64,000 bases of DNA from Haloprofundus salilacus (GTDB lineage Archaea > Halobacteriota > Halobacteria > Halobacteriales > Haloferacaceae), in contig NZ_CP083723.1 of the NCBI RefSeq assembly GCF_020150815.1, positions 1,922,001-1,986,000 of the forward strand, read 5' to 3'. Below, one piece after another: positions 1 to 64,000 of this stretch. Position 1 is the first letter of the stretch, and each line of letters opens with the position of its first letter. A model generated the notes under the pieces. The model worked only from the letters and a program-made list of their open reading frames with translations. It ran no database searches and had not been told where the DNA came from. The position numbers and the translations under genes are program-made.

Positions 1-660
1 CGGCCCTCCCAACCCCCGGCGCGCATCGAGGACGACCCGGCCGTCGTCGCTCCCCGCGACGCCGAAGCGGGCGGCACGTGGGTCGGCTACAACGAGCACG
101 GCCTGTTCATCGGCATCACGAACCGCTGGACCGACGCCGACCCGGCCGCCGACCGGTCTCGCGGGCTGCTCGTCCGCGAGGCGCTCCGGCACGAAAGCGC
201 CGAGGAGGCCGCCCGGTTCGTCGAACGCGAACTTGACGAGCGAAGCTACGATGGGTTCAACCTCGTCGTCGCCGACGCGATGGCGGCGTTTTGTTTCGAG
301 TGGGACGGTCGCCTCCACGTCTCGCAGTTCGACCCCGGCGTCCACGTCGTCGTCAACGTCGGATTCGACGACTCCTTTACGATTCCCTCGTTCCGCTCGG
401 AGGTCGGCGAACAGCAGGCCGAGAACGCCCGCCGCGTCCGCGAGGCACTCCAACCGGAACCTGGCGAATCTTCGGCGGCGTGGCACGACAGAGCGGCGTC
501 CGTCCTCGCCGACCACGAGTACGGCGTCTGTATTCACGGGGACTCGTTCGGCACCCGCTCGTCGTCACTCATCGCCATCGGCGAGGGCGGCGCGAGCTAT
601 CGGTTCGCGGACGGCCCGCCCTGCGAGACGGCCTACGTACGGGTCGAAAGCCACATTTAA
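1..660 (+). CDS. NRDE (TANGO2-like) family protein, 5' partial
   Basis: The reading frame is open from the first base and ends at TAA 658-660, so the N-terminus lies outside the window. About 219 residues remain. The stretch GGTWVGYNEHGLFIGITNR near residues 22-40 is the typical second conserved block of NRDE (Asn-Arg-Asp-Glu) proteins, related to eukaryotic TANGO2; the NRDE block itself would be in the missing part. The rest (YDGFNLVVAD, then a C-terminal ESxxAWHDR / CIHG..FGTRSSS block) fits the family. TANGO2 homologues are linked to heme or lipid handling, but the archaeal function is unknown. The family call is firm; no function is inferred. Confidence 0.85.
   Translation, partial: RPSQPPARIEDDPAVVAPRDAEAGGTWVGYNEHGLFIGITNRWTDADPAADRSRGLLVREALRHESAEEAARFVERELDERSYDGFNLVVADAMAAFCFEWDGRLHVSQFDPGVHVVVNVGFDDSFTIPSFRSEVGEQQAENARRVREALQPEPGESSAAWHDRAASVLADHEYGVCIHGDSFGTRSSSLIAIGEGGASYRFADGPPCETAYVRVESHI
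650..660 (+). promoter_or_regulatory. Candidate TATA element for the HTH gene
   Basis: The sequence CCACATTTAAG overlaps the stop codon of the preceding gene. Its centre lies about 24 nt before ATG 679 and about 65 nt before GTG 721. If it is the TATA box, transcription would start near 680. The mRNA would then either be leaderless from ATG 679 or carry a leader of about 40 nt containing GGAGGTG before GTG 721. Confidence 0.35.
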
Positions 661-720
661 GCGGGTCGCGCGACGTGTATGGTGTATGAACCTGAGCACG
701 CCCCAGACGGAGGTGTCCGC

Positions 721-1074
721 GTGAGCACCACGGACCTCGAATCCGACCTCACGGCGGACGAGCGCCGCGGACTTGAACTCATCCGCGAGACTCGGGGCAT
801 CCACCAGAGCGACTTCTGGAAGGAACTCGACATCGGCTCCCGGAAGGGAAGTCGCATCGCTGAGCGACTCGCCGAAACGGGTCTCATCAAGCGCTCGGAG
901 ACCGTCTACGATGGACACAACACCTACTTCCTCGAACCGGCGGCGCGCGACCTGAACTTCTCGCTGCTCATGGCCGGCGACATGCTCTCGCCGTATATCG
1001 GCGAGGAGGAGATAGACCCCAAGAGCGACGCGTTCTCGCAGTGGCTGATGAACCTCGCGTACGACGAGTACTGA
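721..1074 (+). CDS. Winged-helix/MarR-like transcriptional regulator
   Basis: A protein of 117 residues. Residues 10-70 look like a winged helix-turn-helix: an ERRGLELIRETRGIHQSDFWKEL helical stretch, a recognition helix around SRKGSRIAERLAETGLI, then a wing ending in a YDGHNTYFL strand. The C-terminal 40 residues are predicted helical (SDAFSQWLMNLAYDEY) and may serve dimerisation. I chose GTG 721 because GGAGGTG stands 8 nt upstream. An in-frame ATG at 679 would add 14 residues and would suit a leaderless mRNA from the TATA-like element at 650-660. Targets cannot be told from the sequence. Confidence 0.8.
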   Translation: MSTTDLESDLTADERRGLELIRETRGIHQSDFWKELDIGSRKGSRIAERLAETGLIKRSETVYDGHNTYFLEPAARDLNFSLLMAGDMLSPYIGEEEIDPKSDAFSQWLMNLAYDEY

Positions 1075-1107
1075 ACGCTCGCTCGGTTCGTGTTTTCGCC
1101 GCGGTCG

Positions 1108-1524
1108 CTACTGGGTTCTGAGATACATCGCCTTCGACGCTGGTCTGGTCTCCTCGAAACCGAAGCGCTCGTAGAAGCCGTCCACGTCGGCGACGAGGTT
1201 GACGTACGCGTTCGGCGGCGCGTCCTCGTCGAGGAACGCGACGAGTTCCTCCATGATCTTCGTTCCGAGGCCCTCACCCTGATGGTCGGGGTGGACGGCC
1301 ATATCCACTATCTGGTAAACGGTGCCCCCGTCTCCGACGACGCGCCCCATCCCGACGGCCGTCTCAGTTCCGCCCGTCTCCACGGCGAACGCGGTCGCTG
1401 CGAATAGCGTGTTCGGCAGGCCGCGCTCGGCACCTTCCGGTGACCGTGACGACATGCCGGCGGCCTCGCGAAGCGAGAGATACGTCTCGACCGACGGTAG
1501 CGTCGGTCGAACGTCGTAGTGCAT
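1108..1524 (-). CDS. GNAT family N-acetyltransferase
   Basis: A single-domain GNAT enzyme of 138 residues. The acetyl-CoA pyrophosphate-binding motif A is clear: VDMAVHPDHQGEGLGTKIM, matching Q/RxxGxG/A. A following VADVDGFYERFGFEE supplies the usual FYxxxGF motif B. The start MHYDVRP at 1524 is preferred over an in-frame ATG at 1566 because the first 14 residues of the longer version (MNRNRTPLSRCF) do not resemble a GNAT start. The substrate is unknown. The gene converges on the HTH gene and lies downstream of psmA on the same strand, with an 80-nt gap. Confidence 0.85.
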   Translation of the reverse strand: MHYDVRPTLPSVETYLSLREAAGMSSRSPEGAERGLPNTLFAATAFAVETGGTETAVGMGRVVGDGGTVYQIVDMAVHPDHQGEGLGTKIMEELVAFLDEDAPPNAYVNLVADVDGFYERFGFEETRPASKAMYLRTQ

Positions 1525-1603
1525 GCCAGAGAAACACCGCGAAAGGGGAGTTCGGTTTCGGTTCACCGCGGGAGGCGGGACGTCGATTACTCGACTTACT
1601 CGC

Positions 1604-2356
1604 TTACTCGGCTTCCTCGTCGTCGCTCGCCAGCAGGTCGTGTTCGGAGAGGTACGACTCGATCTCCTCGTTCGAGCGCTCGGTGTACTGCTCGGTCTCG
1701 ACGTCGATGGTCGCGAGACCGACGCCTTCGGGTTCGAGCCCCTCGTCGTTCGACTCGGCCAACGCCGACAGCGCGAGACCGATGCCGCCGTCGAGGTCGG
1801 TGTCCTCGGTGTAGTGCTCTTCGAGGTAGTCGCGGATGTCAGCGCGGTCCGCGCCGACCGAGAGCGCCTTCCACTCGTACGGCGTCCCCGAGGGGTCCGT
1901 CTCGAAGAGGCGGGGTTCGCCCTTCTCGATGCCGCCGACGATGAGCGCGACGCCGAACGGCCGCGCGCCGCCGACCTGCGTGTACTGTTGGATGTGGTCG
2001 GTGACCTCCTTCGTCAGCGACTCGATGCCGATGGCCTCGCCGTAGCGGAGGCGGTTGACCTGCGCGCGCTGGCGCGCGAAGTCGATGAGTTGCCGAGCGT
2101 CGGCGACGTGGCCCGCCGAGGCGATGCCGACGTGCTCGTCGGCCTTGTGGAGTTTCTCCACGCTCGACGGCTCCATCAGCGGCGAGCGACTCCGCTTGTC
2201 CGCCGCCAGCACGACGCCGTCGGCCGTTCGGACGCCGATGCTTGCCGTTCCTCGCTTCACCGCCTCGCGCGCGTACTCGACCTGGTACAGACGGCCGTCG
2301 GGCGAGAAGATGGTGATGCCGCGGTCGTACGCCTGCTGTTGCGCTTGTCCCTGCAT
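1604..2356 (-). CDS. psmA: Proteasome subunit alpha
   Basis: An alpha-type 20S proteasome subunit (250 residues), forming the outer gate rings of the protease. The N-terminal proteasome A signature is intact (YDRGITIFSPDGRLYQVEYA), followed by GTASIGVRTADGVVLAADKR and GHVADARQLIDFAR. There is no N-terminal catalytic Thr, as expected for alpha subunits. MQGQAQQQ at 2356 matches the usual haloarchaeal start and lies 5 nt after the rnp2 stop. A GTG at 2365 would overlap that stop but is less likely. The acidic tail (ASDDEEAE) is typical. It is the last gene of the rnp3-methyltransferase-rnp2-psmA operon. Confidence 0.98.
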   Translation of the reverse strand: MQGQAQQQAYDRGITIFSPDGRLYQVEYAREAVKRGTASIGVRTADGVVLAADKRSRSPLMEPSSVEKLHKADEHVGIASAGHVADARQLIDFARQRAQVNRLRYGEAIGIESLTKEVTDHIQQYTQVGGARPFGVALIVGGIEKGEPRLFETDPSGTPYEWKALSVGADRADIRDYLEEHYTEDTDLDGGIGLALSALAESNDEGLEPEGVGLATIDVETEQYTERSNEEIESYLSEHDLLASDDEEAE

Positions 2357-2361
2357 AAGTA

Positions 2362-2841
2362 TCACTCGAAATCGAGTTCCGTCGCGCCGAGAACGCCCGA
2401 GGGGAGGCGGACGCAGCGTGCGTCGTCGCGTGCGACCGCCGTCCGCTCGGAGCCTTCGAACACGACGTGTCTCTTCTCGGAACGTGCGGCCGCGCCGCGT
2501 AAATACCTTTCTTCACAGGCGCGCACGGTCCCAGAGACGCCCCGGACCCGCACCCCGATTTCGTCGTCGTCGACGGCGTCCACGCAGGCGAGCGCGGCGC
2601 GCGCCTCGTCGACGTGACCTCGGCGGACGCGGACGACTGCCTCGCCCGTCCCGAGGCCGAGTTCGAAGCCGTAGACCGTGAGGTCGGCGTCGGCGCTCCC
2701 GGCGTCTCCCAGCAGGTTCTGGGCGGCGTACCAGAGTTCGCGCTGGAACGCGCCGCGGTCGAACTCGGCGTCGGGCCACGTCTCGATGCCGACCGCAAGA
2801 TAGCGCCACCGCGGTCGGAGGTGTTTCGGCAGGTGCTTCAT
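2362..2841 (-). CDS. rnp2: Ribonuclease P protein component 2 (Pop5-like)
   Basis: A protein of 159 residues with the archaeal Rnp2/Pop5 start MKHLPKHLRPRWRYLAVGIE and a central block ending in the CEERYLRGAA motif. Rnp2 pairs with Rnp3 to activate the RNase P RNA for 5' maturation of tRNA precursors. It lies 11 nt after the methyltransferase and just before psmA. RNase P and proteasome genes are grouped in many archaea, so the context agrees with the call. The RNase P RNA gene is not visible in the window. Confidence 0.92.
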   Translation of the reverse strand: MKHLPKHLRPRWRYLAVGIETWPDAEFDRGAFQRELWYAAQNLLGDAGSADADLTVYGFELGLGTGEAVVRVRRGHVDEARAALACVDAVDDDEIGVRVRGVSGTVRACEERYLRGAAARSEKRHVVFEGSERTAVARDDARCVRLPSGVLGATELDFE

Positions 2842-2852
2842 CGGCGTTCGGT

Positions 2853-3494
2853 TCAGGCCGCCGACTCGCTGTCGGCGTCGCTATCGACGCCGAACCGCTC
2901 GGCGACGAGCACGCCCACCTGGTCGTGGACGCGTTCGACCGCGGTCAGCGCGAACCCGGCGTCGGTGAGGCAGTCGACGAGGTGGCCGACCGTCGACGGA
3001 TCGTCGACTTCGGGGCTGTAGAACGGCTCCTCGGGGTCGGGTTCGCCGAAGAACATCACGTCGCCGAGCACGAACTTCTGGGGTCCGAGACCCGAGATGA
3101 CCTCGATGGCTTCGCGTTTTTCGTCGTCGGAGAGGTGGTGCATCGCGAAGTTCGAGACCACCACGTCGACTTCGCCGTCGTAGTCGGGTTCGCGGAACGA
3201 CCCGCGGCCGAACTCGACGTTTTCTATTCTCTGTTTCTCGGCTTTTTGTTTCGCCTGCTCCATCATCCCCTCGCTGATGTCGCGGCCGACGACGCGCTTG
3301 GCATTTGGCGCGAGCGCCAGCGCGATCGCCCCGGTTCCGGTGCCCAAATCGAGCACCACATCGTCGGGACCGGGGTCGGCGTGGTTGACGACGAGCGACG
3401 CGCAGGCTTTGTACTCGTCGGAGTCCTGACTCTCGTCGTAGTCGGCGGCGATTTTCGAGAAGCGGGCGGCGTGTTCCTCAACCGTCTTCTTCAT
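2853..3494 (-). CDS. Class I SAM-dependent methyltransferase between rnp3 and rnp2
   Basis: A protein of 213 residues with a complete class I fold: motif I VLDLGTGTGAIALAL near residues 47-61, an acidic strand end around GRDISEGMMEQA, and NFAMHHLSDDEKREAI as motif IV/post-I. This pattern is that of UbiE/COQ5-like small-molecule methyltransferases. Its start overlaps the rnp3 3' end by 17 nt, so the two are probably co-translated. The position between two RNase P subunits suggests, but does not prove, an RNA-linked substrate. The C-terminus is Asp/Ser-rich (DSDADSESAA). Confidence 0.88.
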   Translation of the reverse strand: MKKTVEEHAARFSKIAADYDESQDSDEYKACASLVVNHADPGPDDVVLDLGTGTGAIALALAPNAKRVVGRDISEGMMEQAKQKAEKQRIENVEFGRGSFREPDYDGEVDVVVSNFAMHHLSDDEKREAIEVISGLGPQKFVLGDVMFFGEPDPEEPFYSPEVDDPSTVGHLVDCLTDAGFALTAVERVHDQVGVLVAERFGVDSDADSESAA

Positions 3495-4176
3495 ACCTGC
3501 CCCGTTCGACCCCCGGGGCTATGAACGACTCGGACGTTCGGTCGCGGTTTCGCGCGGCGAGGCGACCCCACTCGCGGAGTCCCGTCTCTATCTGGTCGGC
3601 CGAGAACCCGACTCGCTCGCCGACGGCGACGAGTTCGCGCGGCGCGCGCAGTTGGAGATGTGAGGAGGGATTCGCGCTGACGACGAACGGCACGTCGTAG
3701 TACTCGACGAGTTCGCGGAGTTTTCGGAGCGATTTGAGCGCCTGCACGCGCCGGCCGCCGTCGGCGCGGAGCACCCGCCGAAAGTCGAACTCGACGCGGA
3801 CGCCGTTTCGTTTCGCGGATTTTGCGAGCACGTGGTTGAAGTCGCCGCCGGACATCGGCCGCGACAGCACGTCGATTCGCTCCTGCTCGGTAGCGAAGCG
3901 ATTGAGCGCGTCGTCGCCGCCGCGAAGGATGAGGAGCGTCGTCTTCGGACGGAAGTTTCCGACCGCGCCGCTGGCCTGTTCGGGGCTCGCGGCAACGACT
4001 TCGACGGCGTCGACGACATCGACGTTATAGCGGTCGCTCGCGCGCTCGCAGGCGTCGGCGTCGGGTGTGCCCCGAAAGCGGACGACGACGCCCTCGAAGC
4101 CGTAGTCGGCCGCCGTACGGGCGAACCGCGAGGGGGTGCTGTCGCCATCGGGGTGCGCGTGGACCGCTTCGTACAT
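3478..4176 (-). CDS. rnp3: Ribonuclease P protein component 3 (Rpp30-like)
   Basis: A protein of 232 residues with an Rpp30/PHP-like TIM-barrel pattern: MYEAVHAHPDG at the start, GFEGVVVRFRGTPDA, LILRGGDDALNRFATEQERIDVLS, and a late FVVSANPSSHLQLRAPREL block typical of archaeal Rnp3. With Rnp2 it forms one of the two protein pairs of archaeal RNase P. It is the first gene of the leftward operon ending with psmA. Upstream (4177-4286) it diverges from a lipoprotein gene. Confidence 0.93.
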   Translation of the reverse strand: MYEAVHAHPDGDSTPSRFARTAADYGFEGVVVRFRGTPDADACERASDRYNVDVVDAVEVVAASPEQASGAVGNFRPKTTLLILRGGDDALNRFATEQERIDVLSRPMSGGDFNHVLAKSAKRNGVRVEFDFRRVLRADGGRRVQALKSLRKLRELVEYYDVPFVVSANPSSHLQLRAPRELVAVGERVGFSADQIETGLREWGRLAARNRDRTSESFIAPGVERGRYEEDG

Positions 4177-4286
4177 CGTCTGTTATCGTTATCGTCGTAG
4201 TGGGTGCTTGTCGGTTTCGACACGGAGGACGGTGAGTTTCCAGCGACCAGAGATGCGTTGAAATACACACATCATGATAGTTCGAC

Positions 4287-4805
4287 ATGAAGCGCCGCGA
4301 AGCCCTATCTGCAATCAGCGTCTGCGTAACGACGCTCCTTGCGGGTTGTCTCGGTGATGGTGTCTTCGGCCCCGAAGAGGGCTGTCCCGACCTGAACATC
4401 GAAAACGAACGCACCTACGAACAGCGTGACGTGGGTGTGCTCGACGACAACGGAGTCGTTCTCGTCTCCTCGCGTGACGGCGTCGGCCGACTCGACGACC
4501 GTCAGTTCACCGACGAGGACGACGAGTGGGTGAACGAGACCGACTTCAGTACCGAGGTGCTGGTCGGCTTCAGTCATACCGGCGGTGGCAACGTGCGGGA
4601 CTTCGAGCCGGGGATACTGGGCGTCGAAGAGAGGCCCGACCGGACCGTTCGAATCTATAGCTGCATTGAAGAACTGAGGCCGGGCGACGTCGCGTTCGTC
4701 TACACCGCGCTGCTCCGCGTTCGGTACGAGGACAAACCACCGACGCGCGCGACGCTCTCACACTGGACGGAAGGTGAGAAGGTGACCTACACGACTGGCG
4801 AGTAG
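4287..4805 (+). CDS. Haloarchaeal lipoprotein of unknown function
   Basis: A protein of 172 residues. The N-terminus carries a twin-arginine-like start (MKRREALSAIS) and a lipobox LLAGC with the lipidation Cys at residue 21, so it is probably a membrane-anchored surface protein. The mature part is acidic, with no domain I recognise. One Cys pair candidate (ENERTYEQ region Cys at about 33 and YSCIEEL) could form a disulphide. ATG 4287 is the only start that retains the signal peptide. Function is unknown. Confidence 0.75.
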   Translation: MKRREALSAISVCVTTLLAGCLGDGVFGPEEGCPDLNIENERTYEQRDVGVLDDNGVVLVSSRDGVGRLDDRQFTDEDDEWVNETDFSTEVLVGFSHTGGGNVRDFEPGILGVEERPDRTVRIYSCIEELRPGDVAFVYTALLRVRYEDKPPTRATLSHWTEGEKVTYTTGE

Positions 4806-5125
4806 CGAGTGTTAGGAAATCGGCGAATCGTGGTAACGAGGTTGCAACGCTGTTTGTCGTCTCTATCACGGCTCAGACAGTTTCTGCGGGAGCTACAAAC
4901 CGCTACGGAGCTCTGGAGTGAATCGGAATTTGCCGAGCGAGTCAAATACGACTGCAGAGCGCACCGAGAGACCACACTGCCCATACCTCGGTCCTCCCCA
5001 ACCTCGCGGTTGACATAAACGCCAGCCGCTCCACCGGAAGGGCGAAGCCCTTTCGAGCCTGCACTCACTTCGTTCGCGCAGACGCCACAGAGGGCGCTCC
5101 CGCCATGCGCCGCCGCAAATATCCT
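4806..5125 (+). other. Intergenic stretch with no supported gene
   Basis: These 320 bases lie between the lipoprotein gene and the folCP 3' end. Open frames of 69 codons (+) and 93 codons (-) exist but show no start context, no acidic bias and no domain. The base composition is less GC-rich than the flanks. The part near 5030-5100 has local inverted symmetry (GGAAGGGCGAAGCCCTTTC around 5036-5054). It could be a decayed element or the downstream region of both genes; I cannot decide. Confidence 0.4.
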
Positions 5126-7606
5126 TTATTCGAACCGTCTCGGATTCTTCATCGCCTCCGCGACCCGAACCGCCGCGACGTTCTCGGGCACGTCGTGGAC
5201 GCGGACGATGTCCGCGCTGCGTTCGACGGCCAGCGCGGTTCCCGCGACGGTTGCGTCGAGGTTGTCACCCGCCTCCTGTCCGACGAGTTCGAACATCGAC
5301 TTGTGCGAGTGGCCGACGAGAATTGGACAGCCGAGCGCCTCGAACTCGGAGAGTCGAGACAGGAGTTCGAAGTTCTCGGACTTCGACTTCCCGAAGCCGA
5401 GACCCGGGTCGACGATGACGCGTTCTCTCGGGATACCAGCCTTCTCGGCCAGCAGCACGCGCTCGTTCAGTTCCTCGACGACGTCCTCGACCACGTCGTC
5501 GTACTCCACATTCCTGTCGGGGACGACGGGTGCGTCGATGCTGTGCATGACGATGACCGGAACCTCTCGCTCGGCGGCGAGAAACCGCATCTCCGGGTCT
5601 TCGAGACCGGTCACGTCGTTGAGGATGTCCGCGCCCGCGTCGAGCGCAGCCCGGCCGACTTCCGCCCGCCGCGTGTCGACGGAGATGGCCACGTCGAGGT
5701 CCGAAATCGCCTCGATAACCGGGACGACTCGTTGGATTTCGTCTTCGACCGATACGGGGTCCGCGCCGGGGCGGGTGCTCTCGCCGCCCACGTCGACGAT
5801 GTCCGCGCCCGCCTTGACCATCGCCTGTGCTTGGGCGACGGCGGCGTCGGCGTCGAAGAACTCGCCGCCGTCGTGGAAGGAATCGGGCGTCACGTTCAGA
5901 ATCCCCATCACCGACGCGCGCTCCTCCCACGGGTAGCCGTGTCGGGCGCGGGACGACTCGCTGCCGAGTTCGAGACGCTCGCGGAGCTCCCTCGCGACCT
6001 GCGAGAGACCGTACGGATGGTCGTCGAGTCCGTCGAGCAGGCGCTCGAACTGGTCGAACGTTCCGGCGAGCACTACGTCCTGTAGTTCGCCGTCGCTTCC
6101 GAGACCCGCGGCGACGCACTCGCCGCCGAGACGACCCATCTCGGTTTCGAGCGCCCGCGCCTGTCGATCTTCGACCTGCGTCTTCACGACGCGGTGGACG
6201 ATGTCGTCGCGTTCGGCGTCGACCCGTTCGGGCGTCGCACCGGCGCGCTCCAGCGTCGTCCGCGCGTCAGTCGGCGAGTCGACTCTCTTCGGAATCTGCA
6301 GTCGCGTCCAGCGCCGCCGCGCCTCCGCGACGCAGAACAGCGAGCCGGTGAGGAGCACGCAGTCGTCTGGACCGGCGCGCTCGAGCGCGCTCGACAGCGC
6401 GTCGGTGACGGCGTCGACGCTCTCGACCGTCTCGACGCCCGCGCGCTCGAAGACGCGCGCGAGGATTTCGGGGTCCTCTGCTCGACTAAGGTCCGGCCTG
6501 CACGTCGTCACCGAGTCGGGCGTCGGCAGCGCGGCGGCCATCTCGCGGTGGTTCTTGTCGTGCATTGCGCCGAAGGCGAGGTGGAGGTTCTCGTAGTCGA
6601 ATTCGGAGAGGACGGCGGCGAGTTCGACGAACGCACCCGGGTTGTGCGCGCCGTCGAGGACGACCATCGGATCTCGTTGCATCACCTCGAATCTGCCAGG
6701 CCAGTGGGCGTTGCGGAGGCCGCGGGCGACCGTCTCCGCGTCGAGTTCGACGTCGACCTCGTCGGCCGCCTGTCGAGCGAGCGCGACGGCGACGCCCGCG
6801 TTCTTCGCCTGGTACGCGCCGAGCATCGGTACTCGAGCCTCGACTGCGAGGGAATCCCAGTCCGTCGAGACGGCGACGACGGACTCGGTGTGGTTGACGC
6901 GGCCCTCGTAGCTCACTCGAACGTCGGGATCGGCGGGCGCGTCCGAGTCGTTCGGATCGGCGACGGTGAGTACGTCGCCGGCCTGCGCGCGGACGGCGTC
7001 GAGCGCGTCGCCCGTCGCGGCGGTGACCAGCGGTCGGTCGGCGGGCGCGACGTGGGCTTTCGTCGTCGCGATCTCCTCGATGGTGTCGCCGAGCACCGCC
7101 GTGTGTTCGAGCGTGACGTTCGTGACGGCGCTGGCGACGGGGTCGACGACGCTCGTCGCGTCGAGTTCTCCGCCCATCCCGACTTCGAGAACCGCGATAT
7201 CGACGTCGCTGCGGCCGAAGTACCAGAGGCCGAGCGCCGTGACGGTCTCGAAGAAGGTGAGCGGTTCCCCAGCGGCCGCGCGGTCGACTAAATACGGCTT
7301 GGCCTCGGCGACGAACTCGCAGAGCGCGGACTCGGTCATCTTCCGTCCGTCGACGCGGACGCGTTCGCGAAGCGAGTCGAAGTGCGGCGAGGTGTAGAGA
7401 CCGACGTTGCATCCCGCCTCCCGGAGCGTCGACTCCACCATCCGCGCGGTGCTGCCTTTCCCGTTCGACCCCGCGACCTGGACGAAACGGACATCCTCGT
7501 GGGGGTCGCCGAGGTGGTCGAGCAGCGCCCGGACCGACTCGGTCCCGGGCTTTACCTGAAAGCGGCGGAGGTCGAAGAGAAAGTTCGCCGCCTCGTAGTA
7601 CTCCAT
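5126..7606 (-). CDS. folCP: Bifunctional folylpolyglutamate synthase / dihydropteroate synthase fusion
   Basis: A protein of 826 residues joining two folate enzymes. Residues 1 to about 420 are FolC-like (Mur ligase fold): the P-loop VAGSNGKGSTARM at 44-56, ESTLREAGCNVGLYTSPHF, and HWPGRFEVMQRDP. From about residue 565 a full dihydropteroate synthase follows: MGILNVTPDSFHDGGEFF, VDVGGESTRPGADPV, ILNDVTG, VDPGLGFGK and VGHSHKSMF. It would join pABA to the pterin pyrophosphate and then add glutamates. MEYYEAANFLFDLRRF at 7606 is the family start; the frame stays open upstream to 7780 but those residues are not acidic and look non-coding. It is divergent from mscS. Confidence 0.95.
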   Translation of the reverse strand: MEYYEAANFLFDLRRFQVKPGTESVRALLDHLGDPHEDVRFVQVAGSNGKGSTARMVESTLREAGCNVGLYTSPHFDSLRERVRVDGRKMTESALCEFVAEAKPYLVDRAAAGEPLTFFETVTALGLWYFGRSDVDIAVLEVGMGGELDATSVVDPVASAVTNVTLEHTAVLGDTIEEIATTKAHVAPADRPLVTAATGDALDAVRAQAGDVLTVADPNDSDAPADPDVRVSYEGRVNHTESVVAVSTDWDSLAVEARVPMLGAYQAKNAGVAVALARQAADEVDVELDAETVARGLRNAHWPGRFEVMQRDPMVVLDGAHNPGAFVELAAVLSEFDYENLHLAFGAMHDKNHREMAAALPTPDSVTTCRPDLSRAEDPEILARVFERAGVETVESVDAVTDALSSALERAGPDDCVLLTGSLFCVAEARRRWTRLQIPKRVDSPTDARTTLERAGATPERVDAERDDIVHRVVKTQVEDRQARALETEMGRLGGECVAAGLGSDGELQDVVLAGTFDQFERLLDGLDDHPYGLSQVARELRERLELGSESSRARHGYPWEERASVMGILNVTPDSFHDGGEFFDADAAVAQAQAMVKAGADIVDVGGESTRPGADPVSVEDEIQRVVPVIEAISDLDVAISVDTRRAEVGRAALDAGADILNDVTGLEDPEMRFLAAEREVPVIVMHSIDAPVVPDRNVEYDDVVEDVVEELNERVLLAEKAGIPRERVIVDPGLGFGKSKSENFELLSRLSEFEALGCPILVGHSHKSMFELVGQEAGDNLDATVAGTALAVERSADIVRVHDVPENVAAVRVAEAMKNPRRFE

Positions 7607-7778
7607 GCATCGTCCGAGTTTGCGACTCCGCTTAGGCCTATCGGACCGTCTACTGCGGGTTCCCGGATTCGCTGTACGGCAGTCGTAACGCGGCTTCGTC
7701 TCGGCAGTCGGCAGCGACCTTGTCAATACCAGCAGCCGAGATATCCGTCCAAACCCGGTATCTCCGGTCAAGACTTTC

Positions 7779-8885
7779 ATGAGTTACGTTGTGTTTTCGC
7801 TGCTCGACATCGGTGTGGTGATGGCGTTCGCCGACTGGTCGCCGTCGGCGCAGACCCTCGCCGTCGCCGTCGCGTTCTTCGTTGCGTTCTTCGCCATCAA
7901 TCGATTGAAGCCGATAGTCGAGAAGCGCTACGATTCGGACATCGCCGAGATGGTGATGGTGACGTTTCTCGTCGCCGACCTCGCGGTGGCAGTGCTGGCG
8001 CTGGCGACTGTCTGGAACCTCGTCGTCGTCTTCGACGTGCTTGCGCAGGCGATTTTGGTCGATCGGTGGACGGCGGTCAGACAGGTCGTGAGCGTGGCGG
8101 TGCTCGCGACGGCGTATCTCGTCGTCCGGTTGGTCAACCGTTCTATCGACCGGTTGGCGGGCGCGGACGCGCTGACGAAACACCAGAGCGAAGTTGCCTA
8201 CCACGTCACCAACGTCGGCATCTTCGCGTTCGGTATCGCCGTACTACTGTATCTCTGGGGCATCAAACTCGGGAACCTGTTTATCGGCGCGGGCGTCGCC
8301 AGCGCCGTCGTCGGCCTCGCCGCCCGCGAGACGCTCGCAGCGATAATCGCGGGGTTCGTCCTCCTGCTCTCGCGGCCGTTCCGCGCGGGCGACTGGGTGG
8401 AAGTCGACGGCCGGTCCGGCATCGTCGAAGACATCACCATCATCAACACGAAACTGCGGACGTACAGCGACGAACACCTCCTCGTCCCGAACGACCACAT
8501 CACGAACAACCAGTTGATGAACTACTCGCGCAGCGACCGTCTCCGCATCGAACTGGAAATCGGCGTCGACTACGACGCCGACCTCTCGCAGGCGCAGGAG
8601 GTCGCGGAGTCGGCGATGAAGGAGATAGATATCGTCCGCGACGTACCTTCGCCGCGGGCCGTTCCCGACGAGTTCGGCGCCTCGTCTATCGTACTCGAGC
8701 TCCGATTCTGGATCGGCGAACCGACGATGCGTCGGAAGTGGCAGGCGAAGGGGTCGGTCATAGAGGCGGTGAAGACAGCCTACGAGGAGGCGGAGATCTC
8801 GATTCCGTTCCCGCAGCGGGTTCACTCTCCACGAAACGGCTCTCCGGCACAGTCGTCGGAGGTCACCGCTCACACCGACGACTGA
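7779..8885 (+). CDS. MscS-family mechanosensitive ion channel
   Basis: A protein of 368 residues. Hydrophobic segments lie at about residues 26-44, 60-90 and 105-125; the pore-lining TM3 is at about 155-185 (IGAGVASAVVGLAARETLAAIIAG, rich in Gly and Ala as in MscS). The beta domain follows with FRAGDWVEVDGRSGIVEDITIINTKLRT, then VPNDHITNNQLMNYS. The cytoplasmic part runs to about 335 with a short acidic tail. It should release solutes on hypo-osmotic shock. ATG 7779 may be the start; an internal ATG 42 nt downstream (MAFADWS) is an alternative. Confidence 0.92.
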   Translation: MSYVVFSLLDIGVVMAFADWSPSAQTLAVAVAFFVAFFAINRLKPIVEKRYDSDIAEMVMVTFLVADLAVAVLALATVWNLVVVFDVLAQAILVDRWTAVRQVVSVAVLATAYLVVRLVNRSIDRLAGADALTKHQSEVAYHVTNVGIFAFGIAVLLYLWGIKLGNLFIGAGVASAVVGLAARETLAAIIAGFVLLLSRPFRAGDWVEVDGRSGIVEDITIINTKLRTYSDEHLLVPNDHITNNQLMNYSRSDRLRIELEIGVDYDADLSQAQEVAESAMKEIDIVRDVPSPRAVPDEFGASSIVLELRFWIGEPTMRRKWQAKGSVIEAVKTAYEEAEISIPFPQRVHSPRNGSPAQSSEVTAHTDD

Positions 8886-8981
8886 GTGCGACAACGAGTC
8901 TCGTGGCGGCCGTGGGGTCAAAAACACCCTGAATCGACAAGCCCACGTCCGTTGCGTCTGCGCAGTCATTATTTACACGAA

Positions 8982-9296
8982 ATGCTCGGAACCCTCAGTG
9001 TCGGTCGCAAGGCGGCGAAGTACGGCTACAAAAAGTACGGCGTCCCCGGTGCCGTTGTCGCCGGAGGTGCCGCCGCCGGCGGCGTCTACGTCGCCAAGAA
9101 GTCGCTCAAATCGAAGTTCGGTGGCGAGGCCGCGACTCTCGACGAGGCGGCGAGCGGTGGCGCGAACGCAGACGCCGACGACTCGGCGGAGACCGACGCC
9201 GCCGAACGCGAGGACGTGGACAGACACGAAGATGTCGACGAGAACGAGGTCGACGACTCGCGCGACGCAGGTGCGAACGGCTCGGACGAGACGTAA
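8982..9296 (+). CDS. Small haloarchaeal protein with Gly/Ala-rich membrane segment and acidic tail
   Basis: A protein of 104 residues starting MLGTLSVGRKAAKYGYKKYG. A short Gly/Ala/Val-rich segment at about 21-37 (GAVVAGGAAAGGVYVA) may insert in the membrane. It is followed by a basic KKSLKSKFG and a tail from about residue 50 that is nearly all Asp, Glu, Ala and Asn. Start 8982 is chosen because the residues encoded upstream are basic and unlike the protein. No function is recognised. Confidence 0.65.
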   Translation: MLGTLSVGRKAAKYGYKKYGVPGAVVAGGAAAGGVYVAKKSLKSKFGGEAATLDEAASGGANADADDSAETDAAEREDVDRHEDVDENEVDDSRDAGANGSDET

Positions 9297-9379
9297 GCGG
9301 ACGAATTGATGCAGACGGTGAAACTCGGCAGCGTCAAACCTACCCCAACGAATACTATTCTCCGCGTGGCGTATTTTGT

Positions 9380-9721
9380 GTGACGGATTACACACTGCAC
9401 GAACCTACGATTCGCGGCGCAACCAAGGACGCGCCGAACCGCGCGCTCTCTGAGGAGGACTTCGCCACCGACGACCTCGCCGATCTCGACGACCACTACC
9501 TGTTGTCGACGTCCGGCATCCCGCCGGAGTCGTTCGAGGACCTCTACCTCCCGGTCGTCCACCTCGACCAGCGATTGAGCCTCCCGCTGCTCAGACAGGC
9601 GCTCAACGACGTGGAGACGTTGGACGACATCGACGCCGAGACGAAAACAGAGACGATAAACCTGCTCCACGACCTCGGCGAGTGTTTCCCGAACGATAGT
9701 CTGCGAAACGACGACCAGTAG
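9380..9721 (+). CDS. Haloarchaeal conserved-type hypothetical protein
   Basis: A protein of 113 residues from GTG 9380, strongly acidic and without membrane segments. It contains EEDFATDDLADLDDHYLLSTSGIPPESFEDLYLPVV and an LDDIDAETKTETINLLHDLGE helix. The upstream AATACTATTCTCCGCG (around 9350-9365) may hold its promoter. The composition is that of a genuine haloarchaeal soluble protein, but I recognise no domain. Confidence 0.7.
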   Translation: MTDYTLHEPTIRGATKDAPNRALSEEDFATDDLADLDDHYLLSTSGIPPESFEDLYLPVVHLDQRLSLPLLRQALNDVETLDDIDAETKTETINLLHDLGECFPNDSLRNDDQ

Positions 9722-9744
9722 CGTCGACGGTCGCCCGAACTCGA

Positions 9745-9930
9745 CTACTCGGGTTGGGGTCGTTCCTGTTCTCGCCGCGCGCTCCGGTCGCTGTCCAAGA
9801 CCAGACCGAGCGTCAGGAAGGCGCTGCCGAGGGCGACCCAGACGGGTGTCGAACCGGTGTCGCCGACGACACCCATGTACGTCCCGATGCTGAGAAACGC
9901 GATGCCGAGGACCAAAAACGCAACGTGCAT
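9745..9930 (-). CDS. Small two-span membrane protein
   Basis: A protein of 61 residues starting MHVAFLVLGIAFLSIGTYMGVV. Two hydrophobic segments (about 2-20 and 28-46) are followed by a charged tail DSDRSARREQERPQPE. ATG 9930 is preferred; ATG 9945 adds MRNAT. It converges on the preceding plus-strand gene with a 23-nt gap. Function is unknown. Confidence 0.6.
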   Translation of the reverse strand: MHVAFLVLGIAFLSIGTYMGVVGDTGSTPVWVALGSAFLTLGLVLDSDRSARREQERPQPE

Positions 9931-10019
9931 GGTAGCATTTCGCACGATGTCGTGATAAAACTACGCCCGAGACTCTCTCTGTGAGTGATGGGTTCGTGTG
10001 TTCTCTCACTTCCGTTCGG

Positions 10020-10153
10020 TCGTGGCGGAAACACCGTCGTTCCGCTTCGCTCCACGACGAGCTTTAGACCTCCTTCGCTCAGTCGTGTCTAAAGCACCCT
10101 GACTTCGCGCTGCTCGTCACGAGTTTCGCCCACTAATCGTGGCGGAAACACCG
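10020..10153. repeat. 17-bp direct repeat of the purNH 3' end
   Basis: TCGTGGCGGAAACACCG occurs at 10137-10153, where it encodes the last residues of PurNH (RCFRHD on the minus strand), and again exactly at 10020-10036, 117 bp further downstream. The interval holds a 9-bp inverted repeat. The arrangement resembles a gene-end attachment site duplicated by integration, or simply a partial duplication. Confidence 0.6.
10061..10095 (-). terminator. Inverted repeat downstream of purNH
   Basis: GCTTTAGAC (10061-10069) and GTCTAAAGC (10087-10095) are perfect 9-bp arms around a 17-nt loop. The element lies about 40 nt past the purNH stop codon and may end that transcript. No T-tract follows, so a terminator role is only suggested. 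Confidence 0.35.
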
Positions 10154-11716
10154 CTGCCCGGTGAACACCATCACCATGTCGTGCTCGTCGGCGGCGGCAA
10201 CGACGTCGTCGTCGTTGACGGAGCCGCCGGGCTGAATCACGGCGTCGATACCTGCTTTCGCTGCTTCCTCGATGCCGTCGGGGAACGGGAAGAACGCGTC
10301 GGAGGCCATCACCGCGCCGTCGGCGGATTTGCCCTCGGCGTGCTCGTCGGCTTTCATCGCCGCCAGCCGAACGGCGTCGACGCGACTCACTTGACCCATG
10401 CCGACGCCGACCGTCTCTGTGCCGTCGGCAAAGAGGATGCCGTTCGACTTGACGTGCTTCAGCACCTTCCACGCGAACAGCATCGTCTCCAGTTGCTCGT
10501 CGGTCGGTTCGCGCTCGGTGACGACTTCGAGGTCGTCGACGGTCGGCGACCAGAGGTCGCGCTCCTGGACGAGTCGGCCGCCGACGATGGGTTTCTCGGT
10601 GAAGTGCTCCGTCACCTCGCCGAGTTCGCCGACATCCAACACCCGGAGGTTCTTCTTCTCGGTCAGCACCGAGAGCGCGTCGTCGGTGTAACCGGGCGCG
10701 ACGACGACCTCCTTGAACGAGTCGACGGCGAGTTCGGCCGTCTCGGCGTCGCACTCGCGGTTGAGGGCGACGATACCCCCGAAGGCGCTCATCGGATCCG
10801 TCGACAGCGCCTTCTCGTACGCCGCCACAAGCGTGTCGGCGGTGGCGCAACCGGCAGGGTTCGTGTGCTTGATGACCGCGGCGGCGGGTTCGTCGAACTC
10901 CTTGATGAGGTTGAGCGCGCCGTCGGCGTCGTTGTAGTTATTGTACGATAGCGCCTTCGCGCCATCGTTCAACTGCGGCGCGCTGACGACGTTCGCCTCC
11001 TCGCAGGCGTCGTCGACGTAGACGGCGGCGTCCTGGTGGGGGTTCTCGCCGTAGCGCAAGGTGTCGCCGCGGCGTTCGGAGACGACCCGCCGGGCGGGGA
11101 GGTCGCCTCCCTCGTCGCCCTCGATGGAGACGCGACCCGACTCCGAGTCGACGGTCACACGGTCCTCGGCGAACCACCGAACTGCGCGGGGGTAGGCGGC
11201 GAACTCGGCGTCGTAGAGCACGCGCTCTTTCAGCGACGCCTCGTCGTCGTCCTCGAAGACGGGAACCGCCTCCTGCGTGACGATGGGACCGGCGTCGACC
11301 TCCTCGGTGACCACGTGGACCGTGCAACCGGTCGTGCGGACATCAGACTCTAGAACCTGCTCGTGGGCGTCGTTGCCGGGGAACGACGGCAGCAAGGACG
11401 GATGAACGTTCAGCGTCGTCGGCGCGGCGTCGAGAAACTCGTTCGTGAGCACGCGCATGTAGCCGTCGAGGCAGACAAGGTCGAACTCGTACTCTTCGAG
11501 CGCGTCGAGGATACGCCGCTCGTGAGACTCGCGGGATTCGTCTGCCTCGCGTTCGACGCTCTCGGTCGGGATGCCGCGCTCGGCGGCCGCGTCGAGCACC
11601 GGCGCGTCGTCGTGGTTCGACAGCACGACGCTCAACTCCGCACCACCGGGTGCCGCGTCGGCGATATGCCGAAGGTTCCGTCCACGATTACTCGCCAAAC
11701 CCGCAATCCGTAGCAT
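10133..11716 (-). CDS. purNH: PurN-PurH type fusion: GAR/AICAR formyltransferase
   Basis: A protein of 527 residues. Residues 1 to about 190 are a formyltransferase of PurN type: [37 protein letters not shown] and [18 protein letters not shown], with the HxSLLPxxxG signature. Residues from about 205 on are the AICAR transformylase half of Pur[39 protein letters not shown] and a C-terminal [13 protein letters not shown]. The MGS-like IMP cyclohydrolase domain that precedes this half in bacterial PurH is absent, so another enzyme (PurO in many archaea) must close the ring. Start 11716 fits the PurN N-terminus. It is divergent from purB with a 169-nt shared upstream region. Confidence 0.93.
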
Positions 11717-11885
11717 ACGAGAGACGCCCACCGCCGTGGGAAAAACAGTTGCGGTCCGTCGAGCGATATTATGCAAGTAGTTGTATAGAAAAGGTGAATG
11801 CTGAGGCGACAAGCCGACACAGTATGCACACAAGTGGATTTCACTCATCGACACGCTTTTGCCGCGTCCGCGGGCACTCCCGAGC

Positions 11886-13304
11886 ATGACAGACCTCTCT
11901 CGGAACGACCCGCTGTCGGCCGTGTCGCCGGTCGACGGTCGGTACGCGCGCCGAACGACGCCGCTGGTCCCCTACGCCAGCGAGTCGGCGCTGATGCGCG
12001 CCCGCGTCCGCGTCGAAGCCGAGTACCTCGTCGCGCTCGCCGACCTCGACGCGACGCCGCTCTCGCTCGACGCCGCAGAACGCGCCGCCCTCGGCGACTG
12101 CTACGAGTCGTTCGACGGCGACGACGCGTGCCTTGTCAAGCGCCTCGAAACCGAGGGAACCGAGGAGTACGCGGCGACGAACCACGACGTGAAAGCCGTC
12201 GAGTACTTCCTGCGGATTCATCTCGGCGAATCCTCGAAGGTCGACGACGCCGAACGGCTTCACCCGTGGATTCACTTCGGCCTGACGAGCGAGGATGTGA
12301 ACAACCTCGCCCAGCGCCTGCTCGTCAAACCCGCCGTCGACGACGTGTTGCTCCCGGCGCTCGCCGACGTTCGCGACGAACTCACGGCGCTGGCGCGGGA
12401 CCACCGCGCGACGCCGATGCTCGCGCGGACCCACGGCCAACCCGCGACGCCGACGACGTTCGGCAAGGAGATGGCCGTCGTCGCCGCCCGCCTCGGTCGG
12501 CAGATGGGCCGCATCCGGGAAGCGAACGACGCGCTCTCGGGCAAGTTGGCCGGCGCGTCGGGGACTTACGCCGCCCACGTCGCCGCCTACCCCGACGTTG
12601 ACTGGCGCGCGTTCTCCGAGTCGTTCGTCGAGTCGCTGGGCCTCTGCCACACCGCGCTGACGACGCAGGTCAACCCGTGCGACGACCTTTCTACCCTTTT
12701 CGACGCGCTCCGCGGCGCGAACAACGTGCTGCTCGATTTGGACCGCGACGTGTGGCTCTACGTCTCGGACCGCTACCTCGGCCAGCGAACCGTCGAGGGC
12801 GAGACGGGGTCGTCGACGATGCCGCACAAGGTCAACCCCATCGACTTCGAGAACAGCGAGGGCAACCTCTCGAAGGCGAACTCGGATCTGACGTTCCTCG
12901 CTGACTACGTCACCACTTCGCGCCTCCAGCGCGACCTCTCGGATTCGACGGTCAAACGAAATATCGGCGCGGCGTTCGCGCACTGTCTCATTGGCTACCG
13001 GAAGACGGAGACGGGACTCGGCAAGGTCGTCCCGAACGAGCACGTGATGCGCGAGGAACTGGAGGCGACGCCCGAAATCATCGGCGAGGCCGTCCAGACT
13101 ATCCTCCGGCGCGAGGGCGACACCGAGGCGTACGAGCGCGTGAAGGAACTCACCCGCGGCCGCGACGTGACCATCGAGGAGTTCCGCGCGCTGTTCGACG
13201 AACTCGACGTCTCTCCGCAGGTTCGCGACGAACTGCGTTCGCTCTCACCCGCCGGATACACCGGCGTCGCGGACGAACTCGTCGGCGAACTGGACGGGGA
13301 CTGA
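11886..13304 (+). CDS. purB: Adenylosuccinate lyase
   Basis: A fumarase/aspartase-superfamily enzyme of 472 residues that cleaves SAICAR and adenylosuccinate in purine synthesis. It begins with LSAVSPVDGRYARRTTPL. The signatures are present: HFGLTSEDVNNLA, ARTHGQPATPTTFGKEM and the GSSTMPHKVNPIDFENSEGN loop with the catalytic Ser. ATG 11886 is preceded by a region shared with purNH, so the two purine genes are probably co-regulated divergently. Confidence 0.97.
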   Translation: MTDLSRNDPLSAVSPVDGRYARRTTPLVPYASESALMRARVRVEAEYLVALADLDATPLSLDAAERAALGDCYESFDGDDACLVKRLETEGTEEYAATNHDVKAVEYFLRIHLGESSKVDDAERLHPWIHFGLTSEDVNNLAQRLLVKPAVDDVLLPALADVRDELTALARDHRATPMLARTHGQPATPTTFGKEMAVVAARLGRQMGRIREANDALSGKLAGASGTYAAHVAAYPDVDWRAFSESFVESLGLCHTALTTQVNPCDDLSTLFDALRGANNVLLDLDRDVWLYVSDRYLGQRTVEGETGSSTMPHKVNPIDFENSEGNLSKANSDLTFLADYVTTSRLQRDLSDSTVKRNIGAAFAHCLIGYRKTETGLGKVVPNEHVMREELEATPEIIGEAVQTILRREGDTEAYERVKELTRGRDVTIEEFRALFDELDVSPQVRDELRSLSPAGYTGVADELVGELDGD

Positions 13305-13345
13305 GGAAGGGGAGCGTCGCCGGGTCGCCGTCCGCGACGCGGAGA

Positions 13346-13357
13346 AGATATTTATCC
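13346..13357 (+). promoter_or_regulatory. TATA element of the 13378 zinc-ribbon gene
   Basis: AGATATTTATCC lies about 25-28 nt before ATG 13378. This is the spacing expected when transcription starts at or within a base or two of the start codon (leaderless mRNA). Confidence 0.55.
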
Positions 13358-13377
13358 TGTCACGAAAACTGACGGAT

Positions 13378-13605
13378 ATGGTCTCCGACCACAGCCCATC
13401 CAGTGCACAGACCCACGGCGGGTGCGAGAAGTGCGGCCACGACGAAGCGACGACGGACTCGATCTCGACGACCGGCAGCGGTCTCTCGAAGTTCTTCGAT
13501 ATCCAGAACAGGAAGTTCACGGTCGTCTCGTGTACGAACTGTGGATACTCCGAACTCTACCGCGGGCAGTCGAGCGGCAACGTCGTCGACATCTTCCTCG
13601 GTTGA
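13378..13605 (+). CDS. Small zinc-ribbon nucleic-acid-binding type protein
   Basis: A protein of 75 residues with two Cys pairs: CEKC near residue 16 and CTNC near residue 53, in the pattern of the small Zn-ribbon family grouped as COG3478. The stretch between them (SKFFDIQNRKFTVVSC) and the following GYSELYRG are typical of that group. A TATA-like element sits about 26 nt upstream. It is the first of three small Zn-binding proteins within 1 kb. Targets are unknown. Confidence 0.8.
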   Translation: MVSDHSPSSAQTHGGCEKCGHDEATTDSISTTGSGLSKFFDIQNRKFTVVSCTNCGYSELYRGQSSGNVVDIFLG

Positions 13606-13795
13606 GACGCCCCGACTCTCCCGAGACGAATACTGATTTTTTACGCTCACAGCGGCGACTAATCGCTGACCGTTCTCGATGGATTCGAGGAGGTGCTACC
13701 GCGCGTTTCGGAGAGTCGCTCAAAAGCGTAATCGGAGGGCCGCCGTCTAGGTCTCTGGCATCGAAGACGTCGAGTTCGCCTCTGCGAAGACGGCG

Positions 13796-13945
13796 CTAGG
13801 AACTGTGTCCTTTGACCTGTACCTCTACAAACGAGTCGTTACCACAGACCCGACACTCTTCGGGAGCTTGATAGCGTGCGTACACGACCGAACACATCTC
13901 ACACGCGTGGAGCGGCCGGCCGAGCTGATTGTATTGGTCCGACAT
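13796..13945 (-). CDS. 49-residue zinc-finger microprotein
   Basis: An ATG at 13945 opens a 50-codon frame ending at TAG 13796-13798. The product contains two Cys pairs, CEMC (residues 15-18) and CRVCG (31-35), separated by VVYARYQAPEE, followed by a hydrophilic tail. This is the layout of the small two-CxxC zinc-finger proteins common in haloarchaea (rubrerythrin-like or CPxCG type). The paired motifs in a compact frame argue against chance, although the protein is very short. Confidence 0.6.
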   Translation of the reverse strand: MSDQYNQLGRPLHACEMCSVVYARYQAPEECRVCGNDSFVEVQVKGHSS

Positions 13946-14146
13946 AGTACGGAGTACGGTCCGGTTATCCAAAAGCGTCGCCGAAAATCAGCAGGACTCG
14001 GCGGAGAATCGGGCGACAAACGTGGCGTTTCTGTTCGGCCCGAGGGTTCAGTTCGTCCGAATCCGCTGGCCGGTGTCCGTCCGACTGTGTCGACCCGCGG
14101 CCCGACAAACGCTTATCTCTCTCGCCCTCCTCTGCGGAGAGAACTC

Positions 14147-14326
14147 ATGGGAATCTTCAACGAGTTGGGGCGACAAGTCGAGCGCTTCAAACAAACCGCG
14201 GAGAACTCAGCCGAGGAGAGCACAGCGTACCAGTGTCGGGCGTGTGATGCACGGTTCCACACGCATCACGACCAGTGTCCGGAGTGCGGATCGGAGCAGG
14301 TCGAATCGACAACGACTGGGGAGTAA
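14147..14326 (+). CDS. Small zinc-ribbon protein with N-terminal amphipathic helix
   Basis: A protein of 59 residues. Residues 1-25 (MGIFNELGRQVERFKQTAEN) should form a helix, followed by CRAC and CPECG pairs at about 30-33 and 44-48. An ATG inside a longer open frame was chosen because a TATA-like CGCTTATCTC lies about 33 nt upstream and the upstream codons do not encode a haloarchaeal-looking protein. It resembles the haloarchaeal small CPxCG zinc-finger proteins. Function is unknown. Confidence 0.72.
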   Translation: MGIFNELGRQVERFKQTAENSAEESTAYQCRACDARFHTHHDQCPECGSEQVESTTTGE

Positions 14327-14349
14327 CTAACTGCAATCTCGAACGCTCG

Positions 14350-15489
14350 CTATCTGCCCTCGCCGACCAGTGACCGCAGCGCCTTCGTCACGGCGTCCGC
14401 GGCCGCTCGAACCTCGCTCACCCGGACGTACTCGCGGTCGGCATGGGCGACCGGCCCTTCGTCGTCGGCCAGCACACCGGGCCCAAAGACGACCGTCGGC
14501 GCGGGCGAGAAGTACGACGCCTCCGTCGCGGCCGTAAATGGACGAACGCCTCGCCCGGCGGCGTCGGCGAGCGTCCGCACGAGTTCGTGGTCGGGGTCGG
14601 TCGAGAACGCCTCCAGAAACGGCGTTTCGCGGTCGGCCAGCGCGAACGCGACGCCCACGTCGTCGGGGACGTGCACCCGAACGTGCGCTTCGAGCGCCGC
14701 CCGGTACTCATCGGCCGTCTCCGGCGGGACGCTGCGCCGGTCGACCGTAATCGAACAGTCGTCCGGAACCTGGTTCGTCGCCTCGCCGCCGGAGATGACC
14801 GTCGGCGTCAACGACGGCGCGCCGAGTTGGTCGTGGGTCGGCGGCGACGCCTCCGCCGCTTCGTCGTACGTCCGAATCGCTTCGAGCGCCCCCTCCGCGG
14901 CCGCGACGGCGTTGACCCCCGACGCGGATTCGGCGGCGTGGGCGTTCTCGCCGGAGAGTCGGACGGTGCCCTCGAATCTGCCCTTCGCGGCCGTACAGAC
15001 GTCCAAGCCGGTCGGTTCGCCGACGATGTAGTAGTCGGCGTCGAGGTCGAGCGCGTGCGCGCCGGTCGAGAGGCTCTCCTCATCGGGCGTGACGGCGAGC
15101 GTCACGCTACCTCCGGCGTCGTCGGACTCGTCGGAGTCGCCGACGTCGACTGCGAAGAACCCCGCAAGCAGCGCGGCGAGCGGCCCTTTCGCGTCGCACG
15201 ACCCGCGGCCGCGAATCACCTCGTCGTCGCCGCTGCCCACGCGCTCGTACGCGACGTGCGGCGAGACGGTGTCGATGTGCGTGTTGAGCACGACGCGGGG
15301 TGACCCATCGCCGCGCGAGGCCAGCGTGTTGCCGACATCGTCGACCGTCGCCTCAACGCCCTGTGCTTCGATCGTCTCGACGAGCAACTCGCGCATCGCC
15401 GTCACGTCTTCGTGGGTGTCGACGCGGACCGCCCGGTCGAGGAACGCGACTGGGTCGAACGCCCGCGTCTTCGAACTGCCGCCGCTCAC
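14350..15489 (-). CDS. dapE: M20 peptidase, probable succinyl-diaminopimelate desuccinylase
   Basis: An M20/ArgE/DapE metallohydrolase of 379 residues. Metal and catalytic sites are visible: NTHIDTVSPH (metal His and catalytic Asp), RGRGSCDAKGPLAALLAG (bridging Asp), and TPDEESLSTGAH (Glu-Glu). A dimerisation domain lies in the middle (GENAHAAESASGVNA). M20 enzymes have broad substrates, but this one is the last gene of the dap operon and overlaps dapF by 4 nt. It is therefore taken to cleave N-succinyl-LL-DAP to LL-DAP. Confidence 0.88.
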   Translation of the reverse strand: MSGGSSKTRAFDPVAFLDRAVRVDTHEDVTAMRELLVETIEAQGVEATVDDVGNTLASRGDGSPRVVLNTHIDTVSPHVAYERVGSGDDEVIRGRGSCDAKGPLAALLAGFFAVDVGDSDESDDAGGSVTLAVTPDEESLSTGAHALDLDADYYIVGEPTGLDVCTAAKGRFEGTVRLSGENAHAAESASGVNAVAAAEGALEAIRTYDEAAEASPPTHDQLGAPSLTPTVISGGEATNQVPDDCSITVDRRSVPPETADEYRAALEAHVRVHVPDDVGVAFALADRETPFLEAFSTDPDHELVRTLADAAGRGVRPFTAATEASYFSPAPTVVFGPGVLADDEGPVAHADREYVRVSEVRAAADAVTKALRSLVGEGR

Positions 15490-16388
15490 TGCTCCGGACG
15501 CGCGGCGAGTCGTCCCCCGTACTCAGCTTCCACGGGGCCGCGGAGCGTCGCGCTCCCGCCGTCGGGCACAGTGATTTCGAGATCGCCGCCCGGCGGCGAG
15601 ACGCGAATCAGGTCGTCGCCGTCGACGAGGCCAAGTCGCTTGGCGGCGGCGACGATGGCGACCGCGCCAGTCCCGCAGGAGCGGGTCTCGCCTTCGACGC
15701 CGCGCTCGAAGGTGCGCTGGCTGAAGCCGCCGTCTTCGTCGCGGGACGCGAGCGTCACGTTCGCTCCCTCGGGGAACGCGTCGGCGTGACGGACCGCGGG
15801 CGCGACGGCGTCGAGGTCGACCGCGTCCACGTTATCGACGAACGCGACGGCGTGGGGGACGCCCGTGTTGACCGCGGTGACTTCGAGGCCTTTGACTTCC
15901 TCGGCGACGAGTTTGTCGTCGCGGTCGGCCGCGAGTGGAACGTCTCTCGGCTCGAACGTTGGACGGCCCATCTCAACGGTGATGTCGGCCGAGTCGTCGC
16001 CGCCCGGTTTACCGCGGACGACGGCGCGCTTGGTCCCCGACTGCGTGTCTATCATGAACTCCGAGGCGTCGGTCCGAGCGGCCGCCCACGCCGCCGCGCA
16101 GCGCGCGCCGTTGCCGCACATCGCGGCGAAGGAGCCGTCGGGTTGGACGAGCGTCATCACGATGCGCGGGGGGTGGAAACGGTCTTCGAGCGCCAAGAAG
16201 AGGACGCCGTCGGCGCCGCGTCGGTCGTGTGCGCCGCTCTCGTCGGCGACGCCAGTCTCGCGATGGCAGTGGGCTTCGGCGAACGCGCCTCGGTAGGGGA
16301 CCGGTTCGGTGCCGTCGACGACGACGAAGTCGTTGCCGGTTCCGTGGTACTTTTCGAACGATACGGTGTGGTCGAGTGCTGGGCTCAT
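15486..16388 (-). CDS. dapF: Diaminopimelate epimerase
   Basis: A protein of 300 residues converting LL-DAP to meso-DAP. Both catalytic cysteines are in canonical motifs: FAAMCGNGARCAA at about 90-102 and RSCGTGAVAIVAAA at about 235-249. The N-terminal VSFEKYHGTGNDFVVVDG matches the family. It overlaps lysA (upstream) and dapE (downstream) by 4 nt each, which indicates translational coupling. Confidence 0.96.
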   Translation of the reverse strand: MSPALDHTVSFEKYHGTGNDFVVVDGTEPVPYRGAFAEAHCHRETGVADESGAHDRRGADGVLFLALEDRFHPPRIVMTLVQPDGSFAAMCGNGARCAAAWAAARTDASEFMIDTQSGTKRAVVRGKPGGDDSADITVEMGRPTFEPRDVPLAADRDDKLVAEEVKGLEVTAVNTGVPHAVAFVDNVDAVDLDAVAPAVRHADAFPEGANVTLASRDEDGGFSQRTFERGVEGETRSCGTGAVAIVAAAKRLGLVDGDDLIRVSPPGGDLEITVPDGGSATLRGPVEAEYGGRLAARPEQ

Positions 16389-17716
16389 CGTGATTCTACC
16401 TCCGTGAGGTCCGTCAGGGTCTCGCGCCGCCGGACCAACGCGGCGTCTCCGCCTTCGAGTGCGACCTCCGCGGGTCGCGGTCGTGAGTTGTAGGTGCTCG
16501 CCATCTCGTAGCCGTACGCCCCCGCGTTGCCGACGGCGAGCAGGTCGCCCCGTTCGGGGCGCGGCAGGGGGCGGTTCTCGCAGAACACGTCCGAACTCTC
16601 GCAGATGGGACCGACGACGGTCGAACCGACCGTTCCCCGGGCATCTGCATTGTCGCTAGCGTCTGCGTCGTCGCGGTCGCTGCTTTCGGACGTGAGGTTC
16701 CGAATCGCGTGGTACGCGTCGTACATCGCGGGCCGGAGCAGCGTTGTCATCCCGGCGTCGACGCCGGTGACGACCGTCTCGGGCGTCTCCTTCACCGTGT
16801 TGACTCGCGTGAGGAGCACGCCCGCGTCGGCGACGACGTAGCGGCCGGGCTCGACCGCGAGCGTCGCGTCCAGGTTGCCAAGGGCCTCGCGCGTCGCCTC
16901 CGCGACGGCGGCCAGATCGAGCGCCGGTTCGGTCTCTAGATATGGAACGCCGAAGCCGCCGCCGACGTCGACGAACTCCAAGTCGACGCCGGCAGCCGAA
17001 ACGTCGCGGGCGAGTTCGCCCATCCGGCGGACGAGTTCGCGGTGGTTCGCCAGATCGTCGCCGGAGATACCGCTGCCCGCGTGAGCGTGGATGCCAACGA
17101 GGTCGAACGCCTCGCTCGCGGATTCGACGAGGTCGACGGCACGGTCGTACGGGACGCCGAACTTCGCGTTCGCGCCGGTTTGCACCTTCTCGTGGTGGCC
17201 CGCGCCGACGCCGGGGTTGACGCGGACGCAGAGGCGGCCGTCGAAGCCGCGCTCGCGGAGTCTGTCGGCGGTGTCCGCCGCGCCGACCGTAATCGTGAGT
17301 TCGGGGTACTCGCGCCACGCGTCGACGACGTAGTCGAGGTCCGCGGCGGGTGGGTTGACAGCGGTGTACTGCACTTCGCTACCTGAAAAGCCCGCGCCGA
17401 GCGCCCGGTGTACCTCGCCCGCCGACGCGCATTCGGCGGGGAGCCCGGCGTCGCGGACGGTTTCGAGCACCGCCCGGCCGGTGTGGGCCTTCACCGCGTA
17501 GCGGACCTCGGCGTCGGGGAACGCGTCGCGCAGGCGAGTGCAGTTCTCCGCCACTCGGTCGAGGTCGGTGACGTACAGCGGCGTGCCGTGTTCTTCGGCC
17601 AGGGCTTCGAGGCGGTCGGCGTCCCAGTCGGCGAGTCGCCGGACTGCGGGGTTGTCGCCGCGGTCGCAGGCGTCGCGGTTTTCGTCGAGCGATGCGCCGC
17701 CGTCTGCGTCGCTCAT
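16385..17716 (-). CDS. lysA: Diaminopimelate decarboxylase
   Basis: A PLP-dependent fold-III decarboxylase of 443 residues producing lysine from meso-DAP. The PLP lysine is in VRYAVKAHTGRAVL; the HAHAGSGISG and VDVGGGFGVPY glycine loops follow; GPICESSDVFCENRPLP carries the active-site Cys; and AVGNAGAYGYEMASTYNSRPRPAEV closes the protein. The start at 17716 overlaps the dapD stop. The frame is open far upstream (to 18388) but that part is Arg-rich and antisense-like, covering dapD. A short Ser/Asp-rich insert (SSDRDDADASDNADA) is a haloarchaeal feature. Confidence 0.96.
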   Translation of the reverse strand: MSDADGGASLDENRDACDRGDNPAVRRLADWDADRLEALAEEHGTPLYVTDLDRVAENCTRLRDAFPDAEVRYAVKAHTGRAVLETVRDAGLPAECASAGEVHRALGAGFSGSEVQYTAVNPPAADLDYVVDAWREYPELTITVGAADTADRLRERGFDGRLCVRVNPGVGAGHHEKVQTGANAKFGVPYDRAVDLVESASEAFDLVGIHAHAGSGISGDDLANHRELVRRMGELARDVSAAGVDLEFVDVGGGFGVPYLETEPALDLAAVAEATREALGNLDATLAVEPGRYVVADAGVLLTRVNTVKETPETVVTGVDAGMTTLLRPAMYDAYHAIRNLTSESSDRDDADASDNADARGTVGSTVVGPICESSDVFCENRPLPRPERGDLLAVGNAGAYGYEMASTYNSRPRPAEVALEGGDAALVRRRETLTDLTEVESR

Positions 17717-18558
17717 TCCCGGAGCGCCTCCTCGCGACGGGTCGCGTCGAGGGTGTCGTCCTCGACGTCGAGCGCGACGACGGCGGGCTTGAACGCGCCG
17801 CCGGCGAACAGGGCGTGGTCGCCGATAGAGGATTCGACGAAGCGCGTGAACGCGCGGCGCTCCGGCGGCAGGTGGCCGTAGACGACCTCCTCCTCCACGA
17901 GGTCGTAGACGGGAATCCGGGGCGTCAGCAGCGTGTTCTCGCCGACGATGCTGTTCTCGCCGACGACGAATCCGGAGGTGACGCGGCAGCCGGCGCCGAG
18001 TGAGACGCCGTCCTCGACGACCACGGGTGCGTCTTCGACCGGTTCGAGCACGCCGCCGATGAGCGTGTTCGCGCCCAGCTTGACGTTCGCGCCGATTTGG
18101 GCGCACGACCCGACGGTGTCGCAGGAGTCGACGAGCGTGCCGTCGCCGACGTGCGCGCCGATGTTGAGGAACGCCGGACTCATGACGATGCAGTCGTCGC
18201 CGAGGTGCGCACCGCGGCGCAGTACGGTACCATCCGGCGTGTTTCGCGTACCGCGGTCGGCGAGATCGGCGGTGTCGCGTAGCGGCAACACGTCGTGGTA
18301 CGTCACGCCGCCGTACTCTCTGGGTCGGGTCTCGCGCAGGCCGAAGTTGAGCAGGATGCCCCGCTTGACCCACTCGTTTGCCTCCCACGAGTCGAGCGAC
18401 GAACCAGTCTTCTCGGCCGCCCGGACCTCGCCGGCTTCGAGTGCGTCGAGGAACGCGTCGAGCGCGTCCAACTCGTCGCTACCCGCCGTCTCGGCGTCGA
18501 GTTCGTCGTCGTCGTAGCGCTGCCACAGGTCGTCGATGTCAGATTCGAGCGTCGTCAT
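17713..18558 (-). CDS. dapD: 2,3,4,5-tetrahydropyridine-2,6-dicarboxylate N-succinyltransferase
   Basis: A protein of 281 residues. The C-terminal half is a left-handed beta helix of hexapeptide repeats, seen as HLGDDCIVMSPAFLNIGAHVGDGTLV and IGANVKLGANTLIGGVLEP. An N-terminal helical part precedes it. It transfers succinyl from succinyl-CoA, so the pathway here is the succinylase route. The start at 18558 overlaps dapB by 4 nt. Confidence 0.95.
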   Translation of the reverse strand: MTTLESDIDDLWQRYDDDELDAETAGSDELDALDAFLDALEAGEVRAAEKTGSSLDSWEANEWVKRGILLNFGLRETRPREYGGVTYHDVLPLRDTADLADRGTRNTPDGTVLRRGAHLGDDCIVMSPAFLNIGAHVGDGTLVDSCDTVGSCAQIGANVKLGANTLIGGVLEPVEDAPVVVEDGVSLGAGCRVTSGFVVGENSIVGENTLLTPRIPVYDLVEEEVVYGHLPPERRAFTRFVESSIGDHALFAGGAFKPAVVALDVEDDTLDATRREEALRE

Positions 18559-19376
18559 CGTTCGTCGGAACCTCCGATTACGTCGGAAAAGTCGTACCGA
18601 CCGGCCTCGCGACCGGCGAGCCACGCCGCCGCGTCGAGCGCTCCCGCGGCGAAGACGCCGCGAGAGCCGGCGCGGTGGGTGAGAGAAAGCACCTCGTGAT
18701 TGCCGGCAAGCAGTACCTCGTGTTCGCCGGTCACGTTGCCCGCGCGGCGCGCGTGGACGCCGATTTCGCCCGTCTCTCTCGGCTGGTCACCCTCACGGCC
18801 GTGGACGCGTCCCGTCGTCTCGCGCTCGGCCTCGATGTCGTCCAAGATGGTGTTGGCCGTCCCGCTGGGGGCGTCGCGCTTGCCGTTGTGGTGGGTTTCG
18901 GTCACCTCGATGTCGTAGCCGGGGAGCGCCGACACCGCCTCGCGGACGGCCCGGCGGAGTCCGGCGATGCCGCGCGAGAAGTTCGCCGCCTTCAGCAGCG
19001 GAACCGACTGGCTGGCGTCTTCGAGTGCAGCTTCTTGGTCCTCGGAGAACCCGGTCGTGCCGACGACCACGGGAACGCCTGCCTCCGCGCACGCGGCGAC
19101 GTACTCGACGCTCGATTCGGGGCCGGTGAAATCGACGAGCACGTCCGGGTTGCGTTCTGCGAGCAGCGACGGGAAGTCGGCGGCGGCTTCGATGGCGTCG
19201 TCTTCGGCATCCCCACCGTTGCGTGCGACGGCGAGCACGAGGTCAACGTCGTCGCGGCCGGCGGCCAGCTCTCGGAGTTCGCCGCCCATCCGACCGGTCG
19301 CACCCGTAATCGCGACTCGCGCGGTTCGGTCTCCTAGGTCGTCGCTGCCGTCACCGTCGTCGCCGCCTGTGCTCAT
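18555..19376 (-). CDS. dapB: 4-hydroxy-tetrahydrodipicolinate reductase
   Basis: A protein of 273 residues. The Rossmann loop VAITGATGRMGGEL lies at about 20-33; the family substrate motif occurs as ETHHNGKRDAPSGTAN with the catalytic His pair and Lys; and GEIGVHARRAGNVTGEHEV follows. The first 18 residues are Asp/Gly-rich and disordered. It reduces the dapA product with NAD(P)H. It overlaps dapA and dapD. Confidence 0.96.
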   Translation of the reverse strand: MSTGGDDGDGSDDLGDRTARVAITGATGRMGGELRELAAGRDDVDLVLAVARNGGDAEDDAIEAAADFPSLLAERNPDVLVDFTGPESSVEYVAACAEAGVPVVVGTTGFSEDQEAALEDASQSVPLLKAANFSRGIAGLRRAVREAVSALPGYDIEVTETHHNGKRDAPSGTANTILDDIEAERETTGRVHGREGDQPRETGEIGVHARRAGNVTGEHEVLLAGNHEVLSLTHRAGSRGVFAAGALDAAAWLAGREAGRYDFSDVIGGSDER

Positions 19377-20281
19377 CCGCTGGTCGCCTCCGCTTCGACC
19401 CCGCGCTGAAGATTGTCCAGCAGTTCCCGTAGGCGCTCGCGATGCTGCTCGGAGAGGCGGGTGAGCGGCGGCCGCAGGTCGGCGGGACCGTAGCCGCGCA
19501 TCGCCATCGCCTCCTTCACCGGGATGGGGTTGGTCTCCACGAACAGCTGTCGAGTGAGCGGCCCGAGCTCGTGGTGAATCTCGCGGGCGCGGGCGTAGTC
19601 GCCGTCCAGCGCCGCCGAGACGAGTTCGACGGTCCGTTCGGGTTCGACGTTGGCGACGACGCTGATGGTACCGGTGCCACCAACTGAGAGGACGGGCAGA
19701 GTGAGACCGTCGTCGCCAGAGAGCACCGAGAACGCCTCGTCTCGGGTGCGTTCGACGACTTCCGAAATTTGATTCAGGTCGCCGCTGGCGGCCTTGTACC
19801 CCGCGATGTTCTCATGAGACGCGAGTTCGGCGACGGTGTCGACGGTCATGTTACGGCCGGTTCTGGAGGGGACGTTGTAGACGATCTGAGGGACGTCTAC
19901 CTCGTCGGCGATGGTGCGGTAATGTTCGACCATCCCAGCGGGTTCGGGCTTGTTGTAGTACGGCGAGATGAGAAGCAGTGCGTCGGCCCCGGCGTCGGCG
20001 GAACGCCGCGAGAGTTCGAGCGCCTCGCGCGTCGAGTTTGAGCCGGAGCCGGCGATGACGGGTATCTCGACGGCGTCGACGACGGCTTCGACCACCTCGA
20101 CGTGTTCGTCGTGGCTGAGGGTCGCGCTCTCGCCCGTCGAGCCGACGGGTACGAGACCGGAGACCCCGGCGGCTTCGAGGCGTCGGGCGTCGGTCTGCAG
20201 TTGTTCGAAGTCGATGCGTCCTTCGGAGGTGAACGGCGTCGTCATCGCCGGGTACACCCCGCGGAACTGGTCGGTTGTCAT
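19373..20281 (-). CDS. dapA: 4-hydroxy-tetrahydrodipicolinate synthase
   Basis: A class I aldolase-like enzyme of 302 residues. Signatures are GVYPAMTTPFTSEGRID at the start, GLVPVGSTGESATLSHDEH, the YNVPSRTGRNM tyrosine motif, and the Schiff-base lysine in AGYKAASGD. It is the first gene of the leftward operon and condenses pyruvate with aspartate semialdehyde. Aspartate kinase, aspartate-semialdehyde dehydrogenase and the DAP aminotransferase are not in this window. Confidence 0.96.
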   Translation of the reverse strand: MTTDQFRGVYPAMTTPFTSEGRIDFEQLQTDARRLEAAGVSGLVPVGSTGESATLSHDEHVEVVEAVVDAVEIPVIAGSGSNSTREALELSRRSADAGADALLLISPYYNKPEPAGMVEHYRTIADEVDVPQIVYNVPSRTGRNMTVDTVAELASHENIAGYKAASGDLNQISEVVERTRDEAFSVLSGDDGLTLPVLSVGGTGTISVVANVEPERTVELVSAALDGDYARAREIHHELGPLTRQLFVETNPIPVKEAMAMRGYGPADLRPPLTRLSEQHRERLRELLDNLQRGVEAEATSG

Positions 20282-20601
20282 TGGTGCTGTGTGGTTGGTC
20301 GATAGAGACGGTGATGTATCGGTGCGCGTCGAAGCTCGCCCGGGACGGGGTCGCCACCCCCGCCGCGAGCAATCATGACGCGCGTTTTTTCAGAAAAGTC
20401 GGCTGCGTCGCTGTCAGGCGGCGTGTCCCGAGCGCGACGGCCGGTGATGTCACGTTCGCATGACGGTGTCTGTCCGATTTATACCTTACGTCGTGTGCTA
20501 ATGCTGCCGTCCGCCGGTGAGCCACCGGCGGTCAGCACGGGTCGTCTCAGTTCGTCGTCCGAGAACAAGGGATTAAACCGAACCCCTCCGAGTATGGAGT
20601 C
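20282..20601. other. Intergenic region between dapA and the NYN gene
   Basis: A 320-bp divergent interval with no supported gene. It must hold the dap operon promoter (leftward) and the NYN gene promoter (rightward; GGGATTAAACC around 20569-20579 is about 27 nt before ATG 20602). It also contains a separate TATA-like element and a strong hairpin, listed separately. A run GCGCGTTTTTTC at about 20382-20393 is a possible T-rich termination signal for rightward transcription. Confidence 0.5.
20477..20531 (+). promoter_or_regulatory. TATA element followed by perfect 9-bp hairpin
   Basis: ATTTATACC at 20477-20485 is a good archaeal TATA box; a start would be expected near 20505. Immediately after that, CCGCCGGTG (20511-20519), a 3-nt loop AGC and CACCGGCGG (20523-20531) form a perfect GC-rich stem. 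It could be the 5' leader of the NYN mRNA, a small structured RNA, or a binding site. No consensus allows a choice. Confidence 0.45.
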
Positions 20602-21099
20602 ATGACCGAGATTCACCCGAATCAGCGCGTCGCCGTCCTGGTCGACGCGCAGAACCTCTACCACACGGCACAGAGTCTCTACTCACGAAATATCGACTAC
20701 TCCTCGCTCCTCGAAAAGAGCGTACAGGGCCGTGAACTCACCCGCGCCATCTCCTACGTCATCCGCGCGGACGCACCCGACGAGGAACGCTTCTTCGAGG
20801 CGCTCGCCGACATCGGCTTCGAGACGAAGATAAAGGACATCAAGACGTTCGGCGACGGGTCGAAGAAGGCCGACTGGGACGTCGGCATGAGCCTTGACGC
20901 GGTGACGCTGGCGAGCCACGTCGACACCATCGTTCTCTGCACCGGCGACGGCGACTTCTCGCGTCTCTGCTCGCACCTGCGCCACGAGGGCGTCCGCGCC
21001 GAGGTGATGGCGTTCAAGCAGTCGACGGCCGAGGAACTCATCGAGGCGGCGGACTCGTTTTTGGACCTCTCGGAGCGACAGGAGACGTTCCTGCTCTGA
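20602..21099 (+). CDS. NYN/LabA-like (DUF88) PIN-fold protein
   Basis: A protein of 165 residues with the NYN pattern: VAVLVDAQNLYHTAQ (first acidic site, Asp near 14, and N18), KADWDVGMSLDAVTLA (Asp cluster near 94-102) and VLCTGDGDFSRLCSHLR (catalytic Asp pair). NYN domains are PIN-like ribonucleases that usually act on structured or stable RNAs. The preserved acidic residues suggest activity. The substrate is unknown. The next gene encodes a PUA-domain protein. Confidence 0.9.
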   Translation: MTEIHPNQRVAVLVDAQNLYHTAQSLYSRNIDYSSLLEKSVQGRELTRAISYVIRADAPDEERFFEALADIGFETKIKDIKTFGDGSKKADWDVGMSLDAVTLASHVDTIVLCTGDGDFSRLCSHLRHEGVRAEVMAFKQSTAEELIEAADSFLDLSERQETFLL

Positions 21100-21156
21100 G
21101 CAGCGACCGCTCCGCGAAGTCGAAGCGTTTTCGCCGCCCGCCGGTCAGACCCGAGT

Positions 21157-21630
21157 ATGAGCGACACTGCGGACGTGGCGGACTTGCGCGTCGTGGCCGA
21201 CTACCAGTTCGGTACGGGCGCTGGCGCGGCGCTGTTTCCCGAGACGGGCGACTTCGAGCTCCGGCGGACCAAGAGCGGCCGCCCTCGACAGGTGTACGAC
21301 GGCGACGACAGAGTCGTCTCCTACGGCGTCGACGGCCGGTTCCGTCTCGGCGTCGCTGGCGGCCGACGGCTCACCGAGGCGCTCGACGCGCCCGCGTGTA
21401 GAGTCGTCGTCGGCGACGAGAGCGAACCGTTCGTCCGCGACGGCAAGAACGTCTTCGCGAAGTTCGTGCAGGCGGTCGGTGACGAGATTCGACAGGGCGA
21501 CGAGGTCGCCGTCGTCCACGAAGAAGGCGCAGTATTGGCCGTCGGCCGCGCGGAGCTGTCGGCGTCGGCGATGCTCGACTTCGAGTCGGGGATGGCCGTG
21601 AAAGTCCGCGACGGGGCGGGCGAGGCGTAG
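21157..21630 (+). CDS. PUA domain-containing protein
   Basis: A protein of 157 residues. The C-terminal 80 residues form a PUA RNA-binding domain: CRVVVGDESEPFVRDGKNVFAKFV, GDEIRQGDEVAVVHEEGAVLAVGRA and the closing hydrophobic FESGMAVKVRDG. The N-terminal half (LRVVADYQFGTGAGAALFP, RPRQVYDGD) matches the pre-PUA region seen in archaeal stand-alone PUA proteins. Such proteins bind tRNA or rRNA; the partner here is unknown. It lies 57 nt after the NYN gene on the same strand. Confidence 0.88.
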   Translation: MSDTADVADLRVVADYQFGTGAGAALFPETGDFELRRTKSGRPRQVYDGDDRVVSYGVDGRFRLGVAGGRRLTEALDAPACRVVVGDESEPFVRDGKNVFAKFVQAVGDEIRQGDEVAVVHEEGAVLAVGRAELSASAMLDFESGMAVKVRDGAGEA

Positions 21631-21652
21631 TCGAGGCGAACCGAGGCGACAG

Positions 21653-22729
21653 TTAGAGGTACGGCGCGATGCCGAGCGCCTGCACGAGCGAGACGCCCGC
21701 GAGTAGCGACCCGACGAGGTAGCCGCCTATCGCGCCGCCGTTCAGGAGGGGCAGACCGGCGTGTGCGCGACCTTTCGCGACGGCCCACATCAGCACGCCG
21801 AGACCGAGGAACGTCCCGACCATCGCGGCGAGTGCCGGGAGGTTCAGCGCTGGAATCGCCCCGAATCCGAGTGTCGCTGCGGGCGAGAAGAACGCCGCGC
21901 TGGCGACGAGTACCGTCGGCATCACGGCGTCGCCGAGACCGATGAAGAACGCGTCGCGTCCGGCGTCGGTTTCGTTCTCCTCTGGTTTCTTCACTCCGTC
22001 ACCGTCGGCGACGGCGCTCTTCTCAACGCTGTTCTCGTTCTCCCGCCCTTCGCTGTTCTCGCTCTCGTTCTCCCTCTCCTCGTCGCCCTCGTGAACGTCG
22101 CTCGCACCCGAGAAGTCGTCGTCGAGAAGTGAGTACGACAGCGACAGCGGGATGACCAGCACGACGGGAACGCGGAGGTCCATAACGCCCTCTGCGAGGC
22201 TGAGCATGTGTTCGGTGCCGTAGACGCTGATCGCGTCGTAGACAGCGAGCACGGCGAGGAGCACGATTGCCGGGAGGACGCCGAAGCTGATTCCGAAGAG
22301 ACCCGCCGCGCCCGCGCCCATCAACACCCCAGCGGTGTCGACGACGTACCACTCCGGATAGAAATAGAGCGCCAGCGAGACGCCCGCGGCGAGACCGAGC
22401 GTCAAGAGGTCGAGGTAGCCCGCGCCTGTCTGGACGACGAGCGTCGGCGGGACGACGGCGCTGAACACGTACCACGAGAGCAAGCCGCTGCTGAACAGGA
22501 CGAGCGCGCGGACGGTCCACGCGGCGTCGTAGCGGAACGCCAGAAGCATCCCGGCGGTGGCGACGAGAATCGCGCCGATGTAGACGAAGCTATTCGTTGG
22601 GTCAGAGGGGTTCTCGACCGCCTGATAGCCCGCCGCGTCGAACGTCGGGACGAGCGCGAGCGCCCCTAACTGGACGAGGAGGAAGACGAGCGCGGCGAAC
22701 GCGGTGCCGCGGAGGGTGCGAGGGTTCAT
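21653..22729 (-). CDS. Presenilin/SPP-family intramembrane aspartyl protease
   Basis: A membrane protein of 358 residues with about nine hydrophobic segments. The two catalytic aspartates are in the expected motifs: VYDAISVY (Asp 165) and GLGDAVMP (Asp 267), followed by the PAL-like GLPLL at about 325-329. Between TM6 and TM7 a hydrophilic insert (about 203-258) is almost entirely Glu, Asn, Ser, Asp and Lys. This is the archaeal presenilin homologue (PSH) pattern; it would cleave transmembrane peptides within the bilayer. The natural substrate is unknown. It lies 78 nt downstream of gar1 on the same strand. Confidence 0.92.
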   Translation of the reverse strand: MNPRTLRGTAFAALVFLLVQLGALALVPTFDAAGYQAVENPSDPTNSFVYIGAILVATAGMLLAFRYDAAWTVRALVLFSSGLLSWYVFSAVVPPTLVVQTGAGYLDLLTLGLAAGVSLALYFYPEWYVVDTAGVLMGAGAAGLFGISFGVLPAIVLLAVLAVYDAISVYGTEHMLSLAEGVMDLRVPVVLVIPLSLSYSLLDDDFSGASDVHEGDEERENESENSEGRENENSVEKSAVADGDGVKKPEENETDAGRDAFFIGLGDAVMPTVLVASAAFFSPAATLGFGAIPALNLPALAAMVGTFLGLGVLMWAVAKGRAHAGLPLLNGGAIGGYLVGSLLAGVSLVQALGIAPYL

Positions 22730-22807
22730 CGACGACCGGTTAGTACGCGGACGGTTTGGTGGTTCCGCTTGGCGGCGCGCGGCGGAAAACCGGTCGAGAG
22801 AGCGAAC

Positions 22808-23035
22808 TCACCGCGCGTAGAGCTTCGTGCCGACCATCGACGGAAGCTTCGCGCGGTCCTTCGGCGTCACAGCGACGTAAGGTGCGTCGACCGGGCCGAA
22901 TACGTCGACGATGCGGCCCGCCGCAGAGAGGTTCTCGTCGACGACGCTGGTGCCGATTCGCGGGTCGTCGTCGCCCTCCCAGCGGACGATTGCGAGCCCT
23001 TGTGCCGTCCGGGAGACGGTGCCAACGCGTTGCAT
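22808..23035 (-). CDS. gar1: H/ACA RNP component Gar1
   Basis: A protein of 75 residues with the Gar1/Naf1 beta-barrel pattern: [20 protein letters not shown], then GTSVVDENLSAAGRIVDVFGPVDAPYVAV, which is the core signature. It joins Cbf5, Nop10 and L7Ae in the particle that makes RNA-guided pseudouridine. It is shorter than eukaryotic Gar1 because archaeal forms lack GAR tails. ATG 23035 overlaps the srp19 stop (ATGA). Confidence 0.93.
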   Translation of the reverse strand: MQRVGTVSRTAQGLAIVRWEGDDDPRIGTSVVDENLSAAGRIVDVFGPVDAPYVAVTPKDRAKLPSMVGTKLYAR

Positions 23036-23313
23036 CAGTCGCGGAGGATGCCGACGTAGGCGGCGACAGCCTGGACGAGGTCGTTCTTGGTGGCGTCGTC
23101 GGCGCCCTGCACGAGGACGCAGCCGCGGGTCTCGTACTCCCGGGAGTACGACTTGTCGCGCTCGATGACGGCATCGTAGCCGACCTGCTGGACGGCTTTC
23201 GCGATTTCGTCCACGGTGGGGTCTTCGACGGCGGCCTTCAGCGGGACGCGCCGCCCCTCCGAGCGAGTCTTCTCCGCGTCGAGATAGGCGGGCCAGATGA
23301 CGTTTTCGACCAT
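23035..23313 (-). CDS. srp19: Signal recognition particle subunit SRP19
   Basis: A protein of 92 residues beginning [21 protein letters not shown], the SRP19 signature for binding 7S RNA. It continues with [25 protein letters not shown] and a [16 protein letters not shown] strand. It helps load SRP54 onto SRP RNA. It is coupled to gar1 by a 1-nt ATGA overlap. Confidence 0.96.
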
Positions 23314-23423
23314 GGTCGGAGTGTACGCCCCGGGAAAAAGACGGTTGTGGTCGCGCTTCGGGTTTCGGGTTTCGCGGTTCGTCGTCGGTCGCGGTCGATG
23401 GTCGAGAGTTGGCGGTCGCTCGG

Positions 23424-24626
23424 CTACGAGCGTCGTGCCAACAGCGCAGCGACGACGAGAGCCGCGACGGAGGCGGCGACGCCGAAGCCGGGTCCGGTCG
23501 TGTTCGTCGTCTCCGCGTCGGTCTCACCGCCGTCCGCGGCGGCGGGCGTTTCGGGCGACTGCTCGGTCAACTCCCCGGGTTCGTCGGTCGAATCGGCGGA
23601 ACTGGTCTCGGCGCTCGCATTCGCGCTCGCCTCAACCTCCGAGCGGGTGACGAACGCCGGGTCGGCGTCGGGGTGGAATCCGTTCGTCATGTTCCGCACC
23701 GCGTAAACGACGCTCCGCGGCGCAGGCTGGTTGAGGTAGTTCTGGTCGACGACAACGGTCCGGTTGTTCTCACCGGCGGCGGTGCTGGCGTACGGTTCGG
23801 TCGTCACGTACCGCTTCGCGTCGGCTTCCGTCTGGACGAGCAGTATCTCGGGGTTCGCTTCGACGACAACCTCGTCGCTCACCTGCGGATAGCCGCTCAG
23901 TCCTCGCTCGGCGGCGACGTTCGACCCGCCGGAGGCGTTTATCATCGCACTGATGAACGTGTCCCCGCCGGCGACGTAGCCGCCACCGAGCGGGTAGAGC
24001 ACTGTGGGTCGCTCGGCGTCGGCCGTCGCGTTCTCGGCAGCGTCGACGTTCTGGGTCATCCACGCGTTCGTCTCGACCGCGCCCTCGCAGTTACCGGTGA
24101 GTTGGCCGATGAGGGTGGTCTTTTCACGGACGTCCTCGACGGTCTTCGCCTCGGGCATGTAGAACACTGTCAGTCCGGAGTTGCGGAGCGCGTCGACCGT
24201 CTCGACGGGTGTCGCGTTCGGCGCGAGCACGAGGTCGGGGTTCGTGCCGACGACCTTCTCGTTGTTCACGCCGAAGCCGGCAGCGGAGACGTTCGTTCGA
24301 CTCTCCGCGCCGTCGAGGTAGAGCGCGAACTGCGAGACGCCGACGACCTGGTCTTTCCCGCCGATCTCCCACATCGTCTGAGCGGCGCTCGGGGTGAGCG
24401 TCGTCACGCGCTCGGGGCGCTCATCTACCGTCACTTCGGTTCCCGTCGCGTCCGTCGCGGTGAAGGGGAACGAACAGTCGGCCTGCACCGCCGGAGAGAT
24501 GCCGTGACCGGCGTCCGCGGCGCCGACTCCTGCAGCCGCTGGCGCTGTCGTCGCCGCCGCCGTCGCGGGCGCGACGAGCGAGAGGACAACGAGAACCGTG
24601 AGAATCGTGGATACTGTCTGTCGCAT
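23424..24626 (-). CDS. btuF: Corrinoid ABC transporter substrate-binding protein, PGF-CTERM anchored
   Basis: A protein of 400 residues. A Sec signal peptide (about 1-25, [15 protein letters not shown]) leads a periplasmic-binding domain of BtuF/FhuD type: [56 protein letters not shown] and [14 protein letters not shown] low-complexity Ser/Glu/Asp/Thr linker (about 325-375) precedes a C-terminal PGF motif, a hydrophobic span and ARRS. This is the PGF-CTERM signal processed by archaeosortase A, whose gene lies 8 kb away. It is divergent from btuCD. The ligand could in principle be a siderophore or heme; cobamide is favoured by family pattern. Confidence 0.87.
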
Positions 24627-24690
24627 CGTACTCGAACCGAGCCACTAATCCAATAAGTATTTGCCTACTGCAAGCAGGCTTTCGTAATAG
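24627..24690. promoter_or_regulatory. Divergent btuF / btuC upstream region
   Basis: The 64 bp between the two start codons contain AT-rich AATCCAATAAGTATTT (24646-24661) and an imperfect inverted repeat GCCTACTGCAAGCAGGC (24663-24679; arms CTGC and GCAG two nt apart). The repeat sits where a regulator could control both directions. No known operator consensus is matched. Confidence 0.35.
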
Positions 24691-25785
24691 ATGCGAATCG
24701 CGATACGCACAGGCGTCTGGTCGGCCGCGCTGTTCGGCGCTCTCGTGGGCGTCGTCCTCGTCAGCGCCGGCGTCGGCCCGGTCGCCATCGAACCGCTGAC
24801 CGTCGCGAAGGCGACGCTCAACGCCGTCGTCGTCCCCTCGTCGCTCTCGCTCGGTCAGTCGACCGTCGGGGGCGTCGCCCTCCCGACCCCCGCCGTCGGC
24901 TACTCGTACCCGTTTGCCTTCCCCGTCGAGGAGACCCACCAGGTCATCGTGACGACGATTCGTCTCCCGCGCATCCTGCTGGGTGCCGTCGTCGGGTTCG
25001 CGCTGGCGACGGCGGGCGTCGTGATGCAAGGCTTCTTCCGGAACCCGATGGCCGACCCCTCCATCATCGGCGTCTCCTCCGGCGCGGCCGTCGGTGCCGT
25101 CGCCTTCCTCGTCGCGCCGTTCGCGCTCCCGTTCGGTCTCGGCCTGCAGGGGGCGGCGTTCGTCGGCGCGCTTCTCACGGCGTTCGGTGTCTACCTCATC
25201 GCCAGCGAGAACGGTCGGACGCCCGTCGCGACGCTACTCCTGGCGGGCGTCGCCGTCCAGACGTTTCTCGGCGCGGTCATCTCGTTCATGCTCCTGCACA
25301 GCGGCGAGAGCCTCCGACAGGTCGTCTACTGGCTGATGGGCCACCTCGACAACGCCTCGTGGGGCGACGTGGGCGTCGCCGCGCTCGTCGTCCCGCCGCT
25401 GTTTCTCCTGCTCCTCGCCTATGGCCGCGACCTCAACGTCCTGCTCTTGGGCGAGGAGGACGCCCACAGCCTCGGCATCGAAGTCGAGCGGACGAAGCGG
25501 ATACTGCTGGCGGTGTCTAGTCTCGTCACGGCGGCGGCCGTCGCCGTCTCCGGGGTTATCGGCTTCGTCGGTCTCATCGTCCCGCACGTGATGCGTCTCG
25601 TCGTCGGCCCGGACCACCGGATTCTGCTGCCGACGAGTGCGCTCGCGGGCGCGGCGTTTCTCGTCGCCACCGACACGCTCGCGCGGTCCGGTACTGCCGA
25701 ACTCCCGGTCGGCGTCGTCACCGCGGCGCTGGGCGCGCCCTTCTTCCTCTACCTGCTCCGGACGCAGGAGGTGCGCTCGCTGTGA
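24691..25785 (+). CDS. btuC: Corrinoid ABC transporter permease
   Basis: A FecCD/BtuC-type permease of 364 residues with about ten membrane spans. Signatures are [42 protein letters not shown] and the late [23 protein letters not shown]. It begins [18 protein letters not shown]. Its stop overlaps the GTG start of btuD. It forms the channel for the ligand delivered by BtuF. Confidence 0.93.
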
Positions 25786-27149
25786 GCGACGACGGCGGCG
25801 AACCGAACACGGCGATTCGCGTCGAGAACCTCGCGGTCGAACTCGGCGGCGTCTCGATACTTGACGGGGTGGACGCGACGGTCGACCGTGGCACGTTCGT
25901 CGGACTCGTCGGGCCGAACGGCGCGGGGAAGACGACCCTCCTGCGCTCGTTGTCGGGGTTGGTTCGCCCCGCCCGCGGGTCGGTCGCCGTCGACGGCGTC
26001 CCCATCGACGGCCTCTCATCGAAGGCGGTCAGCCGACTCGTCGCGACGGTTCCGCAGGACACGTCGCTCTCGTTCGACTTCGACGTGCGCGAGACGGTCG
26101 CGATGGGTCGGTCGCCGCATCTCGGTCGGTTCGAGCGGTTCGGTCCAGAGGACGAGCGTGCCGTCGAGGAGGCAATGGCGCGAACCGACGTGACGCAGTT
26201 CGCCGAGCGGTCGGTGACGACGGTCAGCGGCGGTGAGCGACAGCGAGTGTTGCTCGCGCGGGCGCTGGCGCAGGACGCGCCCGTCCTCCTCTTGGACGAA
26301 CCGACCGCGAGCCTCGACATCAACCACCAGGTACGGACGCTCGAACTAGTCCGCGACCTCGTCGCGGGCGGGAAGACGGTCGTCGCCGCCATCCACGACC
26401 TCAACCTCGCCGCGCACTACTGCGACGAACTCCTCCTTTTGGGCGACGGACGGGTGCTGGCCGCGGGCGCCCCCGACGCGGTACTCACGGAGTCGAACCT
26501 CGAGACAGCCTTCGGCGCCAACGCCGTCGTCTCCCGGCACCCGGTGACGGGGTCGGTGTACGTGACGGCGCTGCCCGACGACCACCGCGGCGACCGGGAG
26601 GGCCGCGTCCACGTCGTCGGCGGCGGCGGGAGCGCCGCCCGCCTGCTCTATCTGCTCAGCGCCGCGGGCTACGACGTGTCTGTAGGCGCGCTCAACGAGG
26701 GCGACTCCGACACCGAGACGGCCCGCAGTCTGGGACTGGACGCGGTGACTGTGCCGCCGTTCGCGGCCGTCGAAGACGAGGCACGAGCGGCGGTCGAGCG
26801 CCGAATCCACGAGGCCGACGTCACGGTCGTTGCCGACGTAGAAGTCGGCGAGGGCAACCGGGCGAACCTCGAGTCGGTCCGCGCGGCGTCGTCGCTCGTC
26901 CTCGTCGAGGAACGCCCCTTCGCGGAGCGCAACTACGCCGGGACCGACGCCGCCGAGACGTACGCGGCGCTCCGGGAGCGGGCGACGGTGGTCTCGCCGA
27001 GTCGTGTCGTCGGCGCGGTGGCCGCCGCGGTCAGCGAGTCGTCGGCGTCTTCGGGTTCGTCCCGCTCCCCTCAGTCGTCCCGCTCGTCCCACTCGTCGGC
27101 GCCTTCCGAGTCGTCTCCGGCATCGCGCTCCTCGGACCAGCGGTCGTAG
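25782..27149 (+). CDS. btuD: Corrinoid ABC transporter ATPase with extra C-terminal domain
   Basis: A protein of 455 residues from GTG 25782. Residues 1 to about 260 form a FepC/BtuD ATPase: Walker [18 protein letters not shown] signature [15 protein letters not shown], Walker [14 protein letters not shown] and the H-loop [14 protein letters not shown] second domain from about 270 to 415 begins [22 protein letters not shown] and continues [20 protein letters not shown], a Rossmann-like pattern unrelated to the ATPase. The last 35 residues are almost only Ser, Arg and Pro. The 3' end overlaps the next (minus-strand) gene by 79 nt. The extra domain's function is unknown. Confidence 0.9.
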
Positions 27150-27400
27150 AGCGCGTCGCCCACGACGGAGCCGACGATACCCGGGAGGAGAAACAGCGAC
27201 CCGAGGAAGACGGCGACGATACTCAACCACCGCGAGAGCGGGTCGGTCGGGGGCCAGAGCAGCGGTAGCCACTGCACGACGAACTCCCAGAAAAGCACGA
27301 CGAGCAGGAGCGACAGCAGCGTCGTACAACCGAGACGGACGGCGAGGCGTCTCGCGGACGGACCGGGCTGCGGTTCGGGGAACTCGAACTCGTCTGCCAC
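27071..27400 (-). CDS. Two-span membrane protein of unknown function
   Basis: A protein of 109 residues: MADEFEFPEPQPGPSARR, a first span (about 22-45, LGCTTLLSLLLVVLFWEFVVQWL), a second span (about 62-80, IVAVFLGSLFLLPGIVGSVVG), then an acidic tail. The N- and C-termini are acidic, as in real haloarchaeal proteins. Its last 79 nt run antisense to the Ser-rich btuD tail, so one of the two 3' ends may have grown secondarily. Confidence 0.72.
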   Translation of the reverse strand: MADEFEFPEPQPGPSARRLAVRLGCTTLLSLLLVVLFWEFVVQWLPLLWPPTDPLSRWLSIVAVFLGSLFLLPGIVGSVVGDALYDRWSEERDAGDDSEGADEWDERDD

Positions 27401-27520
27401 GGTCGGATTTTGTGCGCCACCGATATAACCGACACGTGACGCTCGGGGCGAGAGAGCATAGGTGGCGACGAGACGCGCGAAGCGTCAGCCTTACTCGCCG
27501 TCGGGAAGACCTCTCCGATA

Positions 27521-28546
27521 ATGACGGTGCCCTGCGTACGCGTGCCCGCCTCCGCGGGCGAGGAGACCCGACAGGCGCTCGTCGAGGCGGGCGTCGTCGA
27601 CCACGGTCACGACATCGTCGCCGACGACGGCGTGCTCTACATCCCCGTGACCGACGCAGAGGAGGTCCCGCCCGACTACGAGGTGGTCGACCGCGACGTC
27701 CCCGCCCGGCGACAACAGCAGACTCCCGCCGACCTGCTCGGCTTCGAACCCTCCTACGAGCGACTCGGCGACGTGGTCATCGTCGACGAGGAGGACCCCG
27801 AGCGCGCCCGCGCCGTCGCCGACGCGGTGATGGAGTCCGACGTCCGCGCGAAGACGGTGGTCAACCGCGCCTCGAAGATTCGGGGCGAACTCCGCGTCCG
27901 CGACTGGGAGGTGCTCGTCGGCGACGCTCCCGGCGAACCCACGGGAAGCGGCGGGACTCCGTCTCGCCCGCCGACCGAGACGGTCCACCGCGAGTACGGT
28001 TACGAGTTCCTCCTCGACATCGCCACGGTCTACTTCTCGCCGCGACTGGCGACGGAACGCCACCGCGTCGTCGAACAGGTCGAGGCAGGCGAGCGCGTCT
28101 TCGACATGTTCGCCGGGGTCGGACCGTTCGCGGTTCCGTTCGCCGACGCGGGCGCTGAGGTGGTCGCCGTCGACCTGAATGAGGCGGCCGTCGAGTACCT
28201 GCACGAGAACGCCCGACGAAACGGCGTTTCGGATCGGCTGACGGCGGTTCACGGCGACGTGACCGAAGTGGGGCGGGAGTACGAGAACTGGGCCGACCGA
28301 ATTGTGATGAACCTCCCGCACAGCGCCGACGAGTTCATTGACACCGCCGTCGCCGTCGCGGGCGACGACTGCGTCGTTCACTACTACGACATCCAGCACG
28401 AGGACGACCCGTTCGGTCCCGGTGAGCGGGCGATTCGCACCGCCGCCGAACCCGAGTACGAGGTAACCGTGCTGAACGAACGCGTCGTACGGTCGTATGC
28501 GCCCCACGAGTACAACGTTTGTCTGGACGTTCGGCTGTCGCGGTGA
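27521..28546 (+). CDS. trm5: tRNA (guanine37-N1)-methyltransferase Trm5
   Basis: A protein of 341 residues. An N-terminal D1-like domain (MTVPCVRVPASAGEETRQAL) and a middle DLLGFEPSYERLGDVVIVDE block precede a class I methyltransferase: EYGYEFLLDIATVYFSPRLATER, motif I VFDMFAGVGPFAVPFADAG, VVAVDLNEAAVEYLHENARRN, and the catalytic NLPHSADEFID. This is the archaeal Trm5 order of motifs. It would make m1G37 next to the anticodon. A TATA-like CCTTACTC lies about 30 nt before ATG 27521. A tRNA gene follows. Confidence 0.9.
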   Translation: MTVPCVRVPASAGEETRQALVEAGVVDHGHDIVADDGVLYIPVTDAEEVPPDYEVVDRDVPARRQQQTPADLLGFEPSYERLGDVVIVDEEDPERARAVADAVMESDVRAKTVVNRASKIRGELRVRDWEVLVGDAPGEPTGSGGTPSRPPTETVHREYGYEFLLDIATVYFSPRLATERHRVVEQVEAGERVFDMFAGVGPFAVPFADAGAEVVAVDLNEAAVEYLHENARRNGVSDRLTAVHGDVTEVGREYENWADRIVMNLPHSADEFIDTAVAVAGDDCVVHYYDIQHEDDPFGPGERAIRTAAEPEYEVTVLNERVVRSYAPHEYNVCLDVRLSR

Positions 28547-28630
28547 CCGCGCGCCGGCGTCGCACAGAGCGTCTCGTTTCGGAACCCTTATTGGCCCGAT
28601 GGCGGTACGTTTGGATGCGTAATACACCAC

Positions 28631-28703
28631 GCCGGTGTAGCTCAGCTGGCAGAGCGATTCCTTCGTAAGGAATAGGCCGAGGGTTCAAATCCCTCCACCG
28701 GCT
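28631..28703 (+). tRNA. tRNA-Thr (anticodon CGT)
   Basis: A full cloverleaf folds over 73 nt: acceptor GCCGGTG / CACCGGC with discriminator T, D-stem GCTC/GAGC, anticodon stem ATTCC/GGAAT with loop TTCGTAA (anticodon CGT, reading ACG), a 5-nt variable loop AGGCC, and T-stem GAGGG/CCCTC with TTCAAAT. CCA is not encoded. There is no intron. The accessory stretch that follows begins right at its 3' end. Confidence 0.97.
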
Positions 28704-29501
28704 TCCATTCTGCGACGAACTTCGTGAGGAGCGAAGCCCGCCAGAGCCGCTTCGCACGGTGAACAGTTCGAATCCAGCATCCCGATCTCAGATACGAGGC
28801 GTCGCCAAGAGACTGTCCTTGGCCGGAGGCCGTGTTCTCGTGGTGAGCGATGGTTGCACGGAGGCTTGATGCGCACGGTCGTCGCTCGTTGAGATGACAA
28901 TTGAGATCCGGATGTTCGATTAAGTGTCCTCGTTGACAAATTACATACCTATAGTCTTAGGGCCGCCACTGATGAGGGTCCCGGGATGATGTTCTATCGG
29001 CGAGTGAAGTTGCACCGAGCAGATGCTCGCTTCAGAGGCACCCAAAAGGGAGAGGTGTGTCAGACCCACGGGGCCCGCAGTGGTGTGTCAGAACCAACGT
29101 TTCCCGTGGGGGAGTGCCGCTACTCCAGTACGCAGTAAGTCCTTCCTGACCATATAACACTGTCCAAATTTGCTTTCCAGTGGACTCTTCTCAAGTATAT
29201 CCACTCACACTCCAGAGAGCGCCGGTCGACCTCGCAGCGACGACGTTTCCGGGTACTCGAAGAGGTGTGTCGGGAAGTTGACTTCTTCACTTCGTCGCCA
29301 CAGAACGGACAGTCGTCAGTCTCGCCGATAATATGTAGATTGGTAATGGCGACCGTCAAAAGAAGTCTGTCCGTGTGCCTACTACGGGGCAGACCCCTTT
29401 CTCGGAGTCGCCACTGATGAGACACTGCCGTACTATAAGCGCTTATCGGATACGCTAAAAGGAAACGTGTAATTCGGTGAGAACGGCGTGTCTGACCGGG
29501 T
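28704..29501. other. Accessory stretch after tRNA-Thr without a supported gene
   Basis: About 800 bp of lower-GC sequence. Open frames on the minus strand (28685-28939, 29120-29425) have no acidic bias, and the first runs into the tRNA. The second encodes one CPFCG but lacks a partner Cys pair of the same spacing and looks like chance. The motif GGTGTGTCAGA occurs twice (about 29053 and 29082). No copy of the tRNA 3' end was found, so an attachment site is not shown. The look is of decayed insertions. Confidence 0.45.
28963..29421 (+). repeat. 13-bp direct repeat CGCCACTGATGAG
   Basis: The sequence occurs at 28964-28976 (preceded by C) and at 29409-29421, in the same orientation and 445 bp apart. 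Together the copies bracket the gene-free stretch. The length is too short to prove transposition but unusual for chance in a 0.5-kb span. Confidence 0.45.
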
Positions 29502-29741
29502 TTAATCGTTCAGGGTGATGTCGGCGACCCCATTTTTGGTGACCAACACATCGTATCCACAGTAGGTGAACTCCACTCGGATGTCGGATTCGGTCCTCTC
29601 GTCCAGCAAGATGGTCTCCAGCGCGTCCGGGTCAACGACTTCGTACAGCGGTGGGTCGAGGTTCTTCGGCTCGGTGTTCTCACACTCAGCCACCCGGTGT
29701 ATCACTTCCTTTGTGATTGACACGGGTGATGATAGGCTCAT
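29502..29741 (-). CDS. HalOD1 output-domain protein (single domain)
   Basis: A protein of 79 residues matching the haloarchaeal output domain HalOD1: SITKEVIHRVAECENTEPKNLDPPLYEVVDPDALETILL, then VEFTYCGYDVLVTKNGVADITL. HalOD1 is usually a stand-alone or receiver-linked domain in haloarchaeal signalling; its target is unknown. ATG 29741 is chosen because a TATA-like element, CTTTTTGTAAG on the minus strand, lies about 27 nt upstream. A longer open frame reaches 29948 but its extra residues are not family-like. Confidence 0.82.
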   Translation of the reverse strand: MSLSSPVSITKEVIHRVAECENTEPKNLDPPLYEVVDPDALETILLDERTESDIRVEFTYCGYDVLVTKNGVADITLND

Positions 29742-30049
29742 ACACTGCTCTATGCGGAAAGAACTTACAAAAAGTATGGGACAGTCGTTCCCGCTGAATT
29801 GAATTGTACCGGCGCGGTCACACGCGGTTGAGCGAAAGCATACGCTCACAACGTTGTGGAAGGGCCCATCCACTCTGCCCACTAAGAGAACAGCAGTAGA
29901 TGGCTGGGTTCGCCGAGCAGCGTCGCGAGTACGCTCTGAAAACGCCATGCCGGTTGGTGGCTGTACGGCCTGTCACGACTGCGGCAGGCTTGCTTGGAGT
30001 TAACGTAGACACCGGATAATTTATCTCATCTTGTTTCCTACAGTCTTAT
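29742..30049. other. Divergent region between two HalOD1 genes
   Basis: A 308-bp AT-richer interval. It holds the leftward promoter described with the 29502 gene and, at 30018-30024, AATTTAT about 28 nt before GTG 30050. No gene is supported within it; the open frames present are shadows. Confidence 0.5.
30016..30026 (+). promoter_or_regulatory. TATA element of the 30050 HalOD1 gene
   Basis: ATAATTTATCT lies 26-32 nt before GTG 30050, which supports a leaderless mRNA and the choice of that GTG as the start codon. Confidence 0.5.
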
Positions 30050-30400
30050 GTGCCTACTACGGGTAAAATTCCACAACCAATCACCTCGCCGGGCATCTCG
30101 GTCCCGACGTACGCGATAGACCTGACGGAAGCGATGGCCGATGGGGAAACGTCTACGGCTATCATCATGTCGATCGCGGCCATCGAGGGACGCGACCCGC
30201 TCGACCTCGACCCGATGTTTGGCGATATCGAGACCGATTCGCTGAACATGATGTTCAAGTCCCAGTCGACCAGTCTGTCCGTGGGGTTCATCACGAACGG
30301 ATGGGACGTCCAACTCTACGGGTCGGGCGAGGCCGTTTTCGAGCGTGAGATTTCGCTGCCAGAGGCTTCCGAGTCGCAGTCGGAGAGACCGACCGCGTAG
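30050..30400 (+). CDS. HalOD1-like output-domain protein
   Basis: A protein of 116 residues. The core (about 30-95) follows the HalOD1 order: a helix STAIIMSIAAIEGRDPLDLDPMFGDIETDSLNMMF, then LSVGFITNGWDVQLYGSGEAVF. It is more divergent than the 29502 protein (FITNGWDV replaces the usual F-Y-GY-V). An N-terminal extension of about 28 residues precedes the domain. The paired, divergent arrangement with 29502 suggests related origin. Function is unknown. Confidence 0.7.
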   Translation: MPTTGKIPQPITSPGISVPTYAIDLTEAMADGETSTAIIMSIAAIEGRDPLDLDPMFGDIETDSLNMMFKSQSTSLSVGFITNGWDVQLYGSGEAVFEREISLPEASESQSERPTA

Positions 30401-30461
30401 CAACGCCATTACGTTTCGGTACCCGACTACAGATACGATAAGCTCTCAGCTCGAAAATCGT

Positions 30462-30659
30462 TCAGTTGGTCGGCTCCCGTTGCGGCTTGCGGTCTTTCCG
30501 TCTGGCATCGACTAATCGCTGGAGCCACTCGACCTGTTCCTCGCTGATTCCGTCTTCGACCGTGGTTCGTGGAGGATTGCCGAGTTTGAGTTCTTCGCTC
30601 GGTCGCCGAGGGTGTCTTTTTGTGCGGCTCGGCTCCCGGTGAGGTGTAACCGCTGTCAT
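30462..30659 (-). CDS. Small basic hypothetical protein
   Basis: A protein of 65 residues, rich in Arg, Lys and Pro, with a central helix SEEQVEWLQRLVDARRKDRK. A TATA-like TTTTATTTTT on the minus strand lies about 28-36 nt before ATG 30659, which supports a leaderless gene despite the atypical basic composition. No domain is recognised. Confidence 0.45.
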   Translation of the reverse strand: MTAVTPHREPSRTKRHPRRPSEELKLGNPPRTTVEDGISEEQVEWLQRLVDARRKDRKPQREPTN

Positions 30660-30760
30660 CTATGTATTTCTAACTCAGCTAGTGAAAAATAAAACTTACC
30701 CAGACGAGAACTGGTCGGCGGTTCGCATCGGCGAGTTAGCTAATCGCCGCAACCGACCAC

Positions 30761-30961
30761 GTGAGAGAACACGTACTCGTTGCGGCCGACAGGTCTGAGG
30801 AGTCCGTGCGTCCCATAGAGCACGCCTTCGGCCTCGGAGACGCTGTCGTCACCGCTAGCACGGTCTTCGACCCGTTCGACATCGACCCGCCTGCCTGGAG
30901 GAGGATCTCATCCACTGCGACCCGTGACGATACACTGGCAGAGCCAGTGGTACTTCGGTAG
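30761..30961 (+). pseudogene. Truncated universal stress protein (UspA) remnant
   Basis: The frame from GTG 30761 encodes a UspA-type start (REHVLVAADRSEESVRPIEHAF) and VFDPFDIDPP, which resembles the second strand region of haloarchaeal Usp proteins. It then loses similarity and stops at 66 codons, against about 140 for the family. The ATP-binding GxxGxxxxG(S) loop is missing. A large part of the 5' half (the LFP..DVTALHV region) also seems deleted. It is most likely a decayed copy. Confidence 0.6.
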
Positions 30962-31015
30962 AGACGCTACAGTCGGCCCGCTCGCGAAATTCCGAATCGA
31001 ACCCGCTTCGTCCGG

Positions 31016-31345
31016 TCAAGGCCACTCGTACGGTAGTTCGTCGCGGTTTCGCTCGACGAGGTCGAGCAGCGGCGTCGCCTCGTCGAACAACACTCCCGGC
31101 CGAACGACCTCGTTCTCTCGGTCCCAGTCGACGAACCCAGCGCGGTCGAGTTCCGGCAGGTGGACATGGTACAGCTGCTCTCTGTCGTTTTCGGTGCCGA
31201 CTTCGGCAATCAGGCGCTCGGTGTAGACCTCCTCTCCGTCGGGCGCAACCCGGTTCACGAACGTGAGGACTCGACGGCGGGTTGGGTCGCTCAACGCGGT
31301 CAGGAGTAGGTCGAGGACGGGCAAACGGTTCTGAGGATCATCCAT
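31016..31345 (-). CDS. ArsR-like HTH protein (DUF7344-type)
   Basis: A protein of 109 residues: LLLTALSDPTRRRVLTFVNRVAPDGEEVYTERLIAEV followed by REQLYHVHLPELDRAGFVDWDRENEVVRPG. This is the winged-helix pattern of the many small haloarchaeal ArsR-like regulators. ATG 31345 (MDDPQNRLP) is preferred; ATG 31402 adds 19 residues. It carries no metal-binding Cys. Targets are unknown. Confidence 0.83.
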   Translation of the reverse strand: MDDPQNRLPVLDLLLTALSDPTRRRVLTFVNRVAPDGEEVYTERLIAEVGTENDREQLYHVHLPELDRAGFVDWDRENEVVRPGVLFDEATPLLDLVERNRDELPYEWP

Positions 31346-31587
31346 GGAGTTTTCGTTCGGTGACTCTCTACGAGTGAGTTCGACGCCGGTATGTATCAAC
31401 ATTGCGTGTCTTCAAATAACTAACTTAAATTCTTAACAGTACGAAAATGAAATTCTGATGACTATCTTCGAGGCGCGAAGAGGTCACTCAAACGTCAGCG
31501 CTCCTCCGTCGCGAATCGACCTGTGCCGCGGGCCGAGCGACGCCCCCGATGCAGACGGTTTATGCGGGCGTGTCGCCGATTCCGACC

Positions 31588-32394
31588 ATGCTCACGTTCA
31601 TCGGACTCGGTCTCTACGACGAGCAGTCGATAACCGTCGAGGGACGGGAGGCGCTTCGGCGCGCAGATCGAGCGTTCGCGGAGTTCTACACCAGCAAACT
31701 CATCGGGACGACGGTTGAGGAACTCGCCGACCACCACAGCGTCGACATCGAGGTTCGCGACCGGGCGGGCGTCGAGCAGGACGCCGAGGCGATTCTCGAT
31801 GCCGCTGAAGACGGCGAGGCGGCGTTTCTCACCGCCGGGGACACGATGATCTCGACGACGCACGTCGACTTGCGCCTGCGGGCGCACGAGCGCGGCATCG
31901 AGACGCGAATCGTCCACGGCGTCACCGCGCAGTCGGCGGCGAGCGGACTCACCGGCTTGCAGAACTACCGGTTCGGAAAAGCGACGACGCTGCCGTTTCC
32001 GTACGCCCACGGCGCGGACGGCACCCCTCGGAGCGTCGTCGACACCTTCGAGGACAACCGCGAGCGCGGCCTCCACACGCTCGTCTACCTCGACATCAAG
32101 GTCGGCTACGAGCGCGCCGGGGTCGACGCCGAGGACGAGTATATGACCGGCGACTTCGCCGCTGGGGAGTTCGCCCGCGACTGGGACGGCGACGCGCTGG
32201 GGGTCGTCGTCGCCCGCGCGGGGAGTCCCGACCCCGTCGTCGCCGCCGACCGCCTCTCGGCGCTGGCCGAGCGTGAGTTCGGCGACCCGCTGCACATGCT
32301 CGTCATCCCCGCGTCGCTGCACGATCTGGAGGCTGAGGCGCTGGAGTCGTTCGGCGGAGTGCCGTCGGAAGTCGTCGACGAAAACACGTACTAA
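31588..32394 (+). CDS. dphB: Diphthine synthase
   Basis: A SAM-dependent tetrapyrrole-methylase-fold enzyme of 268 residues. It starts MLTFIGLGLYDEQSITVEGREALRRAD. It contains the FLTAGDTMISTTHVDLRLRA glycine-rich motif, IVHGVTAQSAASGLTGLQNYRFGKATTLPFPY, and LVYLDIKV. It methylates the modified histidine of elongation factor 2 on the way to diphthamide. ATG 31588 fits the family start; an upstream in-frame ATG at 31549 adds residues without similarity. Confidence 0.95.
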   Translation: MLTFIGLGLYDEQSITVEGREALRRADRAFAEFYTSKLIGTTVEELADHHSVDIEVRDRAGVEQDAEAILDAAEDGEAAFLTAGDTMISTTHVDLRLRAHERGIETRIVHGVTAQSAASGLTGLQNYRFGKATTLPFPYAHGADGTPRSVVDTFEDNRERGLHTLVYLDIKVGYERAGVDAEDEYMTGDFAAGEFARDWDGDALGVVVARAGSPDPVVAADRLSALAEREFGDPLHMLVIPASLHDLEAEALESFGGVPSEVVDENTY

Positions 32395-32445
32395 GCACGA
32401 CGAGACGAGATCGACAGCGGTAACGCGTCGATTCAGGTTAGTTTG

Positions 32446-33480
32446 CTACCGGTCACCATCACCTTTGTTGGCGTTGCCATCGCCGCCCTCGCCGCCATTG
32501 TACTCACCGTCGCTATCGACACGCCCGCCGTCGGGTCGCATCTGTCGCCGCGTCTCGGCGTTTTGCGAGACGTCGAGTGCGCCGTGGAGGTCGTACTCTT
32601 CTCGCGTCAGCATGTACAGCACGTCCTCGATGACGGTGAGTAACTCGGGGAGTTCGCGGATGACGAGGTAGGTGATGCCGACGAGCGCGACGACGGCGAG
32701 CAATTGGCTGATGACGCGGTCCGAGAGGAAAAATGACACCATGTACGGGTCCGACGAGCCGAACAGCAGCAGCACCTCGTCGACGAACCACTGCATGTAC
32801 TGCTTGCCGAAGACGATGCCGATGAACGTCGTCCGAAGCAGGTTCAGCGCGTAGATAATGGGGATGGCGATGGCGAGCGCGCGGATTTTTCGACCCAGCG
32901 GCGCGCGGACGGCGGCGATGAGACCCGCGAAGATGGCCATGCTCCCGATGCCAGTGCAAGCGAGGACGACGGAGAACTCCAGATTGTGGCCGTCGGAGTG
33001 GACGAACCGGAACGTATTGTCGTATCCCTCCGGGCCGACGATGGGCGTCGGGTGGTAGCCGAGCAGGTTGATGAGGTAGCCGGTCTGGGCGGCGACGATT
33101 TCGACGAGCACCTCGCGCGGGGAGGGGATCGTTGTCGCGCCGACGGTTATCGCTGGAATCGTCTCGAAGGGGAGGTAGACGACACCCATCACCGCGACGG
33201 CGCGCGAGAGCACGAACAGCGTGTCGCGGCCGCGATGCAGCAACAGCCCCGCGTAGAGGCTGAGCGGGACGGCCGCGAGGCTGAGAACTCCCTCGATGTA
33301 GGATTTGTGCTCAAACGCGAAGTGCGGGAACAGATTGAGCCAGAACAGCGCGAAAGCGACCCACGCGCTCACCATCGTGTAGCGTGCGAGGCGTACGTTG
33401 GCGCGCTCGAACAGCGCGCCGCCGACGAATAACGCGATGGCGACCCACGCGAGGGGGTCGGAGGGAACGACGCCGGGCAT
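32446..33480 (-). CDS. artA: Archaeosortase A
   Basis: A multi-span membrane protein of 344 residues. The catalytic triad of archaeosortases is visible: Cys 175 in VVLACTGIGSMAIFAGL, Arg 216 in ALNLLRTTFIG and Arg 255 in FFLSDRVISQ. ArtA recognises PGF-CTERM tails, cuts near them and links the protein to a membrane lipid. The C-terminal 60 residues are hydrophilic and Gly/Asp-rich. Its gene is next to the S-layer glycoprotein gene, whose product carries a PGF-CTERM tail, as does BtuF in this window. Confidence 0.95.
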   Translation of the reverse strand: MPGVVPSDPLAWVAIALFVGGALFERANVRLARYTMVSAWVAFALFWLNLFPHFAFEHKSYIEGVLSLAAVPLSLYAGLLLHRGRDTLFVLSRAVAVMGVVYLPFETIPAITVGATTIPSPREVLVEIVAAQTGYLINLLGYHPTPIVGPEGYDNTFRFVHSDGHNLEFSVVLACTGIGSMAIFAGLIAAVRAPLGRKIRALAIAIPIIYALNLLRTTFIGIVFGKQYMQWFVDEVLLLFGSSDPYMVSFFLSDRVISQLLAVVALVGITYLVIRELPELLTVIEDVLYMLTREEYDLHGALDVSQNAETRRQMRPDGGRVDSDGEYNGGEGGDGNANKGDGDR

Positions 33481-33622
33481 ACCCGTATCCTTCGCGTGCG
33501 CCGATAAATCCCTTGTCGTCTGTGATAGGGCGGGCGCACGAACGGTTTCGGTGACTGAGTGTCTCGAGTACCGGACGACGCAGCCGTCGCTCGTGGGTAT
33601 AAGTTCGATAAAGGAAGAAGGG

Positions 33623-33680
33623 CCGGGAACGGTCCCGGTGGTTCAGCGTTTAACGCTCGAAAGCAGACTCGTTAGAGTCT
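33623..33680 (-). terminator. Tandem hairpins after the S-layer gene
   Basis: Reading on the minus strand, AGACTC-TAAC-GAGTCT (33680-33665) begins 4 nt past the TAA of the S-layer gene. A smaller AGCGT/ACGCT stem follows, then CCGGGA-CCGT-TCCCGG (33638-33623) with a pyrimidine-rich CCCTTCTTCCTTT run after it. Together they are a plausible 3' end signal for a highly expressed mRNA. Confidence 0.5.
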
Positions 33681-33683
33681 ACT

Positions 33684-35837
33684 TTAGTTGTCGCGGCGGA
33701 CCGCGAGGAGCGCAGCGGCGATGAGCGCGATGAGAGCGACGATGACACCGAAGCCGGGGGTGTCAGTTTCCGTGGTCTGCTCTCCACCAGTCGTGGTCTC
33801 CTCGGGGGTTTCCTCGGTGGTCGTTTCCGTGGTTTCCTCGGTGGTGGTTTCCGTCGTCGTCGTCTCAGTCGTCTCGGTGGTGGTCGTCGTCTCGCCACCA
33901 GTCTGCGTGCCGTTCACGATGGTCGCGTCGTACTCGGTGTCGCCAGCGAAACCAGAGCCGTCCTGGTCGTTGAGCGACAGCGTGAAGTTCGTACCTGCTT
34001 CGAGGTCAGAGAAGTCGAAGGACGCGTTGAACGTGCCGTTCTGACTGACCGTCGTAGTCTGCGTTTCGACGAACGTGTTAGATGCACCGGACTCACTCTG
34101 CGCGCGGATGCGGATCTCGGAGCCAGGCGCGATCGAGGTCTCGCCCTCGACCGTACCGTTCTCGGAGGCAGCAACCTCAACGACATCGTTGTCGTTGGTG
34201 TTGAGCGTTGCCTCACGGTCGACAACCTCGAAGGTCGAACCGACAGTGACGTCGTCATCTTCGACAAGGTCGCCACTTGCAGTCAGCGAGACGTTGAATT
34301 CTTTACCGCTGTCGAACGTGACGGTGTCACCGTTCTCGCGGGTGAGCTCTTCAGATTCCGTGTCGACGACGACGAAGAGGTTGTTGTTCTCGTCGTCGAG
34401 AACAACGTCCTCTGCGGTCAGCTCAGTCGATGCAGCCTCACGGTTTGCACCGGGGTTCATCTCCTCAACGGTGATGGTAAGGTCGTCCGTGTCGCCACGT
34501 TCGAGAGCTCCGAAGAAGCCGGAACCCTGAATCTGGACGACTGCGATGTCGTCTTCAGCGACCGTGTCGGACTGCGTGATTTCGCCGTTCTCGATAGCTT
34601 CGAGGACGTCTTCACGCGAATTATCGCTGTCAACTGCACCAGCGGGCGCAGTCCACGACTGAGCATCCTGGATGGAGCTCTCCGTCACAGCGAGAGTACT
34701 AACGTCCGTCGAGTCGACATCGCTGTCGTCAGCGAAACCGGACGGACCTGCTTCGATGTCGTAGTTGGCCGTGTCGAGAATGCCAGAAACACCGATGTTG
34801 CTCTCGTTGTTGAAGGCGGTGACAGACGAGTCGTCGTCGCCCGAGAGACCGTAGTTGTTCGCTTCAGTCGGGTTGTACGTGTTGATGGTGACGTTCGCAA
34901 CGCCGTCCTCGTCCTCGTCGACGACGGTAGCGTTGACGACGTAGCCGTCGTCGTTGCTACCGATGAGGATGTCGGCTTCTGTCGTGTCATCCATCTGGAC
35001 CTGGAAGGTCGCGGTGTCACCGGATTCGACGTTCACGCTGTTCGGGAGCGAGACAGACTGGGTGACTTCCTCAACCTCAATGGACGTGGAGTCCTCTGCG
35101 GTCGTATCAGCGACCGAGAACGTGAAGTTGTACTGGCCAGGGCTGACATCAGAGAAGTCAGCCGTGTAGTCATCGCCCTTGTTGAAGTTCTGGAGGACAA
35201 CGTCGCCGTCGTCGTTCTCAGTGACCTGGAAGTCTTCCGCTCCAGGGCTTTCGACTTCGTTACCCTCGAAGAGGGCGGCGATCTCGTCGTTGTCTAGGCC
35301 CTCTGCTTCGACGACGAGGTCGAACTCGGATCGAACGGCGGAGTCAACGTTGAGCTCCGTCTCGCTGCCCTCGTCAATCGTCTCCTCCTCGAAGGAGGCA
35401 GAGATGTCCTGCTCCGTGACGTCGAAGGAAGCGCTGCTGAGAGTGGTACCAGATTGGTCACTATCAACAGTCCCGTCAGTCACCGAGAGAGGCGTACCAC
35501 GGTTGTCAGCCTCAACGAGTGCGTAGGAACCGGTTCCGAGGGAACTGGTGTCGATGATGGCCGAACCGTCTGCATCCGTAGTGAACGAGTAGACGGTCGA
35601 ACCGAGGGAGCCGTCATCAACGGTACGAATTTGGTAGCTTACTTCTGTACTTTCACCGCTGTCAACGTAGAGCTCCTGACCCTGGTAAAACAGACTCCCA
35701 GAATTGAGGTCTGAATCAGCGTCAGCAGCATTTGCCGCAGCAGCCGTTCCTGCAAACGCGACGGTCCCCGCGAAAACGGAGAACACCATCAGCGCAGCAA
35801 GGAATACTGCACGGAACTTCTGTGTTGTTTGTGTCAT
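33684..35837 (-). CDS. csg: S-layer glycoprotein with PGF-CTERM tail
   Basis: A protein of 717 residues and the likely main cell-surface lattice protein. A Sec signal peptide covers about 1-35 (MTQTTQKFRAVFLAALMVFSVFAG ... AAA). The mature part is highly acidic with several immunoglobulin-like repeats and N-glycosylation sites (for example NFT, NVT, NES, NGT). A Thr/Glu-rich linker of about 50 residues near the C-terminus is a probable O-glycosylation zone. PGFGVIVALIALIAAALLAVRR is the PGF-CTERM signal for archaeosortase A. ATG 35837 is preferred over ATG 35861. Codon use is unusually AT-tolerant for the window, as seen in highly expressed genes. Confidence 0.93.
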   Translation of the reverse strand: MTQTTQKFRAVFLAALMVFSVFAGTVAFAGTAAAANAADADSDLNSGSLFYQGQELYVDSGESTEVSYQIRTVDDGSLGSTVYSFTTDADGSAIIDTSSLGTGSYALVEADNRGTPLSVTDGTVDSDQSGTTLSSASFDVTEQDISASFEEETIDEGSETELNVDSAVRSEFDLVVEAEGLDNDEIAALFEGNEVESPGAEDFQVTENDDGDVVLQNFNKGDDYTADFSDVSPGQYNFTFSVADTTAEDSTSIEVEEVTQSVSLPNSVNVESGDTATFQVQMDDTTEADILIGSNDDGYVVNATVVDEDEDGVANVTINTYNPTEANNYGLSGDDDSSVTAFNNESNIGVSGILDTANYDIEAGPSGFADDSDVDSTDVSTLAVTESSIQDAQSWTAPAGAVDSDNSREDVLEAIENGEITQSDTVAEDDIAVVQIQGSGFFGALERGDTDDLTITVEEMNPGANREAASTELTAEDVVLDDENNNLFVVVDTESEELTRENGDTVTFDSGKEFNVSLTASGDLVEDDDVTVGSTFEVVDREATLNTNDNDVVEVAASENGTVEGETSIAPGSEIRIRAQSESGASNTFVETQTTTVSQNGTFNASFDFSDLEAGTNFTLSLNDQDGSGFAGDTEYDATIVNGTQTGGETTTTTETTETTTTETTTEETTETTTEETPEETTTGGEQTTETDTPGFGVIVALIALIAAALLAVRRDN

Positions 35838-36397
35838 GGTTTTGTGCTTAGTCGGCGACAACCACTTTCGCCCGTGCCTGGATACCGAAACGCCCAGCGG
35901 AGTGCCGGACTTGGCGAGGGATACTCGTCGATGCCACCATGGGTAGGGGTACGCTCAAATGCTTATCCTCTCATTATAAATGCTTTGTGGTAAATAACGG
36001 GATTTGTCAATCAGTCACACGGCCGAATTCAGGAGGGAGAGCGCCTCTGCTGCAGATACAGGGTTAAGTATTTTGTGTCTGACTTCTTCAATTGTTGATA
36101 GCTCCAATCCGAGGTTTTACCGCCTGACACCCGAAAAACCGGAGGTTTACCGGAATATGCGAAAAGTGGGTCGTCGAGGCGGGTGCCGGATTAATTTCTA
36201 AACCAAACTGTGTGGTTCGGTGGACGTTCGTCTCAATTATCGTGTACATCGAGGTCCGCGTTCGGCTGCGTGTATATGTCTACGTGTACGCGTGGACGAC
36301 CATACTTGGTCCGCACCACGAAGAATCGGGATTCCGCCTGCGAGAGGGCGGAGCGAAACTACGCCAGGTCGCGACCACGTCGAGAACGGCGAGTTAA
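35838..36397. other. S-layer gene upstream region and gene-free stretch
   Basis: A 560-bp interval. It contains the S-layer promoter (next entry) and a leader of about 110 nt. The remaining 36000-36397 is AT-richer and shows only short unsupported frames. The 3' end of the VOC gene lies at 36398. Confidence 0.5.
35973..35982 (-). promoter_or_regulatory. TATA box of the S-layer gene
   Basis: On the minus strand CATTTATAAT is a near-ideal archaeal TATA box. Transcription would start about 25 nt downstream, near 35948, giving a 5' leader of roughly 110 nt before ATG 35837. Most genes in this window instead look leaderless. Confidence 0.6.
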
Positions 36398-37195
36398 TTA
36401 TGCTGGGAACAGCGAGTCGGCGTCGAAGTCGCGCTCCAGTACCTCTATCTCGTGGCCGTCGGGATCCGTCGTGAACGCGTACTTGTTGTCGCACGAGGCG
36501 GGGTCGCGGTAGTCGTCGGCCTCGCGCTCTATCAGCGTCTCCCAGTACTCGGAGAGTTCGTCGGCGCGGACAGCGAGGTGGCCCCACGCGTCGCCCATCT
36601 CGTAGCTGCGGCCGTCGTAGTTGTACGTCAGTTCGACGGCCATCGCTTCTTCCGCGCTTCCCTCGGGCTTCACGAAGTAGTTCGCGAAGGTGTCGGACTC
36701 CCAGCGCCCAGTGTGCTGGTACTCGAACTTCCGCGTCCAGAAGCCGAGCGCCTCGTCGGCGTCCTCGACGCGGATCATCGTGTGGTCGAGGCTCCAGCGC
36801 GCGCCGAGCTCCGGGTCGCGCTTGACGATCTCTATCTCGTGGCCGTCGGGGTCTTTGACGAACGCGTACCGTCCGCCGCAGGACTCGGGGTCGCGGTAGT
36901 CCTCGACGCCGTTGTCCATCAGTTCCTGATAGGCGTCTTCGAGTTCGCCCTCGGGCACGCGCACGGCGATGTGTCCCCACGCGTCGCCAACGTCGTACTC
37001 GTCGGTGTTGTGGTTCTCGGTCAGTTCGAGCATCGCGCCCTCTTCGTGCATCTCCTCGGGACCGATGTAGACGTTGGTGAACGTGTCGGCCTCCCAGCGG
37101 TCCTTCTCCTCGTAGTTCAGGTTCGTCTTGTACCACTCGAGCGACTCCTCCAAGTCGCCGACGCGGATCATCGTATGATCGAGTACTCCGGACAT
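36398..37195 (-). CDS. VOC-family protein with two glyoxalase domains
   Basis: A protein of 265 residues with a tandem repeat of the VOC fold. Each half begins LDHTMIRV and ends in a DPDGHEIE(I/V) strand with the metal Glu; the intervening DAWGHIAVRV and DAWGHLAVRA carry the metal His. Glyoxalase I is the nearest recognised enzyme (methylglyoxal-thiol adducts), with both domains keeping the ligands. ATG 37195 (MSGVLDH) is the domain-proximal start; the frame continues upstream to 37321 without family similarity. Substrate not certain. Confidence 0.88.
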   Translation of the reverse strand: MSGVLDHTMIRVGDLEESLEWYKTNLNYEEKDRWEADTFTNVYIGPEEMHEEGAMLELTENHNTDEYDVGDAWGHIAVRVPEGELEDAYQELMDNGVEDYRDPESCGGRYAFVKDPDGHEIEIVKRDPELGARWSLDHTMIRVEDADEALGFWTRKFEYQHTGRWESDTFANYFVKPEGSAEEAMAVELTYNYDGRSYEMGDAWGHLAVRADELSEYWETLIEREADDYRDPASCDNKYAFTTDPDGHEIEVLERDFDADSLFPA

Positions 37196-37536
37196 ATCTG
37201 GGGGAAGGGTCGGAACGTCGAAAAGAATACCGGAGGCGGAACCGCCTCGCCGGTGCAATTCGAATGACCGTCCCGTCTTCGCGACTCGGTCGGCACTCCC
37301 CATATAGTCGATCCTCTCCATGGTCGACGCCCCATACAGTCAGTTCACCGTATAGTCGTCTCACCGTATAGTCGACTCGTCTGGTCGAGCACTCCGAACG
37401 TGTGGTCGGGGGATCTGTTGACGATTCGACGTGGTTTAGTCGCCTCAAACGGCCGGTCCCTTCCGATATCCTCCGAGGATCATACTCGACGGAGACGGCC
37501 GAGAGGGGCTACTCGGATGCGAAACTCGAATGCCGC
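37196..37536. other. Region upstream of the VOC gene with short imperfect repeats
   Basis: A 341-bp interval with no gene. Around 37300-37375 the motif TATAGTCG or TACAGTCA recurs four times: about 37303, 37335, 37352 and 37368. The last two follow CACCG and are 16 bp apart. The 3' end of nhaC lies on the other side. Confidence 0.5.
37300..37376. repeat. Degenerate 16-bp repeat (CACCGTATAGTCG)
   Basis: TCACCGTATAGTCG occurs twice in tandem (about 37346-37359 and 37362-37375), with related TACAGTCAG and TATAGTCGA copies just before. Each copy contains TATA, so on either strand they could be repeated promoter-like elements or operator sites for the VOC gene. Confidence 0.45.
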
Positions 37537-39156
37537 TCAGTCGTCGGCGACGTCGCTTTCCTGCCGCGTCCGGCGCGCCGCCTGCGGAGAGAGACCCTTC
37601 CGTTGTGCGTCGAGTTCCGAGAGTCCGTAGACCAGCGCGACCAACAGCACGAGTCCGACGGGTAGCAGGGCGAGCGGCGTGATACCGGTCATGCCGTAGG
37701 CGAGAAGCAGCACCGACGCGACGAACACCACGGTGACTGCGTAGTATAGTTGCGTGCGCACGTGGTCAATGTGATCCGCGCCCGTGAACGTCGACGAGAG
37801 GATGGTCGTGTCGGAGATGGGCGAGGTGTGGTCGCCGAAGATGGCGCCGCTGAACACCGTGCCGACGGCGACGGGGATGAGTTCGGGCGACTGCCCGCCG
37901 ATACCCCACGCCAGCGGAATCGCTACGGGCGTGACGATGGCCATCGTTCCCCACGAGGTGCCGGTGGAGAAGGCGATGAACGCGGATGCAAAGAGGATGA
38001 CCAGCGGCAGTAGCGTCGGTGTCACGATACCTTGTGCGATGCCGGTGACGAACTCGCCGGTGCCGAGTGCGCTCGTCGTGAGGCTGATGGACCACGCGAG
38101 CACCAAAATGGTGACGGCAGTCAGCATGATGGAGAAGCCGTCGACGAGCGAGTCCATGCACTCATCGAGCGAGAGCACGTCCGAGATACGCGCCAATGCC
38201 ATTGCGGCGACGACCATGGCGAACGACCCCCAGACGAGCGCCGAGGCGAAGTCGGCGTTTCCGGCAATCTGGATGAGCGTCCGGTCGGGTGCGTACCCCG
38301 TCCACACCGCACCGGTGATGGCGACGGCAACCAACACGAGTACCGGCACGATAAACATCCGTAGCTGCGGGTTGTCGCCGTTCGGTTCGCCCAGGTTCTC
38401 CTCGATGCTCTGGAGCGGAACTGCGCCCTCGCGGAGTACGTTGCCGGTCTGCCACGAGCGGTGCTCGGCGTCGAGCATCTCGCCGAAGTCACGCCCGGTG
38501 ACGACGATGATGAACACCATCGCGATGGCGAACAGACAGTACATGTTGAACGGGATGCTCTGGAGGAAGGCGACGAACGCCGTCGGCACTCCCCCTTCGC
38601 CGCCGGTGATACCCGCCTGCTGGTAGCCTTCCTGCACCATGCTAATCTGGTAGGCGACCCAACTGGAGATACCGAACGTCGCGACGGGCGCGGCCGTCGA
38701 GTCGACGATGTAGGAGAGTTTCTCCCGGGAGATGCGCAGTTCGTCGGTGATGTCGCGCATCGAACTGCCGACGACGGCCGTGTTGGCGTAGTCGTCGAAG
38801 AACCAGACGAGGCCGAGCAGCCACGCCATGAGCCCTGCTTTTCGCTGACTGTCGAGGCGCTTCGTCGCGAACCGCGTGATGGCGAGCGAGCCGCCGGTCC
38901 GCCAGATGAACGTCACGCCCGCGCCGAGCAGCAGCGTGAATATCAGGATCTGAGCGTGGAAGACGCTGCCGTCGGGAGGCGCGATGGACTGGGCCACCCA
39001 CGTGAACGTCTGGACGATTCCCAACCCGCCGGAGTAGATGACGCCGCCCGACCAGACGCCCAGAAAGAGCGCCAGTATCGGCTTCCGCGTGATGATGGCG
39101 AGTACGATAGCCAGCAACGGTGGAATGAGTGATACTGCTCCAAATTCGGATACCAT
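37537..39156 (-). CDS. nhaC: NhaC-family Na+/H+ antiporter
   Basis: A membrane protein of 539 residues with about 12 spans. Family motifs are AIITRKPILALFLGVWSGG near the start, WFFDDYANTAVVGSSMRDITDELRISREKLSYIVDSTAAPVA with the conserved DDYAN acidic site, and ASAFIAFSTGTSWGTMAIVTPVAIPLAWG, then FSGAIFGDHTSPISDTTILSST. It would export Na+ in exchange for protons. The TATA element may lie near 39185 on the minus strand (CTTTAATT). Confidence 0.93.
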   Translation of the reverse strand: MVSEFGAVSLIPPLLAIVLAIITRKPILALFLGVWSGGVIYSGGLGIVQTFTWVAQSIAPPDGSVFHAQILIFTLLLGAGVTFIWRTGGSLAITRFATKRLDSQRKAGLMAWLLGLVWFFDDYANTAVVGSSMRDITDELRISREKLSYIVDSTAAPVATFGISSWVAYQISMVQEGYQQAGITGGEGGVPTAFVAFLQSIPFNMYCLFAIAMVFIIVVTGRDFGEMLDAEHRSWQTGNVLREGAVPLQSIEENLGEPNGDNPQLRMFIVPVLVLVAVAITGAVWTGYAPDRTLIQIAGNADFASALVWGSFAMVVAAMALARISDVLSLDECMDSLVDGFSIMLTAVTILVLAWSISLTTSALGTGEFVTGIAQGIVTPTLLPLVILFASAFIAFSTGTSWGTMAIVTPVAIPLAWGIGGQSPELIPVAVGTVFSGAIFGDHTSPISDTTILSSTFTGADHIDHVRTQLYYAVTVVFVASVLLLAYGMTGITPLALLPVGLVLLVALVYGLSELDAQRKGLSPQAARRTRQESDVADD

Positions 39157-39229
39157 GCTATGTCACATCTTTGCACTCAATTAAAGCTGTTCTGCTCTCT
39201 CGCGAGAGAAACGACCGTTGCGCGCCACC

Positions 39230-39688
39230 TCAGCGGTAGAACCACCACCCGACCGCCCACAGCGCGGCAGTGCCGACGGGGAGCGCGAGGCGGCCACCCG
39301 CCTGCGCGAAGCCGAGCGCGAGAGAGAGTTGGCCGACTCCGGCGATGACTAGCAACCCGCCGGTCACGCGCGGGTCCTCGCGGTCGAACAGCACGCCGAC
39401 GGCCGCGCTCGTCGTCGCGAGCAGGAAGGCGACGACGCTCGCGGGCCACGCCCGGAGGTACGCCGGGAGCGACCCGAACCCGCCCGTGAACTCGAACAGA
39501 TACGAAGAGATCGAGACGACACTTCCGGAACTCGGGTCGACGAGTCCCCACGGAAAGACGAGCGTCGCGGGGCGACCGCCGACGAGGAGGACGCTCCACG
39601 GGAGCAGCCACAGCGACAGAAGAACGAGGAGAGTCCGCGGCGTCGTCGGCGTCCGACCGGACTCGCGTTCGCGGGAAGCGGACGCCAT
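39230..39688 (-). CDS. Haloarchaeal membrane protein (TIGR04206-like)
   Basis: A protein of 152 residues with four to five membrane spans. It includes LLSLWLLPWSVLLVGGRPATLVFPWGLVDPS, which resembles the TIGR04206 family of haloarchaeal membrane proteins, and a final AALWAVGWWFYR. It lies 6 nt after the GTPase gene on the same strand, so it is likely co-transcribed. Function is unknown. Confidence 0.72.
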   Translation of the reverse strand: MASASRERESGRTPTTPRTLLVLLSLWLLPWSVLLVGGRPATLVFPWGLVDPSSGSVVSISSYLFEFTGGFGSLPAYLRAWPASVVAFLLATTSAAVGVLFDREDPRVTGGLLVIAGVGQLSLALGFAQAGGRLALPVGTAALWAVGWWFYR

Positions 39689-39694
39689 CCGGCG

Positions 39695-40804
39695 TTACTT
39701 TCGAGCGACGATGCGGAGCACGTCCTCGTCTTCGAGGACGTGGTCCTTGCCGACCTGCTGTTCGTCGTGTTTGGCACTCGGCCCGGAGACGCGGGCGAAC
39801 TTGAACCGCTCTTCGAGGTTCGCGCCGAGTTTTCGGCAGGCGTCGCCGACGGTCATCCCGCGGCGGATGACGAGCGGTTCCTCGTAGTCGGTTCCGCGGC
39901 CCGGCTTGTTCATGTAGACGCGGATGAGGCCGAGCGCTTCCCACATCTCCTCTTTCAGCCCGTCGAGTCCCTTCTCCTTCTCGGCACTGATGAACGTCAC
40001 CTCCTCGGGGTCGAGTCCCACCTCGCGGAGGTTCTCGTACACCGTCGGCAGGTAGTCGCGGTCGATGAGGTCGGCTTTGTTCACCGAGACGATGGAGGGC
40101 AGATACACCCGGTTGTCCATGATGCCGTCGATGAGTTCGTCGATGGAGGGGTTTCCTCGGACGGTGACCTCGGCGTTGACGTAGCCATACTCGCGGAGCA
40201 CGTCCTTGATGGTCTGTTCGTCGAGTTCGACGGAGTCGCTTCTCGTGACGTTGATGCCGCCTTTGATTTGCTTGGAGATAGTGAGACTCGGCGGTTCGGT
40301 GTCGAGTCGAATCTTGTTGTAGTACAGCTCCTCGCGGAGTCGCTCGTACTGTTCGACCTCGAACACCGAGAGCATGAACACGACGAGATCTGCCGTCCGG
40401 ACGACCGAGAGCACCTCCCGACCGCCCCCGCGCCCGTCGGCGGCGCCCTCGATGAGCCCCGGCACGTCGAGTATCTGGATGTTCGCCCCCCGGTACTGGA
40501 GCATCCCGGGGTTGACGTTCAGCGTCGTGAACTCGTAGGCGCCCGTCTCGCTGTCGGCGTTGGTCAGCGCGTTGATGAGCGTCGACTTTCCGACGCTCGG
40601 AAAGCCGACCAGCGCGATGGTCGCGTCGCCGGTTTTCTCGACGGCGTACCCCTGTCCGCCGCCCGCGGAGGACTGGTTTTCGAGTTTCTCCTTTTTCTCC
40701 GAGAGCTTCGCCTTCAGTCGACCGATGTGCGCCTCAGTCGACTTGTTGTACGGAGTGGTGGCGATCTCCTCTTGGATCTCTTCGATCTCCTCCTCCAGTC
40801 CCAT
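39695..40804 (-). CDS. Obg/DRG-type GTP-binding protein
   Basis: A protein of 369 residues. It begins MGLEEEIEEIQEEIATTPYNKSTEAHIGRLKAKL, the DRG N-terminus. The G domain shows G1 GFPSVGKSTLINALT, G2 region YEFTTLNVNPG, G3 DVPGLIEG, and G4 NKAD. A C-terminal TGS domain is clear (LIRVYMNKPG ... VIRRGMTVGDACRKLGANLEERFKFARVSGPSAKHDEQQVG). DRG proteins act with translating ribosomes. ATG 40804 is the family start; longer upstream frame residues are basic and unlike it. Confidence 0.94.
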   Translation of the reverse strand: MGLEEEIEEIQEEIATTPYNKSTEAHIGRLKAKLSEKKEKLENQSSAGGGQGYAVEKTGDATIALVGFPSVGKSTLINALTNADSETGAYEFTTLNVNPGMLQYRGANIQILDVPGLIEGAADGRGGGREVLSVVRTADLVVFMLSVFEVEQYERLREELYYNKIRLDTEPPSLTISKQIKGGINVTRSDSVELDEQTIKDVLREYGYVNAEVTVRGNPSIDELIDGIMDNRVYLPSIVSVNKADLIDRDYLPTVYENLREVGLDPEEVTFISAEKEKGLDGLKEEMWEALGLIRVYMNKPGRGTDYEEPLVIRRGMTVGDACRKLGANLEERFKFARVSGPSAKHDEQQVGKDHVLEDEDVLRIVARK

Positions 40805-40896
40805 CGTCGTAGGTTCCGCCGCGTGTGTCGAAAAACCCTTTCCTTCCGCGCCGACGCTCTCGTCTCCCCTCCGCCGTTCCATCGGCTCTCGAAGTT

Positions 40897-40976
40897 CGTT
40901 CTTCCTTCTGCCCTCACCCCTCGTTGTCCTTCTAGCCCTCGAACTGCTCTCTCCCCCCGTTGTCCTTCCAGTCCTC
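40897..40976. repeat. Three degenerate pyrimidine-rich repeats upstream of the GTPase gene
   Basis: CGTTCTTCCTTCTGCCCTC (40897-40915), CGTTGTCCTTCTAGCCCTC (40922-40940) and CGTTGTCCTTCCAGTCCTC (40958-40976) are related copies on the plus strand. The second and third share CGTTGTCCTTC exactly. They lie in the 5' region of the minus-strand GTPase gene. Confidence 0.5.
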
Positions 40977-40988
40977 AAATTTTTCTTG

Positions 40989-41007
40989 CGCGTGCGTAGC
41001 GCACGCG
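40989..41007. repeat. 8-bp perfect hairpin
   Basis: CGCGTGCG (40989-40996) and CGCACGCG (41000-41007) pair around a TAG loop. It follows an A/T-rich AAATTTTTCTT on the plus strand. It may be an operator or an RNA hairpin in the short interval between divergent genes. Confidence 0.4.
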
Positions 41008-41087
41008 AGAGCACCAACTCACCACGTAATCCCGATTCGGTATCGTTATACGTCGCAAAGTTGACTGGTTCGACGAGCCTGATTTCG

Positions 41088-41291
41088 ATGCCCAACCCGG
41101 AGAAACTTCGAGACAGCACGCAAATAGTCCTCCCCTGTACGTCGCTCGATGGCCTCCGAGAGGAGTTGGAGTCGCAGTTCACGGTGACGGTTTTCTCGCG
41201 GGAGAACGCGCGCTGTCGCATCATCGGGAGTCCGGTCGAGATCAAAGCCGCCAGCGAGTTCCTTGGTCGCCACGGCATCAGACTGCGATAG
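41088..41291 (+). CDS. Small haloarchaeal protein (VNG_1110C-like)
   Basis: A protein of 67 residues: MPNPEKLRDSTQIVLPCTSL, then FTVTVFSRENARCRIIGSPVEIKAASEFLGRHGIRLR. The pattern (RDSTQIVLP ... RIIGSPVxIK ... FLGRHGI) matches the conserved haloarchaeal family I know as VNG_1110C. A TATA-like CGTTATA lies about 40 nt upstream. Function is unknown. The call rests on remembered family pattern, so it is moderately sure. Confidence 0.7.
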   Translation: MPNPEKLRDSTQIVLPCTSLDGLREELESQFTVTVFSRENARCRIIGSPVEIKAASEFLGRHGIRLR

Positions 41292-41342
41292 GGGCCGAGC
41301 GCCCACCGAAGCGCTTCTTATCGTCGGGCCGCAAGAGCCGAC

Positions 41343-41729
41343 ATGGACGAGAATCCGGGACTCTCCGAACAGTATCGGACGGCTAGCCCGTGGCCGTTCT
41401 TTATCGCACTCAGCATCCCACTCGCGGAGGCTGGTATCCTGTTCAACCTCTTTTCGGTCGCCGTCGGCGGACTGCTGCTGTTCTTCGGCTGTAGCGCCGG
41501 GATGCTCCAAGAGGCGGGCTACGTCGACCGACCGTGGAGAGCGCTCGTCGTCTCGGCGCTGCTCGTCTTCGCTCTCGGCGGATTTCTGCTCTACGCCGAC
41601 GCACAGGTCGCAAACGAGGCCGTACAGCTCGCAGAGCGCGGCTACGCGGTCCTCGTCGCGGGCGTCATCCTCCTGCTCGTCGGCCTCTTCGGCGAGGTGT
41701 TCGTCGACGACCAGGAGTTCGCCGTCTGA
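41343..41729 (+). CDS. Cox-cluster membrane protein (DUF7541-like)
   Basis: A protein of 128 residues with four hydrophobic spans, starting MDENPGLSEQYRTASPWPFFIALSIPLAEAG. Such proteins accompany haloarchaeal cytochrome oxidase genes. TATA-like CTTCTTATCG lies about 28 nt upstream, so the mRNA is probably leaderless. It precedes the 41778 gene by 48 nt. The link to oxidase assembly is inferred from location only. Confidence 0.75.
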   Translation: MDENPGLSEQYRTASPWPFFIALSIPLAEAGILFNLFSVAVGGLLLFFGCSAGMLQEAGYVDRPWRALVVSALLVFALGGFLLYADAQVANEAVQLAERGYAVLVAGVILLLVGLFGEVFVDDQEFAV

Positions 41730-41777
41730 CCGGGCTGAACCAACAATCTATTTGACCGCCGTCCGTTACGGTCCACT

Positions 41778-42299
41778 ATGGCGAACACGAACACGAACAA
41801 AATCTTCGACAGGGAGACACTGCTCGACCTGACGGTGAACATGATCCCGCTATTCATCATTCTGTTCTTCGTCGTGCTCTTCCTGCTCTACCAGCCGTGG
41901 GGCGGAGACCTGTTCCCCACCGCCATCATGGTCGGACTCCACGTCGTGCCGTTCGTCGGCCTGGCGATACTGACGTACGTCTCCGGGAAGGCTATCGCCG
42001 GCGCCGAGAAGTCCTCGACGGTGTACTACCCCGGTCAGGCCGGGATGTCGGGCGCGGAGATGACGCATGGCGAGTCCGAAGCGGACGGAGACGACCACGA
42101 AGACGCGCAGGCGCTGGAGTCGGGGACCGAACCCGACGGCGAACTGACCGACAATGCAGCGTCGGACGGCGACGCGGACGCCGACGTGGACGCCGAAACG
42201 ACCCTCGAGACGGACGAGGAGACGGCGGCCGAAGGGACCGAAGCCGACGAGTCAGAAACCGTCGAAACAGACACGACAGATCGCCAGCAGACGGACTGA
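41778..42299 (+). CDS. Cox-cluster membrane protein with acidic tail (DUF6684-like)
   Basis: A protein of 173 residues. Two membrane spans (about 20-40 and 50-70: MIPLFIILFFVVLFLLY and VGLHVVPFVGLAILTYV) are followed by about 85 residues of Asp, Glu, Ala, Thr and Ser. The N-terminus (MANTNTNKIFDRETLLDLTVNMIPL) and the placement directly before subunit I match the haloarchaeal DUF6684 family. TATA-like CTATTTGAC lies about 28 nt upstream. Probably an oxidase accessory factor, by context. Confidence 0.78.
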   Translation: MANTNTNKIFDRETLLDLTVNMIPLFIILFFVVLFLLYQPWGGDLFPTAIMVGLHVVPFVGLAILTYVSGKAIAGAEKSSTVYYPGQAGMSGAEMTHGESEADGDDHEDAQALESGTEPDGELTDNAASDGDADADVDAETTLETDEETAAEGTEADESETVETDTTDRQQTD

Positions 42300-42347
42300 C
42301 GGACGGCACCCGAATCTTTCTTTACCCTGCGATTCTGAGCACTCCCT

Positions 42348-44138
42348 ATGCAGTTGAACGGACAGTTAGCGCTGACGGTCCTCATGGGGGTCTTCCTCGT
42401 GGGCGTCTTCGTCTGGCTGACACGGGTGGAAAACTGGCGCACGTACACCCCACTCAGCAGCGGCGGCGGCGCAGTCGGCCAAGAATCCGGGTACGCCTCC
42501 GAGGAGAAACCCGCAGGAATCGTCCGGTGGTTGACGACGGTCGACCACAAAGACATCGGCCTGATGTACGGCGCGTACGGCATCTTTGCGTTCGTCGTCG
42601 GCGGCCTTATGGTCGTGTTGATGCGAACCGAACTCGCGACGCCGGAGACGGTACTCGTCGAACCGGGGTTCTACAACTCGCTTCTGACGAGCCACGGCAT
42701 CACGATGCTGTTCCTCTTCGGGACGCCCATCATCGCGGCCTTCTCGAACTACTTCATCCCGCTCATCATCGGCGCCGACGACATGGCGTTCCCGCGCATC
42801 AACGCCATCGCCTTCTGGCTCCTTCCGCCCGCGGCGCTACTCATCTGGGCCGGCTTCTTCCCGATTCCGAACCTCATCCCCGCGCAGACGGGATGGACGA
42901 TGTACACCCCGCTGTCGGCGGGCGTCGGACAGGGTAATCAGGCGAACGCCGGCGTCGACCTGATGCTGTTGGGTCTCCACCTCTCGGGCGTCTCCGCGAC
43001 GATGGGTGCGATAAACTTCATCGCGACCATCTTCACAGAGCGCGGCGATGACGTGACGTGGGCGAACCTCGACATCTTCTCGTGGACGATCATCACGCAG
43101 TCGGGGCTCATCCTCTTCGCGTTCCCGCTTCTCGGCAGCGCACTCCTGATGCTCATCGCCGACCGCAACCTCGGCACGACGTTCTTCGCCGTCGGCGAGG
43201 GCGGCGGGTCGATGCTCTGGCAGCACCTCTTCTGGTTCTTCGGCCACCCCGAGGTGTACATCCTCGTGCTCCCGCCGATGGGACTGGTCAGCTACATCCT
43301 CCCGCGCTTTGCGGGTCGTCGGCTGTTCGGCTTCAAGTTCGTCGTCTACTCGACGCTGGCGATTGGCGTGCTCTCGTTCGGCGTCTGGGCGCACCACATG
43401 TTCGCGACCGGTATGGACCCGCGCCTTCGAGCCTCGTTCATGGCCGTCTCGATGGCTATCGCCATCCCCAGTGCAGTCAAGACGTTCAACTGGATCACGA
43501 CGATGTGGAACGGCAACATCAGGCTCACCGCCCCGATGTTGTACTGCATCGGCTTCGTGTCGAACTTCATCATCGGCGGCGTGACGGGCGTGTTCCTCGC
43601 CTCGATCCCCGTCGACCTCGTGCTGCACGACACCTACTACGTCGTCGGTCACTTCCACTACATCGTGATGGGCGCCATCACGTTCGCGGGGATGGCGGGC
43701 ATCTACTACTGGTTCCCGCTCGTGACCGGTCGGATGTACCAGCGGAGCCTCGCGAAGTGGCACTTCTGGCTCTGGATGATCGGAACGAACATCACGTTCC
43801 TCGCGATGATTCTGCTCGGTTACGGCGGCATGCCGCGACGCTACGCGACGTACCTTCCGCAGTTCGCGTCGCTACACCAGATCGCGACGCTCGGCGCGTA
43901 CCTGCTGCTGCTCGGCGGCATCATCTTCGTGTGGAACATGGTGCAGTCGTACTTCGAGGGACCGGTCGTCGAAGACGGCGACCCGTGGAACCTCGAGGAG
44001 TCGAACCTCCGCACCGTCGAGTGGGACTGGTTCGACCGCAAACTGCAGACGAAGATCGCCGACGGCGGCGAGGAAGAAGCGATGACGGACGGTGGAGTCG
44101 CCGGCGACTCGACGGTTGAGCGTAACGCCGACGAGTAA
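42348..44138 (+). CDS. coxA: Heme-copper oxidase subunit I (A-type)
   Basis: A protein of 596 residues with 12 or more spans. Ligands are all present: low-spin heme His 116 (LLTSHGITM) and His 437, CuB His 300 (FFGHPEVYILVLP), 349 and 350 (VWAHHMF), and high-spin heme His 435 (VGHFHYIV). Glu 302 in HPEVY marks the A1 group with a D channel, and Tyr 304 is the cross-linked Tyr. It reduces O2 to water and pumps protons. No subunit II (CuA) gene follows or precedes it in this window. TATA-like CTTTACCC lies about 28 nt upstream. Confidence 0.95.
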   Translation: MQLNGQLALTVLMGVFLVGVFVWLTRVENWRTYTPLSSGGGAVGQESGYASEEKPAGIVRWLTTVDHKDIGLMYGAYGIFAFVVGGLMVVLMRTELATPETVLVEPGFYNSLLTSHGITMLFLFGTPIIAAFSNYFIPLIIGADDMAFPRINAIAFWLLPPAALLIWAGFFPIPNLIPAQTGWTMYTPLSAGVGQGNQANAGVDLMLLGLHLSGVSATMGAINFIATIFTERGDDVTWANLDIFSWTIITQSGLILFAFPLLGSALLMLIADRNLGTTFFAVGEGGGSMLWQHLFWFFGHPEVYILVLPPMGLVSYILPRFAGRRLFGFKFVVYSTLAIGVLSFGVWAHHMFATGMDPRLRASFMAVSMAIAIPSAVKTFNWITTMWNGNIRLTAPMLYCIGFVSNFIIGGVTGVFLASIPVDLVLHDTYYVVGHFHYIVMGAITFAGMAGIYYWFPLVTGRMYQRSLAKWHFWLWMIGTNITFLAMILLGYGGMPRRYATYLPQFASLHQIATLGAYLLLLGGIIFVWNMVQSYFEGPVVEDGDPWNLEESNLRTVEWDWFDRKLQTKIADGGEEEAMTDGGVAGDSTVERNADE

Positions 44139-44368
44139 CCGGTCTTCTCTTTCGCTTTCTCGATTCGACGAGCGACAGCGTTGCTCCCGCGTCTACGGTG
44201 AGTGCGACGGCCCGAAGTATGGGTATCGCGCCGCTTCAGTCCCGGCTACGACTGCCGCGACGCTGACCCGTCACCGCGACGCCGAACCGCCACCGCTTCG
44301 CTGCACCGTTACCGCACTACCGCCGCGACACCGACGTACCTTTGTCGCTCGCCCCCCGAGCGGTAACC

Positions 44369-44452
44369 ATGTCGGACAAAGACATTCTCGGACTCATCCT
44401 CGGGGCCGTCGCCCTGATGATGTTCGCCACTGGAATCATCCTCGTCATCTGA
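44369..44452 (+). CDS. 27-residue single-span microprotein of the cox cluster
   Basis: ATG 44369 opens a frame of 27 codons ending at TGA 44450-44452. The product is MSDKDILG, then a hydrophobic stretch LILGAVALMMFATGIILVI to the end. This is one transmembrane helix with a charged N-terminus, as in small oxidase subunits. It lies between coxA and another membrane protein on the same strand. The compact, coherent hydrophobic design and the context support a real gene; it is too short to prove by sequence alone. Confidence 0.55.
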   Translation: MSDKDILGLILGAVALMMFATGIILVI

Positions 44453-44512
44453 GCGTCCGGCGGACGCAGCGCTGTCGAAAGCGCTAATCGCCTCGCGTCC
44501 GAACCCGCGGCC

Positions 44513-44779
44513 GTGAGCGCGACACGTCTCCGGGGACCGCAGTTCGTCCTCATTCTGTACGCACTGCTCGTCGCTATCTCGGGTCTCGCCGGGTTTCTGA
44601 TCGCGACGTTCGTCTCCGGCCTCCGCGCGCCGAAGTTTCTCTTCCTCGTTCCCTTCCCGCCGACGCAGCTCGGCTTCGCCGCCTACGGCGCGTTGACCGT
44701 CGCGTTGGTGCTCGGCATCCCGCTGCTGCTCGTCGTGTACGTTTCGAGAAATCTTGACGACGCCGCCCAGAACAGATAA
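44513..44779 (+). CDS. Cox-cluster small membrane protein (DUF7520-like)
   Basis: A protein of 88 residues from GTG 44513, with two long membrane spans (about 10-35 and 48-80): LYALLVAISGLAGFLIATFVSGL and AAYGALTVALVLGIPLLLVVYVS. Placement after the oxidase subunit gene matches haloarchaeal cox-cluster proteins. No catalytic residues are seen. Confidence 0.75.
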   Translation: MSATRLRGPQFVLILYALLVAISGLAGFLIATFVSGLRAPKFLFLVPFPPTQLGFAAYGALTVALVLGIPLLLVVYVSRNLDDAAQNR

Positions 44780-44803
44780 GCACCCCCCGCGACACCTGTG
44801 AGT

Positions 44804-45205
44804 ATGTATCACGTACTTGTCGGCGTCGACGAAGACGAAGAGCGCGCTCGCGCGTGCGCCCAAGAAGTGCTCAACCTTCCCGGAGACACCGACGAGAAGA
44901 CGGTCACGCTGTTGCACAGTTTCACCGACAACCCCGGCGGCGCGTCGGCAACGCAGATCGCGTCGGTTCGACGGGCAAGCGACTTCCTCGACGAACACGG
45001 CATCGACTACGAAGTACTGGAGTCCAGCGGCGACCCGGCCGAATCGATTCTCGACGCCGCCGACGAGCTAAACGCCGACCTCGTCGTCGTCGGGGGACGA
45101 AAACGCTCGCCGGCGGGAAAAGCGATATTCGGCAGCGTCACCCAGTCGGTGATTCTCAGTTCGAGTCGACCCGTGATGGTCACCGGCGTCGTGACGCGGG
45201 CCTGA
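44804..45205 (+). CDS. Universal stress protein
   Basis: A complete UspA-fold protein of 133 residues. It starts MYHVLVGVDEDEERARACAQE and ends LNADLVVVGGRKRSPAGKAIFGSVTQSVILSSSRPVMVTG. The GGxxxSxxGxxxFGSVxxxV nucleotide-binding loop is intact, so it probably binds ATP. ATG 44804 is preferred over GTG 44798. It is distinct from two truncated Usp remnants elsewhere in the window. Confidence 0.92.
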   Translation: MYHVLVGVDEDEERARACAQEVLNLPGDTDEKTVTLLHSFTDNPGGASATQIASVRRASDFLDEHGIDYEVLESSGDPAESILDAADELNADLVVVGGRKRSPAGKAIFGSVTQSVILSSSRPVMVTGVVTRA

Positions 45206-45207
45206 TC

Positions 45208-45879
45208 TCAGTACGTATCGGCGACGACGTCGCCGAACTCGCTCGGCGAGACGTAGCCGGTCCGTGCGTCCACCTTTTCGCCGTCTCTGAACCACAGGAC
45301 GGCGGGCGCGCTGTTCACCGCGTGCGCGAGGCGGAACCCCGAGGCGGTCTCGCCGTCGAGTCCGCCGACGGCCACGTCGTCGGGGAGTGCGTCGAGTAAC
45401 TCGTCGAGGTCGTCTTTGAGCCGCTCACACGGCTCACAGTGTCGTTTCCAGACCGTGAGCACTGCGTTCGGGTGCTCGTCGAGAAACGCCGTATACGACT
45501 CGTCGTCGAGCCGCGTCACCGCCTCGGGTATCGGCGACGGTGGCGTCACCTCGCAGACGACGTGCGCCATCACCGCCTTCGTCTCCGAATCTACCGCTTC
45601 GTCGAGAAACGACTGTACCGCGAGGTACGCGACGAGTTGCTCGCGCGTCACGCCGTTGGCTTCGATCTGCGTCTCGGCGGCCGCCGATTCTAGGTCGAAC
45701 AGCTCCGCGACCGTCTCGACGAACGTCTCCTCTCCGACGTTGAGGTACGTGTCGGCGTACACCGACCGAGTCTCCTCGAACGCCGCGGTCGTCGTGAGCG
45801 ATCCGTCGTCGTTCTCGCGGATGACGTCGCCCTCGACGAGGCGGTCTATCACGTCGCCAATGTCGGGCATTTCGGCCAC
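45208..45879 (-). CDS. Thioredoxin-family protein with extra N-terminal domain
   Basis: A protein of 223 residues. The C-terminal 100 residues are a thioredoxin fold: AVLTVWKRHCEPCERLKDDLDELLD with active-site CEPC at 148-151, and a later NSAPAVLWFRDGEKVDARTGYVSP that supplies the cis-Pro loop (SAP). Residues 1-120 are a helical domain I do not recognise (GDVIDRLVEGDVIRENDDGSL ...). It converges on the Usp gene with a 2-nt gap and lies 2 nt downstream of livF on the same strand, so it may belong to the liv operon. Confidence 0.85.
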   Translation of the reverse strand: MAEMPDIGDVIDRLVEGDVIRENDDGSLTTTAAFEETRSVYADTYLNVGEETFVETVAELFDLESAAAETQIEANGVTREQLVAYLAVQSFLDEAVDSETKAVMAHVVCEVTPPSPIPEAVTRLDDESYTAFLDEHPNAVLTVWKRHCEPCERLKDDLDELLDALPDDVAVGGLDGETASGFRLAHAVNSAPAVLWFRDGEKVDARTGYVSPSEFGDVVADTY

Positions 45880-45881
45880 CG

Positions 45882-46625
45882 TCAGACCCCCAGATACCGC
45901 TCACGCGTCGCCTCGTCGTCGCGAAGCTCATCGGCGGTTCCATCGAAGACGATGCCCCCCTGGTCGACGACGTACGCTCTGTCCGCGATTTTGATTGCCG
46001 CAGCGGCGTTCTGTTCGACCAGAAGCACCGTCGTTCCGTCCGCGCGGATGCGTTTGATGGCCGCTTCGACGTTTTCGATGATCTTCGGCGCGAGTCCCTC
46101 GTACGGTTCGTCCAAGAGAAGCAGATCCGTGTTCTGCTTCAACGCCCGCGCGATGGCGAGCATCTGTTGTTCGCCGCCGGAGAGCGTCCCCGCTTTCTGC
46201 TCGCGGCGCTCGTCGAGGCGCGGGAAGTCGGCGTACACCTCGTCGGTCGGCACGCCGCCCTCCCGAATTGGGACGGAGCGACCGATGGTGTTCGAGCGGT
46301 TGTTGACCACCTCCGCGAGGTGGAGGTTCTCGGCCACCGTGAGGTTCGGGAAGATGCGCCGCTCTTCGGGGACGAGCGAGATGCCTCGAATCGACACGTC
46401 TTCGGCCGCCGTCCCGGTAATCTCGTCGCCTTTGAACCGGATACTGCCGGCGCGCACGTCGGGCGGCGTCGCTCCGGCGATACACCGAAGCGTCGTCGTC
46501 TTCCCCGCGCCGTTGCGTCCGAGCAGCGCGACAATCTCGCCCTCGTTGACCGACAGCGAGAGCCCTCTGAGGATGTGACTCTCGTTGTAGTAGGCGTCGA
46601 TGTCGGAAACCTCCAAGAGGCTCAT
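45882..46625 (-). CDS. livF: Branched-chain amino acid type ABC transporter ATPase LivF
   Basis: A protein of 247 residues, with Walker A GRNGAGKTTTLRCIAG, signature LSGGEQQMLAIARAL, Walker B DLLLLDEPYEGLAP and H-loop LLVEQNAAAA. ISLVPEERRIFPNLTVAENL is the LivF-specific stretch. It is the last of the four membrane-transporter genes and overlaps livG by 4 nt. Confidence 0.94.
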   Translation of the reverse strand: MSLLEVSDIDAYYNESHILRGLSLSVNEGEIVALLGRNGAGKTTTLRCIAGATPPDVRAGSIRFKGDEITGTAAEDVSIRGISLVPEERRIFPNLTVAENLHLAEVVNNRSNTIGRSVPIREGGVPTDEVYADFPRLDERREQKAGTLSGGEQQMLAIARALKQNTDLLLLDEPYEGLAPKIIENVEAAIKRIRADGTTVLLVEQNAAAAIKIADRAYVVDQGGIVFDGTADELRDDEATRERYLGV

Positions 46626-47383
46626 ATCTCGACACCTCCCAGGTACGCCTCTTGAACGTCCGGGTTCCCTCGAATCTCGTCGGGTGTCCCTTCGGCGATG
46701 ACCCGCCCTCGGTTGAGCACGATGATGCGGTCGGAAACGCTGAAGACGATCTCCATGTCGTGTTCGACGAGCAGGAACGTCAGTCCGAGACGCTCTTTGA
46801 CCTCTTCGATGAGGTCGACCGTCGCCTGCGTCTCCTCGGGCGACATCCCCGCGGTCGGTTCGTCCATGAGCAGCAAGTCGGGTTCGCTCGCCAGCGCGAT
46901 GGCGATTTCGAGTCGCCGCTTGTCACCGTACGGGAGGTCTTGGGCGACTACCTCGTTCTGTTCGTGGAGGCCGACCGCCGACAGCATCTGGCTCGTCCGC
47001 CGGCCGATCTCGGGGTAGGCGTCGCGTCGACGCAGGAAGTTGAACCGGAACGAACCGTGCTCGGCGGCGAACGCTGCTATCTGGGCGTTTTCCTCGACGG
47101 TCATCTCAGGGAAGATAGAGGCCGTCTGGAACGACTTGCTGATGCCTCGCTGCACCACCTGGTGAGGTTTGAGGCCGACGATAGACTCGCCTTTGAAGCG
47201 GATATCGCCCTCCGTCGGGTCGAGACGCCGCGTGATGAGGTTGATGAGTGTCGACTTGCCGGCCCCGTTGGGACCGATGAGCGAGACGCGCTCGTCTTCT
47301 CGGATGTCGATGTCGACGTGGTCGGTGGCGACGAGGCCGCCGAACTTCTTGACGAGGCCGTCGGTTTCGAGAAGCGACGCCAT
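46622..47383 (-). CDS. livG: Branched-chain amino acid type ABC transporter ATPase LivG
   Basis: A protein of 253 residues, with Walker A GPNGAGKSTLINLIT, the LivG-specific GISKSFQTASIFPEMTVEEN, Walker B PDLLLMDEPTAGMSPEE and H-loop LLVEHDMEIVFSVSDRIIVLNRG. The signature motif appears degenerate (DLPYGDKRRLEIAIALA in place of LSGGxxR), which is usual for LivG. Its start shares one base with the livM stop. Confidence 0.94.
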   Translation of the reverse strand: MASLLETDGLVKKFGGLVATDHVDIDIREDERVSLIGPNGAGKSTLINLITRRLDPTEGDIRFKGESIVGLKPHQVVQRGISKSFQTASIFPEMTVEENAQIAAFAAEHGSFRFNFLRRRDAYPEIGRRTSQMLSAVGLHEQNEVVAQDLPYGDKRRLEIAIALASEPDLLLMDEPTAGMSPEETQATVDLIEEVKERLGLTFLLVEHDMEIVFSVSDRIIVLNRGRVIAEGTPDEIRGNPDVQEAYLGGVEI

Positions 47384-48519
47384 CAGCGCTCACCCCCGTC
47401 GTCCGCAGCAGTCTCTCCGCCGGCCACGCGGGCGTAGCCGTCCTCGATGATTCCCCAGATACCGCGGGGGAACACCGCGACGACGACGACGAACACGACG
47501 CCGAGGATGAGATGCCAGAACGGACCGATGGTCTCGAACCCGGAGACGACGTTCTCGACGTAGAGGTAGACGACGACGCCGAGCACCGGACCGAACAGCG
47601 ACCCGACGCCGCCGAGGACGGTCATGATGACGATCTCACCGCTCTCGGTCCAAAACAGCGACTCCAGCGGGACGTACTGGCCGTGGATGGTGAACAAACT
47701 TCCGGCGACGCCCGCGAACGCGCCGGAGAGGACGAACGACATCAGTTTGTAGCGCCAGACGTTGAGACCGACGAACTCCGCGCGCTGTTCGTTTTCGCGG
47801 ATGGCGCGGAACACGGTCCCGTACGGCGAGTTGAGGACGCGGTACGCCGTCAACAGCGCCAGCACGGCGAACGTGGCGACGAAGACGTAGAGCATCTCCC
47901 CGTAGAGGATGTCCAACGGGTAGACGAGCAACTCGTCGAGGTGGATCACCCCGAGCAGCGGACCGACTTCGACGCTCGTGAATCCGTTCTCACCGTTGGT
48001 CAGGAACGCCAACGGCGACGACGCCATGTAGAACAGCATCTGCGCGAACGCGAGCGTGAGGATGGAGAAGTAGATCCCGCCGCGACGCAGCGAGAGGAAC
48101 CCGAGCACCCACGCGAACAATACGGCGAACGTTGTCCCGGCGAGGACGATGAGAAGCGGCTCGCTCGACACCTCCGCGCTGAAGATGCCGGCGGCGTACG
48201 CGGCACCGCCCCAGAACGCGGCGTGACCGAACGACAGCAAACCGGTGTACCCCAGCAGCAGGTCGAAACCGATGGCGAAGATGGCCCAGATGAGCATCAG
48301 CGTCGCCAGACCGCGGTAGCCGCCGAGCACGTCGGAGATGACGGGGGCGTCGGCGAACAGCCACGGGAATATCGAGACGGCGACGACGGCGGTAACGGCG
48401 ACAAGGAGTTCGTTGTTCGCCGTCGTTCCCCTCCGTCGATAGCGCTCGACGTAGCCGGCGGTTCCCTCGGGAGCGTCGCCACCGTCGTTCGCGTCGGGGT
48501 TCTGAACTTCGTCGCTCAT
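47383..48519 (-). CDS. livM: Branched-chain amino acid type ABC transporter permease LivM
   Basis: A membrane protein of 378 residues with about ten spans. GLLSFGHAAFWGGAAYAAGI and TVFRAIRENEQRAEFVGLNVWRYKLMSFVLSGAFAGVAGSLF are LivM hallmarks. The N-terminal 30 residues are hydrophilic (DANDGGDAPEGTAGYVERYRRR). It pairs with LivH to form the pore. Confidence 0.94.
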   Translation of the reverse strand: MSDEVQNPDANDGGDAPEGTAGYVERYRRRGTTANNELLVAVTAVVAVSIFPWLFADAPVISDVLGGYRGLATLMLIWAIFAIGFDLLLGYTGLLSFGHAAFWGGAAYAAGIFSAEVSSEPLLIVLAGTTFAVLFAWVLGFLSLRRGGIYFSILTLAFAQMLFYMASSPLAFLTNGENGFTSVEVGPLLGVIHLDELLVYPLDILYGEMLYVFVATFAVLALLTAYRVLNSPYGTVFRAIRENEQRAEFVGLNVWRYKLMSFVLSGAFAGVAGSLFTIHGQYVPLESLFWTESGEIVIMTVLGGVGSLFGPVLGVVVYLYVENVVSGFETIGPFWHLILGVVFVVVVAVFPRGIWGIIEDGYARVAGGETAADDGGER

Positions 48520-49487
48520 CCCGTCACCTCCTCACCGAAGAGTCCCTCCGGACGAACTAGCAGTACCACCGCCGCGAGAGCGTAGATACCGACCTGCGCC
48601 CACGCCGACCACGTGATCTGCGTCCCGAGTATGTCGATGCTCGGCAACGGCGCGCCGACGAGCACCGAGAACACCATCCCGAGGAGGACGCCGCCGACGA
48701 CGGCCCCGCGGATGCTCCCGACGCCGCCGATGACGACGACGAGGAACGCCGGAACCAACACGCCGGTCCCGATGTTCGGGTTGACGTTTTCGAGCGGTGC
48801 GCCGACGACGCCGGCGACGCCGGCGAGCGCCGCGCCGATACCGAACATCACGATGTAGGGGCGGGTGAGTTTGATGCCGAGCAGTTCGACCATCTCGGGG
48901 TCGCGCGTCCCCGCGCGGACGATGAGGCCGAAGTCGGTGTACTCGACGAGCAGCCAGACGATGGCGACGAGGATGCCCGTGATGATAATGACGTACAGCC
49001 GCCACTTCGGGAAGTTACCGATAATCGGAAGCGAGACCGGACCCGACGCCCAGCCGGGTCGGGCGAAGTTGATGCTCTGTCCGCCGAACAGCACGCGGAA
49101 CAGTTCCTGGGCGATGATCGCCAGACCGAACGTCACGAGAATCTGGTCGGTGTCCGGCCGATCGTAAAACGGCCGGGCGACGAACCGCTCCATCGCGAGT
49201 CCGATGACGAACACGAACAGCGGAACGATGATGAGCGCCGGCAGGAATCCCCATCCGAGGCCGATAGTCTCGAACCCCCACTCGCGGAGCAACCCGTTGG
49301 ATAAGTTCACTTCAAGTGTGATGAGTAACCCCGCGTACGCGCCGATGAGATACAGCGCGCCGTGCGCGAAGTTCACGAAGCGGAGCGTTCCGAGGATGAT
49401 GGAGAGACCGATAGCGACGAGGATGTAGATCGCGCCGGTCTGCAGACCGTTGAGGAAGACGCGGAGGAGATCCGCGGCTAGACTCAC
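48516..49487 (-). CDS. livH: Branched-chain amino acid type ABC transporter permease LivH
   Basis: A membrane protein of 323 residues, starting LRVFLNGLQTGAIYILVAIGLSIILGTLRFVNFAHGALYLIGAY, the LivH signature. Later VRAGTRDPEMVELLGIKLTRPYIVMFGIGAALAGVAGVV matches the EAA-type coupling region. It overlaps livM by 4 nt and follows the binding-protein gene after a 127-nt gap. Confidence 0.95.
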   Translation of the reverse strand: MSLAADLLRVFLNGLQTGAIYILVAIGLSIILGTLRFVNFAHGALYLIGAYAGLLITLEVNLSNGLLREWGFETIGLGWGFLPALIIVPLFVFVIGLAMERFVARPFYDRPDTDQILVTFGLAIIAQELFRVLFGGQSINFARPGWASGPVSLPIIGNFPKWRLYVIIITGILVAIVWLLVEYTDFGLIVRAGTRDPEMVELLGIKLTRPYIVMFGIGAALAGVAGVVGAPLENVNPNIGTGVLVPAFLVVVIGGVGSIRGAVVGGVLLGMVFSVLVGAPLPSIDILGTQITWSAWAQVGIYALAAVVLLVRPEGLFGEEVTG

Positions 49488-49614
49488 CGTGTCTCACCTC
49501 CGCGTGAATCGACCTGCGGGATGCCGTCGACGTTGTTGTTTGGTATCATATACCTATTGGGTAGTACTGGATGTTTCACGAATATTGATATGCTGGGAAG
49601 TGCGGTTTTGCGGA

Positions 49615-50979
49615 TTACTCGTCGCCGTACTCGCCGAGTTCGCACTCGGCAGCAGGTCCGGACCCGCAGTCGTAACCGACCTCGCTCTGCGGCGTGATCT
49701 CGACGATCTCGAAGAACTGTCCGTCGCCCTGTTCGGACCCCGGCAGCCCCTTGACGACGGGGATGTCTCGCTGGGCTTGGTGGTCGCACTTGCGCATCGT
49801 CTCCTCGCCCATCCCGATGTTGCTGTAGCTGTAGTCTTCGAGCTGTCTGATGACCTCCGGCGGGTAGAACGTCCCCGCGCGCTCGACCGCCGCCGCGTAC
49901 TGCAGGGTCTGCGCGTACGCAAGTTGCGCCGGTCCGGATGGGACGCGCCCGTTGTACTCCTCGCCGAACACCTCGGTGAACTTCTTCGACGGGGCGTTGT
50001 CTATCTGGGAGTCCCACGCGATCGTTCCGTAGATGCCTTCGATAGCGCCACCGGCGGCCTGCGCCATCGGCCGGTTGTACAGCGGCATCACGATCTCCAT
50101 CTCCTGGTCGATGCCGGCTTCGACGGCCTGTTTCAGCGAGTTCCCGCCGTCGAGTCCGTAGTGGTTCAAAAACAGGGCATCCGCGCCCGACGACTGCGCC
50201 TCCGAGAGATACGACGAGTAGTCGCTTTCGCCGAGCGGCGTCGCCACGGAGTCAATTTCCGACCAGCCGGCCTCCTCGAAGAACTGCTTCATCGATGCCT
50301 GCTGGGTCTGTCCCCACGAGTAGTCGGCGTACAGCTGATAGAAGCTCAGGTCGTCGCCATACTCGGTAGTCACGACGGGCGCCAACGCCTGGCCGGTCAT
50401 GTAGGCGTTGAACATCTCACGGAAGCTGTACCGTACGCAGTCTTTTCCGGTCGTGTCGTTCGAGTGGGTCAGACAGGCCATGAACAGGACGTTCTTCTCC
50501 TGTGCGAGCCCCTGCTGGGCGATGGCGGTCGCGCTCGACGACCCCCCGGAGAACATCACGACGCCGTCGCGTTCGATCATCCGCGAAGCCGACTCGCGGG
50601 CGGTGTCGGCGTCCGTCGCGGTGTCGCCTTTCACGTAGTCGATCTCGTAGTCGAGGACACCGTCGCCCGAGAGGTCGGAGAAGTCGTCGACCCAGCCGCC
50701 GCCGTTGTTTAGATGCTTCACCGCCAGTTCGTACGCTCGGAGCTCATCTTCGCCCTCCGAGGAGTACGGTCCCGACTGCGGGACGTTGAATCCGAACATC
50801 GCTTTGTCGCCCTCTATCGGGTAGTTCCCGAGCGAGGGATACTCTCCGTCCCCGTTCCCCCCGCCTCCCCCGCCTCCGCCCTGCGTACATCCTGCCAATC
50901 CCACGATACCGGCGACGCCCGCTGCCCCGGCTGTTTTCATCACGTCACGCCGACTCAGGGAAGTGCTATCCCGTGCCAT
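49615..50979 (-). CDS. ABC transporter substrate-binding lipoprotein (LivJ-like)
   Basis: A protein of 454 residues with a Tat-type signal: SRRDVMK at 9-15 and lipobox GLAGC with Cys 31, followed by a poly-Gly spacer (about 34-45). The rest is a type I periplasmic-binding fold: DKAMFGFNVPQSGPYSSEGEDELRAYELAVKHLNNGGG, GVVMFSGGSSSATAIA and LYADYSWGQTQQASMKQFFEEAGW. Such proteins bind amino acids, amides or urea. It leads the liv operon leftward. The ligand cannot be told; neighbouring acyl-CoA genes leave short organic acids open. Confidence 0.9.
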   Translation of the reverse strand: MARDSTSLSRRDVMKTAGAAGVAGIVGLAGCTQGGGGGGGGNGDGEYPSLGNYPIEGDKAMFGFNVPQSGPYSSEGEDELRAYELAVKHLNNGGGWVDDFSDLSGDGVLDYEIDYVKGDTATDADTARESASRMIERDGVVMFSGGSSSATAIAQQGLAQEKNVLFMACLTHSNDTTGKDCVRYSFREMFNAYMTGQALAPVVTTEYGDDLSFYQLYADYSWGQTQQASMKQFFEEAGWSEIDSVATPLGESDYSSYLSEAQSSGADALFLNHYGLDGGNSLKQAVEAGIDQEMEIVMPLYNRPMAQAAGGAIEGIYGTIAWDSQIDNAPSKKFTEVFGEEYNGRVPSGPAQLAYAQTLQYAAAVERAGTFYPPEVIRQLEDYSYSNIGMGEETMRKCDHQAQRDIPVVKGLPGSEQGDGQFFEIVEITPQSEVGYDCGSGPAAECELGEYGDE

Positions 50980-51343
50980 GGAGTTACCGAGGGGAGGTAG
51001 TTAATAATCGTTACGTATGTATCCCCTATGACTATGCTAATAATTGTAATAAGCCGTACAATCATTCTATATGGTAATATTTACCAAACATAGGACTCGG
51101 CGCGGAATAGGTATCCGATGGTGTACAGCGAAAATAAGATTATCTCACCCGACAGTAGGTGTGATGTCGGCGAGCGAGTCGACGAATAGCTCTCGGAGAC
51201 GACGAGTGTTTCGTCGAACCGGTAGAGCCGCCCGACTCTCGGACGGCGCAGTCGAGCGACGCGCCCGGTTCGATCGCCGGGAAGTGTTTCTGCGGGTGCA
51301 AGTAGCCGGGACTGTTTAGTGCTGGTACTGCGTAGCACAGTGT
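50980..51343. promoter_or_regulatory. Upstream region of the liv operon
   Basis: A 364-bp divergent interval, AT-rich from 50990 to 51090. It holds the liv promoter (candidate minus-strand AT-rich element near 51035-51050, TTATTACAATTATTAG) and an operator-like inverted repeat at 51072-51086. Toward 51150-51343 it becomes GC-rich with no supported gene before the GNAT start. Confidence 0.5.
51072..51086. promoter_or_regulatory. Operator-like inverted repeat TGGTAA-N3-TTACCA
   Basis: TGGTAA (51072-51077) and TTACCA (51081-51086) are perfect arms with a 3-nt AT spacer. It lies about 95 nt before the start of the binding-protein gene, where a dimeric regulator could act. The regulator is not identified. 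Confidence 0.45.
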
Positions 51344-52102
51344 ATGGACCTTCGAGACGCCGAACCCACAGACGCGGAGGGGATTCGAGCCGTCGCCCGC
51401 GAGTCGCTTCTGGCCTCGTACAGCCCCGACCTCTCCGAAGACGTCATCGACACCGCGGTGAAGAGCTGGTACGCCGACGACGAAGTCGGGTCGAACCTCG
51501 AAGACCCGCAGGCGGTGTGGACCGTCGCCGTCGACGGTGACGACGTCGTCGCCGTCGTCCAGAGCTACCTCGTCGAGGCCGACGAGACGGTCGGCCAGAT
51601 AGACTGGCTCCACGTCGCCCCCGACTCGCGGGGCGGGGGACTGGGCAGACAGTTGCTCAAGCGCGTCGAGACCGAACTGATGGACCGCGGCGCCTCACGC
51701 CTCGAAGGTAAAGTGCTCACGGTCAACGAGGGCGGCGCGCGCTTCTACGAGAACGCGGGTTACGACGCCGGAGAGACGCGACAGGTCGAGATCGCCGACG
51801 AGGAGTTCACCGAGCGCGCCTTCGTCAAGTCCGCCTCGGAGTCCACCGAGGAGTTCACCCCGGTCGAAGAGCGTAGCGGGCCCGACGGCCAGACGCTGTA
51901 CGTCGCCTACGACGAGAGCCAGCGCGCGCGGAAAGCGCCGTTCTACGTCACGTACACCGACGAGGAGAGGACGGAGCGCTACGGCTACCTCTGCGGCAAC
52001 TGTGAGAGTCTTGCGACGGCGATGGACTCGATGGAACGCATCGAGTGCAACGAGTGCGGTAATCAGAGCAAGTCGGCACGCTGGGACGCCGCGTACCTGT
52101 AA
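51344..52102 (+). CDS. GNAT acetyltransferase with C-terminal zinc-ribbon-like domain
   Basis: A protein of 252 residues. Residues 1-165 are a GNAT domain: IDWLHVAPDSRGGGLGRQLLKRVETELMDRGA contains motif A, and GGARFYENAGYDAGE motif B. Residues 180-250 form a second domain with paired cysteines CGNC and CNECG around a helix (ESLATAMDSMERIE), as in the haloarchaeal DUF5816-type domain. The zinc domain may bind a protein or nucleic-acid partner. The start MDLRDAEPTDAE is a typical GNAT opening. Confidence 0.88.
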   Translation: MDLRDAEPTDAEGIRAVARESLLASYSPDLSEDVIDTAVKSWYADDEVGSNLEDPQAVWTVAVDGDDVVAVVQSYLVEADETVGQIDWLHVAPDSRGGGLGRQLLKRVETELMDRGASRLEGKVLTVNEGGARFYENAGYDAGETRQVEIADEEFTERAFVKSASESTEEFTPVEERSGPDGQTLYVAYDESQRARKAPFYVTYTDEERTERYGYLCGNCESLATAMDSMERIECNECGNQSKSARWDAAYL

Positions 52103-52362
52103 TCGACGTCTGCACCGGCGGCGTTCCTCGCCCCTCGCCGCCGACGTCCGCGCTCTCGTCGTGCAGCGGAGGCCGTTCCCCATTTTCCCGGTTCGTCTCT
52201 CGAACCGACGAGGAGCGTGTCGATCTCTGTTGTAAACGGATATGCGCGATATGAAACCGCGGTCCAGAAGGCAGGCATGTCAAAAATAATCGCTTGGATT
52301 TCTCATTCAGCGGATTTTACTTCACAACCGCTTCTCGCGGACTGGCCATTCAATACAGAGAA

Positions 52363-52809
52363 TTATTCTCCCCGGCTTGTGATTGCCTCTGGCCGACGAA
52401 CTATGGACGGCAGTTCAAGTCCCCCGACGACGGTGAACAGAACGCCGCCAAGGACGGTGAGGTACCAGCCGAGTGCGGGAACGAATGTGGCTGAGAACCC
52501 AATCAGCGTAGACATAGATAGATAGTATGCCGGGAATACAATCGTTCCAAGGCCCACAGCGAGCGTTGTTGCGGTTCGTGCCATCGTTCGTGTGCTAACG
52601 ACACGGACTAAGAGAACAAGCCCGATTGCACCGAGTAGCGCGAAGTCGAACCCTTCAAATCCTGCACCCATTCCGGTGTAGTAGACTGTCGGTATCTTGG
52701 CATCAGGAGGGAGGTTTGGATTCGTTCTCAGCCAAGGGAGGTACGCTCCGACCGCAATTGAAATCGTGCCTCCGATGAGCAGAATCATCTTGCGCGATTC
52801 AACATTCAT
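52363..52809 (-). CDS. Four-span membrane protein of unknown function
   Basis: A protein of 148 residues with four hydrophobic spans (about 8-26, 53-72, 80-100 and 113-133). Charged residues are few. The gene is less GC-rich than its neighbours and lies next to the transposase gene, so it may have come with foreign DNA. No domain is recognised. Confidence 0.65.
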   Translation of the reverse strand: MNVESRKMILLIGGTISIAVGAYLPWLRTNPNLPPDAKIPTVYYTGMGAGFEGFDFALLGAIGLVLLVRVVSTRTMARTATTLAVGLGTIVFPAYYLSMSTLIGFSATFVPALGWYLTVLGGVLFTVVGGLELPSIVRRPEAITSRGE

Positions 52810-52839
52810 ACAATTCGCTAAGAAGTCCGGGGATAAACG

Positions 52840-54990
52840 CTTTCTGTAGGCTCAAACGCCGCTTTGTTATATACACACGCTTTACTTCGCAACTCAAGCC
52901 CGGTCTCAATCAGGATGCATACTTTTTACATAGGCTTTCTCGTGCGGTTGAGTAGTGTCAGTCGTTCAGCCTACTGAATCCCCGTTCGACCACGATAGGT
53001 ACTTCGAGTTCACCGTCAACGACGAGACCTATAACGGGAGCATCCACTTCCTCACCCAGTACGACGGAAAACCCGATTTCGTCGAAGTACTACGGAGTAC
53101 CTTCTTCCGAGATGAGACCTACGGCGACAGTCGCGCCGACTGGCATCGGAACACCACGTCATTTTACGCGTGGATAAAAGCCCACATGCTCCGACTTGCG
53201 TGGGACTGCCGCGAAGAGTTCCTCCGTTACTTTCTCCACTCGTTCCCCAATATCTGCCGTGATTTCGGATTCCAAGTCGCGCACGACCGTGACGCGAGTG
53301 GAGCGCCGAGCCAGTCCCGTCTCTGGGAGATGTGGAACAAGGAGTTCACCGACGTACAGCGCGAGTTCGTGCGGACGGCCACCGAGGAAGCACTTGCCTT
53401 CGCCCGCGAGCAAGGCATCCCTGCACCCGACCCTGTGTTCCGTCCCGAGGAGCGCGACATCTCCTCGAAACGGAGCGAACAGCGGCTCGTCGCGGAGAAG
53501 ACCAAGGAGGTCTGGCAACAGGCCAAGCCGTTCGTCACGGACACGTTCTACCTGAAGCGGGCCGAGAACACCGTGGTTCACGAGAACGCGTTCTGGGAAC
53601 AGCACACCTACATGGGAATGCGCGAGAACATGTACGCTCAGAGCGGTCAGCACTCCTTCTATATCGACTCTCGGCGCGACCGCACGCCGAGCGCATCGAA
53701 TCACCGCTACCAGATTGGCAAACTCTCCGCTGAGGAGACGCGCTCGATGCTCCACGAGACCAATCGGATGCTCATCGCCCGCGCTCGCCACAACGCCGAA
53801 CTCGTCGGCAACCTCGTGGCCGCCATCGACATCACGAAAGGCAACCCGTGGACTGGCAAAATCGAGCGCGATGAGGATAACAACATCACCGAGGACTGGA
53901 TTCTCGGCTACAAGGACGGTGAAGTGTACTATCAGTGGGCCACCATCCAAATTGTCGGCTACGACATCCCACTCGTGCTGGACGCGATTCCGGTCAAGCG
54001 AGGGATGAAGCGAGCCGACATCGTGGACAGCCTGCTGGAGAATGCGCTCGACCTCGTAGACGACATCGAACTCGTGATGATGGACAGAGAGTTCGATAGC
54101 GAGGGTGTGAAGGACGCGTGCGACAAGCACGGTGTCTCCTATTTGAACGGCGCACGGAAGCGCGAATCAGAGAAGGCGACGTGTACACGGCTTCGCCGTG
54201 CCGGGAAGACGGTTCACATCGAGGAGGAGACGGTTGCAGATGGCCCGACCCGCAAGCGGATGTACCTCCCGTCCAGTGCTGACGGCGACTTCGAGGCCGA
54301 GGACGAGGAGGAAGACGAAAATGAGGAGAGGCCAGACATCCGCGAGGAGATGCGCGAAGAACTCGCTGACCTCGGTATCGAATTGAGCGAGGAGGAGGCC
54401 TCGCACGGGTTCAGCGCCCTCACGAAGGAACTGCGAAAAGAGGAAGCAAACGAGCCGACTGTCGGGAGTGAGGCGGATACGCAGGCGTACGCGTTGTTCG
54501 AGACCAACCACCCGAGTGTGACGCTGAACGAGGGCGATAGCGAGGTAGAGCGCATTCACATGGTTGAGCGGATGGTTCGCCGCTATCGCCACCGCTGGGG
54601 CATCGAGAACGGCTACAAGCAACTCAAGACGTTTCGCGTCCGCACGACGAGCAAACGCCACACGTATCGGTTCTTTAATTTCGTGTTCGCGTGCGTGCTG
54701 TACAACGTCTGGCGGCTCGTGGATTTGTTGGTGAAATTCGCTATCGAGGGGGAGAACTCGACGTACGCGCCGCGTGTGGACGCCAACCAGTTCCTGACGG
54801 TGGCGAAGAAATACTACGGTCTCGACCCGCCCGACTAACGCTAAGCCGCTCTGTGTCCGCTGACTCCTGAGCGGCGGCACTGTTCTGCGTTCCTTATTTT
54901 CGGCTGATTGTTGACTGATTCCGAATCGGTACCCTCGTCATCCTCTGACGACTTTTTCGTACGGGGGTGATATAGTGCAAGGAATATCAG
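52840..54990 (+). mobile_element. Probable insertion sequence around the 52955 transposase
   Basis: The bounds are approximate. Flanks of about 110 and 150 bp on either side of the gene are AT-richer than the chromosome. I compared the outer ends by eye and found no convincing terminal inverted repeat or target duplication, so the real ends are not defined. Only the transposase gene is certain. Confidence 0.45.
52955..54838 (+). CDS. IS4-superfamily DDE transposase
   Basis: A protein of 627 residues from GTG 52955. The catalytic triad fits the IS4 pattern: Asp 292 (AAIDITKGNP), Asp 377 (VMMDREFDSEGV) and Glu 551 in YRHRWGIENGYKQLK, the YREK motif. It is longer than most IS4 enzymes; the difference is partly a hydrophilic insert at about 425-490 (FEAEDEEEDENEERPD ...) between the second Asp and the Glu. 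The frame is intact, so the element may still be able to move. A TATA-like CTTTTTACA lies about 30 nt upstream. Confidence 0.9.
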   Translation: MSVVQPTESPFDHDRYFEFTVNDETYNGSIHFLTQYDGKPDFVEVLRSTFFRDETYGDSRADWHRNTTSFYAWIKAHMLRLAWDCREEFLRYFLHSFPNICRDFGFQVAHDRDASGAPSQSRLWEMWNKEFTDVQREFVRTATEEALAFAREQGIPAPDPVFRPEERDISSKRSEQRLVAEKTKEVWQQAKPFVTDTFYLKRAENTVVHENAFWEQHTYMGMRENMYAQSGQHSFYIDSRRDRTPSASNHRYQIGKLSAEETRSMLHETNRMLIARARHNAELVGNLVAAIDITKGNPWTGKIERDEDNNITEDWILGYKDGEVYYQWATIQIVGYDIPLVLDAIPVKRGMKRADIVDSLLENALDLVDDIELVMMDREFDSEGVKDACDKHGVSYLNGARKRESEKATCTRLRRAGKTVHIEEETVADGPTRKRMYLPSSADGDFEAEDEEEDENEERPDIREEMREELADLGIELSEEEASHGFSALTKELRKEEANEPTVGSEADTQAYALFETNHPSVTLNEGDSEVERIHMVERMVRRYRHRWGIENGYKQLKTFRVRTTSKRHTYRFFNFVFACVLYNVWRLVDLLVKFAIEGENSTYAPRVDANQFLTVAKKYYGLDPPD

Positions 54991-55137
54991 TTCAACCGAT
55001 TATTTGACCACATGCCTGACTTCTAGCGGTCTGGCTCCCGAAAGACCGGAATGAGGAACGGAAACCGTCTTTCGAGTCGGCGCTCCGCGTCCGTCCACAA
55101 CAGACAGGTGGGTTGACGGCCGAGTACGCAGTATCCG

Positions 55138-55353
55138 ATGGGTTCGAGGAACGAGAGCGACGACACGATCGTCTACGACTGGTGGAGTCGACACCCCCGC
55201 GCGTTCGACCTTGCGTTTCTCGGCCGCGAACACGCTCACAGGCGGTTGGCCGACATCCTCGGATCGGTATTTCGATTTCTCGGCAGAGCGCTCGCCGCCT
55301 TCGACCTCTTTTCGGGTGAATCCGGAGTGTTCACACCTCGTCGCGGTCGGTGA
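55138..55353 (+). CDS. Small hypothetical protein, possibly truncated
   Basis: A protein of 71 residues beginning MGSRNESDDTIVYDWWSRHPRAFD and ending LFSGESGVFTPRRGR. The YDWWSRHP opening recalls the N-terminus of some SAM-dependent methyltransferases, but no motif I follows. The 3' end overlaps the convergent SnoaL-like gene by 23 nt. It may be a small protein or the remnant of a larger gene cut by the nearby insertion. Confidence 0.45.
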   Translation: MGSRNESDDTIVYDWWSRHPRAFDLAFLGREHAHRRLADILGSVFRFLGRALAAFDLFSGESGVFTPRRGR

Positions 55354-55687
55354 ACGTGTACCGTCGCGCGATTTCGTCGCCCTCGAAGACGTGGAAATCG
55401 GCGAAGCCGAACTCGACGGCGTCGCCGTTCTGCTCTCCGGCGAACGTCCCCCGAACCGCGACGGTGTCGCCGTCGACGACCACGTCGTGGACGTCGTGAC
55501 TCCCGTTCTCCAGCGGTCGACCGTCCTCGTAGAACGTCAGCAGTGCGTCGCGTCCCTCGATGGCGTCCTGTCCGGGTCGTTCGTAGCGAACGTCCTCGTT
55601 GAAGAGCGCGACGAGGTCGTCGTACTGGCCGGCGTCGACGAGGTCGTAGTACTCCCGTACGACGGATTCTGGTTCCGTGTCTCCCAT
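55331..55687 (-). CDS. SnoaL/NTF2-like domain protein
   Basis: A protein of 118 residues with the NTF2-fold order: ESVVREYYDLVDAGQYDDLVALFNEDVRYERPGQDAIEGRDALLTFY, HDVHDVVVDGDTVAVRGTFAGE, and FADFHVFEGDEIARRYTFTD. Such proteins are small ketosteroid-isomerase-like binders or enzymes; the ligand is unknown. ATG 55687 is the only suitable start. Confidence 0.87.
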   Translation of the reverse strand: MGDTEPESVVREYYDLVDAGQYDDLVALFNEDVRYERPGQDAIEGRDALLTFYEDGRPLENGSHDVHDVVVDGDTVAVRGTFAGEQNGDAVEFGFADFHVFEGDEIARRYTFTDRDEV

Positions 55688-55779
55688 ACGAGAGCTACAG
55701 TTTCCAGTAAGTAGTATTTCGGCGTAGTGGCAAATCGGTGCGACGTTACCGACGCCGCGGGGACTAAGGTGCCGGGCGA

Positions 55780-57390
55780 CTACCCCTCGCCGACCATCCG
55801 GTCTTCGTCCTCCCACTCGCGCTCGCGGAGTTCGTACTTCTGGATCTTCCCGGTCGCCGTCGTCGGTAACTCGGCGACGAACTCGATTTCGCTCGGCACT
55901 TTGTACGTCGCGATGCGCTCGCGGAGGAACGAGATCACGTTGTCGCTCGTCGTTCCGGGGTTTTGAGGGTCGCCGTTGGCCGGGACGACGAACGCTTTCG
56001 GCGTCTCGCCCCACTTCTCGCTCGGCGCGGGGATAACGGCCACGTCGCCGACGGCGTCGTGGTCGAACAGCGCGTCCTCCAACTCGATGCTGGAGATGTT
56101 CTCGCCGCCGGAGATGATGATGTCCTTCTTCCGATCCTGGATACTGACGAAGCCGTTCTCGTCGACGGTCGCGAGGTCGCCCATATGGTAGTAGCCCTCC
56201 ACGCGGTCGTTGAACGCCTCCTCCGTCGCCTCGGGTTTCTCCCAGTAGCCGTCCATCACCTGGTTGCCGCGGACGACGATCTCGCCGATGCTCTGGCCGT
56301 CTTGCGGCACGTCCTCGCCGTCCTCGTCGACGACGCGGATCTCGGTGCCCAGATAGCCGATTCCCTGCGTCTTCTTCACGGCGAAGCGGTCGGGGTCGTC
56401 TTGGTCGAAGAAACGCCGGGCGTCTGAGGTCGTGATGAGCGGTCCGGTCTCCGTCGCGCCGTAGACGTGCTTGAGGTACCAGCCGAACTCGTCTTCGACC
56501 GTCCGAATCGTCGCCTCCGGCGGCGCGGCCCCCGCCGTCGCCACGCGGACCGGTCGCCCGGCGGTCGTCTCCGGTTCGTGTTCCGCGTAGTGCTCTTGGA
56601 GCATGTTCAGCACCGTCGGCGCAGCGCAGAAGTACGAGACGCCCTCCTCGCGGACGGCATCGAAGATTCCGGCTGCGTCGACGCCGCGCGTGCAGACGTG
56701 CTTCGCGCCCATCCCGGTCACCGAGAAGATGTGGCCCCAGCCGTTGACGTGGAACATCGGGAGCGTCCACAGATACACGTCGTCGTCGCGAATCTCCTGG
56801 TGGGTCGCGACGAGGTAGGCGTGCAGCGTCTCGGTCCGGTGGGTGCGGCAGACGCCCTTCGGGTCGCCCGTCGTCCCCGAGGTGTAGTTGATGGTGATGA
56901 TATCGCTCTCGTCCATCTCAGGGCGGTCGTACGCCGTCGATTCGGCGACGAGGTCGTCGAACGACTCCCACTCCCCCTCAACGGCGTCGGGGTCGTCGGT
57001 GACGAACAGTTCAGTTGGCACCGACTCTCGAATCGCTTCTATCTTCTCCGCGTAATCGTGGTCGGCGAAGACGGCTTTCACACCCGCGTCGTTCAGGATG
57101 TACTCGAAGTCCGCCGGGACGAGGCGGTAATTCAGCGGCGTGTGAATCGCGCCGAGTTGCATCGACCCGTAGGCCGCTTCGAGGTGGTAGTGAGTGTTCG
57201 GGTCCAACACCGCTACCCGGTCGCCCTTCTCGACGCCTCTGGACTGCAGCGCCGCCGCCCACCCGTCCGCGCGCTCGCCCAGCTCGGCGTACGTGTATCG
57301 CTCGCCCGTCGTCGCCACCACAGCCTCCTTGTCGCCGTAGTGTCGCCGGGCGCGGTCCAGAAAGTCCGTCGCCAGCAGTGGTTTCTCCAT
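55780..57390 (-). CDS. Acyl-CoA synthetase (AMP-forming)
   Basis: An ANL-superfamily ligase of 536 residues: P-loop INYTSGTTGDPKGVCRTHR, A5 region HVYGATETGPLITT, and the C-terminal YHMGDLATVDENGFVSIQDRKKDIIISGGENISSIELED with the late catalytic Lys in PTTATGKIQKYELR. It activates a fatty or aryl acid to the acyl-CoA through an adenylate. Chain length cannot be read; the family resembles medium/long-chain ligases. Codon use is normal. The frame stays open upstream to 57618 without family similarity. Confidence 0.93.
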   Translation of the reverse strand: MEKPLLATDFLDRARRHYGDKEAVVATTGERYTYAELGERADGWAAALQSRGVEKGDRVAVLDPNTHYHLEAAYGSMQLGAIHTPLNYRLVPADFEYILNDAGVKAVFADHDYAEKIEAIRESVPTELFVTDDPDAVEGEWESFDDLVAESTAYDRPEMDESDIITINYTSGTTGDPKGVCRTHRTETLHAYLVATHQEIRDDDVYLWTLPMFHVNGWGHIFSVTGMGAKHVCTRGVDAAGIFDAVREEGVSYFCAAPTVLNMLQEHYAEHEPETTAGRPVRVATAGAAPPEATIRTVEDEFGWYLKHVYGATETGPLITTSDARRFFDQDDPDRFAVKKTQGIGYLGTEIRVVDEDGEDVPQDGQSIGEIVVRGNQVMDGYWEKPEATEEAFNDRVEGYYHMGDLATVDENGFVSIQDRKKDIIISGGENISSIELEDALFDHDAVGDVAVIPAPSEKWGETPKAFVVPANGDPQNPGTTSDNVISFLRERIATYKVPSEIEFVAELPTTATGKIQKYELREREWEDEDRMVGEG

Positions 57391-57671
57391 GTGCCTCGAC
57401 GTTAGTGAACATTCATGATATACATTGCGGGCGCGGAAACGTTCGCCGCCCGCGCAGTCGGGCGGTTCGTCGGTTCCTCGCCAATATAGTCGGTGTGTCG
57501 ACAACGGCGTCGGTATGCCGTCAGCGCCGTCGGTTCGTCGCCGAATCTCGTTGCGTCGTCCGGCCGCCCGAGAGTGTTTTCGGGACCGCACGGTCGGTCT
57601 CGGGTGAGTAAATATCACTCCGTAGTGCTACCCACAAAAGTGGTTTATCGGTACGGACCTTGCTGTCGACA

Positions 57672-57923
57672 ATGCCACTGTCAGAGTACACCGGCCGACG
57701 GCCGCGCGGCGCGAACCGGAGCGTCCGCATCAGTCGCGCCGTCAAACACCACCGATGGCAACCGGACGGCGAACCCTCCGAACCGTGTGCCAACTGCGGC
57801 ATCGACCTCTCGCTACACGAGCGACACGTTCTCGTCACGTTGGTCGAAGACGACTTCGGCGACGCCGCTCGCCGGTATCTTTGCGACGAATCCTGTCTCC
57901 GCGAGTGGGTAGGCAAGAGTTAG
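57672..57923 (+). CDS. Small zinc-binding protein (DUF7576-like)
   Basis: A protein of 83 residues. CANC and a later CDESC (about 43-46 and 72-76) frame RHVLVTLVEDDFGDAARRYL. This C-x2-C ... C-x3-C arrangement resembles a treble-clef or TRASH-like metal site found in haloarchaeal DUF7576 proteins. A basic N-terminal stretch (GRRPRGANRSVRISRAVKHHR) may bind nucleic acid. TATA-like GGTTTATCGG lies about 27 nt before ATG 57672. Confidence 0.75.
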   Translation: MPLSEYTGRRPRGANRSVRISRAVKHHRWQPDGEPSEPCANCGIDLSLHERHVLVTLVEDDFGDAARRYLCDESCLREWVGKS

Positions 57924-57963
57924 AGACGCGAGAAGCGGAGCGCTCCGGGCGTCGCCCGGGAAT

Positions 57964-58179
57964 TTACGGCTCGTTTTTCGCAGCTTCCAGCGACCAGAAG
58001 AAGCCGTAGTACGCGACGACGCCGCCGAGCATGGCGAGGTAGTACGCCCACTGCGGCGCTTTCAGCAGGTCGAAGACGATGGTGACGACGGTCACCCACG
58101 CCATCGCAAACACGAGGTCGACGAACATGCCGCGGCGATGCTCCCGGACATGTTTGCCGATGGCTTCGAGTCGGCTCAT
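57964..58179 (-). CDS. Small two-span membrane protein
   Basis: A protein of 71 residues: MSRLEAIGKHVREHRRGMFVDL, then spans at about 22-38 (FAMAWVTVVTIVFDLL) and 44-62 (WAYYLAMLGGVVAYYGFFW) and a short EAAKNEP tail. It lies downstream of the symporter and the usp remnant on the same strand. Function is unknown. Confidence 0.7.
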   Translation of the reverse strand: MSRLEAIGKHVREHRRGMFVDLVFAMAWVTVVTIVFDLLKAPQWAYYLAMLGGVVAYYGFFWSLEAAKNEP

Positions 58180-58244
58180 CGGCGACCTCGGTCGCCGGCA
58201 TCGGCGTTCGTCGGTCGCTCCGGCGGGGAGTCACGCGTCACGGC

Positions 58245-58382
58245 CTACGCCTCACCCTGTTCGTCGACGACGTACAGCGCGTGTAACCCAGCGCCGTAGC
58301 GCTCGGCGAGGCCGACCGCGTGGCTCACCACCCCCTGAGCGACGGCGCTTCCGTCGGTCGGTAGGAGTGTTCGCTCGTACAT
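58245..58382 (-). pseudogene. Truncated universal stress protein after the symporter gene
   Basis: ATG 58382 lies 2 nt after the symporter stop, so it would be coupled to it. The 45 residues (MYERTLLPTDGSAVAQGVVSH ... GAGLHALYVVDEQGEA) match only the first third of UspA: strand 1, helix 1 and strand 2. The frame then stops and no Usp-like continuation (GxxGxxxxFGS loop) is present in any frame downstream. In haloarchaea a full usp gene commonly follows this symporter. A 3' deletion is therefore likely; a short functional form is not excluded. Confidence 0.65.
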
Positions 58383-58384
58383 GC

Positions 58385-60064
58385 TCAGTCGTCGGAGACG
58401 GGTTCACCGCCGTCGGTCGTCGCGACCTCTTCGGCGGACTGCATCCGCGACATCGGTTCAGGGCTGTGACACTGCCGGACCAGCCTTTTAGTCGCCATGT
58501 CGGGTTCGTCGGTCGCGAGCGAGACGCCGATGGTGACGACGAACACGATGGGAACGGCCACGAGCGCCGACCCGATGGCGGGCACCGCTGCCGCCAGCGT
58601 CGCCGAGTACGGTTCGCCCGTACCGATGTACGTCGGCAGCACCTCGTTTATCATCGGAATGAGCCAAATGACGAGGCCGGTCGTCATCCCCGCCAGCGCG
58701 CCCTGCCGGTTCGTGTTCTCCCACCAGAGTCCGAGGAAGAACATCGGGAACAGCACCGCGCCGGCGAGCGAAAACGCGTACGAGACCAGCGCGGCGATGG
58801 GCGCCGCGGGGTCCAGCGCGGCGAGCGTCGTGATGACGCCGAGCGCGACGATGCTCAGTCGACCGACGAGCACCTGCTGGCGCTGACTCGCGTCCTCGTT
58901 GATGATGTTCGCGTAGATGTCGTGGGAGATGGCCGACGACCCCGCGATGAACAGGCCGGCGGTGGTCGCGATCGCGGCGGCGATGCCGCCCGCGGCGACG
59001 AAGCCGACGAACCACTGGGGTAGCTCCGCTAACTGGGCCGCGAGCACGACGATGACGTCACCGGCGGCGCTCGTCATGCCGGGGTCGCCGTAGACGGCTC
59101 CGATGTTCTCCGAGTAGAGGTCGGTGCCGAACGCCGCGAACGCCGGGGCTGAGAGGTAAAGCAGGCAGATGAAAAACAGCCCCCACACCGTCGACCAGCG
59201 GGCGGTCCGCTCGTTCTCGACGGTGTAGAATCGCACGAGCACGTGCGGCAGTCCGCAGGTCCCGACGACTAGCGAGAACGCCGTCGCGATCCAGAGGTAG
59301 TAGCTCTCGTTGACGAACGGCTCGCTGAACTCGGAGCCGAGTTCGGCGACCATCGCGCCGTACTCAATCTGCGGCAGTACCGTCGAGTAGCCTTGCGTGA
59401 AGCCGACGGCGTACAGTCCCGCGAGGAACGCGACGATGAGGATGACGTACTGGACGGCCATGTTCTTCGTCGCGCCCAGCATCCCCGACAGCGTCAGGTA
59501 GCCGACGGTGATTGCCATCATCAAGATAACCATCGACTGGTAGCCGCTCATCCCGGGGATGCCGATGTCGCCGAAGATGTAGAGACCGACCAGCCCCATC
59601 CCGCGGGCCTGCCCGATGGCGTAGACGAAGCCGATGAGGAACGTCGTCACCGCCGCGATAGCGCGGGCGGTGTCGGAGTTGAACCGGTCGCCGACGAAGT
59701 CGGGGGCCGTGTACTTCCCGAACCGCCGCATCTGCGCGGCCAGGAAGATGAGCAGGATGAAGTAGCCGGTCGACCAGCCGACGACGAACGCGAGCCCGTA
59801 GAAGCCCGACAGCGCGATGAGCGCGGCCATCCCGAGATACGACGCCGCCGACATCCAGTTCGCGCCGATGGCCATCCCGTTCTCGACGTTACCGATGGAG
59901 CGACCGGCGACCCACATCCCCTCAGTGTCGGCGACGCGGAACGCGTACCCGATACCCAAGAACAGCGCGAGCATCGCCGCGACGAGGATCGCCGGGGCGA
60001 GTTTGAACGAGACGTTCAGCCCCTCCGGGAGCAGTCCGCTCTGGAGCACCGCTCCGAGCGTCAT
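58385..60064 (-). CDS. Sodium:solute symporter family protein (acetate-permease type)
   Basis: A membrane protein of 559 residues with about 13 spans of the SSS family. GRSIGNVENGMAIGANWMSAASYLGMAALIALSG is the ActP/VC_2705-like N-terminal block, GLPHVLVRFYTVENERTARWSTVWGL the conserved middle, and GLFIAGSSAISHDIYANII the late block. A C-terminal hydrophilic tail of about 55 residues follows. It probably imports acetate or another short carboxylate with Na+. It overlaps the DUF4212 gene by 4 nt, as is usual for this subtype. Confidence 0.93.
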   Translation of the reverse strand: MTLGAVLQSGLLPEGLNVSFKLAPAILVAAMLALFLGIGYAFRVADTEGMWVAGRSIGNVENGMAIGANWMSAASYLGMAALIALSGFYGLAFVVGWSTGYFILLIFLAAQMRRFGKYTAPDFVGDRFNSDTARAIAAVTTFLIGFVYAIGQARGMGLVGLYIFGDIGIPGMSGYQSMVILMMAITVGYLTLSGMLGATKNMAVQYVILIVAFLAGLYAVGFTQGYSTVLPQIEYGAMVAELGSEFSEPFVNESYYLWIATAFSLVVGTCGLPHVLVRFYTVENERTARWSTVWGLFFICLLYLSAPAFAAFGTDLYSENIGAVYGDPGMTSAAGDVIVVLAAQLAELPQWFVGFVAAGGIAAAIATTAGLFIAGSSAISHDIYANIINEDASQRQQVLVGRLSIVALGVITTLAALDPAAPIAALVSYAFSLAGAVLFPMFFLGLWWENTNRQGALAGMTTGLVIWLIPMINEVLPTYIGTGEPYSATLAAAVPAIGSALVAVPIVFVVTIGVSLATDEPDMATKRLVRQCHSPEPMSRMQSAEEVATTDGGEPVSDD

Positions 60065-60495
60065 TCGTTCGTTCCTCCGTCGGCGGCGACGGCGACGTCG
60101 CCGTCAGCGTTACTCTGCGTCGTCGCGTGGTCGATACCGTACTTCTCGTCCAGCGCGTCACGCTTGCGCGCGTACCAGAACGACAGCAGCAACGCCCCGG
60201 TCGGCGCGCCGATGGCGACGAGGAAGTAGTGCAGCGGGAAGCCGAGCACCGGCATCTCCGCGGTCATGACTCCGGGTGCGAGGTAAGTCAGCGTCACCGG
60301 GCCGAACACGATGAGCGCCCAGAGGATGAAACCGGTCCACACGATACGCAAGTGTTCGCGCATGAACGGCGTACTCGGCCTCAAGAGGTTGACTTCCCGG
60401 TCGAGATAGTTCGTCTCTCGGTGGCTCTGCGCCGCTTGCGTGAGCGCACCACCGTCCGTCTCGACGGGCGAGTCCTGTGAGTTTTTCTCTACCAT
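60061..60495 (-). CDS. DUF4212 accessory subunit of the symporter
   Basis: A protein of 144 residues. An acidic N-terminus leads to NYLDREVNLLRPSTPFMREHLRIVWTGFILWALIVFGPVTL and a second span (GFPLHYFLVAIGAPTGALLLSFWYARKRDALDEKYG). This is the DUF4212 pattern, found next to VC_2705-like symporters. It is needed with them, possibly as a small subunit. A TATA-like AACTTTAACG on the minus strand lies about 30 nt before ATG 60495. Confidence 0.9.
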   Translation of the reverse strand: MVEKNSQDSPVETDGGALTQAAQSHRETNYLDREVNLLRPSTPFMREHLRIVWTGFILWALIVFGPVTLTYLAPGVMTAEMPVLGFPLHYFLVAIGAPTGALLLSFWYARKRDALDEKYGIDHATTQSNADGDVAVAADGGTNE

Positions 60496-60794
60496 CGGCT
60501 ACTCTGTCGTTATCGTTCGTTAAAGTTGCTTTGTCTTCCGAAGTCGTTGCCACAAACTGTCCGCGGACGGACCGGTAGCGAGGAGGAGACCGACCGGAGG
60601 GCGGTGATTTTCTCGGGTTGTGCGATGCGCGACGACGGTGGTACCGCCCGTTACGGCGCTCGTTTGCGTCGTCCTCGGCGTAATGACGGCAAGACGTAAC
60701 GACGGCGCAACCCCGCGCAGCGTGGTGCCATCGTGCTGCCGGCGTACCGGTGACGTTCCTCAGTCGAGTACTGGAATCGTCGCTCGGCCGTCGG

Positions 60795-62780
60795 TCAGTC
60801 GTCGCTGACTTTCGCTTCGATGTCGCCGACGATTTCGGGGTTCCGAAGCGTCGACGTGTCGCCGAGGTCCTCGCCGTTGGCGATGTTTTCGAGCAGGCGA
60901 CGCATGATCTTGCCCGAGCGGGTCTTCGGCAGTTCCGGCGTGAAGATGACCTGTTCGGGCCGCGCGATGGGGCCGATAGCGTCTTCGACGCCTTCGATGA
61001 TTCGGCCTCTGAGTTCGTCGTTCTCCTCGTAGCCGTCCTCGATGATGACGTAGGCGTACACCGCCTCGCCTTTCACGTCGTGGCTACCGCCGACGACGGC
61101 AGCCTCGGCGACGCCCTCGACGCCGACGATGGCCGACTCGATCTCCATCGTGCCGAGGCGGTGGCCGGAGACGTTGATGACGTCGTCGACGCGACCGAGA
61201 ACCGTGATGTAGCCGTCGTCGTCAATCTTCGCGCCGTCCTCGGGGAAGTAGACCCACTCGTCGGCGTCGGGGTCGGAGTACGCCTCCCAGTACTCGCTGA
61301 CGAACCGCTCGTCGTTGTTGTACAGCGTCCGGAGCATCCCCGGCCACGGCTTCTGTACCGTGAGGTAGCCCGCATTACCGGCGTCGATCTCGTCGCCCTC
61401 GGCGTCGACGATGCGCACGTCGACGCCCGGCAGCGCCGGTCCCGCGGAGCCGGGTTTCATCTTGTTGACGCCGGGCAGCGTCGTCACCATCATGCCGCCC
61501 GTCTCGGTCTGCCACCACGTGTCGACGACGGGGCACTCCTCGCCGCCGATGTGTTTGTAGTACCACTTCCACGCGCGCGGGTTGATGGGTTCACCCACCG
61601 TGCCGAGCAGGCGGAGCGACGAGAGGTCGTGTCTCTCGGGGAACTGCTTGCCCCACTTCATGAACGCCCGAATCGCCGTCGGCGCGGTGTACAGTTGGTC
61701 GCACTCGTACTCCTCGATAATTTCCCAGAGGCGGTCCCGCTCGGGGTAGTCGGGCGTCCCCTCGTACATCATGGACGTCGTACCGAGTGTGAGCGGCCCG
61801 TAGACGATGTAGGAGTGGCCCGTAATCCAGCCGATGTCCGCCGAGCAGAAGTAGGTGTCCTCAGGCTTGATGTCGAGGACGGCCTGGGAGGTCCACGCAG
61901 CCCACGCGAGATAACCGCCGGTGGTGTGCTTGACGCCCTTCGGCTGACCCGTGGTGCCGGAGGTGTACATCAGGAACAGCATGTCCTCGGCATCGCGCTG
62001 GACGGGGTCGACCTCTGCGCCCTCCTGCTCGCTTACGAGGTCGGCGTAGGAGTGCTGGTTCTCGTCGAAGTCGTGGTCGAAGCCGTCGCCGTCGCGGAGG
62101 CGCTCGACGACGACCGTCGTGGTGTCGTGGTCGACGCCCGAGAGGCCCTCGTTGGCCTTGTCGAGGTGGTCGAGGGGGTCGCCGCGGCGGTAGTAGCCGT
62201 CGCAGGTGACGAGATACTCCGAGTCGGCGGCGTTCATTCGCGTTGCCAGCGCGTCCGCGGAGAACCCGGCGAAGACGACCGAGTGCGGCGCGCCGATGCG
62301 CGCGCACGCCAGCATCGCGATGGGCGCCTCTGGAATCATCGGCATGTAGATGGTGACCACGTCGTCCTCGCCGACGCCCTGCTCGCGTAGCGCCGCGGCG
62401 AACTCGTTCACCTCTTTCTGGAGTTCCTCGTACGTGTAGCTGCGGTTCTCCTCGTCGGTCGGTTCGCCCACCCATTCGAGCGCGACCTCGTCGCCGCGGC
62501 CGTCCTCGACGTGTCGGTCCACACAGTTGTAGGAGGCGTTCAGCTTCCCGTCGGTGAACCACTCGTAGAACGGGCCGTCCGAGTCGTCGAGCACCTGGTC
62601 GTAGCTCTCGTACCACTCCAGCAGGTCGGCGGCGCCCTCCCAGCACTCCGGCCAGTTCTCCTCGAACTCCTCGTAGATTCCCGGGTCCGAGACGTTCGCC
62701 TGCTCAACGAACGACTCCGGCGGCTCGAACTCCTCCTGCTCTGCGAGGCGCGCTTCGAGTTCTACATTGTCTTCTGTCAT
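60795..62780 (-). CDS. acs: Acetyl-CoA synthetase (AMP-forming)
   Basis: A protein of 661 residues. ACS motifs are YTSGTTGQPKGVKHTTGGYL, DIGWITGHSYIVYGPL, DTWWQTETGGMMVTTLPG, GRVDDVINVSGHRLGTMEIE and the adenylate lysine in LPKTRSGKIMRRLLENIA. It activates acetate to acetyl-CoA. The acidic start EDNVELEARLAEQEEFEPPESF is typical of haloarchaeal forms. With the symporter upstream it forms an acetate uptake-and-activation unit, though 299 bp separate them. Confidence 0.96.
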   Translation of the reverse strand: MTEDNVELEARLAEQEEFEPPESFVEQANVSDPGIYEEFEENWPECWEGAADLLEWYESYDQVLDDSDGPFYEWFTDGKLNASYNCVDRHVEDGRGDEVALEWVGEPTDEENRSYTYEELQKEVNEFAAALREQGVGEDDVVTIYMPMIPEAPIAMLACARIGAPHSVVFAGFSADALATRMNAADSEYLVTCDGYYRRGDPLDHLDKANEGLSGVDHDTTTVVVERLRDGDGFDHDFDENQHSYADLVSEQEGAEVDPVQRDAEDMLFLMYTSGTTGQPKGVKHTTGGYLAWAAWTSQAVLDIKPEDTYFCSADIGWITGHSYIVYGPLTLGTTSMMYEGTPDYPERDRLWEIIEEYECDQLYTAPTAIRAFMKWGKQFPERHDLSSLRLLGTVGEPINPRAWKWYYKHIGGEECPVVDTWWQTETGGMMVTTLPGVNKMKPGSAGPALPGVDVRIVDAEGDEIDAGNAGYLTVQKPWPGMLRTLYNNDERFVSEYWEAYSDPDADEWVYFPEDGAKIDDDGYITVLGRVDDVINVSGHRLGTMEIESAIVGVEGVAEAAVVGGSHDVKGEAVYAYVIIEDGYEENDELRGRIIEGVEDAIGPIARPEQVIFTPELPKTRSGKIMRRLLENIANGEDLGDTSTLRNPEIVGDIEAKVSDD

Positions 62781-62962
62781 AGTCCACTGTCACCATCCCA
62801 CAGCACCGTGATAAGATTTACCACCGAATTCAGTCGCTGAAGGTGCCGACCGCTGGCGGTTTTCCTCGTTTCGGGCAGGACGTTACAGCATAAAAAGAAG
62901 GGTCCGGAGCGAACTCCGAATCGAGGGGCGCTCGGGCGTCGTTCGCCGTCGTCGGAGCGTCG

Positions 62963-64000
62963 TTACGCTAGCCCGACTTTCTCCTGATAGCTCCCGTACT
63001 TCGACTCGAACAACTGCATTATCTCGCCCATCGTCGCGTACGCCTTCACGGCGTCGACGAGGACGGGCATCACGTTCTCGCCTTCCTCGACGGCGGCTTC
63101 GAGGTCGGCCAGCGCCGCCTCGACGGCGTCGTCGTCGCGTTCGGCTTTCACTTCTTCGAGTCGACTGAGCTGTCGCTCCTGGACCTCGTCGGAGACGTGC
63201 AGCAGTTCGAGCGTCGTGTCCTCGTCCATCTCGTACTTGTTGACGCCGACGACGATCTCCTCCTCCTCCTCGACGCGTGATTGGTACTCGTAGGAGGCGT
63301 CCTGAATCTCGCGGTGGAAGTAGCCCTCGTCGATGCCGCGGAGCACGCCGTCGCGGACGGAGCCGTCGCCCATCTCCCGAATCTCCTCGATGTACGCCAT
63401 CGCCTTCTCTTCGACTTCGTCGGTGAGCGATTCGACCATGAAACTCCCGGCGAGGGGGTCAATACTATCAGCGGCGCCGGACTCCTCGGCGATTATCTGC
63501 TGGGTGCGCAGTGCGACCCTGACGGCTTCCTCGGAGGGCAGCGCCAGCGCTTCGTCGAAGCTGTTCGTGTGAAGGCTCTGGGTACCGCCCATCACGCCCG
63601 CCAGCGCCTGAATCGTCACGCGGACGATGTTGTTCAGCGGCTGTTGAGCCGTCAGCGACTGTCCGGCGGTCTGGGTGTGGAACTTCAGCTGTTTGGATTT
63701 CTCGTCTTCGGCGTCGTACCACTCCTCCATCACGTGGGCGTAGATGCGGCGCGCGGCGCGGAACTTCGCAACTTCCTCGAAGATGGAGTTGTGCGAGTTG
63801 AAGAAGAACGACAGTTGCGGCGCGAACTCGTCCACGTCGAGACCGCGCTCGGTCGCCGCTTCGACGTAGGCGAAGCCGTCGGCGAGCGTGAACGCGAGTT
63901 CCTGAACGGCCGTGGAGCCGGCCTCTCGGATGTGGTAGCCTGAGATGGAGATGGGGCGGATTCGGGGCGTCTCCTCGGCGGCGAACTCGACGGTGTCGGT
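62963..64000 (-). CDS. Methylmalonyl-CoA mutase large subunit, partial
   Basis: The frame is open to the window edge, so the N-terminus is missing; 345 residues are visible. They include ISISGYHIREAGSTAVQELAFTLADGFAYVEA, FNSHNSIFEEVAKFRAARRIYAHVM, and GGTQSLHTNSFDEALALPSEEAVRVALRTQQIIAEE. These are barrel segments of the catalytic subunit. The C-terminus ends at about the barrel and lacks the B12-binding domain, so a separate small subunit is expected elsewhere, as in many archaea. It works in propionate metabolism. Confidence 0.94.
   Translation of the reverse strand, partial: TDTVEFAAEETPRIRPISISGYHIREAGSTAVQELAFTLADGFAYVEAATERGLDVDEFAPQLSFFFNSHNSIFEEVAKFRAARRIYAHVMEEWYDAEDEKSKQLKFHTQTAGQSLTAQQPLNNIVRVTIQALAGVMGGTQSLHTNSFDEALALPSEEAVRVALRTQQIIAEESGAADSIDPLAGSFMVESLTDEVEEKAMAYIEEIREMGDGSVRDGVLRGIDEGYFHREIQDASYEYQSRVEEEEEIVVGVNKYEMDEDTTLELLHVSDEVQERQLSRLEEVKAERDDDAVEAALADLEAAVEEGENVMPVLVDAVKAYATMGEIMQLFESKYGSYQEKVGLA

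Follow-up and report, generated by a model that had tools for sequence, protein, structure and literature searches.

A conserved hairpin RNA candidate of probable hafunavirus-type origin in an AT-rich island beside tRNA-Thr of Haloprofundus salilacus

We analysed a window of 64,000 nt of Haloprofundus salilacus DNA (the whole stretch under study), in which an AT-rich island lies between a tRNA-Thr(CGT) gene and a gene for a tetrapyrrole-methylase-fold protein, which we take to be dph5 (diphthine synthase). The features are listed in Table 1. GC content drops from 66-70% to 54-58% directly 3' of the tRNA gene and goes back up at about 31550 in the GC profile, slightly past the end that an earlier note on this DNA had given to the AT-richer stretch. 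None of the 223 equal-length windows sampled elsewhere is as low as the island (56.6%), although the margin is small because the lowest sampled window stands at 0.569 against 0.566; the island reported in the earlier note is real. All 40 trm5-dph5 intervals fetched from the family, which represent a subset of the genomes whose two flanking genes lie no more than 20 kb apart on a single contig, contain tRNA-Thr(CGT). Across the family, the interval between tRNA-Thr and dph5 can be as short as 0.16 kb or exceed 20 kb, and phage-type integrases lie inside it in at least 3 of 40 relatives, a count that is a minimum because the interval integrases were first picked by a motif. In the window itself, the HF2 integrase used as a query has no match, and a search for a duplicated tRNA end or att direct repeat at the tRNA gene gives nothing better than expected by chance, the best score being reached in 34 of 100 shuffles, in agreement with what had been noted before. 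The island DNA matches plasmid records at the tRNA and its edge only and has no match in phage records, and the island ORFs tested give no PHROG or Pfam hit to terminase, portal or other structural virus genes.

Table 1. Features of the tRNA-Thr locus (positions in the window).
Feature	Position	Strand	Evidence
trm5/TYW2-type tRNA methyltransferase, left flank	27521-28546	+	PF02475
tRNA-Thr (CGT), proposed integration site	28631-28703	+	ARAGORN and Rfam
AT-rich island	28738-31548		GC 0.566 versus 0.646 for the rest; GC profile
68-nt noncoding structured hairpin RNA candidate, 9-nt loop AGUAGGCAC	29347-29414	-	Fold, conservation, homologues, covariation
Promoter side of hairpin RNA, partly conserved	29415-29490	-	CTTATA box about 23-25 nt before basal stem; alignment
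HalOD1-A, single-domain	29502-29741	-	PF18545, 1.5e-20, 73.5 bits; ends 87 nt upstream of hairpin, same strand
DNA weakly similar to the start region of the terminase small subunit gene in both proviruses	29786-29830		blastn E 0.026 to L039 and L040
TGTGCCTACTACGGG, 5' end of HalOD1-B	30049-30063	+	Exact reverse complement of hairpin apical part; 15-nt direct repeat D6
HalOD1-B, single-domain, probable leaderless GTG start	30050-30400	+	PF18545, 9e-11, 42.2 bits
Small basic ORF, 65 aa	30462-30659	-	78-85% identity in 4/4 other genus genomes; no Pfam match
Usp-like fragment	30761-30961	+	18.6 bits, under the 24-bit Pfam cut-off; no match in congeneric genomes
DUF7344 (HTH-type) protein	31016-31402	-	PF24035, 5.2e-9, 36.8 bits; 45-50% identical matches in 3 congeners
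Tetrapyrrole-methylase-fold protein, right flank	31591-32394	+	PF00590; one match per genome in 5 genus genomes

The protein genes of the island largely bear out the earlier description. Both HalOD1 proteins score above the Pfam gathering cut-off of 26.3 bits, the small basic protein is matched throughout the genus, and the HTH protein belongs to DUF7344. What is left of the reported Usp remnant is a weak similarity, below the cut-off and without a match in the relatives. An AlphaFold model of HalOD1-A, built from two sequences, was too poor (mean pLDDT 61.6). HalOD1 itself is not rare here, since the island pair accounts for 2 of the 31 HalOD1 matches in the whole genome. HalOD1-A is found at the tRNA-Thr locus in its own genome only and has no match there in the 4 congeneric genomes, and a HalOD1-B orthologue occurs, among 167 family genomes, in G001, G002, G004 and its own genome only; the two genes have different histories. 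The order of HalOD1-B, the basic ORF and the DUF7344 gene recurs at the locus in 3 of the 4 congeneric genomes, and these three genes are therefore older than the species and not specific to it. A gene order common to close relatives had been named in the earlier note as the finding that would speak against acquisition; such an order is found for these three genes, and HalOD1-A lies outside it. The same note had suggested a horizontally acquired signalling module of two HalOD1 proteins, which would suit two such genes lying within 0.6 kb of each other in AT-rich DNA beside a tRNA gene. We consider this very improbable, as the two genes differ in distribution, no kinase or receiver partner is present among the island ORFs tested, and HalOD1 matches are numerous in the genome; the proposed acquisition is taken up below.

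At the level of sequence, the most conserved part of the island is a hairpin on the minus strand. It is composed of a basal stem (GGCGAC/GUCGCC), a long upper stem, an apical stem (CCGU/ACGG) and a 9-nt loop, with a minimum free energy of -33.4 kcal/mol (z -3.8). Over four species, 65 of its 68 columns are invariant, compared with 672 of 798 (84%) in dph5 and 267 of 348 in HalOD1-B, and invariance in the flanks is 58% on the promoter side versus 17% (10/59) on the other, a pattern that speaks for purifying selection. A TATA-like box precedes the basal stem at a nearly equal distance in the genus copies and in both main provirus copies described below, and no TATA box is seen at the second provirus copies. 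The upper stem covaries, 10 of its 15 pairs being changed on both sides in alignment A11, whose 10 matches have E values up to 0.006 and come from 8 sources. The covariation score, which rests on 8 distinct rows aligned with the model itself, is 0.719 versus 0.278 (sd 0.045) for shuffled alignments, is reached by 0 of 500 shuffles, and is at most 0.236 when slid. The second hairpin of HRTV-25, the hairpin of locus L063 (E 0.16) and chance-like weak matches were left out of the alignment. The L063 hairpin has a strong fold and lies beside terS despite its E value. G-U pairs occur at several positions on the modelled strand, and the RNA strand is assigned to it because these pairs would be C/A mismatches on the opposite strand. 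An Rfam 15 search of the window gives only the tRNA over the gathering threshold and, even when E values up to 5 are allowed, no match at the hairpin. We take the hairpin ends (GGCGAC/GTCGCC) to differ from the attC site consensus of integrons. The earlier note had missed this element. Two other readings of the same DNA were rejected: a zinc-ribbon ORF (29120-29425) shares its strand and part of its DNA with the hairpin and is matched in relatives over its first 25-28 residues only, which correspond to hairpin DNA, and Rfam does not support a hammerhead at the CTGATGAG motif, which lies near 28968 and 29414. A structured RNA gene is very probably real at this position, and it may be transcribed from the promoter-like box.

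Relatives of the hairpin lie in viruses and proviruses. The model (R1) finds matches at 7e-9 and 5e-8 in the genomes G428 and G324, and the provirus loci L039 and L040 each carry two copies, which point the same way with about 1 kb between them and adjoin genes for terminase small subunit, terminase large, portal and protease. The terminase small subunit of G428 is 59% identical to the protein of HRTV-25 (Hafunaviridae, Laminvirus; NC_062759), and this virus has a hairpin with the loop CGTGGTAGGCAAGCGG in the same place, beside its terminase small subunit gene and close to the end of the linear record. A HalOD1 gene lies directly upstream of the hairpin, at a distance of 87 nt in the window and 53 nt in L039, and HalOD1-A and the provirus gene (L039:9441-9692) are mutual best matches among the 15 loci compared out of 31 HalOD1 matches. 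L039 also has a DUF7344 gene following its hairpin. The similarity at 29786-29830 is collinear with HalOD1-A and the hairpin and is not significant alone. In G016, a hairpin lies in an AT-rich island after tRNA-Gly together with a broken HF2-type integrase, a second relic, and all convincing hairpins outside the genus are in a virus, in proviruses or in this tRNA island. Searches of viral contigs for the loop returned nothing with two exact patterns and 18 hits with a looser one, none with a convincing hairpin. Weak matches of R1 (L037, L038, L029 and L030) and of R2 (L133-L142) were judged to be chance because they lack the loop or resemble coding DNA. HF2 resembles the island in its HalOD1 gene, which adjoins the terminase small subunit gene, but no such hairpin was found in the HF2 stretch searched with the model. 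Viruses of the HF1 group integrate in tRNA-Thr genes (PMC7230728), as proposed for the island, and integrases are reported as encoded by all Hafunaviridae (PMC8651126). A Hafunaviridae provirus and the island have in common the hairpin and the HalOD1 gene upstream of it, whereas no terminase, portal, integrase or att repeat was found in the window.

These results indicate that the hairpin RNA probably comes from a hafunavirus-type element, and the island may be of viral origin. Acquisition of foreign DNA at the tRNA, the part of the earlier proposal that stands, is supported by a hafunavirus-type provirus that shares with the island both the hairpin and the order of HalOD1-A and hairpin, and by the integrases that relatives hold in the interval. 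The island could instead be an ordinary variable region of the host lineage, AT-rich from weak constraint and without a mobile origin, from which viruses took the hairpin; three genes common to 3 of 4 congeners and a window without integrase or att repeat would fit this, but we regard it as improbable in view of the range of interval lengths, the integrases of relatives and the confinement of convincing non-genus hairpins to virus-related settings. It is also quite improbable that the hairpin works at the DNA level, either folded as a single strand or as a palindrome used in packaging, replication or recombination close to a virus genome terminus, the chromosomal copy being a fossil. The location of the virus copies beside the terminase small subunit gene and near the HRTV-25 record end, the paired copies of L039 and L040 and the second copies lacking a TATA box agree with such a role, but the box kept at a near-constant distance and the G-U pairs consistently on one strand do not, and a fossil would not keep 65 of 68 columns next to a flank at 10/59.

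The apical part of the hairpin is exactly complementary over 15 nt to the 5' end of HalOD1-B. The 13-mer TGCCTACTACGGG occurs exactly twice in the genome, in the hairpin and at the HalOD1-B start, and all 33 columns surrounding this start are invariant. The 15-nt match holds in 3 of 4 species, while G004 has a loop mismatch against its own HalOD1-B start. Among 282 mechanical ORF starts, HalOD1-B gives the best duplex energy (-30.3, next -20.4), and with folding costs counted it ranks second (-7.6 kcal/mol) after a frame at 57755 (-11.9). Hairpin RNA and HalOD1-B co-occur in the same 4 genomes, with a single contrast within the genus (G003). Compared with the provirus copy L039b, both differing bases in the complementary segment shift towards complementarity. 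Antisense control of HalOD1-B is suggested because the RNA loop is complementary to its start over these 15 nt, and we put it forward tentatively. In G428, G324 and HRTV-25, the loop complement (13-mer, at most 1 mismatch) is present at 4 sites besides the hairpins themselves, and none of the 4 resembles a leaderless gene start; antisense pairing is therefore not the general function of the family, as far as seen. The constant loop (RGUAGGCAM), kept while the stems vary in virus copies without a found mRNA target of that kind, could mean that the RNA binds some conserved target other than this mRNA, for instance a host protein, as it would in the viruses, the HalOD1-B match being secondary or coincidental. 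We consider this, the main rival reading, rather unlikely, as it leaves unexplained the unique 15-nt match with which the neighbouring gene begins in 3 of 4 species, the conservation around that start and the direction of both L039b differences.

The explanation that we favour, with about an even chance of being right, is a decayed hafunavirus-type element that retained an RNA gene and was later mixed with host-lineage genes, the RNA most likely acting as an antisense on HalOD1-B. An element related to the HRTV-25/HF-like tailed haloviruses would have integrated at tRNA-Thr(CGT) and then decayed, and host-lineage genes would have joined the island afterwards. The functional remnant would be the small RNA gene, with its own promoter and a start near the base of the long hairpin, kept by selection in four species of the genus. 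By pairing with the leaderless HalOD1-B mRNA over its first 15 nt, the RNA loop would block ribosome entry there and may in this way regulate the gene. More doubtful is the fuller account, in which tailed haloviruses have a structured RNA family whose loop is fixed and whose stems covary freely, and this RNA was domesticated on a host chromosome, with its loop retuned to pair with the 5' end of a leaderless HalOD1 mRNA.

The candidate resembles sRNA132 and s479 of Haloferax volcanii in its short length, intergenic position and proposed mRNA target, but those RNAs are established by experiment (PMC6560208, PMC8155600), whereas the hairpin RNA is a candidate predicted from sequence. s479 contacts znuC1 through its 3' end (PMC8155600); in the present case the contact would be made by an apical loop, at the 5' end of a leaderless mRNA. 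The type II hammerhead ribozyme of haloviruses (RF02276) is likewise a structured RNA of the same virus genomes, but it sits elsewhere in them, and the hairpin has no Rfam match. Stand-alone HalOD1 proteins (PF18545) are known in haloarchaea and in HF1, HF2, HGTV-1, HRTV-5, HRTV-8 and HSTV-2 (PMC5847659); both island proteins belong with them by score, and one may be under the control of a linked RNA, a feature not described in the literature consulted.

The hairpin thus defines a covarying RNA family that is common to hafunavirus-type elements and a host genus and is directly testable in haloarchaea. HalOD1, whose action is unknown, gains a concrete genetic context in viruses and hosts. Leaderless transcripts are the main mRNA class in Haloferax, with 72% of protein-coding transcripts (PMC4983044), and PMC8155600 describes sRNA control of their translation as unresolved; such control would become testable with an RNA linked to its target at a leaderless start. 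If the fuller account is true, an archaeal host would be using an antisense RNA of viral descent at the start of a leaderless mRNA.

The window does contain the tRNA, the AT-rich stretch and all genes listed in the earlier note, and the GC content of the island is narrowly the lowest among 223 sampled segments of equal length (0.566 vs. 0.569). The collection contains five genomes of the genus. HalOD1-B, the basic ORF, and the HTH gene (DUF7344) are common to H. salilacus (G000) and its congeners G001, G002, and G004; the alignment places HalOD1-A in the second of two blocks absent or mostly missing from these three congeners. The remaining congener, G003, retains only the basic ORF. The trm5-type gene and dph5 are 3.0 kb apart in H. 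salilacus, 3.2 kb in G001, 2.4 kb in G002, 2.7 kb in G004, and 0.9 kb in G003. The trm5-type gene of G001 matched as two separate pieces, which points to a frameshift or an insertion. The HalOD1 family is large in H. salilacus, with 31 matches. On the 3' side of dph5, an exosortase/archaeosortase-like gene (PF09721) adjoins a large surface-glycoprotein-like ORF that is also AT-richer than its surroundings.

Features and their coordinates (bare coordinates refer to the window)
Feature	Coordinates	Strand
tRNA-Thr(CGT)	28631-28703	
AT-rich island	28738-31548	
Block absent from G001, G002, G004	~28738-29340	
22-nt direct repeat, copies 1 and 2	28955-28976; 29400-29421	
Hairpin core	29347-29414	-
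Block mostly missing from G001, G002, G004	29494-30000	
HalOD1-A	29502-29741	-
HalOD1-B	30050-30400	+
Basic ORF	30462-30659	-
HTH gene	31016-31402	-
Exosortase-like gene and glycoprotein-like ORF	32446-35861	
trm5-type gene, two pieces	G001:C1:1811628-1812713	
Island of G016 (G016:C1)	L145:5138-12950	
GGTCGCC.TTAAGCGACC and T run	L039:9800-9850; L040:10050-10100	
Type II hammerheads	L039:15515-15580; L040:17368-17436; L060:10523-10596; L063:693-759	

A noncoding block between the tRNA and HalOD1-B, overlooked in the earlier note, is conserved in G000, G001, G002, and G004, and it contains a 68-nt hairpin, a candidate noncoding RNA, for which computation shows conservation, structure, strand, homology, and complementarity. 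The four species share 65 of 68 invariant columns in its core, compared with 267/348 in HalOD1-B, 672/798 in dph5, 43/74 on the promoter side, and 10/59 on the other flank. Folding the minus strand gives a long hairpin with -33.4 kcal/mol and a z of -3.8, against a z of -3.6 for the plus strand. A CTTATA box lies ~23-25 nt 5' of the basal stem, so a transcript is predicted to start near the first stem bases. Covariation in the stems is clear (96.6% of cells paired, 10/15 pairs altered on both sides, 0/500 shuffles equally high), in an alignment of ten matches, eight distinct, whose rows were aligned with the model and are hence biased towards structure. The second copy of a 22-nt direct repeat (82%) covers the outer end of the hairpin, while the first sits in a block missing from the other species; the repeat may be the trace of a second hairpin copy, because the viruses carry two hairpins.

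Search model R1 found one copy in the H. salilacus genome, four strong matches, all within this genus, plus two weak ones in 170 family genomes, and two further strong matches in 392 genomes of the order, in the provirus-bearing G428 and G324. Each of these two carries a second, weaker copy at a distance of ~1 kb, oriented the same way, and their hairpins have the terminase small subunit gene on one side and the rightward genes of a tailed provirus on the other. The G428 terminase small subunit shares 59% identity with its HRTV-25 counterpart; in this virus of the Hafunaviridae, two hairpins at the corresponding position carry the loop motif. The broader model R2 suggests a hairpin in the virus/provirus stretch L063 and adds one in G016, where the hairpin lies together with a broken HF2-type integrase and a 1132-aa ORF in an ~8-kb AT-rich island directly 3' of tRNA-Gly(tcc); this is a parallel case of the island studied here. 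Scanning the genome collection for the loop gave one archaeal record, Halospeciosus flavus; six bacterial records were taken as chance. In the provirus stretches of G428 and G324 (L039 and L040), GGTCGCC.TTAAGCGACC and then a short T run follow 3' of the hairpin; this sequence could fold into a hairpin in competition with the basal stem and looks like a switch or terminator, and no counterpart was seen in the window. Type II hammerhead ribozymes occur in all four virus/provirus stretches listed. The published record already describes HalOD1 in haloviruses, tRNA-Thr integration, and a halovirus hammerhead ribozyme (PMC5847659, PMC7230728), and mentions a hammerhead in HF1-group viruses; a search of mostly open-access literature found no report of this hairpin.

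If HalOD1-B has a leaderless start, as a TATA-like sequence upstream suggests, the first 15 nt of its transcript are exactly complementary to the apical part of the hairpin, which would pair with the 5' start of the mRNA and may control HalOD1-B. A 13-mer of the apical part occurs exactly twice in the genome, and of 282 ORF starts listed mechanically, that of HalOD1-B has the best duplex energy (-30.3, with -20.4 for the next) and takes second place once opening costs are included. The 33 nt around this start are invariant in four species, compared with 77% for the gene, and third codon positions are invariant in 9/9 of the first nine codons and 66/107 thereafter. Against pairing stand one mismatch in G004 and four further loop-complement places in virus-bearing genomes, none resembling a gene start, so the predicted pairing, if real, would be specific to this genus rather than general to the family.

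Among the loci compared, HalOD1-A and the HalOD1 of L039 are reciprocal best matches (50% over 68 aa, 66-67 bits); each lies just upstream of a hairpin, and the runner-up for HalOD1-A is a paralogue in its own genome (57 bits). Over 43 nt, the island also resembles the terminase start region, in the right order but with a weak match (E = 0.026). HF1-group viruses are reported to carry a partial tRNA-Thr as attP, with two proviruses integrated in tRNA-Thr (PMC7230728), integrases are reported for all Hafunaviridae (PMC8651126), and Haloquadratum has a comparable tRNA-Thr remnant without an integrase (PMC3119063). The HF2 attP aligns with the window's tRNA-Thr across ~60 nt. The tRNA-Thr(CGT) was found in 40/40 intervals fetched from the family, with interval lengths of 0.16 kb and up and phage-type integrases in at least three; the site has the appearance of an insertion hotspot. 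The integrases of the G428 provirus are related to those of the tRNA-Thr intervals, and tRNA-Ala calls lie close to both its ends, so the target tRNAs vary. We rate the island as a candidate provirus remnant that retains a conserved structured RNA.
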